Under the pieces are notes generated by a model. The model saw nothing but the letters and a program-made list of their open reading frames with translations. It was not told the DNA's origin and made no database searches. 42,275 nucleotides of DNA from an uncultured Flavobacteriaceae bacterium. Lineage in GTDB: Bacteria > Bacteroidota > Bacteroidia > Flavobacteriales > Flavobacteriaceae. Position 1 is the stretch's first letter. Each line of letters begins with the position of its first letter. Made by a program: the position numbers and the translations under genes. Below are positions 1-42,275 of this stretch, piece by piece. The stretch is from the NCBI GenBank assembly GCA_947487895.1, contig CANKYF010000020.1, positions 1-42,275 of the forward strand, in the 5' to 3' direction.

Positions 1-102
1 AATCCAATAGATAATCTTTTTAAGCAAAGATCTTATTCTTTTCTCAATTCACACACAACTTTTGAGATTGATCCAAATAAACGTTTGCGGATTTAGGGAA
101 AC

Positions 103-132
103 AAAAAAGCCAGAACTTTCGTTCTGGCTTTT
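103..132 (-). terminator. Rho-independent terminator of the tRNA unit
   Basis: A 12-bp perfect stem (105-116 with 121-132) closes a TTTC loop. On the minus strand it is followed by a run of T (A-run at 103-108 on the plus strand). It lies 7 bp beyond the 3' end of tRNA-Leu, so it most likely ends the tRNA-Gly/tRNA-Leu transcript. The stem is symmetric enough to work in both directions. Confidence 0.8.
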
Positions 133-138
133 CATCTG

Positions 139-222
139 TACTGAAGGCGGGACTTGAACCCGCACGGCCCAAGGGCCATTGGATTTTAAGTCCAACGTGT
201 CTACCAATTCCACCACTTCAGC
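139..222 (-). tRNA. tRNA-Leu (anticodon UAA)
   Basis: The minus strand folds as a class II tRNA with a long variable arm. The acceptor stem pairs 216-222 with 140-146 (one G-T pair at the end), the discriminator A is at 139, and the anticodon loop reads CTTAAAA, giving anticodon TAA. The T-arm GGTTCAAGTCC type sequence is present. The 3' CCA is not encoded and must be added after transcription. It is the second tRNA of a two-tRNA unit, 58 bp downstream of tRNA-Gly. Confidence 0.95.
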
Positions 223-280
223 ATGCTTCGACAGTGATAAACACATCGTCGCTATTGGTATATTTTTAAAATAGTCTCAG

Positions 281-352
281 AGCGAAAGACGGGATTTGAA
301 CCCGCGACCCCCACCTTGGCAAGGTGATGCTCTACCCCTGAGCTACTTTCGC
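281..352 (-). tRNA. tRNA-Gly (anticodon GCC)
   Basis: A 72-nt cloverleaf on the minus strand. The acceptor arms 346-352 and 282-288 pair perfectly (GCGAAAG/CTTTCGC), the discriminator is T, the anticodon loop is TTGCCAA with anticodon GCC, and the T-loop GGTTCAAATCC is intact. CCA is not encoded. It is first in the unit, with a Bacteroidetes-type promoter about 70 bp upstream and tRNA-Leu downstream. Confidence 0.95.
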
Positions 353-421
353 AGTTTTTTATGAACGTACAACCTCTCGATTGCGGACTAGCCCGATAAC
401 GTTTTATCGTTCTAGCGGGTG

Positions 422-451
422 CAAATTTAAACTATTTCTATTAATTGCAAA
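422..451 (-). promoter_or_regulatory. Bacteroidetes-type promoter of the tRNA unit
   Basis: Reading the minus strand, a TTTG box (448-451) is followed by an 18-nt spacer and then TAAATTTG (422-429). This matches the Bacteroidetes primary-sigma consensus TTTG / TAnnTTTG exactly in both boxes. Transcription would start near 415 and run into tRNA-Gly at 352. The leader contains a small CGATAA/TTATCG hairpin around 393-408. Confidence 0.75.
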
Positions 452-599
452 GCCTTTTTAAAAAAATAAATGAAAATTTCTTAAAACTATCTATTACTGA
501 GGTAAATCAATAAATTTATTAATTGTTTAATTTTTATTTTGGGATTAAAAAAGTCGACATTTTGTATTTAGATGGCTATTTTAACTTTGATGCTTTGAA

Positions 600-671
600 G
601 AGATTCTTCAGTCGTACCTCCTTCTGAATGACAGGGTCTGTTTTTTTAAAGTTTGAGTGTCATGCAGAACG
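600..671. repeat. 72-bp direct repeat, copy 1
   Basis: These 72 bp recur at 806-877 with one mismatch (A/G in the middle of CGTACCTCC). The unit starts GAGATTCTTCAGTCGT and ends GTCATGCAGAACG. Its two ends are related to each other in inverted orientation, which is typical of REP/MITE-like elements. The end module GTCATGCAGAACG..AGTGAAGCATCT (659-684) is seen again at 751-776. Confidence 0.85.
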
Positions 672-750
672 CAGTGAAGCATCTAAAAAATAAGTTTGAG
701 AAAAGAGATTCTTCACTCCATTGCTTTCCGTTCTGAATGACAAGCCAAAT

Positions 751-776
751 GTCATGCAGAACGTAGTGAAGCATCT
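751..776. repeat. Short repeat module between the two 72-bp copies
   Basis: This 26-bp stretch matches 659-684 with one difference (C/T at the centre). It is the half-unit of the dispersed element: GTCATGCAGAACG, then AGTGAAGCATCT. It lies between the two 72-bp copies and shows that the region grew by local duplication of half-units. Confidence 0.75.
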
Positions 777-805
777 TTAATATAGTATTGAATATTCTTA
801 ATAAT

Positions 806-877
806 GAGATTCTTCAGTCGTGCCTCCTTCTGAATGACAGGGTCTGTTTTTTTAAAGTTTGAGTGTCATGCAGAACG
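806..877. repeat. 72-bp direct repeat, copy 2
   Basis: Second copy of the 600-671 unit, 71 of 72 positions identical. It runs straight into the 888-958 repeat, so 806-958 forms a composite block. Confidence 0.85.
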
Positions 878-887
878 ACTTGTGCTG

Positions 888-958
888 AGTGTCACATTGA
901 GATGTCATACAGAGCTTGTCGAAGTATTGTCGAAATGCGCAGTCGAAGTGTAGTGAAG
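888..958 (+). repeat. Dispersed repeat, inverted partner at 37090-37160
   Basis: This roughly 71-bp unit carries ATTGAGATGTCATAC, GAGCTTGTCGAAGTATTGT and AGTCGAAGT blocks. It is found again in reverse orientation at 37090-37160, 36 kb away, with only a handful of differences. A shorter related piece (GAGCTTGTCGAAGTGTCGAAGT) sits inside mutS at 3241-3275. Confidence 0.8.
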
Positions 959-1036
959 GAAGCTCTAAAACTTAAGTCTTTTAATGATGAGATTACTTCG
1001 AAATACTATTTCTCGTAATGACGTCTGACCATTGTT

Positions 1037-3670
1037 TTAGGCTTGTTTTTTCTTTACCAGCATGCGCTTTATTTCATTTAATTTCATGAGCGCTTCTACT
1101 GGCGTAAGTGTATCAATGTCAGTATGTAAAATTTCATCTTTAATATTTTCTAACAACGGATCGTCTAAATTAAAGAAACTTAACTGCATATCATTTTCAA
1201 TAGATTTTACCGTATCGGTTAGCTCTTCACTAGAATGCGATTTTTCCAGTTTCTCTAAAATCTTGTTAGCTCTATGTAACACTTGTTGTGGCATACCCGC
1301 CATTTTAGCTACATGAATACCAAAACTATGATGACTCCCTCCTTTAACCAGCTTTCTTAAAAACAATACATTGTCTTCTAATTCTTTTACAGACACATTA
1401 AAGTTTTTAATACGTTCAAATGTTTCGGTCATTTCATTTAACTCATGATAATGTGTTGCAAACAAGGTTTTAGCTTTTGCAGGATGTTCGTGCAAATATT
1501 CGCTAATGGCCCAAGCAATAGAAATACCATCATAGGTACTGGTTCCTCTTCCTATTTCATCGAGCAATACCAAGCTTCTGTCTGAAATATTATTTAGAAT
1601 AGATGCGGTTTCATTCATTTCTACCATAAATGTAGATTCTCCCATAGAAATATTATCACTAGCTCCTACTCTGGTAAATATTTTATCTACCAATCCAATT
1701 CTAGCAGTATCAACAGGTACAAAACTTCCTATTTGAGCTAGCAATACTATTAAAGCCGTTTGACGTAAAATAGCCGATTTACCAGACATATTAGGTCCTG
1801 TAATCATGATGATTTGCTGTGTGGTTCTATCTAAAAACACATCATTGGCTATATAGGTTTCGCCTAATGGTAATTGTTTTTCTATAACAGGGTGACGCCC
1901 GTTTTTAATGTCTAAATCGAACGACTCATCAATAATTGGATATACGTAGTTATTATCCTTTGCCAATTGTGCAAATCCGCACAAACAATCTAACTGACCA
2001 ATTAAATGTGCATTCTGTTGTACAGATTTAATGTACTGCCCCATCCAAATCACTAAATCTGAAAATAATTCTTGCTCTATGGCTTGAATTCTATCTTCGG
2101 CACCTAAAATTTTAGCTTCGTATTCTTTAAGTTCTTCAGTAATGTAACGTTCAGCATTAACCAAGGTTTGCTTTCTAATCCACTCTTCAGGCACCTTGTC
2201 TTTATGCGTGTTGCGCACTTCAATATAATACCCAAACACATTGTTAGAAGCTATTTTAAGCGAAGGAATACCAGTGCGTTCACTCTCACGCTCTAGCATG
2301 CCATCTAAATAGTCTTTCCCAGATTGCGACAAACCTCTTAGTTCATCTAATTCAGTAGAAAAACCATCAGCAATAGCATTGCCTTTTAACACATTTACAG
2401 GCGCATCTTCATTAAGGGTTTCTTTTATTTTTTCTCTAAGAATTTCGCAACTCTGAAGGTTTTCACCAATAATTTTAAGCGATTCGTTATCGCAATTAGA
2501 CGCTAATGATTTTATAGGCACAATAGCTTCTAATGAGTTTTTAAGCTGAATGACCTCTCGCGGATTCACCTTAGCCGTGGCTATTTTAGAAATTAGACGT
2601 TCTAAGTCGCCAATATGTTTTATATGATGCTGCACTTTTTGATGTACCTCATCATTTTTGGTTAAAAAATCAACAACCTCATGACGTTGCTTAATTTTAT
2701 CAAGTTTCTTTAAAGGTAATGCCAACCAACGCTTTAACATACGCCCGCCCATGGCAGAAATGGTTTTGTCAATTACCTGAAGTAATGTTACAGCATTGTT
2801 ATTAGTTGAATGATACAACTCTAAATTCCTAATGGTGAATTTATCCATCCAGACATAATCGTCTTCTGCAATTCTAGAAATAGACGTAATATGCTGTAAT
2901 TTGTGATGCTGCGTTTCCCCTAAATAGTGTAAAATAGACCCCGAAGCAATGATGCCTTCATATAAATCTTCAATACCATACCCTTTTAAGGTTTTAGTAT
3001 CAAAATGTTTAGTTAAAGTTTCATACGCATAATCTGTTTGGTAGACCCAATCTTCTAAATAAAACGTATGGAAATCGTCTCCAAAAGTATCATTGAACAC
3101 ACTGCGTTTTTGCTTAGAGACTAATACTTCACTTGGGCTAAAGTTTTGAAGCAGCTTATCAATATACTCAGCATTTCCTTGAGATGTTAAAAACTCTCCT
3201 GTAGAAATATCTAAAAACGAAATACCTATACGTTGTTTGGTCACTGAGCTTGTCGAAGTGTCGAAGTACACCGAACATAAAAAGTTGTTAGATTTAGACA
3301 CTAACACCTCATCATTCAATGCTACACCTGGTGTTACCAACTCAGTCACACCGCGTTTCACAATCTTTTTGGTTTGTTTAGGATCTTCTAACTGATCACA
3401 AATTGCCACACGCTCTCCTGCTTTCACCAACTTTGGTAAATACGTATTTAAGGAGTGATGCGGAAACCCTGCCAATTCGGTTTCACTTTCACTACCAGCA
3501 CCACGTTTGGTTAGAATAATTCCTAAAATACCTGCTGTTTTTACAGCGTCTTCACCAAAGGTTTCATAAAAATCACCCACACGAAATAACAATAAAGCAT
3601 CTGGGTATTTAGCTTTGATGCTATTGTATTGCTTCATTAACGGGGTTTCTTTTTTTGCTTTTTTAGCCAA
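1037..3670 (-). CDS. mutS: DNA mismatch repair protein MutS
   Basis: An 877-residue MutS, which recognises base mismatches and small loops and recruits MutL in an ATP-dependent way. The mismatch-contacting Phe-Tyr-Glu motif is at residues 34-36 ([11 protein letters not shown]). The Walker A box GPNMSGKS is at about 625 and is followed by the Walker B segment [16 protein letters not shown]. The C-terminal helical part keeps the [11 protein letters not shown] signature. The start is TTG: the conserved flavobacterial N-terminus MAKKAKK begins there, an in-frame TAA lies 15 nt upstream, and the next ATG is codon 12. Residues about 133-147 ([12 protein letters not shown]) are encoded by a copy of the dispersed repeat at 3241-3275, an in-frame insertion in the region between the mismatch-binding and connector domains. 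The gene is divergent from the RNA methyltransferase. Confidence 0.97.
3241..3275. repeat. Dispersed repeat inside mutS
   Basis: The plus strand reads TCACTGAGCTTGTCGAAGTG followed by TCGAAGTACACCGAA, the same blocks as in the intergenic repeat at 888-958. Here it lies fully within the mutS reading frame without breaking it and adds about 11 residues. Confidence 0.7.
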
Positions 3671-3800
3671 TGGAAAAGTGATTTATATATGTTACTTTTG
3701 ACAAAATTGTAGCATGCAATGTACTATTAATTTCATGTTTTTTGAAGTTGAAAAAACACAAGTTATCTACAATTAAGTTAAGATTTCAACAATATTGAAT

Positions 3801-3887
3801 TGTCATTCAAAACGTGATGACTGAGCAGAGTCAAAGTCAAGGAAAAAATCTCATTCTAAGAGATGCTTCGACTGCGCTCAGCATGAC
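3801..3887. repeat. Paired dispersed repeat upstream of the RNA methyltransferase
   Basis: The right arm (3861-3886, AGATGCTTCGACTGCGCTCA then GCATGAC) is a classic flavobacterial repeat end. The left arm (about 3812-3830, GTGATGACTGAGCAGAGTC) is an imperfect inverted copy of it. The element sits between mutS and the methyltransferase and ends 14 bp before the ATG at 3901. It can be read in frame with the methyltransferase, which produces a false N-terminal extension. Confidence 0.7.
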
Positions 3888-3900
3888 ACAAGATCAAGTA

Positions 3901-4440
3901 ATGAGAAAACTAAAAAATAACGAACTAGGTAGATTAAGTATAGATGATTTTAAATCGACTAAAAAAACGCCCATTATTATAGTTCTAGATAACATTAGAA
4001 GTTTAAACAATATAGGTTCTGTATTTAGAACTAGTGATGCTTTTTTAATTGAAAAAATTTACCTCTGTGGCATTACTGCTACACCGCCACATAAAGACAT
4101 TCATAAAACAGCCTTAGGTAGTACAGATACCGTTGCTTGGGAATATGCCGAAGACACCATAGAATTAATTGAAAAACTAAAAGTGGATGGTGTAAAAATA
4201 TGTGCTATTGAACAAGTTGAAAGCGCTACCATGTTAAACAATTTTGAAGTTGAGAATAACACCAAATATGCTTTAGTTTTTGGTAATGAAGTAAAGGGCG
4301 TACAACAAACTGTGGTTGATGCCAGCGATACTGTTATTGAAATTCCGCAGTATGGTACTAAGCATTCTTTAAATATTTCTGTAAGTTGTGGTGTGGTGGT
4401 TTGGGATATCTTTTCTAAGTTAAAGCCTATGAATTCTTAG
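3901..4440 (+). CDS. SpoU/TrmH-family RNA 2'-O-methyltransferase
   Basis: A 179-residue SPOUT-fold methyltransferase that transfers a methyl group from SAM to a ribose 2'-OH of tRNA or rRNA; the exact target cannot be told from sequence. The family signatures are present: NIRSLNNIGSVFRTSDAF near the N-terminus, then FGNEVKGV and IPQYGTKHSLNISVSCGVVVWD, which build the trefoil knot that binds SAM. I chose ATG 3901 (MRKLKNNELGRLS), the usual beginning in relatives. The frame is open back to 3814, but those 29 codons are encoded by the repeat at 3801-3887. The stop overlaps the stop of the convergent gene by 4 nt (TTAG). Confidence 0.88.
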   Translation: MRKLKNNELGRLSIDDFKSTKKTPIIIVLDNIRSLNNIGSVFRTSDAFLIEKIYLCGITATPPHKDIHKTALGSTDTVAWEYAEDTIELIEKLKVDGVKICAIEQVESATMLNNFEVENNTKYALVFGNEVKGVQQTVVDASDTVIEIPQYGTKHSLNISVSCGVVVWDIFSKLKPMNS

Positions 4441-5735
4441 TTTCGCATTGCGATTATTTTATCTATACGTAATCTGAAATCTGGTCTTTTTCCATCTACA
4501 TCAATAAACGTTTCAGAATGCATTCCCTTAGAATATAAATTAAGGTAGACAGGATTTCCATACCAGTTTTCTAAATCTTCATTATTCATATTATTCTCTA
4601 TGAAAACATTCCCTTTACACTTATTAAAGTAAGAATTAACAAATTGTATTTTTTCCAGATTACCTGTATTTAATTCAATGGTTTCATCTAATATAGCCGC
4701 CTTACTAAAACCAGATATTACACTTTTTTCAATTTTAAATTGGGTATGTGCTCCTACGTAAATTGCCTCACGAATTAATCCAGACTGTAAATCGAATTCT
4801 AAATCTTTAGTATCTGTTAAAAGTGTCATGTTTTTAGCAAAAACCTTCGTTTCATTCTCACTAAAACCTATGCCTTCATTTTTGTTAAAAGATGATACAT
4901 CTAAACATCTTGATCCGTTTGTGCTTGATACATAAGGAGATCTTATTGCTAAAGAATTCATTATGTTACACTTTACGCCAGAATTGAAATTATAATCATT
5001 CCCTCTAGCTCTATAAGACACCATTTGCTCCATTGTAACATGGCCTCCCATTACATTAATAGCATTAGCTCCAGAATAACTAACCATTATATTATTTATA
5101 ACTGTTTTATTTCCAATACCTCCAAATATAATAGCATTTGAAGAACTGGCATTCTTAACCTTCTTACCCGCATATTCTATTCTAACAAATTGTAAAACTC
5201 CAGAATTACTTTCTTTATTTTCACCCCCAAAAACTGCTTTTGCATAATCTGAAGGTGCTATATTAGGATAATAACTTGTTGCTGAGCTACTACCAGTTCT
5301 ATTTGTAGGGGCATCTCCTAACAAAATTACTCCTCCCCAATCTCCAGCTTTTTTAAAATTTTTATTTGAAGAAAAAACTATAGGATCGGTTAATTTACCT
5401 TCAGCCATAATTTTGGCTCCTTTTGTAATAGTTAATGTAGCTTTAGAATCTGCATCTCCCAAAATAATAGTACCTGGTTCTATAGTAAGTGTTGCATTAT
5501 TAGTTACAAACACATTTCCTTTTAGCAAGTAAATATTCCTTTTAGTTAATGTTATATCCTCCGAAATATCTCCTGAAAGTATATAACTAGCGGTTCCATA
5601 ATTAACAGTTTTTAGATTAAATTCTGTCCAGTTATCGAGCCAATTTTCTTCACCAATAATGCCTCTCTCCTGTTGAGCAAAAGCAATACTATATATTAGT
5701 AATAGTAAGTAGGTTAATTTTGTAGTAGGTTTCAT
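4437..5735 (-). CDS. Secreted beta-helix-like protein of unknown function
   Basis: A 432-residue exported protein. Residues 1-20 form a Sec signal peptide ending in FAQQ. Residues about 50-130 have the TLTIEPGTIILGDADSKATL and GDWGGVILLGDAP segments seen in Bacteroidetes surface proteins with parallel beta-helix-like repeats. Hydrophobic turns of about 20-25 residues continue to about 400 (FVRIEYAGKK, INNIMVSYSGANAINVMGGH, FNSGVKCNIMNSLAIRS). No catalytic motif is seen and no C-terminal sorting domain of the type IX secretion system is evident. Function unknown; a surface or matrix role is only a guess. It converges on the methyltransferase with overlapping stops. Confidence 0.8.
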   Translation of the reverse strand: MKPTTKLTYLLLLIYSIAFAQQERGIIGEENWLDNWTEFNLKTVNYGTASYILSGDISEDITLTKRNIYLLKGNVFVTNNATLTIEPGTIILGDADSKATLTITKGAKIMAEGKLTDPIVFSSNKNFKKAGDWGGVILLGDAPTNRTGSSSATSYYPNIAPSDYAKAVFGGENKESNSGVLQFVRIEYAGKKVKNASSSNAIIFGGIGNKTVINNIMVSYSGANAINVMGGHVTMEQMVSYRARGNDYNFNSGVKCNIMNSLAIRSPYVSSTNGSRCLDVSSFNKNEGIGFSENETKVFAKNMTLLTDTKDLEFDLQSGLIREAIYVGAHTQFKIEKSVISGFSKAAILDETIELNTGNLEKIQFVNSYFNKCKGNVFIENNMNNEDLENWYGNPVYLNLYSKGMHSETFIDVDGKRPDFRLRIDKIIAMRN

Positions 5736-5948
5736 TTTAGTATGTCTTAGATTTGGTACTTTGTTTTTGTAATCTTTATTTCAAAGAAACTACACTATTT
5801 CATAAACAATATCTGTGCCATTTATAAACAACTGCATGAAACAACCTACACCTATACATAAATAAAATATTGATAATCAGTAAAATACAATCAATTTAAA
5901 ACTTACGAATTATGGGAGTAAATTTTATATTTTAGCTAATATCCTTTT

Positions 5949-6611
5949 ATGATTTTGAAGAAAAAAGTAAAAAAACCTTGGCCTACAAAAGATGCCATGA
6001 CCCAAATTTATGAGCAACACTTTTGGGGCGGCACTGACTTCGATTTTTATTCAGGTGAAGGGTCTCACAAACTAGACATTATAAATCCTTATCTAGAAGC
6101 AGTTGTTTCCTTTTTACATGCTTTTGAATCTCCTTTAACAGTTTGCGATTTAGGTTGTGGCGATTTTAATATTGGCAAGCACTTAGTAACATATACCAAA
6201 AAATATATAGCAATAGATATTGTGGAATCTCTTATTGAGCGTAACAAACTTCTTTTTAAAGCCGATAACTTAGAATTTTATTGTTTAGATATTGCTAAAG
6301 ACAGCCTTCCTGAAGCCGATTGCATCGTTATTAGACAAGTATTACAACACCTATCAAACACTGAAATACGGAGCATCACCCAAAAATTAAAAGCTTACAA
6401 ATACATTATTCTTACCGAACATTTACCCAATGGTGATTTTACACCTAATAAAGATATTATTTCTGGGCAAGGTATTAGGCTCAAACAGAATAGTGGGGTT
6501 CATTTATTAGAGTCTCCTTTTAACTTAAAAGTTGAAAGTGCTAATATTTTAAATGAGTTTGTTTTAGATAGTGGTCAAGGAAAGATTGTTACCACGCTCT
6601 ACAAGGTTTAA
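5949..6611 (+). CDS. Class I SAM-dependent methyltransferase
   Basis: A 220-residue protein with a Rossmann-type methyltransferase fold. Motif I is VCDLGCGDFNIGKHL (about residues 65-79) and binds SAM. It is followed by the acidic residue at the end of strand 2 (IAIDIVE) and by LDIAKDSLPEADCIVIRQVL, the motif II/post-II region that often covers the active site. The N-terminus is basic (MILKKKVKKPWPTKD) with no signal peptide, so it is cytoplasmic. The substrate cannot be predicted. It stands alone, with an AT-rich 213-bp upstream region shared with the divergent beta-helix gene. Confidence 0.85.
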   Translation: MILKKKVKKPWPTKDAMTQIYEQHFWGGTDFDFYSGEGSHKLDIINPYLEAVVSFLHAFESPLTVCDLGCGDFNIGKHLVTYTKKYIAIDIVESLIERNKLLFKADNLEFYCLDIAKDSLPEADCIVIRQVLQHLSNTEIRSITQKLKAYKYIILTEHLPNGDFTPNKDIISGQGIRLKQNSGVHLLESPFNLKVESANILNEFVLDSGQGKIVTTLYKV

Positions 6612-6811
6612 CTAACAAATCTCGAGTAAGAAAATTCATGTTAGTTTGAGTGGTTTTTGGAAAAAAATCGTATCGAAAACAAAATGAATTTCCGTTAAAT
6701 AAGACTTCTCAGCGCAAAAATTTTGCAAAACTTCACTCGACAGTGACATCATGAACTCTTAAGCAAGATTAACGTTAATAAAAAACGTTTGAGATAATTA
6801 TATATTGAAAA

Positions 6812-6842
6812 GTATAAAGAGCATTAAAAATGCCCTTTATAC
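6812..6842 (-). terminator. Terminator of the lectin-like gene
   Basis: A 14-bp stem (6812-6825 with 6829-6842) around a 3-nt loop starts 16 bp past the lectin-like stop codon. The only imperfect position is a G-U pair on the minus-strand RNA but an A-C mismatch on the plus strand, so the hairpin is best suited to the minus strand. A short T-run (TTTTC) follows. The rest of the gap 6612-6811 holds no gene; it has a GCAAAAATTTTGC-type palindrome near 6718. Confidence 0.7.
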
Positions 6843-6857
6843 AGTGTTTTGAGATTC

Positions 6858-7283
6858 TTAATGAGCTATTGTAGTACTCCTTAAAATCATGTCATTAAAA
6901 TCATTATCAACCCAGTCTTCCGACAGAGCAGTAATTACTTCTATTCCGTGATCGTTAAATGCTATATTAGGAAACACTTTATTTCCTGCATTTGGAGTAA
7001 AAGAACCATTAGGATCATAAAAAAACTCTGCACTTAATGTTAATGGGAGTTTTGCATTTTCATAGGTTAAAACTGTTCCTCCTTCTGGAACTAATTTAGC
7101 TGGAGCATTATTCTCTCCTTTTCCTTCAAAAGTTCCTGAAGCTACGGTTTTACCATCTGCATCTGTTATTGAAACACTTACTTTTTGAGTAAATCCTGCA
7201 TTAGTAATACCTGAGATTGTTCCTGATGCAACAGTATTTGTTGCTCCAATTGGGTTAATGGTTTGTGAAATTGGGTTGGACAT
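6858..7283 (-). CDS. LecB (PA-IIL)-like calcium-dependent lectin
   Basis: A 141-residue protein without signal peptide whose second half follows the fold order of Pseudomonas LecB. The C-terminal loop EDWVDNDFND (122-131) matches the LecB calcium loop EDGTDNDYND. All five acidic/Asn ligands (E122, D126, D128, N130, D131) are at the LecB positions plus 27, and exactly ten residues follow to the C-terminus, as in LecB, where the terminal carboxylate of one subunit caps the neighbour's site. N28 in SGITNAGFTQKV corresponds to LecB Asn21, and GKGENNAPAKLV parallels the GQSTNNAVIG segment. The last residue is His instead of Gly, and the sugar-selectivity triplet after the Asn is AGF. There is also a longer loop at about 88-112 and an N-terminal extension of about 7 residues. 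Binding of fucose or mannose is inferred from the family. The gene is single, with its own terminator, divergent from the Crp-type regulator. Confidence 0.72.
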   Translation of the reverse strand: MSNPISQTINPIGATNTVASGTISGITNAGFTQKVSVSITDADGKTVASGTFEGKGENNAPAKLVPEGGTVLTYENAKLPLTLSAEFFYDPNGSFTPNAGNKVFPNIAFNDHGIEVITALSEDWVDNDFNDMILRSTTIAH

Positions 7284-7316
7284 GTTTTTTTTATTAAAAA
7301 ATTATATTCCTACTCT

Positions 7317-7346
7317 CTTTAAGGCTTTTCGGATTCCGCCTTTAAA
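7317..7346 (-). promoter_or_regulatory. Nested hairpin in the leader of the lectin-like gene
   Basis: About 35-65 nt upstream of the lectin-like ATG the minus strand reads TTTAAAGGCGGAATCCGAAA then AGCCTTAAAG. The arms AAAGGC and GCCTT can pair around an inner CGGAATCCG palindrome. It is a GC-rich island in an AT-rich leader. It could be an mRNA structure or an operator; no known riboswitch was recognised. The rest of the 278-bp gap to the regulator shows no further feature. Confidence 0.4.
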
Positions 7347-7561
7347 TCAGAAAGAAATAATGTTAAGGATGTTCAATCTGATATTTTGTAATTACAATTT
7401 AAAGTTGAGAAATTGACGTATTGATTTTTTAAAAAAAGGTATAAGACACTGATATTTAAGTATGAAACCTAGAATTTTTGGCATAAGAGAAAAGAGCCTA
7501 ACAAAATATAGAAAGGAATGGCAAAATTTCTAACTTAGCTTTTTTTCGAAATTACATGTAA

Positions 7562-8125
7562 ATGACACACCCTCTTCGTAAGCATATAGAAGAAATCATC
7601 CATCTTACTGATGAGGAATTTGAATTTATTCTCAGTCATTTTGAACAAATTAAAAAACGTAAACACCAATACTTAGTACAAGAAGGCGATATTGTAAAAA
7701 AAGAATTTTGGATCATAAAAGGCTGCCTAAAAAGCTCATTTATTGACAATGAAGGAAAAGAACATATTCTTCAATTTGGAATGGAAAATTGGTGGATTAC
7801 AGATTACGAATCCTTTGTAAATCAAACAGCATCTAAAATTTCTATTGATTGTATTGAGGATAGCGAACTCTTATATATTACTGCCGAAAATAGAGATGCT
7901 TTAACAGCCAAAATGCATAAAATGGAACGTTTTTGGGCTAAAAAAAGTAAATATGGTAGAATTGCGCTTCAAAACAGAGTGTTATCTCTTTTGCAAAATT
8001 CAGCTAAAGAACGTTATGATGTACTACTCAATCAATATCCTCAACTTTTTCAGCGTGTTCCAAAAAAAATGATTGCTGCCTATCTAGGCGTTTCTAGAGA
8101 AACTCTAAGTAGATTAAACTCTTAA
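7562..8125 (+). CDS. Crp/Fnr-family transcriptional regulator
   Basis: A 187-residue regulator: an N-terminal cyclic-nucleotide-binding-like beta-roll (about 15-110), a dimerisation helix (about 110-140) and a C-terminal winged helix-turn-helix. There is no cluster of Cys residues for an Fe-S sensor, and the cAMP-phosphate-binding RER/S motif of true CRP is not apparent, so the signal is unknown. The recognition helix reads SRETLSRL with R179, E180 and R184 at the spacing of the three residues by which E. coli CRP reads TGTGA. The protein ends three residues later. A TGTGA-N6-TCACT site and a larger GTGACA palindrome lie just downstream, ahead of the next operon. Confidence 0.88.
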   Translation: MTHPLRKHIEEIIHLTDEEFEFILSHFEQIKKRKHQYLVQEGDIVKKEFWIIKGCLKSSFIDNEGKEHILQFGMENWWITDYESFVNQTASKISIDCIEDSELLYITAENRDALTAKMHKMERFWAKKSKYGRIALQNRVLSLLQNSAKERYDVLLNQYPQLFQRVPKKMIAAYLGVSRETLSRLNS

Positions 8126-8150
8126 TCTCCCACATTAATTACTCTTAAAA

Positions 8151-8166
8151 TGTGATCTACATCACT
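8151..8166. promoter_or_regulatory. CRP-like operator TGTGA-N6-TCACT
   Basis: TGTGATCTACATCACT matches the CRP half-site arrangement TGTGA-N6-TCACA at 9 of 10 defined positions. It begins 25 bp past the stop of the Crp-type regulator and about 66 bp before the proposed transcription start of the 8252-9578 operon, an activator-like distance. It could serve the operon, or autoregulate only if the mRNA extends through it. Confidence 0.5.
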
Positions 8167-8172
8167 TTAAAA

Positions 8173-8197
8173 CTGTGACAAACCTCCTGTGTCACAG
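8173..8197. promoter_or_regulatory. Perfect 8-bp inverted repeat overlapping the -33 region
   Basis: CTGTGACA and TGTCACAG are perfect inverted arms separated by 9 nt; with one mismatch the arms extend to 11 bp (8170-8200). It contains TGTGA and TCACA but at a wider spacing than a single CRP site. Its centre lies near -40 relative to the start predicted from the CAACTTTG box (8211-8218). It might instead form a hairpin, but no T-run follows, so an operator is favoured. Confidence 0.5.
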
Positions 8198-8218
8198 CTT
8201 AAAATCGCTTCAACTTTG
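8188..8218 (+). promoter_or_regulatory. Weak Bacteroidetes-type promoter of the tautomerase-SDR operon
   Basis: CAACTTTG (8211-8218) differs from TAnnTTTG at one defined position, and TGTG (8188-8191), 19 nt upstream, differs from TTTG at one. A promoter with two off-consensus boxes overlapping a palindrome suggests activator dependence. The predicted leader is about 25-30 nt. Confidence 0.4.
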
Positions 8219-8251
8219 CAAGGAAATTATTTTTAATTAAAAGAAAATATT

Positions 8252-8452
8252 ATGCCTTACATTAATTTAAAAGTTACTGATGAACAGGTAACTAAAGAAC
8301 AAAAACAGAAACTAGTTCAAGGAATGACACAACTTCTTGCAGACATTCTAAACAAAGATCCTAAAACCACTCACATAGTTATCGATGAAGTACCAATTGA
8401 TAACTGGGGTTACAACAGTAAACTATATTCATCAACTTTAAAAATCCATTAA
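8252..8452 (+). CDS. 4-oxalocrotonate tautomerase-family protein
   Basis: A 66-residue protein of the small tautomerase family. The residue after Met is Pro (MPYINLKVTDEQVT), the catalytic base of this family once Met is removed. The helix EQKQKLVQGMTQLL and the strand THIVIDEVPIDNWGYN fit the usual beta-alpha-beta unit of about 62 residues. Family members convert enols and ketones or act on small unsaturated acids; the substrate here is unknown. It is the first gene of an operon: the SDR starts one base after its stop. Confidence 0.85.
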   Translation: MPYINLKVTDEQVTKEQKQKLVQGMTQLLADILNKDPKTTHIVIDEVPIDNWGYNSKLYSSTLKIH

Positions 8453-8453
8453 A

Positions 8454-9197
8454 ATGAAAAACAAAACAGTAATAGTTACGGGAGCCTCATCTGGTATAGG
8501 AAAAGCCATTGCAAAGTATTTTATAGATAGAGAAAGCAATGTGGTCATGACTGCTTCTTCAAAAGAAAATCTTGAAATTACATTTAACGAATTTGGCGCA
8601 CCAAAAAATGCAATTTGTTTAGTTGGTGACATTTCGAAAAAAGAAACGTCACAAAGATTAAGTGAATTAGCTTTAGATACATTTGGTACTATTGATGTTT
8701 TAATTAACAACGCGGGTGTGTTTTCGCCAAAACCGTTCTTAGAAGTTGAAGACAAAGACTTAGATCTATATTGGGATGTAAACCTAAAAGGTACATTCTA
8801 TGCATCTCAGGCAGTTATTCCGCAAATGCTTAAACAAAAAAGCGGCTCTATTATAAATATAGGTACTGTATTGGTAGATCATGCTATTGATGGGTTTCCA
8901 GCAACAGCTCCCTTAACAAGTAAAGGAGCTATACATGCTTTAACAAGGCAATTGGCTGCAGAATTTGGCAAAAGCAATATTAAAGTGAATACCATAGCAC
9001 CAGGAATTATTAGAAGCCCGTTACAAGGAAAAATGGGTGTTGAGGATGCCGATAGTTTAGCAGGTTTACATCTTTTAAACAGAATTGGCGAAGCTCATGA
9101 AATAGCTGAAGCTGCTTATTATTTAGCAAATTCAGATTTTATAACTGGGGAAACTATTAACGTAGCGGGTGGTCATACCATTGGTCATGCTATTTAA
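8454..9197 (+). CDS. SDR-family oxidoreductase with altered active site
   Basis: A 247-residue short-chain dehydrogenase/reductase fold. The cofactor motif TGASSGIG (residues 9-16), the NNAG motif (85-88) and the C-terminal dimer region ITGETINVAGG are intact. The catalytic YxxxK is not: where Tyr is expected the sequence reads P153-L-T-S-K157, and the preceding Ser position is Thr (INIGT, T138). The protein may use another residue, bind substrate without redox chemistry, or belong to an SDR subgroup with this changed signature. It is co-transcribed with the tautomerase (1-nt gap) and the NTF2-like gene (9-nt gap). Confidence 0.85.
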   Translation: MKNKTVIVTGASSGIGKAIAKYFIDRESNVVMTASSKENLEITFNEFGAPKNAICLVGDISKKETSQRLSELALDTFGTIDVLINNAGVFSPKPFLEVEDKDLDLYWDVNLKGTFYASQAVIPQMLKQKSGSIINIGTVLVDHAIDGFPATAPLTSKGAIHALTRQLAAEFGKSNIKVNTIAPGIIRSPLQGKMGVEDADSLAGLHLLNRIGEAHEIAEAAYYLANSDFITGETINVAGGHTIGHAI

Positions 9198-9206
9198 AAT
9201 TAAAAA

Positions 9207-9578
9207 ATGATGTATCAAGAAACTATAAATAACATAGAAACCCTCATCTCTAATTACTTTAATGGTATATTCTATGGAGATGTTGATAAACTAAACACTT
9301 GTTTTCACTCTAGCATTACGCTTTTTGGAGATATAAACGGTGCAGATTACTTGAAGAGTAAAACAGATTATTTAGACGGTATTAAGAACAGGCAAAGCCC
9401 TCATGATTTGGGTGAAGCTTTTAAAATGAAAATTATAGGAATAGATGTTATGGGTAAGATAGCCATGGCAAAACTTCATGTACCTATGTTAGGTTACAAT
9501 TACTACGATTATTTATCTCTAAATAAAATTGATGATAACTGGGTGATTGTTGGAAAGATATTTACACATGTTGAATAA
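9207..9578 (+). CDS. NTF2-like (SnoaL/lumazine-binding-like) protein
   Basis: A 123-residue single-domain protein of the cone-shaped NTF2-like fold: an N-terminal helix pair (ETINNIETLISNYFNGIFYG), then FHSSITLFGDINGADY and a curved sheet (MAKLHVPMLGYNYYDYLSL, NWVIVGKIFTHVE). It resembles the putative lumazine-binding/SnoaL-like group, which often accompanies oxidoreductases as an isomerase or binding partner. No signal peptide. Third gene of the operon; its ligand is unknown. ATG codons at 9207 and 9210 are both possible starts. Confidence 0.8.
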   Translation: MMYQETINNIETLISNYFNGIFYGDVDKLNTCFHSSITLFGDINGADYLKSKTDYLDGIKNRQSPHDLGEAFKMKIIGIDVMGKIAMAKLHVPMLGYNYYDYLSLNKIDDNWVIVGKIFTHVE

Positions 9579-9625
9579 ACAAACGTAATTCAAACATAAG
9601 CGGCGATCTTGCTTGTCGCTTTTGT

Positions 9626-10759
9626 TTACTCCTCACAAATCTCATTCAACACCCATAAATAATCAGCTCTATTACTCACAAAGTCTTTATCTGAAATATC
9701 AATAATTTTTACATTAAAGTCTGCAGATTGAGTTTTTAAAAAGCTTAAATAGCCTTCATTTATTTTCTCTAAATAGGCGTCTTCAATATTTTGCTCGTAA
9801 TCTCGTCCTCTTTTTTTAATATTCTCTTGTAGACGTTGAGTATTTTGGTATAAATACACATACAACTCTGGTTTAGCAATGTCCTTATACATTAAATAAA
9901 AGAGCTTTCGGTACAATTTAAACTCATCTTCTTGTAACGTAATTTTAGAGAAAATTAAAGATTTGAATACATCATAATCGCTTACAATAAAATCTTTAAA
10001 TAAATCTAACTGAGATAAATCGTCGCTAATTTGTTGGTATCTATCGGCTAAAAAAGACATTTCTAAAGGAAACGCATACCTAGACGCATCTTCATAAAAC
10101 TTAGGTAAAAAGGCATTATCGGCAAAACGTTCTAGAATCAATTTTGCATTAAAATCTTGCGCCATTAAAGTTGCTAAACTTGTTTTTCCTGCACCAATAT
10201 TACCTTCAATAGCAATATAATTATATTTTGAAAAGTTATATGATTTTCTAGGGTTCTTCAACCAAATTTTAATGGGTTCAAGCACTGACTCATCTTCACA
10301 TTCCTCCAATAAAACAATAACCTCTTTATGCAATTTTGGGTGTATAACTTTTGTTGCTATATCACTGAGTGGCTGTAATACAAAGCGTCTTTTCTCCATT
10401 TCTGGATGCGGTACTTGCAACGTATCTATATCAATAATTTGATCTTCAGCGAGAATAACATCCAAGTCAATCACCCTAGCCTCATACCCTTTACCATCAG
10501 AACGCGTACGTCCCATTTCCGTTTCAATTGCTAGTAACTTTTGCAAAACAGTTTCTGGATTCAAATAACTTTCCAATACCAAACATGCATTTAAAAAATC
10601 ATCACTTTCAAAACCAAAAGCAGGTGATTTATACACTTTAGAAATGAGCTTAATATTCCCAATTTCAACATGAATAGCATCAACAGCCTCTTGTAAGTTT
10701 TTAAGTTTATCACCTTTATTACTTCCTAAAGCTATATGGTATGTGGTTGACTGCATCAT
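9626..10759 (-). CDS. folK: FolK-deoxynucleoside kinase fusion protein
   Basis: A 377-residue bifunctional protein. Residues 1-140 are 6-hydroxymethyl-7,8-dihydropterin pyrophosphokinase, with LGSNKGDK, the Mg-binding RVIDLDVIL (D98, D100) and PHPEMEKRRFVLQPL; this enzyme makes the pyrophosphorylated pterin of folate synthesis. Residues about 178-377 are a deoxynucleoside kinase of the dCK/dGK fold, with P-loop GNIGAGKTS (186-194), an ER motif (LERFADNAFLP), a DRYQQ segment and the arginine-rich lid QENIKKRGRDYEQNI. The linker (140-178) is short. The fusion joins folate synthesis to deoxynucleotide salvage, which meet in thymidylate production. It is divergent from the AraC-type gene. Confidence 0.92.
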   Translation of the reverse strand: MMQSTTYHIALGSNKGDKLKNLQEAVDAIHVEIGNIKLISKVYKSPAFGFESDDFLNACLVLESYLNPETVLQKLLAIETEMGRTRSDGKGYEARVIDLDVILAEDQIIDIDTLQVPHPEMEKRRFVLQPLSDIATKVIHPKLHKEVIVLLEECEDESVLEPIKIWLKNPRKSYNFSKYNYIAIEGNIGAGKTSLATLMAQDFNAKLILERFADNAFLPKFYEDASRYAFPLEMSFLADRYQQISDDLSQLDLFKDFIVSDYDVFKSLIFSKITLQEDEFKLYRKLFYLMYKDIAKPELYVYLYQNTQRLQENIKKRGRDYEQNIEDAYLEKINEGYLSFLKTQSADFNVKIIDISDKDFVSNRADYLWVLNEICEE

Positions 10760-10776
10760 AGAAAAGGCAAATTAAA

Positions 10777-10808
10777 AAAAAGTAAATGGTTTCTTTTATA
10801 TTTACAAA
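10777..10808 (-). promoter_or_regulatory. Possible promoter of folK-dNK
   Basis: On the minus strand a TTTG box (10805-10808) is followed by 20 nt and TACTTTTT (10777-10784), one position off TAnnTTTG. The start codon at 10759 would lie about 11 nt after the predicted transcription start. Confidence 0.35.
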
Positions 10809-10876
10809 AGGTATTTATTCACAATTGAGTTCTTAAACTAATACATTGTAACCCCAATAATAAAAGAGGCAACTAA

Positions 10877-12280
10877 ATGCTTACCAAAGCAAAAAAAACA
10901 ACGCAAGAATATATTAAACGTTTAAACTATGCACTAGACTTTATAGAAAAAAATCTTGATGCAGATTTATCTCTTGAAAAAATTTCACATAAAGCGCATT
11001 ACTCTCCTTACCATTTTCACAGGATATTTTCAACAATTATAGGTGAAAATTTAAACGAATATGTAACACGCAAACGCATAGAACGTATAGCATCCATTTT
11101 GCTTTTGGGCACTAAAGATTCTATAAAAAATCTATCTTACAAATATGGCTTTAATAGTGAAAGTTCGTTCTCACGAGCTTTTAAAAAACACTACGGAATT
11201 GCCCCCTCTAAATTTAAATCTGAAGGACAAAACAAACTTAGCAAGATTGGTATAGAACCTTTTAAATCTGAAAAATACATTTGTGACATTAACAACATTA
11301 AAAAATGGGTTGAAATGAATGCACAAATTACTTTGAGAACAATAAAAGATATAAAACTTGCTAGTATTATGCATATAGCTGAATTCGAGAAAATGGGCAG
11401 TATGTATCAAAAATTAATTGAATGGGGGCATAAAAATGATGTTTTATCTACTTCAGATTTTCAAGCCATAACTATTTACCATGACAACCCTAATGTAACA
11501 CAAATCTTAAGAGTAAGATATAGTGCTTGCGTAACAGTTAATAAAAATATTAAGGCCGAAGGTGAAATTAGGCCTTATATTTTAAAAGGAGGTAACTATG
11601 CTGTTGGTCATTTTGAAATTAATTCTAAAGACTTTCCAAAAGCATGGAAAAGTATGTTAATCTGGGTTATTGAAAATGGTTACCAATTTAGAGATGCCGA
11701 TTATTTTGAAGAATATCTTAATGATTATAAAACACACCCTGAACAAAAACACATAATAAACATTTACATTCCTGTTGTACAAGTTAGTACTAAAAAAAAC
11801 AAAGCAAAGATTTCAAACTGTGAAAGTACAACAGAACAGAATCAAACCGTATTTGATTATTTTCAATTAATAAACTTTATGAAAGACATCAAGTCTTTCT
11901 TTGATAAAAAATATGGTTTAGATTTTAAATTTGGAAGTATTTATAAAGGAAGTAAAGATTTCTCCTATTTTTCATTGACTACAGAAGCATTAAAAAGACA
12001 AAAATTAAAATTTGTTCTTATTTTTAATCATAAAATACTGAACTTTAGAATTTGTTTATCTGGTCAAAATAAAAGTATTAGAAAAAAATATTGGAATCTA
12101 TTTAAGGGTAGCGATTGGAATACATACCGTTTGGCAGAATCGATAGATAATAGTTTATCTATTATTGATTATCTAATAGTAGAAAAGCCAAATTTCAATA
12201 ATATGGAGACATTAATAAATCAAATTGAAACAGAATCTTTTAAATTTATAAATGAAATTAGAAGTATCCTTGAACAATAG
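10877..12280 (+). CDS. AraC-family regulator with GyrI-like domain and a third, unrecognised domain
   Basis: A 467-residue protein. Residues about 12-112 form an AraC double helix-turn-helix (LSLEKISHKAHYSPYHFHRI, then LSYKYGFNSESSFSRAFKKH and YGIAPSKF). Residues about 145-300 form a GyrI-like effector-binding domain (RTIKDIKLASIMHIAEFEKM; ILKGGNYAVGHFEI; HIINIYIPV), which usually binds a drug-like small molecule. AraC-GyrI proteins normally end near residue 290-300; this one continues for about 165 residues (VFDYFQLINFMKDIKSFF ... SDWNTYRLAESIDNSLSIID) in a domain I do not recognise. No signal peptide. It precedes the queuosine-precursor transporter by 8 nt, so the two are probably co-transcribed. 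Confidence 0.85.
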   Translation: MLTKAKKTTQEYIKRLNYALDFIEKNLDADLSLEKISHKAHYSPYHFHRIFSTIIGENLNEYVTRKRIERIASILLLGTKDSIKNLSYKYGFNSESSFSRAFKKHYGIAPSKFKSEGQNKLSKIGIEPFKSEKYICDINNIKKWVEMNAQITLRTIKDIKLASIMHIAEFEKMGSMYQKLIEWGHKNDVLSTSDFQAITIYHDNPNVTQILRVRYSACVTVNKNIKAEGEIRPYILKGGNYAVGHFEINSKDFPKAWKSMLIWVIENGYQFRDADYFEEYLNDYKTHPEQKHIINIYIPVVQVSTKKNKAKISNCESTTEQNQTVFDYFQLINFMKDIKSFFDKKYGLDFKFGSIYKGSKDFSYFSLTTEALKRQKLKFVLIFNHKILNFRICLSGQNKSIRKKYWNLFKGSDWNTYRLAESIDNSLSIIDYLIVEKPNFNNMETLINQIETESFKFINEIRSILEQ

Positions 12281-12288
12281 AAAAGAGC

Positions 12289-12993
12289 ATGACACTAAAA
12301 GATAAACTAGCCGCCCAACGTATATACATGCTTTTAGGAGCACTTTTTATAACATCATTAGTAGTATCAAACCTCATCTTCCAAAAGTTTTTTTATTGGC
12401 ATCCTTTTGATGTTGAAATATTTGGAAGCAAACTTTTTGAAATTTCGGTAGGCATTTTACCTTACCCTATCACTTTTTTAATCACAGATTTAATAAGCGA
12501 AATTTATGGTAAAAAACGAGCAAACCAAATAGTCATAGCAGGTATTTTTGCATCATTCTTCTCACTCTTAATTGTGTATACTTCTAGCTTGGTTCCTGCT
12601 ACATCTTGGTCTCCGGTTGATAACAAAATGTTTGATACCGTTTTTGGTAATTCCATTCTCGCTGTTTTTGCCAGTATGATGGCTTATTTATTTGCGCAAT
12701 TTGTTGATATTCAAATTTATCATTTCTGGAAACGTTTAACCAAAGGCAAACATTTATGGTTAAGAAATAATTTTTCAACTTGGTTCTCTCAGTTTGTAGA
12801 CACTTTTACAGTAGTAGGCTTATTATGCCTATTCAATATTATTGCTTGGGATAAATTTTTAGGACTTTTATTAAGTGGATTTCTATTTAAAGTACTAGTT
12901 GCCGCATGTGATACGCCTTTTCTTTATATTGGTGTTTCCCTGTTTAGAAAACGCTTTAAATTAAAAGTAAACGAAGAAATTGATTTCATGTAA
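12289..12993 (+). CDS. Queuosine precursor transporter (YhhQ/VUT family)
   Basis: A 234-residue inner-membrane protein with about six hydrophobic segments (starting MLLGALFITSLVVSNLIFQK). It has the family hallmarks ILPYPITFLITDLISEIYGK near the second/third segment and WLRNNFSTWFSQFVDTFTV later. Members import the queuosine precursors preQ0 or preQ1 for tRNA modification. The length is normal for the family. It directly follows the AraC-type regulator, but there is no sequence evidence linking that regulator to queuosine. Confidence 0.9.
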   Translation: MTLKDKLAAQRIYMLLGALFITSLVVSNLIFQKFFYWHPFDVEIFGSKLFEISVGILPYPITFLITDLISEIYGKKRANQIVIAGIFASFFSLLIVYTSSLVPATSWSPVDNKMFDTVFGNSILAVFASMMAYLFAQFVDIQIYHFWKRLTKGKHLWLRNNFSTWFSQFVDTFTVVGLLCLFNIIAWDKFLGLLLSGFLFKVLVAACDTPFLYIGVSLFRKRFKLKVNEEIDFM

Positions 12994-13076
12994 AGCAGGT
13001 TAAATTTTAATTAAATATTAGAACCTTTCCAACCAAAACTTTTAGAATAACGTATATTTATTCAAAACCGTTACTC

Positions 13077-15710
13077 ATGAAAAAAGTTTTAAAGGTTACC
13101 GGAATAATTCTTCTCATAATTATCCTTTTATTAATTGCCCTTCCTTTTGCATTTCAATCTAAGATATCGGACATCGTAAAAAACTACATTAATCAAAACC
13201 TTAATGCAAAGGTAGATTTTAGCAGTGTTAACTTAAGTTTTGTTAAAGATTTTCCGCAAGCACACGTTGCTGTAAACGATTTGGTGATTACTAATTTTGA
13301 ACCATTTAAAGACGAAACTTTAGCCACAGTTAAAAACATTGCTTTTACAATGCCAATAAAAGAGCTTTTTAAAAAAGCAGATGATGAACCTATTGTGGTA
13401 AATGCTTTTAACATTGATGAAGCGCTTTTAACTTTAAAAACCGATAAGTTTGGTAATACCAATTATGATATTGTAAAAGAAAGTGAAGAAATTCCTGCTC
13501 AAGATAAAGAAGCTAGTAGTTTTTCTCTAAGTATTGAAGATTATAGTATCAACAATAGTGCTTTAACCTACATTGATCAAGCCTCTAATATGCACATTCA
13601 TTTATCTGAATTAAATCATGAAGGACATGGTGTTTTTTCAGCAGAAACTTCAGAATTAAATACTAAAAGCGAAGCCAACATAAGTTTTAAAATGGATAGC
13701 ACCAGCTATTTAGAAAACAATAATTTAAAACTAGATGCCTTAATTGGCTTAGATTTAAACAATAGTATTTACACATTTAAAGACAATAAAGGCTTTATTA
13801 ATAAGCTACCTTTAGAATTCCATGGCTCTATTCAGCAAAAAGGTGATGGTCAACTTATAGACATTACTTTTGAAAACCCAGAATCGTCATTCAAAAGTTT
13901 CTTAGCAGTAATGCCTAAAGCTTACACAGAAAACTTAGATGATGTTATTACTACAGGAGATTTTAAGGTTAATGGTAAAATAAAAGGCTTGAGTTCAGAT
14001 GAATCCATTCCAAATTTAGATATTAATATCACATCAAATAATGCGTCTTTTAAATATCCTAACTTACCAAAACGTGTTAAGCAAATAGATATTAATACCT
14101 CTATAAAAAATACCACTGGCAATGTTGATGACACCTATATCTATATTGAAAAATTAAACTTTAAAATAGATGAAGATATTTTTAGATCTTCAGCCACTTT
14201 AAAGAACCTGACTAAAAACATGTTGGTAAATGCCAACATAGACGGTAAACTAAACTTAGGCAACATTACTAAAGTCTATCCTATTGAATTTGACAAAAAA
14301 CTCAGCGGTATTTTAGAAGCTCACATAAATACAACTTTTGATATGAATGCTGTTGAAACTAATGCTTTTGAGCGTATTAAAAACAGTGGCTCTGCTAACA
14401 TTTCAGAATTTATTTTTTCTTCGGAAGACATAGTGAATCCCATTCATATTTCTACCGCAAATATGAAATTTAATCCTAATGTTGTTTTATTAAATTCTTT
14501 TGAAGCGAAAACAGGGGATAGTGATTTAGACGCTACTGGAAAAATTGAAAACTTATTAGGTTTTCTTTTAAGTGACAATAATTTAAAGGGAAACTTCAAC
14601 GTAAACTCCAACCTATTTAAGGTGAGTGATTTTATGACTGAAGACGAAGAAACCTCTACAGATAACAAAACTACAAGTGATGAAGAATCATTAAAAATAC
14701 CGGCGTTTTTAGATTGTACAGTAAATGCCAATGCTAAAACAGTTGTGTATGATAATTTAAATCTAAAAAATGTAAAAGGCACACTTGTTATAAAAGACCA
14801 AAAAGCAACATTTAAAGATGTTACTTCTAATTTATTTAACGGTTCTATTGCCGTAATTGGAAATGTATCTACCAAAGAAAAAACACCAACATTCGATTTG
14901 AATTTAGGAATTGATGGTTTTGATATTGAGCAATCTTTTACAAACATGGAATTGTTACAAAATCTTGCCCCTATTGCTAAATTATTTCAAGGTAAATTAA
15001 ATTCTACTTTGCATTTTTCTGGTGATTTAGACGAAGAGTTTTCACCTAATTTATCTAGTGTTTCAGGTACAGCTTTAGCCGAATTACTAACTACAAAAAT
15101 TAATACCAATAAAGGGGAGTTATTTAGCGCTTTAAAAAGTCAGATGAATTTTATAGATTTTGATAAATTAGATTTAAAAGATGCTAAAACTGAATTAAAG
15201 TTTGCTAATGGTGGCGTTAGTGTAAAACCTTTTAAATTAAAATATGAAGATATTGCTATCACCGTTTCAGGAAACCATAAGTTTGATAAAACAATTGATT
15301 ACAATGCCGTTTTTAACGTACCTGCAAAATACTTAGGAAGTGAGGTAAACCGTTTAATAGGCAAAATTAATACAGATGATGTTAAAAACATTTCCATTCC
15401 AGTAACTGCAAATATTGGTGGTAGCTATACATCTCCTGCTGTTAAAACAGATTTAAAATCGGCTGTTTCAAATCTTACAAAACAACTTGTAGAAATTGAA
15501 AAACAAAAACTACTTGATAAAGGTAAAGACAAAGTAACAGATTTATTAGGTGGACTTTTAGGTGACAAAAAAAATAAAGAAACAGATTCTACCGCGACTG
15601 AAGATGCAATCTCTAAAACAGACTCTACAGATACTACTCCAACTATAGAAAAAGAGGTGAAAAATATTCTAGGCGGTCTCTTAAAAAAGAAGAAAAAAGA
15701 CACAAACTAA
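13077..15710 (+). CDS. AsmA-family envelope protein
   Basis: An 877-residue protein anchored by one N-terminal transmembrane helix (residues about 7-26, VTGIILLIIILLLIALPFAF). It is followed by the AsmA N-terminal domain (KISDIVKNYINQNLNAKVDF, LSFVKDFPQAHVAVNDLVI) and a long beta-rich periplasmic body. The AsmA_2-like C-terminal domain (SGTALAELLTTKINTNKGEL, then VSVKPFKLKYEDIAITVSGN) precedes a Lys/Asp/Thr-rich tail. AsmA-like proteins form beta-groove tubes bridging the two membranes and are linked to phospholipid transport and outer-membrane homeostasis. It is a single gene between the transporter and rpsU. Confidence 0.85.
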   Translation: MKKVLKVTGIILLIIILLLIALPFAFQSKISDIVKNYINQNLNAKVDFSSVNLSFVKDFPQAHVAVNDLVITNFEPFKDETLATVKNIAFTMPIKELFKKADDEPIVVNAFNIDEALLTLKTDKFGNTNYDIVKESEEIPAQDKEASSFSLSIEDYSINNSALTYIDQASNMHIHLSELNHEGHGVFSAETSELNTKSEANISFKMDSTSYLENNNLKLDALIGLDLNNSIYTFKDNKGFINKLPLEFHGSIQQKGDGQLIDITFENPESSFKSFLAVMPKAYTENLDDVITTGDFKVNGKIKGLSSDESIPNLDINITSNNASFKYPNLPKRVKQIDINTSIKNTTGNVDDTYIYIEKLNFKIDEDIFRSSATLKNLTKNMLVNANIDGKLNLGNITKVYPIEFDKKLSGILEAHINTTFDMNAVETNAFERIKNSGSANISEFIFSSEDIVNPIHISTANMKFNPNVVLLNSFEAKTGDSDLDATGKIENLLGFLLSDNNLKGNFNVNSNLFKVSDFMTEDEETSTDNKTTSDEESLKIPAFLDCTVNANAKTVVYDNLNLKNVKGTLVIKDQKATFKDVTSNLFNGSIAVIGNVSTKEKTPTFDLNLGIDGFDIEQSFTNMELLQNLAPIAKLFQGKLNSTLHFSGDLDEEFSPNLSSVSGTALAELLTTKINTNKGELFSALKSQMNFIDFDKLDLKDAKTELKFANGGVSVKPFKLKYEDIAITVSGNHKFDKTIDYNAVFNVPAKYLGSEVNRLIGKINTDDVKNISIPVTANIGGSYTSPAVKTDLKSAVSNLTKQLVEIEKQKLLDKGKDKVTDLLGGLLGDKKNKETDSTATEDAISKTDSTDTTPTIEKEVKNILGGLLKKKKKDTN

Positions 15711-15844
15711 AGGTTAAACACAATAATTTTCACTTTAACCAAAAGAAATCATCCATATTATTAGGTTTTTTTAATTAAAAGCTTAAGTTTTGCAAACGCT
15801 TTTAGGAAAAGCCTAAGAAGACACAATAGATACAAAACAAACAT

Positions 15845-16039
15845 ATGATAAAAATTATTATCAAAGATGGTGAAAACATTGAACGTGCCTTAAAACGTTA
15901 CAAAAGAAAGCACCGAAACGTAAAAGTGATGCAAAATTTAAGAGAAGGACAGTTTTTCACAAAACCATCTGTTAGAAGACGTCGTGAAATCCAAAAAGCA
16001 TCTTATATTCAAAATTTAAGAGATCAAGAGGAATTTTAA
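15845..16039 (+). CDS. rpsU: 30S ribosomal protein bS21
   Basis: A 64-residue, strongly basic protein with the S21 signature: the start MIKIIIKDGENIERALKRYK and the central TKPSVRRRREIQKASY. In Flavobacterium ribosomes bS21, with bS6 and bS18, holds the anti-Shine-Dalgarno end of 16S rRNA and so reduces SD use. The ATG is preceded by an A-rich stretch (GATACAAAACAAACAT) with no SD. A small hairpin (about 15799-15819, TTTTAGGAAAAGCCTAAGA) and an imperfect -7 box (AAGTTTTG, near 15785) lie upstream, so it probably has its own promoter. It is followed by a strong terminator. Confidence 0.95.
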   Translation: MIKIIIKDGENIERALKRYKRKHRNVKVMQNLREGQFFTKPSVRRRREIQKASYIQNLRDQEEF

Positions 16040-16063
16040 ATCTTTCTTTTGTGAAAAACATAT

Positions 16064-16099
16064 AAAATCCTGTTTACATGAAGTAAACAGGATTTTTTT
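16064..16099 (+). terminator. Rho-independent terminator of rpsU
   Basis: A 14-bp perfect stem (16064-16077 with 16083-16096) with loop ATGAA is followed by a T-run (TTTTTTT including the stem end). It starts 24 bp after the rpsU stop and isolates rpsU from the LysE gene. Confidence 0.88.
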
Positions 16100-16137
16100 A
16101 TTTGTAAGCTTTTTATCGTTTTTGCAACAAAGCATCT

Positions 16138-16761
16138 ATGATACTATTATATCTACTCATAGGATTTTTTGCTGCAACACTAAGTGCTTTGCCTCTTGGA
16201 GCTTCCAACATTGCGGTAATTAACACCACCTTAAAAGAAAATGCCAAACAAGCTTTTAAAATAGCTATTACTGCTGGCATTGCCGAAGTGCTTTTATCAT
16301 ATTATGCTTTAGATTGTAATGTGATTATAAAAGATTTTTTTGATAAAAATCTTTATATTCAGATAACAGTAGCGGTATTGTTATTTGTTATTGGTCTATT
16401 TTTATTTTTCAAAAAGCAGACTAAGAACGAATCGAAAAAAATAAAGTTAACAAAATCAAAATATGCAACTGGATTTCTTTTAGGTATTCTAAACCCTCCT
16501 GTTTTAATATTTTGGGTAATTGCTTTTAGCGTATTAAATAGTAATGACTTTATGCTATCAATACAATCTTCTTTTTCTGTATTATTTCTTTTTTTCTTTG
16601 GTGTATTTTTAGGAAAGATCTTAACGCTATATAGCTACAGTAAAATTAGTGCAATTATTAAGCAAAGATCTAAAAACATCAATTTGCTTGTAAATAAAAT
16701 TACTGGAATACTTTTAATTATTATTGGTGTATTGCAAAGTGTACAACTTTACTTTTCATAA
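16138..16761 (+). CDS. LysE/RhtB-type amino-acid exporter
   Basis: A 207-residue inner-membrane protein with about six hydrophobic segments. The N-terminal segment LIGFFAATLSALPLGASNIAV carries the conserved small/Pro-Gly motif of the LysE superfamily. The middle segment LGILNPPVLIFWVIAF has the expected Asn-Pro pair, and a basic cytoplasmic loop (FKKQTKNESKKIKLTKSK) lies between segments three and four. Family members export amino acids or related small solutes; the substrate is unknown. It has its own short upstream region after the rpsU terminator. Confidence 0.85.
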   Translation: MILLYLLIGFFAATLSALPLGASNIAVINTTLKENAKQAFKIAITAGIAEVLLSYYALDCNVIIKDFFDKNLYIQITVAVLLFVIGLFLFFKKQTKNESKKIKLTKSKYATGFLLGILNPPVLIFWVIAFSVLNSNDFMLSIQSSFSVLFLFFFGVFLGKILTLYSYSKISAIIKQRSKNINLLVNKITGILLIIIGVLQSVQLYFS

Positions 16762-16782
16762 AGTAGTATCTTTATTTACGAT

Positions 16783-17577
16783 TTACAATACAGATATTTT
16801 TACTACTAAACCTTCATTAGCTCTTACATTAAAAACAGTGTCATCTTCAAAAATTAAATATTGCCCTTTTACACCTACCAATTTCCCTGTATAAGATGCT
16901 TCCTTTTTAATATTTAAACTCTTTGGTTTTTCAGGGTATTTACCAACTGGAAAATCTAAGTTCGTTTCTGTATTACTTTCAATAAAATAATCACTTACCT
17001 CATCTGGAATAAAACTTTTTAATTTTTCGCGCCATTCCACCAAATTCACATCTTCAATCTCATTCTTTAACATTTTCCGCCAATTGGTTTTATCAGAGAC
17101 CTGTTCTTTTAAGGCAACTTCAGTAATACCTGCTAGGTAACGGTTAGGTACTTCAACAATTTCTATAGCTTCATGAGCTCCCTGATCTATCCAACGTGTT
17201 GGTACTTGATTTTTTCTGGTTACACCTACTTTTACATTACTAGAATTTGCTAAATACACAATATGCGGTTGTAGTTGCGCTCTTTTTTCAAATTCTAAAT
17301 CACGTTCTTCTATCCCTAAATGTGCTTTACTCAATTCTGGTTTCATCACCCAATCGGCCGCTTGAGGCGCTTCATAAAAGCACTGTTTATCAAAACCCTG
17401 TCTATAAATTGGCTTGTCTAATCCGCAGTGTAAACACTGATACTTAACAAATTGCATAGTAATATTCTTGTTTAGCATCTGGTTCATATTAATAAAATCA
17501 TTTTCAAACACTAAATAATACTGAATAGGGTTTGCAAACTCAGTTTCCATTTTTGTTAAAACACCTTGGTAGAACAT
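16783..17577 (-). CDS. DUF2797-family protein
   Basis: A 264-residue cytoplasmic protein. The first 120 residues hold a putative zinc knuckle (CLHCGLDKPIYRQGFDKQCF, residues about 48-67) in which only three of the usual four Cys are present: the first Cys of the second pair is Asp. A central block (HIVYLANSSNVKVGVTR, then RWIDQGA) resembles the start of a GIY-YIG domain. The C-terminus (YTGKLVGVKGQYLIFED) forms a small beta domain. No function is established for the family as far as I know. It is divergent from the GH3 gene, 42 bp apart. Confidence 0.85.
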   Translation of the reverse strand: MFYQGVLTKMETEFANPIQYYLVFENDFINMNQMLNKNITMQFVKYQCLHCGLDKPIYRQGFDKQCFYEAPQAADWVMKPELSKAHLGIEERDLEFEKRAQLQPHIVYLANSSNVKVGVTRKNQVPTRWIDQGAHEAIEIVEVPNRYLAGITEVALKEQVSDKTNWRKMLKNEIEDVNLVEWREKLKSFIPDEVSDYFIESNTETNLDFPVGKYPEKPKSLNIKKEASYTGKLVGVKGQYLIFEDDTVFNVRANEGLVVKISVL

Positions 17578-17619
17578 GAAAAAAAAATATTATTTTTAAA
17601 AAATAAAGATAGAATAAAT

Positions 17620-19134
17620 ATGCCAATTCCTTTAGTAAATTCTATTGCTTCTTGGTTTCTTAAAAAACGTTTTCATCAAATTGAATTGTTTTTAAAATAC
17701 CCTAACGAAGTACAAGATGAACTGCTGTTAAGTCTTATAGACTTTGCTAAAAACACAGAAATTGGTAAGCTATATGATTTTGCCTCTATTAAAAACTATG
17801 AAACGTTTGCTGAACGTGTTCCAATAAAAAATTACGATGGTTGGCAAGATACTATTGAACGCTCTAGACGAGGAGAAAGCAATATTTTTTGGCCTACACC
17901 TATTAAATGGTTTGCTAAATCTAGTGGCACTACAAGAGCTAAAAGCAAATTTATCCCTGTTAGCGAAGAATCTTTAGAAGATTGCCATTATGCTGCTAGT
18001 AAAGATTTACTATGCATGTATTTAAATAATAACGAGGACTCACAGTTATTTAACGGTAAGAGCTTACGCCTTGGTGGTAGTAAAGAACTTTACAAAGAGA
18101 ATGGTACTGTTTTTGGCGATTTATCTGCAATTCTAATTGATAATATGCCTTTCTGGGCAGAATTTAGCAGCACCCCCAGTAGCAAAGTCTCCTTAATGAG
18201 CGATTGGGAATATAAAATGCAAGCTATTGTAGATGAAACTATAAACGAAAATGTAACTAGTTTAGCTGGCGTTCCATCTTGGATGCTTGTATTATTAAAT
18301 AATGTATTAGAAACTACTGGTAAAGATAGTTTGTTTGATATTTGGCCTAATCTTGAAGTTTATTTTCACGGTGGTGTTAGTTTTACACCCTACAAAGATC
18401 AATACAAAAAGATATTACAAAAAAAGGAGTTTAAGTATTATGAGATTTATAATGCTTCGGAAGGTTTTTTCGCCATTCAAGATCAAAATAATTCCAATGA
18501 ATTATTGTTAATGCTAGATTACGGTATTTTTTATGAATTTGTTCCTATGGATATTTATGCTACTTCAAATGAAAAAGCAATTCCGCTTAGCCAAGTTCAA
18601 TTAGGTGTTAATTATGCTGTAATTATAACTACCAACGCTGGTTTATGGCGTTATAAAATTGGAGATACTGTAAGGTTTACTTCTTTAACACCTTACCGTA
18701 TAAAAATTTCAGGTAGAACTAAACATCACATTAATGTTTTTGGAGAAGAGCTTATTATAGAAAATGCAGAACAAGCCCTTAAAAAAGTTTGCAAACGCAC
18801 TAAAGCTGAAATAGTTGACTTTACAGCTGCCCCCATTTTTATGGTAGATAAAGAAAAAGGAGCTCATGAATGGCTTATTGAATTTAAAACACCTCCAAAA
18901 GATATAGATTACTTCAATGAATTATTTGACAATGCACTCAAAGCTTTAAATTCAGATTACGAAGCTAAGCGCTATAATAATATCACCTTAAATAAACCAA
19001 AAATAAACATTGCAAGACAGCAATTGTTTCATGATTGGTTGAAAGCCAATAACAAATTAGGGGGGCAACATAAAGTACCAAGACTTTCCAATACCCGAGA
19101 TTATATTGATGATTTACTAAGGTTAAATCTGTAA
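17620..19134 (+). CDS. GH3-family acyl-acid-amido synthetase-like protein
   Basis: A 504-residue protein of the GH3 branch of the ANL adenylating enzymes, named from plant enzymes that join carboxylic-acid hormones to amino acids. Adenylation motif I is present as KSSGTTRAKSKFIPV, motif II as YNASEGFF and motif III as GLWRYKIGDTVRF, followed by SGRTKHHINVFGEEL at the hinge to the mobile C-terminal lobe. All ATP-binding motifs look intact, so it is probably active on an unknown acid and amine. I chose ATG 17620 (MPIPLVNSIASWFLKKR); the frame is open back to 17566, but those codons lie in the intergenic promoter space shared with DUF2797. Confidence 0.88.
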   Translation: MPIPLVNSIASWFLKKRFHQIELFLKYPNEVQDELLLSLIDFAKNTEIGKLYDFASIKNYETFAERVPIKNYDGWQDTIERSRRGESNIFWPTPIKWFAKSSGTTRAKSKFIPVSEESLEDCHYAASKDLLCMYLNNNEDSQLFNGKSLRLGGSKELYKENGTVFGDLSAILIDNMPFWAEFSSTPSSKVSLMSDWEYKMQAIVDETINENVTSLAGVPSWMLVLLNNVLETTGKDSLFDIWPNLEVYFHGGVSFTPYKDQYKKILQKKEFKYYEIYNASEGFFAIQDQNNSNELLLMLDYGIFYEFVPMDIYATSNEKAIPLSQVQLGVNYAVIITTNAGLWRYKIGDTVRFTSLTPYRIKISGRTKHHINVFGEELIIENAEQALKKVCKRTKAEIVDFTAAPIFMVDKEKGAHEWLIEFKTPPKDIDYFNELFDNALKALNSDYEAKRYNNITLNKPKINIARQQLFHDWLKANNKLGGQHKVPRLSNTRDYIDDLLRLNL

Positions 19135-19261
19135 AACGTTTATTAAATAGCAGTTAATATCAATTAACGAATTAAATGGCTATTTATCTAAAAAATTAGG
19201 GCTTATTTTTTCTTAGCATCTATCTTTAAATTCTAATTAATCCTAATAAACCCTCAAAAAA

Positions 19262-20881
19262 ATGAAAGCTAAGTTTTTAATTATCTTTTGTTTAGCTGCA
19301 AATGTCATAATAGCTCAGACTTCAATTGCTGCAAATAAAACCAATAATACGTATCATTCATCAAAAACCTCAACAGAAACACCTGTTGAAGTAAAATCTA
19401 ACGGTTATGATTTTGAAGTTACTGATACTGGTGTTAATTCAAAATATTCTGAATTTGGATCTGGTTTCTTTAGAGATAAACTAATCATGGTGTCTTCTAA
19501 AAAAATGGGAGGTTTAGGAAAAATAGACCCTAACACGCAAGAAGGTTATAAAAACATATTTTGTTTAGACGTTGCTAATAGCGGTAAATTGAGTGCTCCT
19601 CTTCTGTTTTCAAGAATATTAAACACCAATGGTAGTGAAGGTCAATTATCTTTTACACCAGATCAAAAAACAGTTTATTATACAAGAAGTTCTAAATCTA
19701 ATTCTCTTGAATACAAATTATATAGAGCTACCCTTCAAGAAAACTCTCATGGAAATTGGATTAAAAATGAGTTGGTAAACATAAACTCAGATGGCGCTTC
19801 TATTGAAACACCATATTTAAGCAAAGATGGTAACAAGTTATATTTTGCATCCAATATGAAAGGTGCTATAGGAGGTTATGATATTTTTGTTTCTGAAATT
19901 AATGAAGATGGCACCCTTAGCGCTCCTAAAAATTTAGGACATAGTATTAACTCAACTTCTGATGAAAAATACCCTTCTCTTTCTGTAGATGGGAAACAGC
20001 TTTTCTTTTCTTCTAAAGGTCATAATGAAAACCTTGGCGGATATGACGTTTTCATGAGTAAGATTAAAAACGATGATAGTTATAAAGCTCCAAGAAATTT
20101 AGGGAATACTTTGAACACAAGTCATGATGAAGTTGCTTTCTTTTTTGCAACAGAAAATCAAGGTTATGTATCATCTAATAAACCTCAAGGAAAAGGAGGC
20201 TATGATATTTACAGTGCTATTAATCGTGAAGTCATTCAGGTGCTAGATGGAACTATTCAAGATTTAGAAACCAAAATTAAATTACCAAATACGCTTGTTA
20301 TTTTATTAGATGAAGATAATAATGAAATTGACCGACAAAAAACAGATGAAGATGGCGTTTTTACATTCGATCATATAACGCCTCTAGAAAAATATACAGT
20401 TCGTACTGAAAAGGATGGATTTGAAAATGGAAGTTTTGAGTTCTTAGCTGATAAAGGACATGAAACTGTTTACACCAAAGACTTCAACCTTAAAACTACA
20501 GCTCCTGTTATTGAAGAGGTAAATGATAAACTTCAAATTGTATTAGAAAATATTTATTTCGATTATGGTAAGTACAGCATTAAAGAAGAATCTACTATTT
20601 CTTTAACTAAAATTGTAAAGGTTTTAAATGATAATCCTGAAATGAAATTAAATATCAATGCACACACAGATATTAGAGGAAACAATGCTTATAACTACAA
20701 ACTATCTAATAAAAGAGCTGCGTCTGCTTTAAAGTACTTGTCCAATTCTGGAATAGACAAAGACCGATTAGTTTCTAAAGGTTTTGGTGAAACCGAACCA
20801 TTAATTGACTGTACATCTAAATCTTGTTCAGATGGTGATCATCAAACTAATAGACGTATTGAATTTGTAATTGTTGATTAG
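19262..20881 (+). CDS. OmpA-family protein with PD40 propeller repeats (PorE-like)
   Basis: A 539-residue exported protein with a signal peptide (about 1-19, ending VIIAQ). Residues about 60-320 carry WD40-like PD40 repeats (TPYLSKDGNKLYFASN, YPSLSVDGKQLFFSSK, GGYDIFVSE, GGYDVFMSK). A CarboxypepD_reg-like domain follows (about 325-410, PNTLVILLDEDNNEIDRQKT) and then an OmpA peptidoglycan-binding domain (about 425-539, NIYFDYGKYSIKEES, NAHTDIRGNNAYNYKLSNKR, TNRRIEFVI). This order matches the C-terminal part of PorE of the type IX secretion system, but the TPR region of PorE is absent. It probably links an outer-membrane complex to peptidoglycan. Confidence 0.85.
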   Translation: MKAKFLIIFCLAANVIIAQTSIAANKTNNTYHSSKTSTETPVEVKSNGYDFEVTDTGVNSKYSEFGSGFFRDKLIMVSSKKMGGLGKIDPNTQEGYKNIFCLDVANSGKLSAPLLFSRILNTNGSEGQLSFTPDQKTVYYTRSSKSNSLEYKLYRATLQENSHGNWIKNELVNINSDGASIETPYLSKDGNKLYFASNMKGAIGGYDIFVSEINEDGTLSAPKNLGHSINSTSDEKYPSLSVDGKQLFFSSKGHNENLGGYDVFMSKIKNDDSYKAPRNLGNTLNTSHDEVAFFFATENQGYVSSNKPQGKGGYDIYSAINREVIQVLDGTIQDLETKIKLPNTLVILLDEDNNEIDRQKTDEDGVFTFDHITPLEKYTVRTEKDGFENGSFEFLADKGHETVYTKDFNLKTTAPVIEEVNDKLQIVLENIYFDYGKYSIKEESTISLTKIVKVLNDNPEMKLNINAHTDIRGNNAYNYKLSNKRAASALKYLSNSGIDKDRLVSKGFGETEPLIDCTSKSCSDGDHQTNRRIEFVIVD

Positions 20882-21064
20882 GTTTTAAATCTCGACTAAA
20901 TACAACGCTAAAAGTTTTTAAACGAGTATTTCGTCTTATCATCTAAAAGGAATTAAAACGCTTTGTAACAGTTGTAAATAAAACTACTTTTACACCAGTA
21001 TTAAACAAAATATGAGAAATAAATATTCATAATGTTTATTATTAATTAAAACATCCATATAAAC

Positions 21065-21093
21065 AAAAAACCACGCTGTAAGCGTGGTTTTTT
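21065..21093. terminator. Bidirectional terminator between ompA-like gene and clpX
   Basis: CCACGCT and AGCGTGG (21071-21077, 21081-21087) form a 7-bp GC-rich stem with loop GTA, flanked by A6 on the left and T6 on the right. Both convergent genes (ends at 20881 and 21116) can use it. The remainder of 20882-21064 shows nothing recognisable. Confidence 0.85.
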
Positions 21094-21115
21094 AATATAT
21101 AAGATTTTCTCTTCC

Positions 21116-22348
21116 TTAAGAAACCGCTTTAAGTTTCTTTAAAGTTGTTTTTGTTAATTTATCTTCAGCGTATGTTTTTGTAACATTCAATTTCTTTTCA
21201 TCAGAACTTGGCAATTCAAACATAGCATCTGTTAAAATCTCTTCACATAAAGAACGTAATCCTCTAGCGCCTAACTTATACTCGATAGCCTTATCTACTA
21301 TAAACTCTAAAGCGCCATCTGTAATAGTGAATTCTATTTCATCCATAGCAAATAATTTCTTGTATTGCTTGATGATGGCATTCTTTGGTTCTGTTAATAT
21401 AGCTCTTAACGTATTAGCATCTAACGGATCCATGTGTGTTAACACTGGTAAACGACCAATAATTTCAGGAATTAAACCAAAGTCTTTTAAATCTTTTGGA
21501 ATGATATATTGTAACAAATTATCCTGATCTATCTTCTCATCAGATTTAGAAGCACTATAACCAACTGCCTGCATATTTAAACGCTTGGTAATCACGCGCT
21601 CTATACCATCAAATGCTCCTCCAGCTATAAATAAAATGTTCTCTGTATTAACTTCAATAAATTTTTGATCTGGATGTTTTCTTCCTCCTTTAGGCGGAAC
21701 ATTTACAACTGTTCCCTCTAAAAGCTTCAATAATGCTTGCTGTACACCTTCACCAGAAACATCTCTAGTTATTGATGGGTTATCACTTTTACGAGCAATT
21801 TTATCGATTTCATCAATAAAAACAATGCCTTTTTCAGCTTTTTCTAGATTATAATCTGCTGCCTGAAGTAAACGTGTTAAAATGCTCTCTACATCTTCAC
21901 CTACATATCCCGCTTCTGTTAAAACAGTTGCATCCACAATAGCTAATGGTACATTTAACATTCTAGCAATTGTTTTTGCCATTAATGTTTTACCTGTACC
22001 TGTTTGCCCCACCATAACAATATTGCTTTTTTGAATTTCAATATCATCTTGAGAAGGTGGCTGTAATAAACGTTTATAATGATTATATACAGCAACAGAC
22101 ATCACCTTTTTGGTCATACCTTGCCCTATGATATACTCATCTAAAAACTCTTTTATTTGCTGTGGTTTGCGAAGTTTTAATTCAGCCGATAAATCATTAC
22201 TTTCATTTTGCTTAGATTCTTCTAACACAATACCATGTGCCTGCTCTATACATCTGTCACAGATATGAGCATCTAAGCCTGCTATTAATAAATTAGTTTC
22301 GGGCTTTTTCCTACCACAAAACGAACATTCTAACTCTTCTTTTGCCAT
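21116..22348 (-). CDS. clpX: ATP-dependent Clp protease ATP-binding subunit ClpX
   Basis: A 410-residue AAA+ unfoldase that threads tagged proteins into ClpP. The N-terminal C4 zinc domain is complete (CSFCGRKKP ... CDRCIEQA). Walker A GQTGTGKT, the pore loop GYVGED, Walker [11 protein letters not shown] and the [19 protein letters not shown] segment follow in order. An arginine-finger/sensor region ([23 protein letters not shown]) closes the module. The ClpP-docking IGF-type loop region ([12 protein letters not shown]) is present in its usual place. It lies 75 bp downstream of clpP in the same direction, probably in one transcript. Confidence 0.97.
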
Positions 22349-22423
22349 TAATCGTTATCAGTTTTGAGTAATATTAATTGCTAACTTTTGGTTAACAGTT
22401 AATTAAAATTACAAATTTTTATT

Positions 22424-23098
22424 TTAATCTCGTGTTAAAATCTCATCTATCATACCATATTCCTTCGCTTTGTCTGCTTTCATCCAGTAATCTCTATCAC
22501 TATCTTCATATACTTTGTCGTAATCTTGACCTGAGTGCTTACTTATAATTTTATAAAGCTCCTCTTTTAAGATTAAAATCTCTCTAGCTGTAATTTCAAT
22601 ATCACTAGCCTGTCCTTGAGCCCCTCCTAAAGGTTGGTGAATCATTACTCTAGAATGTGGTAAGCCACTGCGTTTACCTTTTGTACCTGCACATAACAAA
22701 ACGGCACCCATAGAAGCTGCCATACCTGTACAAATTGTCGCCACATCTGGCTTTATAAATTGCATAGTATCATAGATACCTAAACCGGCATAAACACTTC
22801 CTCCTGGTGAGTTTATATAAATTTGTATGTCTTTATTAGGGTCTGTACTTTCTAAAAATAATAACTGTGCTTGAATGATATTAGCTACTTGATCATTAAT
22901 TCCCGTACCCATAAAAATGATTCTATCCATCATTAAACGTGAGAACACGTCAAAGATTGCGATATTCATTTGTCGTTCCTCGATAATATTGGGAGTAAGG
23001 TTGGTTGGATACATACTACTCATTATTTTATTATAGTATGTACTACTAATACCTTGATCTTTTATAGCGAATTTTTCAAATTCTTTTGCGTAATCCAT
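22424..23098 (-). CDS. clpP: ATP-dependent Clp protease proteolytic subunit ClpP
   Basis: A 224-residue serine peptidase that forms the double-heptamer chamber. The catalytic triad is S129 ([11 protein letters not shown]), H154 ([11 protein letters not shown]) and D203 (EDSDRDYWM). Oligomer and strand motifs are intact ([29 protein letters not shown]). The N-terminus has about 30 extra residues before the mature-like region, which may be a propeptide. It is followed by clpX and preceded by tig, from which it is separated by a strong terminator, so it must start transcription in the 137-bp gap where a TTGAT-N4-ATCAA palindrome lies. Confidence 0.97.
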
Positions 23099-23120
23099 AG
23101 TCGTTTTTTGAGGTTAAACT

Positions 23121-23136
23121 CTTGATTTACATCAAG
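23121..23136. promoter_or_regulatory. FNR-like palindrome in the clpP upstream region
   Basis: CTTGATTTACATCAAG is a perfect 6-bp inverted repeat with a 4-nt centre and contains TTGAT-N4-ATCAA, the FNR/Crp-type consensus. It is 23 bp before the clpP ATG, so it would lie in the mRNA leader or block the polymerase. A plausible but weak promoter lies just upstream on the minus strand (TTTG, 17 nt, TATCTTGA). Confidence 0.4.
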
Positions 23137-23177
23137 ATAAAATTAATATCTCTTTTCAAAGAGTCTTTCATTTGAAT

Positions 23178-23211
23178 AAAAAACGCTTAAATCTTATTGA
23201 TTTAAGCGTTT
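23178..23211 (-). terminator. Rho-independent terminator of tig
   Basis: A 13-bp perfect stem (23181-23193 with 23199-23211, loop TTATT) starts 24 bp after the tig stop. On the minus strand it ends in a T-run (plus-strand A-run at 23178-23183). It separates tig from clpP. Confidence 0.85.
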
Positions 23212-23235
23212 AAATATAATGAATTATTCCATTAT

Positions 23236-24564
23236 TTATTTATCTCCGTATACTTCTTTAACAAAGTTTTCGTAACTCAATTCTTTAACCTTGATATTCG
23301 CTTTTTCTTTGTAAACCTCTAATAATTTCTGGCTTATTAGTTGTTCTGAGATTCTTCTAGCTTCATCTTGATTAGATAATACTCGAGCTGCAATACCATC
23401 TAATTCTTCATCTGAAGGATTCATTTGTCCGAATTGAGCCATTTGAGCTTTAATCATTTCTTTTGAATGATCTTTAATGTCATCCATTGTTACTTTAATC
23501 TCATTTTCCTCAATTAACTTACCTTCAATTAATTGGTAACGTAAACTCTTTTCAGACTTCTCGTATTCTTCTTTAGCTTCAGTATCATCTAATTGCTTCT
23601 CTCCTGCTGTTTGTAACCATTTGGTTAAAAACTCTGCTGGTAAATCAAATTTAGTACTATCAACTAAATATTCTGTAACATCATTTAAGAATTTTTGATC
23701 TGCTTGTTGCGAAAATTGCTTTTCAGCGTCTTCTTTAATTTTATCTTTTAATTCTGTTACTGTTTTTACAGTATCTTTTCCGAACAACTGATCGAATAAA
23801 TCTTGATCTAAATCTGCTAATTCACGCTTATTGATTTCAGAAACTGTAAAAGTTACTTCAATATCTAAACCATGAACATCATCATGACCTAATTTTAATG
23901 CGTGTATTAACTCATGCTCATCACTGTAAAGACCTTTAGTTTTTAACGTAATTACATCTCCTGCTTTTGCTCCAATAAATTTCTTCTCTGTAGCTTTTCC
24001 TTTAAACTTATCTAAAGTAATAGTAACAGTGTTATCTATTTCTTTTTCTTCGTTTTTGAAAGCTCCTGTAATTTCGCTGTCTTTCTCTATAGCTTCTTGA
24101 GACACTAATTTTCCGTATTGTTTTTGAATACGTTCAATTTGCTCATCAATCATCTTATCATCTGCAACAATACTATATTTAGTAATTGCTTTTTTACCTT
24201 TTAACTTCACATCAAACTCTGGCGCTAAACCTAATTCAAATTCAAAAGAAAAAGCTTCAGAATCCCAATCTATATCATCTTGTGGCTTTGGTAACGGTTG
24301 CCCTAAAACATCTAACTTCTCTTCAGTTAAATATTTGTTTAAAGCATCTTGAAGTAATTTATTAACCTCATCTACTAAAACGGCTTTTCCGTATTGCTTT
24401 TTTACCATTCCCATTGGCACATGTCCTTTTCTAAAACCTGGAATGTTAGCCGTTTTACGGTAATCTGATAATATTTTCTCTACTTTATCGCTATAATCTT
24501 CTTTAGCAATATCTACTTTCACTACCGCATTTAATGCATCAACGTTTTCTCTTGTAATGTTCAT
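23236..24564 (-). CDS. tig: Trigger factor
   Basis: A 442-residue ribosome-associated chaperone and peptidyl-prolyl isomerase. The ribosome-binding tail signature is clear at residues about 41-49 (GFRKGHVPM, the counterpart of the GFRxGxxP motif). The FKBP-type domain region (about 150-245) is divergent, as usual in Bacteroidetes: VTITLDKFKGKATEKKFIGA is present but the classic FKBP active-site residues are not obvious. The C-terminal arm region follows to LSYENFVKEVYGDK. It has a consensus promoter, a roughly 120-nt leader with consecutive hairpins and its own terminator. Confidence 0.95.
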   Translation of the reverse strand: MNITRENVDALNAVVKVDIAKEDYSDKVEKILSDYRKTANIPGFRKGHVPMGMVKKQYGKAVLVDEVNKLLQDALNKYLTEEKLDVLGQPLPKPQDDIDWDSEAFSFEFELGLAPEFDVKLKGKKAITKYSIVADDKMIDEQIERIQKQYGKLVSQEAIEKDSEITGAFKNEEKEIDNTVTITLDKFKGKATEKKFIGAKAGDVITLKTKGLYSDEHELIHALKLGHDDVHGLDIEVTFTVSEINKRELADLDQDLFDQLFGKDTVKTVTELKDKIKEDAEKQFSQQADQKFLNDVTEYLVDSTKFDLPAEFLTKWLQTAGEKQLDDTEAKEEYEKSEKSLRYQLIEGKLIEENEIKVTMDDIKDHSKEMIKAQMAQFGQMNPSDEELDGIAARVLSNQDEARRISEQLISQKLLEVYKEKANIKVKELSYENFVKEVYGDK

Positions 24565-24606
24565 TTTTAAAATGATATATAGCCCTAAGGCAATTAACAG
24601 TTTTTA

Positions 24607-24630
24607 GATTCCCACCTCCATGGGAATGAC
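24607..24630. repeat. Hairpin repeat in the tig leader
   Basis: GATTCCCACCTCCATGGGAA followed by TGAC. The arms ATTCCCA and TGGGAAT pair around CCTCCA or nearby bases. It is of the GATTCC...GGAATGAC class found between genes in flavobacteria; the hairpin at 37036-37055 has a similar frame. Here it is transcribed as part of the tig leader. Confidence 0.6.
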
Positions 24631-24644
24631 AATTTCAATTGAAA

Positions 24645-24667
24645 CTTAGAGACTTAAACTCTCTAAG
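24645..24667. promoter_or_regulatory. 8-bp stem-loop in the tig leader
   Basis: CTTAGAGA (24645-24652) pairs perfectly with TCTCTAAG (24660-24667) around a 7-nt loop. It abuts a 12-bp palindrome TTTCAATTGAAA (24633-24644), so three consecutive structures fill the tig leader. On the plus strand it is followed by a T-run and looks like a terminator, but no plus-strand gene precedes it. Confidence 0.5.
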
Positions 24668-24693
24668 AGTTTTTCATGACCAAAATCGGGATG

Positions 24694-24724
24694 CAAAAGT
24701 AACATATTTTTACATCCCAACAAA
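24694..24724 (-). promoter_or_regulatory. Consensus Bacteroidetes promoter of tig
   Basis: On the minus strand TTTG (24721-24724), a 19-nt spacer and TACTTTTG (24694-24701) match TTTG / TAnnTTTG perfectly. The -7 box and spacer are bracketed by inverted arms GGGATG (24688-24693) and CATCCC (24713-24718). The predicted transcript has a leader of about 120 nt. Confidence 0.8.
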
Positions 24725-24748
24725 GTTTTTAATCTGCTGATTATAAGG

Positions 24749-25096
24749 CTATTTTTTCTTTTCTTTTAAAAGCGAATAAAGTATAGATTGTAGGACCGAA
24801 AGTAGAATACTAAAAAGCATTGCCGTGAATATATTATTCACTGAAAAACCATCTATTAATTTGTCTGCCAATAGTATAATTAAAGCATTTATTACAAACA
24901 AGAATAAACCAAGTGTTACAATGGTTATTGGTAATGTTAATATGACTAAAACTGGCTTTACCAGAAGATTTAAGACAGATAGAACTATTGCGACAATTAT
25001 AGCCGTAATATATGTATTTACAGTTACACCATTTAAAAAATGGGCTATTGTATAGACTGCTAAAGCGTTTATTAAAAGTTTTAGTAAGAGTTTCAT
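24749..25096 (-). CDS. Phage-holin-fold family IV membrane protein
   Basis: A 115-residue inner-membrane protein with four hydrophobic segments (about 2-20, 29-55, 58-80, 90-110) and a basic C-terminus (LLKEKKK). The segment LVKPVLVILTLPITIVTLGLF is the conserved core of the four-TM holin-superfamily IV proteins, which are common in bacterial chromosomes without phage. There is no phage gene nearby, so a membrane housekeeping role is more likely than lysis. It lies 17 bp downstream of the MORN/TonB-C gene in the same direction. Confidence 0.8.
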   Translation of the reverse strand: MKLLLKLLINALAVYTIAHFLNGVTVNTYITAIIVAIVLSVLNLLVKPVLVILTLPITIVTLGLFLFVINALIILLADKLIDGFSVNNIFTAMLFSILLSVLQSILYSLLKEKKK

Positions 25097-25113
25097 GTTT
25101 ATGAAAATAAAAA

Positions 25114-26301
25114 TTATTCTTTTGCATTTCCTATTACCTGAAAAATAATTGGTAAAGAATAAGGCACTGTCACAGGCTCACCCCTTATAGTTCCTGGTTT
25201 CATTTTAGGTAATTTACCAATAATTTCTTTTGCTTTTACTTCTAATGTTTGATCTGGTGCATCTACTTTAATATTAGAAACATTTCCTAATGTATTAATG
25301 TTAAATAACACATGCATTCTTTGCTTTCCTTCTAAACCTAAATTTGAAGCAATTGTGGGGTCAAAATTCTCGTTTACATATTCTGAAATGCTCCTATACA
25401 AACATTTTTTTTGAGCAATAGAACCAAGTTCATTTTCACACCCAGGAAAAATAGGTGTTTGCTCTATATCTCCATCAGGTACTTTAGTTTCTTTTTCAGA
25501 ATTTTTCTTTCCATCTTTACTGTAACCAGATAAAATAGCTTTTCCTTTATTATCATACTTGGTCCATAAACCATTTAGATTGTTTTTAAGGTAATTACCT
25601 TTCCATATCAAATTACCATTTTCATTATATCGTTTCTCTTTTCCACTTTTTAAATTAGACAAATGAGACCCTTTTACACTAACATTTCCATTCCTGTGGA
25701 TTTTTTTATAAGAACCTTCTTTATACCCATTAAAATACGTTACTTCCCATTCTTGTTCTCCAGTCTTATAAAACTTCTTCCATAAACCATTAAGCTGATA
25801 ATCTTTATAGTTACTTTCTATTTTTAATTCGCCATTTCTGTAATATTCTTTATAAAGCCCATTTGGAATTTCATACTCAAACTTAGCTTCACTAAACTTA
25901 GACGTTTTAAACCTATTTCTGCTAATATTAGAATACTTATAGCTTTTCTGCTTTGCAGTAAACATTTCATAAAACAAGCCCCCATTGTCTTCATAATAAC
26001 CTTTAGTTACATAACTACCATCATCTAACTTATAGGTTTTGCTTTTTAATTTTCCACTTTTAAAAAAAATTTTATGAAAACCTGTTTCTTTCCCATTATT
26101 ATCATACTCATAGACATGAGCAATCTTTCCCGATCTATAATATTCTTTCCATTCTCCTATCTTTTTCGCTTCTAGATATTGACCAGATATTCTAATATTT
26201 CCATTTTCATAATATTCCTCATATAGACCATTTTGTTTGTTTTCTTGAGAAAAAACTAGGCAGTTTGAGGCAATAAATAAGATTAAAAAAAAATGTTTCA
26301 T
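25114..26301 (-). CDS. Exported MORN_2-repeat protein with TonB C-terminal domain
   Basis: A 395-residue protein with signal peptide (1-18, ending VFSQ). Residues about 25-270 contain around ten MORN_2-type repeats (NGLYEEYYENGNIRISGQY, GEWKEYYRSGKIA, GLWKKFYKTGEQEWEVTYF, GLWTKYDNKGKAI) of the YwqK/toxin-antitoxin-like class. Residues about 290-390 form a TonB C-terminal domain (FPGCENELGSIAQKKCLYRS; VLFNINTLGNVSNIKV; GKLPKMKPGTIRGEPVTVPY). There is no membrane anchor besides the signal peptide, so it is likely periplasmic or attached to the outer membrane rather than a true TonB energiser. It is followed at 17 bp by the small holin-fold gene. Confidence 0.82.
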   Translation of the reverse strand: MKHFFLILFIASNCLVFSQENKQNGLYEEYYENGNIRISGQYLEAKKIGEWKEYYRSGKIAHVYEYDNNGKETGFHKIFFKSGKLKSKTYKLDDGSYVTKGYYEDNGGLFYEMFTAKQKSYKYSNISRNRFKTSKFSEAKFEYEIPNGLYKEYYRNGELKIESNYKDYQLNGLWKKFYKTGEQEWEVTYFNGYKEGSYKKIHRNGNVSVKGSHLSNLKSGKEKRYNENGNLIWKGNYLKNNLNGLWTKYDNKGKAILSGYSKDGKKNSEKETKVPDGDIEQTPIFPGCENELGSIAQKKCLYRSISEYVNENFDPTIASNLGLEGKQRMHVLFNINTLGNVSNIKVDAPDQTLEVKAKEIIGKLPKMKPGTIRGEPVTVPYSLPIIFQVIGNAKE

Positions 26302-26368
26302 TATTAACGTAGATTAAGTTCTAATACGAATAAAAATAATGATTTTTATTTTAATCATTAAAAGCTAC

Positions 26369-27133
26369 CTACTTAATAAAATCAATTACAGCCAAATAAA
26401 AATCTTTTGGGTTTTCGGCATGTAACCAATGCCCAGAGTTAGCTATAGTAATAATATTAGCATTTGTAAATTGATTTTTGATGAGCCTTTCATCTTCAGC
26501 TCCAATATATTCAGACCTATCTCCTTTTAAGAATAGCGCTTCTTTTTCAAAACGCAAATGAGATGGTAAAGATTCTCCTATTTCAGATACTTCATCTTTT
26601 AGAACTTCTAAATTAATACGAAGTGCTAATTGTCCTTTTTCAATCCAATACAAATTTTTAAGCAAAAACTGACGCGTTCCAAAATCGGTGACATAGTGTC
26701 CTAAAACTTTATCAGCTTCTCCTCTGCTTTTAATTTCAGAAAAATCTAAAGCACTCAGACCTTCTAAAATTGCTTGGTGGTGAACGGGATAAAACCTTGG
26801 TGAAATATCTGCCACTAATAATTTAGATACAAACTCTGGATACAAGCTAGAAAATAACATAGCGGTTTTACCTCCCATTGAGTGACCCAGTAAAACTATT
26901 TCTTCAAGGTTATGGGCTTCACAGTAGTTTTTTAAATCTTCAGCTAACAATTCATAACTAAAATCATCTCCCCAAAAACTTCGCCCGTGATTTCGCTGAT
27001 CTACCAAATGCACCTGAAACCCTTGTTCACTAAATTGCCTACCAAGTGTTTTCCAGTTATCACTCATTCCTAAAAAACCATGAAGAATTATAAATGGTTT
27101 TCCTTCTCCTAAAATATTTGAATGTAATATCAT
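26369..27133 (-). CDS. Alpha/beta-fold hydrolase (YbfF-like esterase)
   Basis: A 254-residue cytoplasmic hydrolase. The oxyanion region is LHGFLGMSDNW (about 18-28), the nucleophile elbow GHSMGG places Ser85, the acid is probably in LKGDRSEYI (about 203-211) and the base is the His of NSGHWLHAENP near the end. Length and order fit the YbfF/acyl-CoA esterase group; the natural substrate is unknown. Unusually for this genome a GGGAGG sequence lies 3 nt before the ATG, supplied by the hairpin repeat at 27138-27165. Confidence 0.87.
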   Translation of the reverse strand: MILHSNILGEGKPFIILHGFLGMSDNWKTLGRQFSEQGFQVHLVDQRNHGRSFWGDDFSYELLAEDLKNYCEAHNLEEIVLLGHSMGGKTAMLFSSLYPEFVSKLLVADISPRFYPVHHQAILEGLSALDFSEIKSRGEADKVLGHYVTDFGTRQFLLKNLYWIEKGQLALRINLEVLKDEVSEIGESLPSHLRFEKEALFLKGDRSEYIGAEDERLIKNQFTNANIITIANSGHWLHAENPKDFYLAVIDFIK

Positions 27134-27137
27134 AAGC

Positions 27138-27165
27138 CTCCCTTAATCCCTCCAAAGGAGGGAAA
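27138..27165. repeat. CCTCC/GGAGG hairpin repeat before the hydrolase gene
   Basis: CCCTCC (27148-27153) and GGAGGG (27157-27162) form a stem with an AAA loop inside the longer unit CTCCCTTAATCCCTCCAAAG plus GAGGGAAACT, a frequent intergenic element in flavobacteria. It abuts the hydrolase start codon and, on the minus strand, provides a Shine-Dalgarno-like GGGAGG at 27138-27143. Confidence 0.6.
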
Positions 27166-27252
27166 CTGCTATTTATTAAAATTATTTAAAAACTATATTC
27201 ACTAATACTGTTTACTATATGCGATTCACTTTCTACTGAATACTGAGACTCC

Positions 27253-27969
27253 CTACTGACTGAGTTTTCTCAAATACATTTGAATAACATTTTCAACACC
27301 TAAATACAGACTTTCAGCTATCAACGCATGCCCAATAGACACCTCTAAAAGGCCAGAAATGTTTTCTTTAAAAAACTCAATATTATCTAAAGACAAATCA
27401 TGTCCAGCATTAACACCTAACCCTAAATTACTTGCTAATTCAGCACATTCTGCATAAGGTTTTATACCATTTTCATTTCCTAGAGCGTAATCATGCGCAA
27501 AAACTTCAGTATATAACTCAATTCTATCTGTCCCAGTTGCTTTAGCACCTTCTATCTGGCTTTTAATTGGATCAACAAAAATGGAAGTTCTAATACCATT
27601 TTGTTTAAATTCTTTAATAACATCTACTAAAAAATCTTTATGCTTAACGGTATCCCAACCAGCATTGCTAGTAATAGCATCTTCTGCATCTGGTACTAAA
27701 GTAACCTGAGTTGGTTTCACCTTTAAAACTAAATCTATAAACTTGGGTATTGGATTCCCTTCTATGTTATATTCTGTAAAAACAACATCTTTTAAGTCAT
27801 GCGCATCTTGATAACGAATATGCCTTTCATCTGGTCTTGGGTGTATAGTCACACCTTCCGCACCAAACCTTTGAACATCTTTAGCAAACTGTACCACATT
27901 AGGCACATCACCTCCTCTAGAGTTTCTTAAAGTAGCTATCTTGTTAATGTTTACACTTAACTTTGTCAT
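27253..27969 (-). CDS. pdxJ: Pyridoxine 5'-phosphate synthase PdxJ
   Basis: A 238-residue TIM-barrel enzyme that condenses 1-deoxyxylulose 5-phosphate with 3-amino-2-oxopropyl phosphate in vitamin B6 synthesis. Signatures run along the chain: LSVNINKIATLRNSRGG at the start, GVTIHPRPDERHI, EYNIEGNP, TLVPD, RTSIFVDP, GVNAGHDLSLDN and ISIGHAL-type end SIGHALIAESLY. The conserved start MTKLSVN is at 27969. An in-frame ATG at 27990 would place the start codon in the TATTTTTG promoter box at 27988-27995, so it is rejected. It is divergent from the CBS gene. Confidence 0.95.
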   Translation of the reverse strand: MTKLSVNINKIATLRNSRGGDVPNVVQFAKDVQRFGAEGVTIHPRPDERHIRYQDAHDLKDVVFTEYNIEGNPIPKFIDLVLKVKPTQVTLVPDAEDAITSNAGWDTVKHKDFLVDVIKEFKQNGIRTSIFVDPIKSQIEGAKATGTDRIELYTEVFAHDYALGNENGIKPYAECAELASNLGLGVNAGHDLSLDNIEFFKENISGLLEVSIGHALIAESLYLGVENVIQMYLRKLSQ

Positions 27970-27987
27970 AAATAAATTTTTAAACCA

Positions 27988-27995
27988 CAAAAATA
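27988..27995 (-). promoter_or_regulatory. -7 promoter box of pdxJ
   Basis: The minus strand reads TATTTTTG, a perfect TAnnTTTG box, 19 bp before ATG 27969. No clear TTTG box was found at the usual distance upstream. The predicted leader is only about 12 nt. Confidence 0.45.
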
Positions 27996-28057
27996 CAAAG
28001 ATGCAAGGCTTAAGTACTATTTTTTTAATTAATTTGCATTAGACATTTAACAGCATT

Positions 28058-28717
28058 ATGAAACTACAAGAATATATAATTAATGATATAAAACCAGTTG
28101 AAAGCACTAGCAAGGTTTCAGATTTACAATCATTATTTAACCAACTTACATACTCGCACATTCCTGTAAATGACTCTAACGGTGTATTTATGGGCGTTCT
28201 ATTTGAAACAGATGTGCATTGTTTTGATAGCAATAAAACGGTCAATGAATATTTGTACGCTGCTGAAGTTTTTTTTGTTAAGGAAACCACCTTGTGGTTA
28301 GACGTCTTAGAAGCTTTTGCTCAAAATTCGGCTAATATAATGCCTGTTTTAGATGAAAAAAACAACTATTTAGGGTATTATGAACTTAATGATATTATCA
28401 GTCTTTTTAATGAATCTCCATTCTTTAATTATGCTGGTGGTGTCTTAGTTGTTGAAAAAGGCATTAATGATTATTCTTTTAGTGAAATAAGCCAGATAGT
28501 TGAATCTAATAACGGAAAACTTTTAGGCGCTTTTATTTCTAAAATGACGAATGATGTGGCCCAAATTACCTTAAAAATTGGGAACACTGGTCTTAACGAT
28601 ATCATTCAAACGTTTAGAAGATATAGTTATAATATTGCTGCTGGTCATGAAGAAGACAGTTATATTAAAAATCTTAAGGAACGGTCTGATTATCTAAACA
28701 AATATTTAAACATTTAA
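28058..28717 (+). CDS. CBS-domain protein with ACT-like C-terminus
   Basis: A 219-residue cytoplasmic protein. Residues about 1-130 form a CBS pair (EYIINDIKPVESTSKVSDLQ ... YSHIPVNDSNGVFMGVLFETD; then VLEAFAQNSANIMPVLDEKN, YLGYYELNDII), a module that binds adenine nucleotides. Residues about 138-205 (GGVLVVEKGINDYSFSEISQ IVESNNG, split here for length) resemble an ACT-type ligand-binding fold. No enzymatic domain is attached, so it probably acts as a nucleotide sensor. It lies 41 bp upstream of nadK and is likely co-transcribed with it. Confidence 0.82.
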   Translation: MKLQEYIINDIKPVESTSKVSDLQSLFNQLTYSHIPVNDSNGVFMGVLFETDVHCFDSNKTVNEYLYAAEVFFVKETTLWLDVLEAFAQNSANIMPVLDEKNNYLGYYELNDIISLFNESPFFNYAGGVLVVEKGINDYSFSEISQIVESNNGKLLGAFISKMTNDVAQITLKIGNTGLNDIIQTFRRYSYNIAAGHEEDSYIKNLKERSDYLNKYLNI

Positions 28718-28758
28718 GACATTACCAACTCAACACATACTAAAAACCATTCCAACAA

Positions 28759-29646
28759 ATGAAAGTTGCCGTATTTGGAAGATATTATAACAACACAACA
28801 ACTCCTTCATCAGTAGAGATACTTTTTAATTTTTTAATTAAAAATAATATCGATGCCTATATTGAGACTCAATTTCACCAACTCATTGAATCTGAAAATC
28901 ATGGTATTAAAGATTTTCAAAATTATAAGACATTTTCAGAATTAGATAATTCGTTTGACTTCCTAGTTAGTATTGGTGGAGACGGCACTATTTTAAGGTC
29001 TACTATCTTTGTGAAAGACTTAGGCATTCCAATAATTGGTATAAACACAGGAAGATTAGGTTTTTTAGCTACTATTCATGTTGATGAAATTGAAATTGCC
29101 ATTCAAAATATAATTGATGGAAAGTATAAGCTATCTGAAAGAAGCTTACTTTCTGTTGAAACTTCACCAGAAAACAAAGACATAACAGCTTTAAATTTTG
29201 CTTTAAATGAAGTAACGGTTAGTAGAAAAAACTCTACTTCTATGATTACTGTAGACACCTTTTTAGATGGGGCTTACTTAAACTCTTATTGGAGTGATGG
29301 TTTAATAGTATCTACCCCTACAGGTTCTACTGGCTACTCTTTAAGCTGTGGTGGCCCTGTAATAACTCCTGGAGCCAATAACTTTGTTTTAACGCCTATT
29401 GCTCCTCACAATTTAAGTGCCAGACCCCTTGTTATTCCTGATGATGTTGAAATTGAGTTAAAAGTAGATAGTAGAGAAGAACAACACTTAATTTCTCTAG
29501 ACTCTAGAATTGCTACTTTAGATAATGGTACTACTATAAAAATTAAAAAAGCTGACTTTAAAATTAAAATGATTGATTTACTAGATGAAAGCTTTTTAAG
29601 CACATTACGCAAAAAATTACTTTGGGGCGAAGATAAACGTAATTAA
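28759..29646 (+). CDS. nadK: NAD kinase
   Basis: A 295-residue enzyme that phosphorylates NAD to NADP. The diagnostic GGDGT is at residues 73-77, followed by GINTGRLGFLATI, the NE/DGLIVSTPTGSTGYSLSCGG segment (written in two parts: DGLIVSTPTGSTGY, SLSCGGPVI) and the C-terminal sheet. The length is normal. It follows the CBS gene and is separated from porG by 110 bp that contain a promoter. Confidence 0.95.
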   Translation: MKVAVFGRYYNNTTTPSSVEILFNFLIKNNIDAYIETQFHQLIESENHGIKDFQNYKTFSELDNSFDFLVSIGGDGTILRSTIFVKDLGIPIIGINTGRLGFLATIHVDEIEIAIQNIIDGKYKLSERSLLSVETSPENKDITALNFALNEVTVSRKNSTSMITVDTFLDGAYLNSYWSDGLIVSTPTGSTGYSLSCGGPVITPGANNFVLTPIAPHNLSARPLVIPDDVEIELKVDSREEQHLISLDSRIATLDNGTTIKIKKADFKIKMIDLLDESFLSTLRKKLLWGEDKRN

Positions 29647-29712
29647 GTCCATATTTCACAATAAATTAGAAGAAATCCTGTTTAACACTAACACAATTTA
29701 GCTCAAATTATA

Positions 29713-29739
29713 TTTGGCTCATCTTATTTATTATATTTG
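29713..29739 (+). promoter_or_regulatory. Promoter of the porG-uppS-bamA unit
   Basis: TTTG (29713-29716) and TATATTTG (29732-29739) match the Bacteroidetes boxes; the 15-nt spacer is shorter than usual. The ATG of porG follows at 29757, so the leader would be about 10 nt. Confidence 0.6.
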
Positions 29740-29756
29740 CAAACTTTTGAACCTCT

Positions 29757-30443
29757 ATGAAGTATTTAACTGTATTAGTAATTAGTGTTTTAAGCATTCA
29801 TTTATGCCATTCTCAAATTAACGAAATTGGTGTATATGTTGGCGGAAGTAACTTTATTGGTGATGTTGGTGCTACAAATTATATTTCACCCAATCAATTA
29901 GCTATTGGCGGTATTTACAAATGGAATAGAAGTAAGAGACACTCTTACAGAGCTTCTTTAATTTTTAGTAAGTTAGAAGGTATTGATACTAACTCTGATG
30001 ATCCGAGACGTATTCAAAGAGGGTATGATTTCTCTAGCAATATCATGGAAGCTTCTATTGGTATTGAATTTACCTTTAAAGATTTCAACTTACATTCTGA
30101 AAGAAAAATAGGCACGCCTTACTTACATACTGGTATTACAGCTGCTAAACATGACAATCATTTCTTTTTTGGAGGTATTCAAACATCTGAAAACACTTCT
30201 AGCTGGGCTTTTGGTATTCCTATGACCATTGGTTACAAGGCTACTTTTATAGACAATATTGTTTTTGGTGCAGAAATTGGAGCTCGCTATACCTTTTCAG
30301 ATGAATTAGATGGGAGTACTCCAAGCGATCCCAATGGACAGGCATTTAGGTTTGGAAATATAAATAATAATGATTGGTATGTATTTTCTGGTATAACACT
30401 CACCTATACCTTTGGAGAAAATCCGTGCTATTGTGTAGATTAA
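29757..30443 (+). CDS. porG: PorG-type outer-membrane protein (DUF6089)
   Basis: A 228-residue outer-membrane beta-barrel with signal peptide (1-18, ending LCHSQ). The first barrel strands read EIGVYVGGSNFIGDVG and ISPNQLAIGGIYKW, and the end is WYVFSGITLTYTFGENPCYC. This is the DUF6089 family, to which PorG, a core barrel of the type IX secretion system, belongs. The synteny porG-uppS-bamA-ompH-ompH is the same as I recall around porG in Porphyromonas, which supports the call. uppS starts one base after its stop. Other DUF6089 paralogues exist, so the symbol is less certain than the family. Confidence 0.75.
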   Translation: MKYLTVLVISVLSIHLCHSQINEIGVYVGGSNFIGDVGATNYISPNQLAIGGIYKWNRSKRHSYRASLIFSKLEGIDTNSDDPRRIQRGYDFSSNIMEASIGIEFTFKDFNLHSERKIGTPYLHTGITAAKHDNHFFFGGIQTSENTSSWAFGIPMTIGYKATFIDNIVFGAEIGARYTFSDELDGSTPSDPNGQAFRFGNINNNDWYVFSGITLTYTFGENPCYCVD

Positions 30444-30444
30444 C

Positions 30445-31185
30445 ATGAATTTAAAAGAAAGCGTATTAAGTAAAACTTTACCAAAACATATTGCCATTAT
30501 AATGGATGGTAATGGAAGATGGGCTAAGCAACATGGTATGTTACGTGCTTTTGGGCATGAAAGTGGCGCTAAATCTGTTAGGACCACCGTTGAGGCTTGT
30601 GCAGAATTAGGTGTTAAAAATTTAACACTTTATGCGTTTTCTACAGAAAATTGGAATAGACCTAAATTAGAAGTTCAAGCCTTAATGAAATTATTAATTT
30701 CTTCTCTAAAAAAAGAAATTAACACATTGCAAGATAATAACATAAAACTTTCGGCTGTAGGTAACCTTAGTCTTTTGCCTTCAAAGGTTCACAAAGAACT
30801 TAATGAAGTAATTGAAAACACAAAAACTAACAATAGAATGACTTTAACGCTTGCCTTAAGCTATGGCTCTAGGGAAGAATTATTAAATACTGTTAAAGAG
30901 ATTAGTATTAAAGTTAAAAATAATATAATTTCGCCAGCGTCTATTGACGAATCGGTTATAAATGAGCATCTTTACACACATAATTTACCAGATGTAGATT
31001 TGCTAATAAGAACTAGTGGAGAGCAACGCATCAGTAATTTTTTACTGTGGCAAATTGCATATGCAGAATTGTATTTTACAGATGTACTTTGGCCAGATTT
31101 TACTAAAGAGCATTTGTATGAAGCTATTATTGAATATCAAAAAAGAGAACGAAGATTTGGGAAAACAAGTGAACAGCTTAACTAG
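30445..31185 (+). CDS. uppS: Isoprenyl transferase (undecaprenyl diphosphate synthase)
   Basis: A 246-residue cis-prenyltransferase that makes the C55 lipid carrier for peptidoglycan and surface glycans. The active-site motif IMDGNGRWA places Asp at residue 21. LYAFSTENWNRP follows, and the C-terminal signature DLLIRTSGEQRISNFLLWQ and YAELYFTDVLWPDF is intact. It starts one base after porG and its end overlaps the proposed start of bamA by 17 nt, so the three are translated from one mRNA. Confidence 0.96.
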   Translation: MNLKESVLSKTLPKHIAIIMDGNGRWAKQHGMLRAFGHESGAKSVRTTVEACAELGVKNLTLYAFSTENWNRPKLEVQALMKLLISSLKKEINTLQDNNIKLSAVGNLSLLPSKVHKELNEVIENTKTNNRMTLTLALSYGSREELLNTVKEISIKVKNNIISPASIDESVINEHLYTHNLPDVDLLIRTSGEQRISNFLLWQIAYAELYFTDVLWPDFTKEHLYEAIIEYQKRERRFGKTSEQLN

Positions 31186-33802
31186 CATTTTATCATATAA
31201 CACATACTTAAAGCTCTTAGTACTATTATTTTTTTCTGTTAGTTGCTTAAATATACAGGCTCAAAACTTAGATACTAGTAAAAAATATACTATTGCAGAA
31301 ATTACTGTTTTAGGTAATACCAGTTTTGGAGAACAAACCATAATTAACTTCTCTGGTCTAAGAAAAGGGCAAGAAATAAATATTCCTGGTGAAGAAATTG
31401 GTTCAGCTATAAAGAAATTGTGGGGCACAAAACTTTTTAATAACATTGAAGTATATGTTACTAAAATAGAGAAAACTACTGCCTATCTTCAAATAAGACT
31501 ATCCGATTTACCACAATTAAATGAACTAAAAGTAAATGGTGTAAAGAAGAGCAAAGTTCAATCAATTGTAGACGAAAACAAACTTAAAAAAGGAACTAAA
31601 GTAACAGAAAACCTTATTACTAACACCAAAAACTTTCTAACTAAAAAGTATAAGAAAGATGGTTTTCTAAACACTAAGATTCATATAAATACTATTGATG
31701 TTAAAGATTCTATTAACACCGCTCGTGTTAACATGGTGCTTAACATAGATAAAGGAGATAAAGTAAAAATTAAAGACATTGTGTTTACTGGTAACAAAGC
31801 TATAAGTGATAAAAAACTTAGAAAAGCCATGAAAAGCACAAAAAAAATAAATCGTATAAGAATACTAAAACGCTCAAAATTTATAGATTCTGCATATAGA
31901 GCAGATTTATCTAGTGTGGTAGATAAATTCAAAGAGAATGGATATAGGGATGCACGTATTATATCAGACAGTATTACAACTCATGATGACGGAACTATCT
32001 CTTTAAATATTGGTGTAACAGAAGGAACTCAGTATGAATTTGGAGATATTAAATTTATTGGAAATACAGTTTACTCAGACAAGCAATTACACAATATTCT
32101 TCGAATTAGAAAAGGAGACACATACAATGGTGTTCTTTTACAAGAGCGTATAGCAGATAATTCTAAACCAGATGCTAACGACTTGACCAATCTATATCAA
32201 AATAGCGGTTATCTGTTTTCAAACATAAGACAAGTTGAAGTAAGTGCAGATAGTAGTGTGATAGACATGGAGATTAGAATCACTGAAGGAAAACCTGCAT
32301 ATTTTAATAAGGTTAGTGTAGTTGGTAATGATAAAACTAATGATCATGTTGTTTACAGAGCTTTAAGAACACGTCCTGGTCAACTTTATAGTAAATCTGC
32401 AGTTGTTAGAACTGTAAGAGAGCTTGGGCAATTAGGTTTCTTTGATGCTCAAGAAATATCTCCAAACTTTAATAATGCGAACCCTAATGAAGGGACTATT
32501 GATATGGAATACTCTGTTAAAGAAACTGGTTCGAGTCAAATAGAACTTCAAGGTGGTTATGGAGGCGGTGGCTTTATTGGAACACTAGGTTTGTCTTTCA
32601 ATAACTTCTCCATGAAAAACATCTTTAAAAAAGAGGCTTACAAACCAATACCAATGGGAGACGGACAAAGCTTAGCTTTACGCTTACAAGCTAGTAGGAT
32701 CTTTCAAACTTTTAGTTTTCAATTTTCTGAACCTTGGTTAGGTGGAAAGAAACCTGTACAGTTCTCTGTTTCTCTATCTCATACTAAACAATTTCAATTT
32801 GACTTCTTAAACAGAAGTAGAAATGGAAGTGTTGATAGAAGTAGAAGCTTTAATATTACAGGAATTACCCTAGGATTAGCAAAACGTTTAACCGTACCAG
32901 ACGAATACTTTACCTTTTCTAACGCTTTAAGTTATCAGCGCTATGATTTAAATAATTATAACATTGGTCGTTTATTTACTTTTGGTAACGGGTTTTCTAA
33001 TAACTTATCATTCACAACTGGTTTAAGTAGAGATAATACAAGTTTTGATCCTATTTTTCCAACTGGTGGTTCTAAGTTTTCTGTTTCTGCTAAATTTTCT
33101 TTTCCTTATTCTTTAGTTGATAATGTAGATTATTCTGCTTTGAAAACTGAAAGAGAAGATAAACAAACTATTATAGATCAATTCCCTCTTATCTCGTCAC
33201 CATCAAATGATCAAAGAGATGCGTATACTGAAGCCTTAGATAGAAGATCTGAAATAGACCAAGAACGTTACAAATGGTTAGAATTCTACAAAGTGAATTT
33301 TAAAGGTGAATGGTACAATGAGATTGCCAAAAACCTGGTATTAAGACCTCTTGTTGAGTTTGGTTTTCTAGGAGCTTATAATAATGATAGAGGCGTAATT
33401 CCTTTTGAAAGATTCTTTGTAGGAGGAGATGGTTTAGGGCAATTTAGTTTAGATGGTAGAGAAGCCGTTCAATTACGTGGGTACCCTAATCAATCTTTAT
33501 CTCCAATAGATGGAGGGGCTATTTATAACAAATATTCTTTAGAATTAAGATATCCTATTACTTTAAAAGCATCTGCTAAAATTTATGGCTTAGCGTTTTT
33601 AGAAGCTGGAGGTTCTTATGATAGTTTTAGAGATTTTAATCCATTTAACGTTAAACGTTCTGCTGGTGCTGGTGTTAGGATTTTCATGCCTGCCTTTGGT
33701 TTACTAGGTATTGATTTTGGTTATGGATTTGACCCTATTATTGGTACAAACGGACCTGCAAATGGAATGGAAACACACTTCATAATTGGTCAACGATTTT
33801 AA
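31169..33802 (+). CDS. bamA: Outer-membrane protein assembly factor BamA
   Basis: About 877 residues from GTG 31169: signal peptide (LKLLVLLFFSVSCLNIQAQN), five POTRA domains (the first at ITVLGNTSFGEQT, later GDKVKIKDIVFTGNKAISDK, EFGDIKFIGNTVYSD and FNKVSVVGNDKTNDHVVYRA), then a 16-strand barrel with the GGYGGGGFIGTLGLSFNNFS segment and ending in HFIIGQRF. It folds barrel proteins into the outer membrane. There is no ATG before the signal peptide. GTG 31169 gives a normal signal sequence and overlaps uppS by 17 nt; TTG 31157 is an alternative. The open frame back to 31016 is only the uppS overlap. Confidence 0.93.
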   Translation: MNSLTSILSYNTYLKLLVLLFFSVSCLNIQAQNLDTSKKYTIAEITVLGNTSFGEQTIINFSGLRKGQEINIPGEEIGSAIKKLWGTKLFNNIEVYVTKIEKTTAYLQIRLSDLPQLNELKVNGVKKSKVQSIVDENKLKKGTKVTENLITNTKNFLTKKYKKDGFLNTKIHINTIDVKDSINTARVNMVLNIDKGDKVKIKDIVFTGNKAISDKKLRKAMKSTKKINRIRILKRSKFIDSAYRADLSSVVDKFKENGYRDARIISDSITTHDDGTISLNIGVTEGTQYEFGDIKFIGNTVYSDKQLHNILRIRKGDTYNGVLLQERIADNSKPDANDLTNLYQNSGYLFSNIRQVEVSADSSVIDMEIRITEGKPAYFNKVSVVGNDKTNDHVVYRALRTRPGQLYSKSAVVRTVRELGQLGFFDAQEISPNFNNANPNEGTIDMEYSVKETGSSQIELQGGYGGGGFIGTLGLSFNNFSMKNIFKKEAYKPIPMGDGQSLALRLQASRIFQTFSFQFSEPWLGGKKPVQFSVSLSHTKQFQFDFLNRSRNGSVDRSRSFNITGITLGLAKRLTVPDEYFTFSNALSYQRYDLNNYNIGRLFTFGNGFSNNLSFTTGLSRDNTSFDPIFPTGGSKFSVSAKFSFPYSLVDNVDYSALKTEREDKQTIIDQFPLISSPSNDQRDAYTEALDRRSEIDQERYKWLEFYKVNFKGEWYNEIAKNLVLRPLVEFGFLGAYNNDRGVIPFERFFVGGDGLGQFSLDGREAVQLRGYPNQSLSPIDGGAIYNKYSLELRYPITLKASAKIYGLAFLEAGGSYDSFRDFNPFNVKRSAGAGVRIFMPAFGLLGIDFGYGFDPIIGTNGPANGMETHFIIGQRF

Positions 33803-33886
33803 AGCTTAAATTACTTTGGCACGATATTTTCTAATAACTCATTGATGTTTTGTAAGAGATTTAAAATTTTTAAGATTAAAATTCGT

Positions 33887-33894
33887 TAATTTTG
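33887..33894 (+). promoter_or_regulatory. -7 box upstream of the ompH pair
   Basis: TAATTTTG is a perfect TAnnTTTG box, 45 bp before the ATG of the first OmpH gene. The -33 region has only TTTT (33867-33870). It may give the ompH pair a promoter besides read-through from bamA. Confidence 0.4.
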
Positions 33895-33939
33895 AAGATG
33901 TTAATCTAATTAAAAGTAAATAAACTTAAAATAAACAGA

Positions 33940-34938
33940 ATGCAAAACAAGGTTCTTTTTTTATTGACATTAGTTTTACTAAGCTTGTCTTTACATGCAC
34001 AACGTGGAGTTAGAGTTGCTTATATAGACACTGAATATATTTTAGAAAATGTTCCTGAATACCAAGAAGCTCTAACAGATTTAAATCAAAAGGCTGATAA
34101 GTGGAAAAATGAAATTCAGGTGAAATTAAGTGATATTGAGCAAAAAAGAAAAGACCTTAGTAATGAAAAGGCACTTTTAACTAAAGAGTTAATTGAGGAA
34201 CGCGAAGAAGACATCTATTTTGAAGAAAAGGAGATTTTAGATTATCAGCAAAAGCGTTTTGGCCCAAACGGAGATTTGTTTATACAACAAAAGCAATTAA
34301 TGCAACCTGTGCAAGATCAAATTTTTGCTGCAGTACAAGATATTGCCGCTAATAGGAAATATGATTTTATATTTGACAAAGCTTCTGATGCAACAATGCT
34401 ATTTTCTGCTAAAAGATTAGACGTTAGTGAAACTGTAATAAGAAGTATAACTAGAACATCAAAACGTAAACAAGCAGAAACTAAGGCAGAACGTAAAGCT
34501 GCTGAAGATGAAGATTTAGTTCCTGAAGTGAATTTAGAATTAGAAGCTCGTCAAAAAGCTTTGGAAGAAAAAAAGAAAGAGCGAGAAAGTTCTATTGAAA
34601 AAGCCAGACAAGAAAAATTAGCAGCTCGTGAAGCAAAAGTAAAAGCTGCCGAAGAAAGACGTCAAAAAATATTAGAAGATAGAGAAAAGGCTAAACAAGC
34701 TAAACTTAATACTAGAAAAGGAGGTACCGAAACGGTAAAAGATAGTCAAGAAGCAGTTAAAAAGGAAGAAACTGAAACTACTAAAACTGAAACCAAAACT
34801 AGAGAACAGTTAATTGAAGAAAATAGACAAAAAAAATTAGCTGAAAGAGAAGCAAGAAAAAAAGCTTTAGAGGAAAAGAAAAGACAAATATTAGAAGAAA
34901 GACAAAAAGCAAAAGACAGTACAAACAATAAAAATTAA
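33940..34938 (+). CDS. OmpH/Skp-family periplasmic chaperone with duplicated coiled-coil tail
   Basis: A 332-residue exported protein: signal peptide (1-20, ending LHAQR), then the OmpH/Skp domain (about 24-165, VAYIDTEYILENVPEYQEAL ... YDFIFDKASDATMLFSAKRL). Skp-like proteins hold unfolded outer-membrane proteins on their way to BamA. Residues about 190-332 form a highly charged Lys/Glu/Arg tail containing two related stretches, RQEKLAAREAKVKAAEERRQ (from about 221) and RQKKLAEREARKKALEEKKR (from about 295), around a Thr/Glu-rich linker. Skp itself is about 160 residues, so the tail is an addition. It lies just upstream of a second, normal-length ompH. Confidence 0.88.
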   Translation: MQNKVLFLLTLVLLSLSLHAQRGVRVAYIDTEYILENVPEYQEALTDLNQKADKWKNEIQVKLSDIEQKRKDLSNEKALLTKELIEEREEDIYFEEKEILDYQQKRFGPNGDLFIQQKQLMQPVQDQIFAAVQDIAANRKYDFIFDKASDATMLFSAKRLDVSETVIRSITRTSKRKQAETKAERKAAEDEDLVPEVNLELEARQKALEEKKKERESSIEKARQEKLAAREAKVKAAEERRQKILEDREKAKQAKLNTRKGGTETVKDSQEAVKKEETETTKTETKTREQLIEENRQKKLAEREARKKALEEKKRQILEERQKAKDSTNNKN

Positions 34939-34970
34939 ATATTTATAACACACTTAATACTATTTTAAAA

Positions 34971-35477
34971 ATGAAACACTTAAAAACTATTTTATTAGCA
35001 ACGGCATTATGTATAGGAAGTATTAGTTTTTCTCAAGCTCAAAGTAAAGTTGCCCACATAAATACCCAAGAATTAATTGCTGCAATGCCCGCTATGAAAG
35101 CTGCACAGCAAGAGTTACAAGCTTTACAAAAAACATATGAGACAGATTATCAAGCTTCTGTAACTGAGTTTCAAACTAAAATGAAACAATACGAATCTGA
35201 AGCTACATCAAAAACGCAAGAAGAAAACGCTAAAAGAATGCAGGAAATTCAAACTATGCAACAAAATATCCAGCAATTTCAAGCAGATGCAGCTCAAAAC
35301 TTAGAAAAAAAGAGAATTGATTTATTACAACCAATCACTGAAAAAGCGAAGGCTGCTATTTTAAAAGTAGGAAGAGCTCAAGGTTTTGATTATGTTTTAG
35401 ATTCTGGTGTAGGTGTTGCTATTTTAGCTGACGGTACAAACTTACTAGATGATGTTAAAAAAGAACTAGGTATTTAA
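34971..35477 (+). CDS. OmpH/Skp-family periplasmic chaperone
   Basis: A 168-residue exported protein of the normal Skp length: signal peptide (1-23, ending SFSQAQ), VAHINTQELIAAMPAMKAAQ at the start of the fold, a Gln-rich helical hairpin (about 40-115) and the returning sheet FDYVLDSGVGVAILADG. It acts as a trimeric holdase for outer-membrane proteins. It follows the longer paralogue by 32 bp and is closed by a terminator. Confidence 0.92.
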   Translation: MKHLKTILLATALCIGSISFSQAQSKVAHINTQELIAAMPAMKAAQQELQALQKTYETDYQASVTEFQTKMKQYESEATSKTQEENAKRMQEIQTMQQNIQQFQADAAQNLEKKRIDLLQPITEKAKAAILKVGRAQGFDYVLDSGVGVAILADGTNLLDDVKKELGI

Positions 35478-35505
35478 ATTTGCCTGAATATAAATAACTT
35501 ACTTT

Positions 35506-35537
35506 AAAAGCTGCTTTTCAAAAAGCAGCTTTTTTTT
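35506..35537 (+). terminator. Rho-independent terminator after ompH
   Basis: A 13-bp perfect stem (35506-35518 with 35521-35533) with a 2-nt loop that will open to a slightly larger one, followed by a T-run. It ends the porG-uppS-bamA-ompH-ompH unit. Confidence 0.88.
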
Positions 35538-35556
35538 GTTTAACTTGTTAAACTAC

Positions 35557-35588
35557 TTTGATTACCTTGATGAAAATCATAATCTTTG
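35557..35588 (+). promoter_or_regulatory. Promoter of murI
   Basis: TTTG (35557-35560), 20 nt, then AATCTTTG (35581-35588), one base off TAnnTTTG. The murI ATG is at 35634, giving a leader of about 40 nt. Confidence 0.55.
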
Positions 35589-35633
35589 AATATGTTAGAT
35601 AAAATTCAATAATTTTATGATAAATTAAACCCC

Positions 35634-36413
35634 ATGAACAAACAACCTATAGGTATTTTTGACTCTGGTGTTGGAGGCACTTCTATTTGGAAAGAAATTC
35701 ACAAGCTTCTACCTAAAGAAAACTCTATTTATTTAGCTGACAGTATTAATGCACCGTATGGTCCCAAAGGGGAAAAAGCCATTATTCAGTTATGTATTAA
35801 AAATACAGAATTATTACTAGAAAAAGGTTGTAAACTCATAGTAGTGGCATGTAATACTGCCACAACCAATGCCATAGATTATCTAAGAACAACTTATAAG
35901 GTCCCTTTTATTGGTATTGAACCTGCCATTAAACCAGCAGCTCTAAATACCAAAACAAACGCAGTTGGAATTTTGGCAACTCAGGGTACTTTAACCAGTG
36001 CTTTATTCTCTAAAACATCTGGTAAATTTGCTAATAATATTAATGTTATTGAACAGGTTGGAGAAGGCATAGTTGATCTCATAGAAAGTGGAAAGCTATA
36101 TTCTGAAGAAATGACAACGCTTTTAAAAACCTATTTAGAACCAATGATAAAAGCCAATATTGATTATTTGGTTTTAGGGTGCTCCCATTACCCTTATTTA
36201 ATTCCGCAATTAACAAAACTTCTTCCTAATGATGTAAAAATTATAGATTCAGGTGAAGCTGTTGCTAGACAAACAAAAACTATTTTAGACAAGCACAATT
36301 CATTAAATAATGAAAATAATTATCCAAAAATTGAGTTTTTCACTAATGGAAATCCTGAAGTAATAGAGAAACTTTTAGGAAATAGTTTTAGAGCTGATTA
36401 TCTCAATTTTTAA
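35634..36413 (+). CDS. murI: Glutamate racemase
   Basis: A 259-residue cytoplasmic enzyme that makes D-glutamate for peptidoglycan. Both catalytic cysteines are present: C73 in VVACNTATTNA and C183 in LGCSHYPYL. The N-terminal GIFDSGVGG (7-15) and the ADSINAPYGPKG segment complete the active site. The length is typical. It has its own promoter after the ompH terminator but continues the envelope theme of the preceding cluster. Confidence 0.96.
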   Translation: MNKQPIGIFDSGVGGTSIWKEIHKLLPKENSIYLADSINAPYGPKGEKAIIQLCIKNTELLLEKGCKLIVVACNTATTNAIDYLRTTYKVPFIGIEPAIKPAALNTKTNAVGILATQGTLTSALFSKTSGKFANNINVIEQVGEGIVDLIESGKLYSEEMTTLLKTYLEPMIKANIDYLVLGCSHYPYLIPQLTKLLPNDVKIIDSGEAVARQTKTILDKHNSLNNENNYPKIEFFTNGNPEVIEKLLGNSFRADYLNF

Positions 36414-36504
36414 TTTTCTCTTGCAATAAGATTAATATTTCTGAGAGGGAAAAACCTGAGAACCTTTAAACACTTTGGCTAACAATTAGGTTAATAACAA
36501 ATAT

Positions 36505-37017
36505 TTATTTAAACCAACTAGAATATTTAATGTAGGCATCTGCTATTCTATTCACCTCTCCAGAAATTAATTCTTTACTAATATCTTTTATTTTTTTGGC
36601 TGGCACTCCCGCATAAATACTACCCTCCTCTACTATAGTATTTTGTGTAATCACTGCACCTGCAGCTATAATAGTATTACTTTCTACTACACAGCCGTCC
36701 ATGATAATAGCACCCATACCAACCAATACATTATCTTTTATAGTGCAACCGTGCACTAAAGCATTGTGCCCTATAGAAACATTATTACCTATTGTAGTTG
36801 CAGCTTTTTGATAGGTCCCATGTATTACAGCTCCATCTTGTACATTCACTTTATTACCCATTTTTATATAGTTAACATCGCCACGAACTACAGCACTAAA
36901 CCATACACTACATTCGCTACCCATAGTTACATCTCCTACTATAGTAGCATTTTCTGCTATAAAACAATCTTCTGGTATTTGAGGTGAAACACCTTTTACT
37001 GGTAATATTACTGGCAT
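36505..37017 (-). CDS. Gamma-carbonic anhydrase-like hexapeptide protein
   Basis: A 170-residue left-handed beta-helix protein. Hexapeptide turns run through the chain (ATIVGDVTMGSECSVWFSAV, RGDVNYIKMGNKVNVQDGAV, GCTIKDNVLVGMGAIIMDGC, GSIYAGVPAKKI). Three His (H66 in VIHG, H84 and H89 in SIGHNALVHG) are at the positions that bind the metal in the gamma-carbonic anhydrase group (YrdA/PaaY-like). Carbonic anhydrase activity is not guaranteed in this subgroup. A GATTTCC-type hairpin and repeats fill its upstream region. Confidence 0.9.
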   Translation of the reverse strand: MPVILPVKGVSPQIPEDCFIAENATIVGDVTMGSECSVWFSAVVRGDVNYIKMGNKVNVQDGAVIHGTYQKAATTIGNNVSIGHNALVHGCTIKDNVLVGMGAIIMDGCVVESNTIIAAGAVITQNTIVEEGSIYAGVPAKKIKDISKELISGEVNRIADAYIKYSSWFK

Positions 37018-37035
37018 AGATAATTACATTTTTTC

Positions 37036-37055
37036 ATTTCCGTAAAAACGGAAAT
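37036..37055. repeat. 8-bp hairpin repeat
   Basis: ATTTCCGT and ACGGAAAT pair perfectly around AAAA. It is framed by GA...TGA on the minus strand like the GATTCC...GGAATGA hairpin at 24607-24630. It lies 19 bp upstream of the carbonic anhydrase-like gene, in its leader. Confidence 0.55.
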
Positions 37056-37089
37056 CTCATATTTTATTTGCTATTGATTATTTTAGATT

Positions 37090-37160
37090 CTTCACTTACT
37101 TCGACTCCGCATTTCCACAATACTTCGACAAGCTCAGTATGACATCTCAATGTGGCACTA
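37090..37160 (-). repeat. Inverted copy of the 888-958 repeat
   Basis: The reverse complement aligns without gaps to 888-958 along about 71 bp with only a few differences (for instance ACTGAGC/ACAGAGC, TGTGG/TGTCG). It sits between the response-regulator gene and the carbonic anhydrase-like gene. Confidence 0.8.
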
Positions 37161-37185
37161 AGTAACCACTCTCCGAATGACAAAA

Positions 37186-37920
37186 TTATTTAAAATACGA
37201 TAATAAGTCTGCTTTTTTAGAGGCAGAAACACTAATTTCTTTTCCATTACTTAATACAACACTTCCTCCTTTTCCTTTTACATATTTGACTACCTCGTTT
37301 ACATTTACTAGGTAGCTTTTATGTACACGTGCAAAACTAGAATGATTTAATGCATCCTCAAAATATTTAAGTGTCTTACTTACTATTTTCTTCTTTTCAG
37401 TATTTAAATAGATTTCAGTATAATTATCATCTGCTTTACAGTATAAAATATCTGAAGTTTCAAGCACTTCAAATCCATCTAATTGAGGTATGGTTATTTT
37501 TCCATTTACACCATTGGTTTTTGGTACTAACACTTGATTTTGTAATGCATTTTCTTTTGTTTTTATGTCTGTAATGTAATCTACAGCCTTTATCAGTTCG
37601 TCTATAGAAATAGGCTTCATTAAATAATAAGAAGCATGTGCATTTAAAGCCTCTATAGCATAATGATCATAAGCTGTTACGAAAACTGTTTCAAAATCTA
37701 CATCACCTAACTTATCAAGTAAATCAAAGGCGTTTCCATAGGGCATTTCTACATCTAAAAAGGCTAAATCTAAATCATTATTTCTAATTAAAACTAAAGC
37801 TTCATCAATATTAGCAGCTTCACCCAATACATTTACATTTGGACAATACTTGTTTAAATAGTTTCTTAAAATATCTCTACTAGTTTGCTCGTCTTCTACT
37901 ATAATGGCATTTAGCTTCAT
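37186..37920 (-). CDS. LytTR-family response regulator
   Basis: A 244-residue two-component regulator. The receiver domain (about 3-120) has the acidic pair in IIVEDE, the phosphorylated D56 in LAFLDVEMP, the conserved Thr/Ser region VFVTAYD and the Lys of LMKPI. The LytTR DNA-binding domain (about 140-244) includes GFEVLETSDILYCKADDNYT, RVHKSYLVNVNEV and GKEISVSASKK. The start codon follows immediately after the kinase stop codon (TAA then ATG), so the two are translationally coupled. Target genes cannot be told from the window. Confidence 0.95.
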   Translation of the reverse strand: MKLNAIIVEDEQTSRDILRNYLNKYCPNVNVLGEAANIDEALVLIRNNDLDLAFLDVEMPYGNAFDLLDKLGDVDFETVFVTAYDHYAIEALNAHASYYLMKPISIDELIKAVDYITDIKTKENALQNQVLVPKTNGVNGKITIPQLDGFEVLETSDILYCKADDNYTEIYLNTEKKKIVSKTLKYFEDALNHSSFARVHKSYLVNVNEVVKYVKGKGGSVVLSNGKEISVSASKKADLLSYFK

Positions 37921-40095
37921 TTAATCCTTTTTTAGCGTTACAATTACTTTAGTACCTGTATCTTCAGCATCTTGATAATCTGATACAGATACATCAACCT
38001 TATCTTTATACATATCATTTAAAATAGATACTCGCTTCTTGATATTACCCATTCCTTTAGAGTTCTGTTTCTTTTGGTGTTGGGTTTTTAAAGCCTTAGA
38101 CTGTTTTCTCCCTATACCGTCATCTGCAATTGTTATACTTATTTCATCAGGATTGTTTTGAGAAATACTTATATCTAAATGTCCTTTAGTTTTCTTATAG
38201 CGTAACCCGTGCCATACCGCATTTTCTATATATGGTTGTAATAACATTGGCGGAATCACAAAATTTTTCACATTAATTGCATCATCAACAGTAATTTCAT
38301 AATCGAACTTATCTTTAAATCTAAAATGTTCCAGTTTTGTATAAAGTTTTAAAAGTTCCATTTCTTTTTCTAACGGAATAAAATCTTCTTCACTATTTTC
38401 TAAAACAGCTCGCATAAGCAACGAGAAATCAGATAGGTATTTATTAGCTGTTCGCTCATCATTTAAAGCAATAAAGCTATTTACTGAATTTAAAGCATTA
38501 AATATAAAGTGTGGATTCATTTGACTTCTCAAAGATTTTAAAGCCAATAAATTATTTGCTAAACGCTGTTGCCTAATATATTTAAACATTAAAAACGCTG
38601 CAATTAATAATAAAACCAGTCCACCAGTTAATGAATAGATAATTAACTTTTGGCGTTTAGTTTGCTCTGAATTGAGTTGAAATTCTGTCTCAGATAATAA
38701 TTTATCACTTTCTAAACTGGTAATTCTATTTTGTTTACTTACCAAATCTTTACTGAATTTGGTAGCTCTAGATATTTCTTGTTCCTTTTTTATATATAAT
38801 TTATCAACTAACTCTACATAACTTTGGTAAGCTAATAATGCTTTATCAAATTGTCCTACATTTCTATAAATTTCAGATAATTTCCTTGTTGCATCTTTTT
38901 GAACAATTAAATCTTCTTTAATATCTGCTTCTTCAATACTCTTTTCAAGATATTTAATAGCATTATCTACATCATTTTGAAGTGCATAAGCCCTACCAAT
39001 TTTATAATTCTGCTTTTGAGAAGTTAACGGGCTTTTATTATCAAAAACAGAATCTAAGACATTGTCTTCAATATCTTCTATAGCCTGCTTTCTTAATTCT
39101 ATTTCATAACCATAATTACTATTTAAATTTTGAAAATCTGCTACTCTAATTTTTTCCTCTAATGCTCTTTTTTTATTTTGACTTTCGGCTAGTTTTAAAG
39201 AATTACTAAAATACCCTTGTGCTTCTTCTTCCTCACCTTTTTCATTATATGCTTCAGCTATTTTAGAATTTAAGTCCGTTACTTTAGGCTTTATTAAATG
39301 TTTTTTGGCTATAACTAATCCCGCTTGATAATATTTAATGGCGAAATCATACTGTTTAGTAGCTGCATATACATCACCTAAACCCTCATTTAAAACAACG
39401 CGTTGGTAATTAGAGAGTCCTCTTATTACAATACTGTTATAAATTTGAATGCTTTCCTGGTAATTTTTGCTCTCTTTATAAGCAACAGCTAATTTTAATT
39501 GAACTTCATTATTACTATTATTTTTTAAGCTTGTATTATAATTTGAAACTGCTAAATCAGGCTGCTTCCAGAACATATTAATATCTCCCAATACTTCGTA
39601 AGCTTCAGCATTTTCTTTTTTAGAGTCACTAAGTTTTAGAGCATTTGTAACAAATTGAATACTTTTCTTAGCATCTTTTTTTAGATAGACTTCGGCAGAA
39701 TCTATCAACCAATTAAATTGAGGCTGTGCCTTTTTTAAACGTTTGCTTATAAATTTTTCTTTTTTATCTTCATAAGCATTCTCTGGCTCTACTTCAACAA
39801 GAATACGTTCATTACTTTGTATGGTATAATAAACGGTTTCAAAATCTTTATGCCTTATGGTGAGTTCATCTCCTTTTTTAGCTTCGATTCTAAAATCACC
39901 AAACATATCTGTTGTGGTGTAAGCGCCTCCGTTAACTTCAACATTAACATTTATTATAGGATCTCTAGTATCTTTTTCAACTACTTTACCTCTCACTGTA
40001 AATTTAGAAAACGGTCTTAGATCATCTTGTCCATACATATTAATGGAGCAACATAAAAAAAGTAAAACACCTATATATTTAAAAGTTTTCTTCAT
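37921..40095 (-). CDS. LytS-type sensor histidine kinase with CarboxypepD_reg-like and TPR domains
   Basis: A 724-residue membrane kinase. Signal peptide (1-22, ending NMYGQ); CarboxypepD_reg-like beta-sandwich (about 30-105, FTVRGKVVEKDTRDPI, MFGDFRIEAKKGDEL); TPR repeats (about 130-440, AEAYEVLGDINMFWKQPDLA, YQRVVLNEGLGDVYAATKQY); coiled coil; one transmembrane helix (about 485-508, SLTGGLVLLLIAAFLMF); then the His_kinase domain with phospho-acceptor H529 in QMNPHFIFNALNS and the GHKL ATPase boxes (PYIENAVWHGLRYK, ITIADDGIGRKQ, SKGMGNIKKR). The large sensor part is periplasmic and the signal is unknown. It phosphorylates the adjoining LytTR regulator. Confidence 0.94.
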   Translation of the reverse strand: MKKTFKYIGVLLFLCCSINMYGQDDLRPFSKFTVRGKVVEKDTRDPIINVNVEVNGGAYTTTDMFGDFRIEAKKGDELTIRHKDFETVYYTIQSNERILVEVEPENAYEDKKEKFISKRLKKAQPQFNWLIDSAEVYLKKDAKKSIQFVTNALKLSDSKKENAEAYEVLGDINMFWKQPDLAVSNYNTSLKNNSNNEVQLKLAVAYKESKNYQESIQIYNSIVIRGLSNYQRVVLNEGLGDVYAATKQYDFAIKYYQAGLVIAKKHLIKPKVTDLNSKIAEAYNEKGEEEEAQGYFSNSLKLAESQNKKRALEEKIRVADFQNLNSNYGYEIELRKQAIEDIEDNVLDSVFDNKSPLTSQKQNYKIGRAYALQNDVDNAIKYLEKSIEEADIKEDLIVQKDATRKLSEIYRNVGQFDKALLAYQSYVELVDKLYIKKEQEISRATKFSKDLVSKQNRITSLESDKLLSETEFQLNSEQTKRQKLIIYSLTGGLVLLLIAAFLMFKYIRQQRLANNLLALKSLRSQMNPHFIFNALNSVNSFIALNDERTANKYLSDFSLLMRAVLENSEEDFIPLEKEMELLKLYTKLEHFRFKDKFDYEITVDDAINVKNFVIPPMLLQPYIENAVWHGLRYKKTKGHLDISISQNNPDEISITIADDGIGRKQSKALKTQHQKKQNSKGMGNIKKRVSILNDMYKDKVDVSVSDYQDAEDTGTKVIVTLKKD

Positions 40096-40303
40096 GTATT
40101 ATTTTAAACCAGATAAACTTACGCACTTATATTGGTTTAATAAAATAGCATTTTTACAATTCTAACAATTTTATTGGTAAAATTAAAGCTCTTACAAATT
40201 AGCAGGTATTGTTCACTCATTGTAAAGCTACCTTCACTCATTCTGCTTTTTTTAAGAAAAACCTTGGGTATAGATTTACTGCATAATTAGAAATTAAAAT
40301 TTT

Positions 40304-41017
40304 ATGAAAATTGTTAAAAGTTTAGTTCTGTTACTTCTTTTTAATCATGTTTTGGTTGCTCAAACTGGTGAAAAAAACTTTATAGATCAACCTTATATTG
40401 AAGTAGCCGGTAAAGTAGAAACCGAAATTACTCCTAATGAAATTTACCTTAAAATAACTATAAATGAAAATGATAAAAAAGGAAAATTAAGTGTTGAAGC
40501 ACAAGAAAATAAATTGACAAATACTTTAAAATCTCTTGGGATAGATATTAATAAAAACTTTTCAATACTCGACTTTGACGGTTATTATCAAAGAAAATTT
40601 TTAGCCAATAATGAAGTCTCAAAAATTAAAAATTATCAGCTTATTGTTAATGATGGTAAAACTTTAAATACAGTATACGAAGCATTAGATCAAATTGACA
40701 TTTCTAACATTTCAATTACAAAAACTAGCCATTCTAATATTGAAAATATAAGACGAGAAACAAAATTAAAAGCTCTAAAAGTAGCTAAAGAAAAAGCTAA
40801 TCAATATGCAAAAGCTATAGAGCAAACTATAGGGAAAGCGCTATTTATTCAGGAAACACAAAATAACAATCCATTTATAGAAAATAATAATATCAAATTT
40901 AGAGGATATAACTCAAGTTATAGATTAGAATCACAATTATTTGACAAAACTCAAAATTTAAATCTTAAAACCATAACTGTTAGCGCAACGGTTTTAGCAA
41001 AATTCGCATTAAATTAA
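40304..41017 (+). CDS. Exported SIMPL-domain (DUF541) protein
   Basis: A 237-residue protein with signal peptide (1-19, ending VLVAQ). The SIMPL/DUF541 fold covers the rest: YIEVAGKVETEITPNEIYLK near the start, a middle region with YQLIVNDGKTLNTVYEAL, and RRETKLKALKVAKEKANQYA, the conserved helix of the family. Its molecular role is poorly known. It precedes the VWA gene by 15 bp and is likely co-transcribed with it. The 208-bp gap to the divergent kinase shows no clear promoter. Confidence 0.88.
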   Translation: MKIVKSLVLLLLFNHVLVAQTGEKNFIDQPYIEVAGKVETEITPNEIYLKITINENDKKGKLSVEAQENKLTNTLKSLGIDINKNFSILDFDGYYQRKFLANNEVSKIKNYQLIVNDGKTLNTVYEALDQIDISNISITKTSHSNIENIRRETKLKALKVAKEKANQYAKAIEQTIGKALFIQETQNNNPFIENNNIKFRGYNSSYRLESQLFDKTQNLNLKTITVSATVLAKFALN

Positions 41018-41032
41018 AAAACGATAAATATT

Positions 41033-42217
41033 ATGAAAACCTCAATTAAAACATTCATTTTAGGCTTAACCTTAATAAGCTTTACTGCATGCAATGCAAA
41101 GAATAAAAAACCTCAGCAACAAGAATTAGCTGAAGTTATAAAAACAGAAACACATCCAGAAAAAAATAATCAATTTATAAAAGTCGCACTGTTATTAGAT
41201 ACAAGTAATAGTATGGACGGTTTAATAGATCAAGCAAAAGCACAACTTTGGGATGTTGTAAATGAGTTATCTTATGCAAAATGTGGTGATGAAAAACCCA
41301 ATTTAAAAATTGCATTATACGAATATGGTAATGATAGACTAAATAGTAGAGAAGGTTATATAAGACAAGTTATAGCTTTTAGTGATGATTTAGATGAAAT
41401 CTCAAAAGAACTGTTTTCTTTAACTACTAACGGCGGTAGTGAGTTTTGCGGTCACGTTATTCAAACCTCATTGAATCAATTAGAATGGGGCAATAATCCA
41501 GACGATTTAAAACTTATTTTTATTGCAGGTAATGAGCCTTTTACACAAGGATCTGTAAACTATAAAGATGCTTCTACCAATGCCAATGAAAAAGATGTAA
41601 CTGTTAACACTATTTTCTGTGGGAACTATGACCAAGGTGTTTCTAGCTATTGGAAAGACGGCGCTATTTTAACTAATGGTGATTACATGGCAATTGACCA
41701 TAACAAAGCTACTGTTCATATTGCCTCACCTTATGATGATGATATATTAATTTTGAATAAACAGCTAAATAAAACCTATATTGCCTATGGGTCTGCTGGA
41801 AGGCTTAAAAGCGCAATGCAAGCTAATCAAGATACAAACGCCGAAGTTTATAGTAAAGCCAATGCAGTTAAAAGAACCGTGAGTAAAAGCTCTAGGTTTT
41901 ACAAAAATAAATCTTGGGATTTAGTAGATGCAGTAGAAGAAAAAGAAGTTGTTATTGAAGACTTAAAACAAGAAGTATTACCAGAAGAGCTTAAAGGTAA
42001 ATCTGAAACCGAAATAAAAGCTTATGTTTCCAAAAAGAAAGATGAAAGAGCTAGTATTCAGAAAAAAATTCAGGAACTTAATACCAAACGTAAAAAGTAT
42101 ATTGCTGAACAAACAAAAACTGAAACCAATAATGGTTTAGAAAACGCTATGACAAAAGCGATAAAAGAACAAGCTAAAAAGAAAAAATACACTTGGGATT
42201 GTCTCGTCCTGAAATAG
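41033..42217 (+). CDS. VWA-domain lipoprotein
   Basis: A 394-residue protein with a signal peptide ending in a probable lipobox (SFTAC, Cys20). A von Willebrand A domain follows (about 48-230). Its metal site DxSxS is intact as D56-T-S58-N-S60, and a Thr in FSLTTNGGSEFCG and the Asp region of LKLIFIAGNEPF complete the MIDAS-like arrangement. The C-terminal third (about 290-394) is Lys/Glu-rich and helical (SETEIKAYVSKKKDERASIQ) and ends WDCLVLK. It probably acts as a periplasmic metal-dependent binding protein; partner unknown. Only 58 bp remain to the window edge. Confidence 0.88.
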   Translation: MKTSIKTFILGLTLISFTACNAKNKKPQQQELAEVIKTETHPEKNNQFIKVALLLDTSNSMDGLIDQAKAQLWDVVNELSYAKCGDEKPNLKIALYEYGNDRLNSREGYIRQVIAFSDDLDEISKELFSLTTNGGSEFCGHVIQTSLNQLEWGNNPDDLKLIFIAGNEPFTQGSVNYKDASTNANEKDVTVNTIFCGNYDQGVSSYWKDGAILTNGDYMAIDHNKATVHIASPYDDDILILNKQLNKTYIAYGSAGRLKSAMQANQDTNAEVYSKANAVKRTVSKSSRFYKNKSWDLVDAVEEKEVVIEDLKQEVLPEELKGKSETEIKAYVSKKKDERASIQKKIQELNTKRKKYIAEQTKTETNNGLENAMTKAIKEQAKKKKYTWDCLVLK

Positions 42218-42275
42218 CGTTACACAAAATTTAAGTGTAATGAAAAGTAATTATGTAAAACGTACTCAAAAGGAC

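Follow-up and report, generated by a model that had tools for sequence, protein, structure and literature searches.

A predicted LecB-type lectin behind a DUF805b RNA leader in an uncultured Flavobacteriaceae bacterium

Overview

The window analysed here is the whole of a 42,275-nucleotide stretch from an uncultured Flavobacteriaceae bacterium (GCA_947487895.1, contig CANKYF010000020.1, positions 1 to 42,275). It carries a gene for a 141-aa protein that is very likely a lectin of the PA-IIL (LecB) superfamily made without a signal peptide, in which a two-calcium loop would hold the sugar, the carboxylate of the terminal His141 would be swapped into a neighbouring subunit, an alanine would favour mannose, and a DUF805b RNA would control production of a protein that acts outside the cell (Table 1). 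Membership of the superfamily is predicted from the fold and the relatives; the protein is a divergent LecB-type lectin and, by Pfam's own cut-off, is not a member of PF07472. The LecB fold, as predicted, is thereby extended to a branch of the Bacteroidota that is missed by Pfam's model, and through the leader, production of the lectin is tied to a cis-regulatory RNA that has received little study. The lectin is less novel than the RNA pseudoknot and the occurrence of the latter with exported products. Genes are named by reading, except for the methyltransferase, Crp-like, dehydrogenase, lumazine-binding-like and HPPK/dNK genes, which were named by Pfam.

Table 1. Positions of the lectin gene, its predicted sites and the neighbouring elements within the window.
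Feature	Positions	Strand	Remarks
Lectin, Crp-like regulator, short-chain dehydrogenase and lumazine-binding-like (NTF2-like) genes	6612..9625	.	missing in five congener loci
Lectin-like CDS	6858..7283	(-)	141 aa from ATG; Cys-free; signal peptide not seen by eye
Predicted calcium loop E122-D131 (EDWVDNDFND)	6891..6920	(-)	residue conservation and alignment to PA-IIL loop
N28-A29-G30-F31, counterpart of LecB Asn21 and specificity triplet 22-24	7191..7202	(-)	alignment to PA-IIL
C-terminal His141, carboxylate predicted for neighbour's calcium site	6861..6863	(-)	spacing to D131; contact inferred
Terminator-like hairpin just 3' of the lectin stop codon	6812..6842	(-)	14 pairs, 4 G-C, T tail
DUF805b RNA (RF02914), 5' leader of the lectin gene	7307..7342	(-)	52.1 bits, gathering 35.6; E 2.9e-14
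Proposed pseudoknot in DUF805b, UCC 7333-7331 with GGA 7310-7308	7308..7333	(-)	outer-pair covariation; U-A type here

Family membership and relatives

The first-pass annotation had named a match to PF07472 as one check on a LecB-like lectin, and here that check failed: nothing was reported for the 141-aa protein up to the limit of E 10 (few matches above an E of about 0.1 get past the filters; the Pfam gathering cut-off is 21 bits). PF07472 was likewise found neither in its own genome nor in 14 control genomes, and was not matched by the relatives from Marinoscillum (L012) or Flammeovirga (L013). NCBIfam and PHROGs gave no match to the protein, and its sole Pfam match, RodZ_C, fell below the cut-off (16.3 vs 23.9 bits). 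Searches of PDB sequences with the protein alone, or with the three-member clade that it forms with L012 and L013, returned no lectin; the best match of the clade was a designed protein (E 0.0024).

PF07472-positive relatives of the protein are reached in two steps. The family scores above its cut-off on L009 (3.2e-10), L010 (7.3e-7) and L016 (1.4e-10) and below it on L014 (E 0.092), and none was reported on L002 and L003; the protein of L010 is the same as that of L015 and was for this reason left out of one alignment. The earlier view of the family as mainly proteobacterial needs widening, as L009 and L010 belong to the same phylum as the window and thrombocorticin is a solved member from a sponge (PMC9700728). 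A nine-row profile matches PA-IIL in the PDB with an E of 6.1e-8 over positions 6-128 of 131. With a six-row profile from which PF07472 members are absent, chains of the PA-IIL family come up no better than E 0.1-1.4, beneath unrelated matches and in between them. With hhalign, the protein's own clade aligns to the PF07472-positive clade at 95.5% (E 1.4e-8, 101 columns), against 1.2% for secreted proteins and 0.9% for methyltransferases used as controls.

Searches for further relatives were made at several depths. Three of the 299 genomes of the same bacterial family match (own genome counted); a three-row profile gave six of 397 genomes including its own, with two set aside and L006 partial; the phylum-wide search gave 4/395 and the class-wide search with a six-row profile 2/395, each including the own genome and each with one set aside. 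The candidates rejected as relatives were L007 (a weak match inside a 347-residue secreted frame), L008 (a weak match in an 865-residue frame), L011 (a stop within the match) and L017 (34 positions in a 1165-residue frame, from the match table row). A scan of one genome per species (84,980 species) for the loop pattern turned up 75 stretches that carry it; five relatives were confirmed, the closest being the full-length proteins of Marinoscillum pacificum (72%, L012) and Flammeovirga aprica (71%, L013), both Cytophagales; the remaining three are MAGs at 26-32%. No lectin relatives were found in viral contigs, plasmids or phages.

Some relatives adjoin domains or proteins without a Pfam match: in L006 (949-1791, (-)) the relative is fused to a second domain of about 130 aa, in L014 (2481-3252) an overlapping gene after it encodes a domain of about 130 aa, and in L002 (815-1369) a 184-aa protein lies just upstream.

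Predicted fold

An AF2 model made from six sequences (pLDDT 85.0, pTM 0.83) was compared with the PDB by Foldseek, where ranks 1-20 were all of the PA-IIL family (best E 3.1e-6) at moderate TM-scores over the query of 0.45-0.57, and rank 21 had a TM of 0.25. As the six-sequence alignment held PF07472 members, a control model was made from the three-member clade alone, with no PF07472-positive sequence in the alignment. The best of its five models reached a pLDDT of 79.9 and a pTM of 0.78 (the other four, pLDDT 53-65), and its ranks 1-16 were again all of the PA-IIL family, including all 15 matches with E<=0.001, at TM-scores over the query of 0.39-0.58, which are likewise moderate. It is in these predicted models (ranks 1-20; control 1-16) that the PA-IIL-type beta-sandwich is seen, and their PDB ranks, together with the profile alignment described below, lend predictive support to the LecB-like fold and two-calcium loop first proposed. 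Confidence in the six-sequence model is low at residues 101-110 and 121-130, the calcium loop included, and residues 28-32 form a loop between two strands in the control model but not in the six-sequence model. In a fold search of BFVD there was one match at E<=0.001, a phage protein with a TM of 0.37.

Genomic location

The core-region location given in the first-pass annotation was not borne out. Six congeners were used, with five loci extended (left out: G374, L023), and all five lack the lectin stretch between the methyltransferase and HPPK/dNK (folK) genes. These loci keep the TrmH, methyltransferase, folK, vut, AsmA, DUF2797 and GH3 genes in every case and mutS in four of five; at E 1e-10 they hold no match to the lectin, Crp-like, dehydrogenase or lumazine-binding-like genes, nor to an AraC-type gene at 10877-12280. 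The slot between methyltransferase and folK (L025-L029) is without a gene in two congener loci and holds one cargo gene in each of the other three, namely a PL28 ulvan lyase (2.8e-125), an acyl-CoA dehydrogenase-like gene and a cupin-like gene. Among the seven genomes of the genus, the lectin is matched in its own alone. Because its distribution in the genus is patchy and the slot is variable, the lectin gene with its leader looks mobile, not core; the pair also recurs in distant Bacteroidota without common neighbours.

The divergent neighbour of the lectin gene is the Crp-like regulator. In L012 (654-3318) and L013 (142-2985), a divergent block of regulator, kinase, membrane protein and CPxxC-end protein stands in the same order, with identities between the two of 30% for the regulator and 33% for the kinase, those of the other two not being significant. 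No such block lies beside the lectin gene at 6858-7283, and it was rejected as a shared lectin context, being absent here and poorly conserved. Adjoining the Flammeovirga lectin (L013 4546-6582) is a phosphatidylserine decarboxylase (Pfam) whose C-terminal extension looks repetitive.

The DUF805b leader

The DUF805b element of the lectin gene stands 23 nt before the ATG, and the Rfam match covers all 35 positions. The leader of the Flammeovirga lectin scores 46.5 bits and that of Marinoscillum 33.3 bits, under the cut-off of 35.6, with three of four stem pairs kept; at gathering, none was found in seven loci of other lectin relatives, in the five congener loci or in L014. There are two copies in the own genome, and the gene downstream of the second encodes a 147-aa protein whose start resembles a signal peptide; the element is over the cut-off in 86/199 genomes of the bacterial family. 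Genome G195 has up to 27 matches at E<=0.001. DUF805b was reportedly first described in a 2017 survey of candidate structured RNAs; our literature search found no paper naming it, and one, on machine learning, that names RF02914.

The copies analysed were 91 (31 loci and 60 of the next 65 among the matches listed by score), with L012 and L013 added. A strict pattern was fitted by 89 of the 93 (L067, L080, L086 and L107 were dropped), of which 78 are distinct. The base before the loop CC and the base after GAGUAGG form a Watson-Crick pair in 69/78 distinct elements (G-C 34, A-U 19, U-A 14, C-G 2), where 10,000 shuffles gave a mean of 25.7 and a maximum of 41; over all 89 copies the true partner pairs in 80 and shifted partners in at most 23. 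The pattern itself demanded CC and GG, so that these two pairs are not independent evidence, and the copies of L012 and L013 are without the outer pair. The simplest reading of the covariation is an H-type pseudoknot of NCC with GGN'. The cmscan structure line shows no pseudoknot (the line may omit pseudoknots by design), and thermodynamic folding of the lectin leader is unremarkable (z -0.56).

DUF805b keeps a near-constant place in front of genes. An ATG-started ORF of at least 40 aa begins 16-32 nt after the element in 82 of 87 family copies (random points in 30 of these loci: 550/12,000), and three of the 87 have no such ORF within 80 nt. While internal spacing differs between copies of the element, its distance from the start codon stays the same, so that an RNA acting on translation would be a better fit than a promoter. 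TAnnTTTG, a Bacteroidota promoter box, has no fixed position before the 87 elements; for TTTG there is a slight peak 30-31 nt ahead of the hairpin (18/87). The pseudoknot in the 5' leader probably controls translation of the lectin, and a covarying pseudoknot at a near-constant distance from the start codon makes action on translation directly testable.

By a crude rule, 49/84 of the downstream proteins have a signal-peptide-like start, compared with 18/67 ORFs taken from the congener loci (Fisher p 1.4e-4), in two sets that are not independent since homologous genes recur in both. About 13 further products are, by reading, short peptides with a double-glycine leader. Ten of the downstream products were sent to NCBIfam, giving three bacteriocin- or RiPP-type leaders, all below cut-off, and against Pfam ten gave two DUF6520 above cut-off. 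As DUF805b leaders also stand before many genes whose products are exported, the most likely place of action for the lectin is outside the cell. In keeping with the first-pass annotation, no signal peptide was seen in it by eye, and this absence, with the Crp-like regulator as divergent neighbour, favours a lectin that stays inside the cell or is functionally tied to its Crp-like, dehydrogenase and lumazine-binding-like neighbours rather than to export. We consider this rather unlikely: L012 and L013 have other neighbours, yet the DUF805b leader is common to all three, and a terminator-like hairpin, the only one in 6600-7600 (shuffles: mean 0.3, sd 0.6), comes after the lectin gene.

Beyond an extracellular lectin, a wider picture can be offered tentatively, in which DUF805b is a pseudoknotted switch adjoining the ribosome-binding region and stands at the head of a programme, in Flavobacteriaceae, for products with a role outside the cell: secreted proteins, double-glycine leader peptides, proteins without a leader and a mobile LecB-type lectin. 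If true, the lectin would be one item of a jointly deployed arsenal, and the RNA's ligand or partner would be the regulatory signal to find.

The proposed sugar site

The profile alignment to solved PA-IIL, whose chain numbering runs one above the usual numbering, places N28 on Asn21, A29/G30/F31 on 22/23/24, and N58-N59-A60 on the NNA segment of LecB, and it matches the SED..D.D.ND loop to that of PA-IIL. The constant offset of 27, the Asn21 counterpart and the NNA segment therefore all stand as first described. N28, E122, D126, D128, N130 and D131 thereby match Asn21, Glu95, Asp99, Asp101, Asn103 and Asp104, which we take to be the calcium residues of PA-IIL. The loop reads E122-D123-W-V-D126-N-D128-F-N130-D131 and the chain ends ten residues after D131, the LecB distance, with H141 in place of the terminal Gly. 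Across nine aligned sequences (the 141-aa protein and eight relatives), E122, D123, D126, D128, N130 and D131 are identical in all, as is A29, and the N28 position is His in two. Agreement of this kind in the loop goes beyond chance. Within the three-member clade, the calcium loop and the TIAH end are the same letter for letter. The altered terminal residue and AGF triplet noted at the outset were also found, the His being common to the clade; other relatives are without Gly as well, with Ser in L014 and Leu in L002 and L003, and L009, L015 and L016 end later than LecB.

By analogy, the loop E122-D131 would bind two calcium ions that hold a sugar, and a second subunit would complete the site with the carboxylate of its terminal His141. 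In PA-IIL, the site consists of two calcium ions together with the C-terminal acid group (Gly114) of the adjoining subunit (PMC1903359), and in thrombocorticin Gly131 makes the same contact, where one added residue diminishes fucose binding (PMC9700728). A terminal His would be compatible with a LecB-type subunit contact because the contact uses the main-chain carboxylate; given the later ends of the PF07472-positive L009, L015 and L016, this contact may not be the same throughout the wider group. Alanine at the position of LecB Ser22 would give better mannose binding than in LecB. In PA-IIL, the S22A change brings affinity for methyl-fucoside down to 11% and that for mannoside up about 30-fold, with both sugars still bound and free fucose almost unaffected, and the mannose-preferring RS-IIL has Ala-Ala-Asn at the triplet (PMC1903359). 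Together with A29 in nine of nine sequences, these data suggest, from one position, better mannose binding than LecB. His at the subunit contact and an Ala-type triplet could thus give a lectin of different preference. No paper on a LecB-like lectin in Bacteroidetes was found in a literature search, and none, going by title, among the listed papers that mention both Flammeovirga and lectin.

The changed terminal residue and triplet, and the relative L006, which matches only profile positions 4-83 and in which no calcium loop was seen, would also suit a PA-IIL fold that no longer binds sugar and has a structural or storage role instead. Such a loss is improbable here, given that the calcium residues of the loop are invariant in the nine sequences and that the clade keeps loop and TIAH end unchanged. 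The loop motif by itself does not identify the family: two such loops occur in a congener protein (L028) that has DUF4842 and DUF4114 domains, and because the motif is common in this group it is the fold and the relatives that carry the LecB-type assignment. Convergence, in which the protein would be a DUF4114/DUF4842 (LruC)-type calcium-loop beta-sandwich with a merely LecB-like D.DFND loop, draws on those nearby loops, on a weak score of DUF4114 on a PF07472 member (E 0.14) and on the missing direct PF07472 match, and is very improbable, as Pfam reported neither DUF for the 141-aa protein, the L028 protein aligns to the clade at 2.9% over 12 columns as opposed to the long PF07472 alignment, the top Foldseek ranks hold PA-IIL-family chains alone for both models, and the fit to LecB extends to N28, to the NN segment and to how far the loop lies from the C-terminus.

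Comparison with known systems

The predicted LecB-type lectin resembles the PA-IIL/LecB family (PF07472; PA-IIL, RS-IIL, CV-IIL, BC2L) in its predicted fold, the identical spacing of the calcium loop, the Asn21 counterpart and the distance to the C-terminus. As with the 141-aa protein, in which none was seen, LecB is not known to carry a signal peptide. The 141-aa protein differs from PA-IIL in having no PF07472 match, 18-20% identity in structural alignments, 141 residues as opposed to 114, a C-terminal His in place of Gly and the triplet AGF in place of SSG. The leader of its gene scores above the gathering threshold of the DUF805b covariance model (RF02914; 52.1 vs 35.6 bits). The best Foldseek match of the six-sequence model is the sponge lectin thrombocorticin (PDB 7f9f/7f91/7f9j), a beta-sandwich homodimer in which the C-terminal carboxylate completes the calcium site (PMC9700728); a dimer of this kind is what we infer for the 141-aa protein. 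Thrombocorticin differs in its C-terminal Gly, its longer calcium loop and its Cys3-Cys111 disulfide, which is impossible in the Cys-free 141-aa protein.
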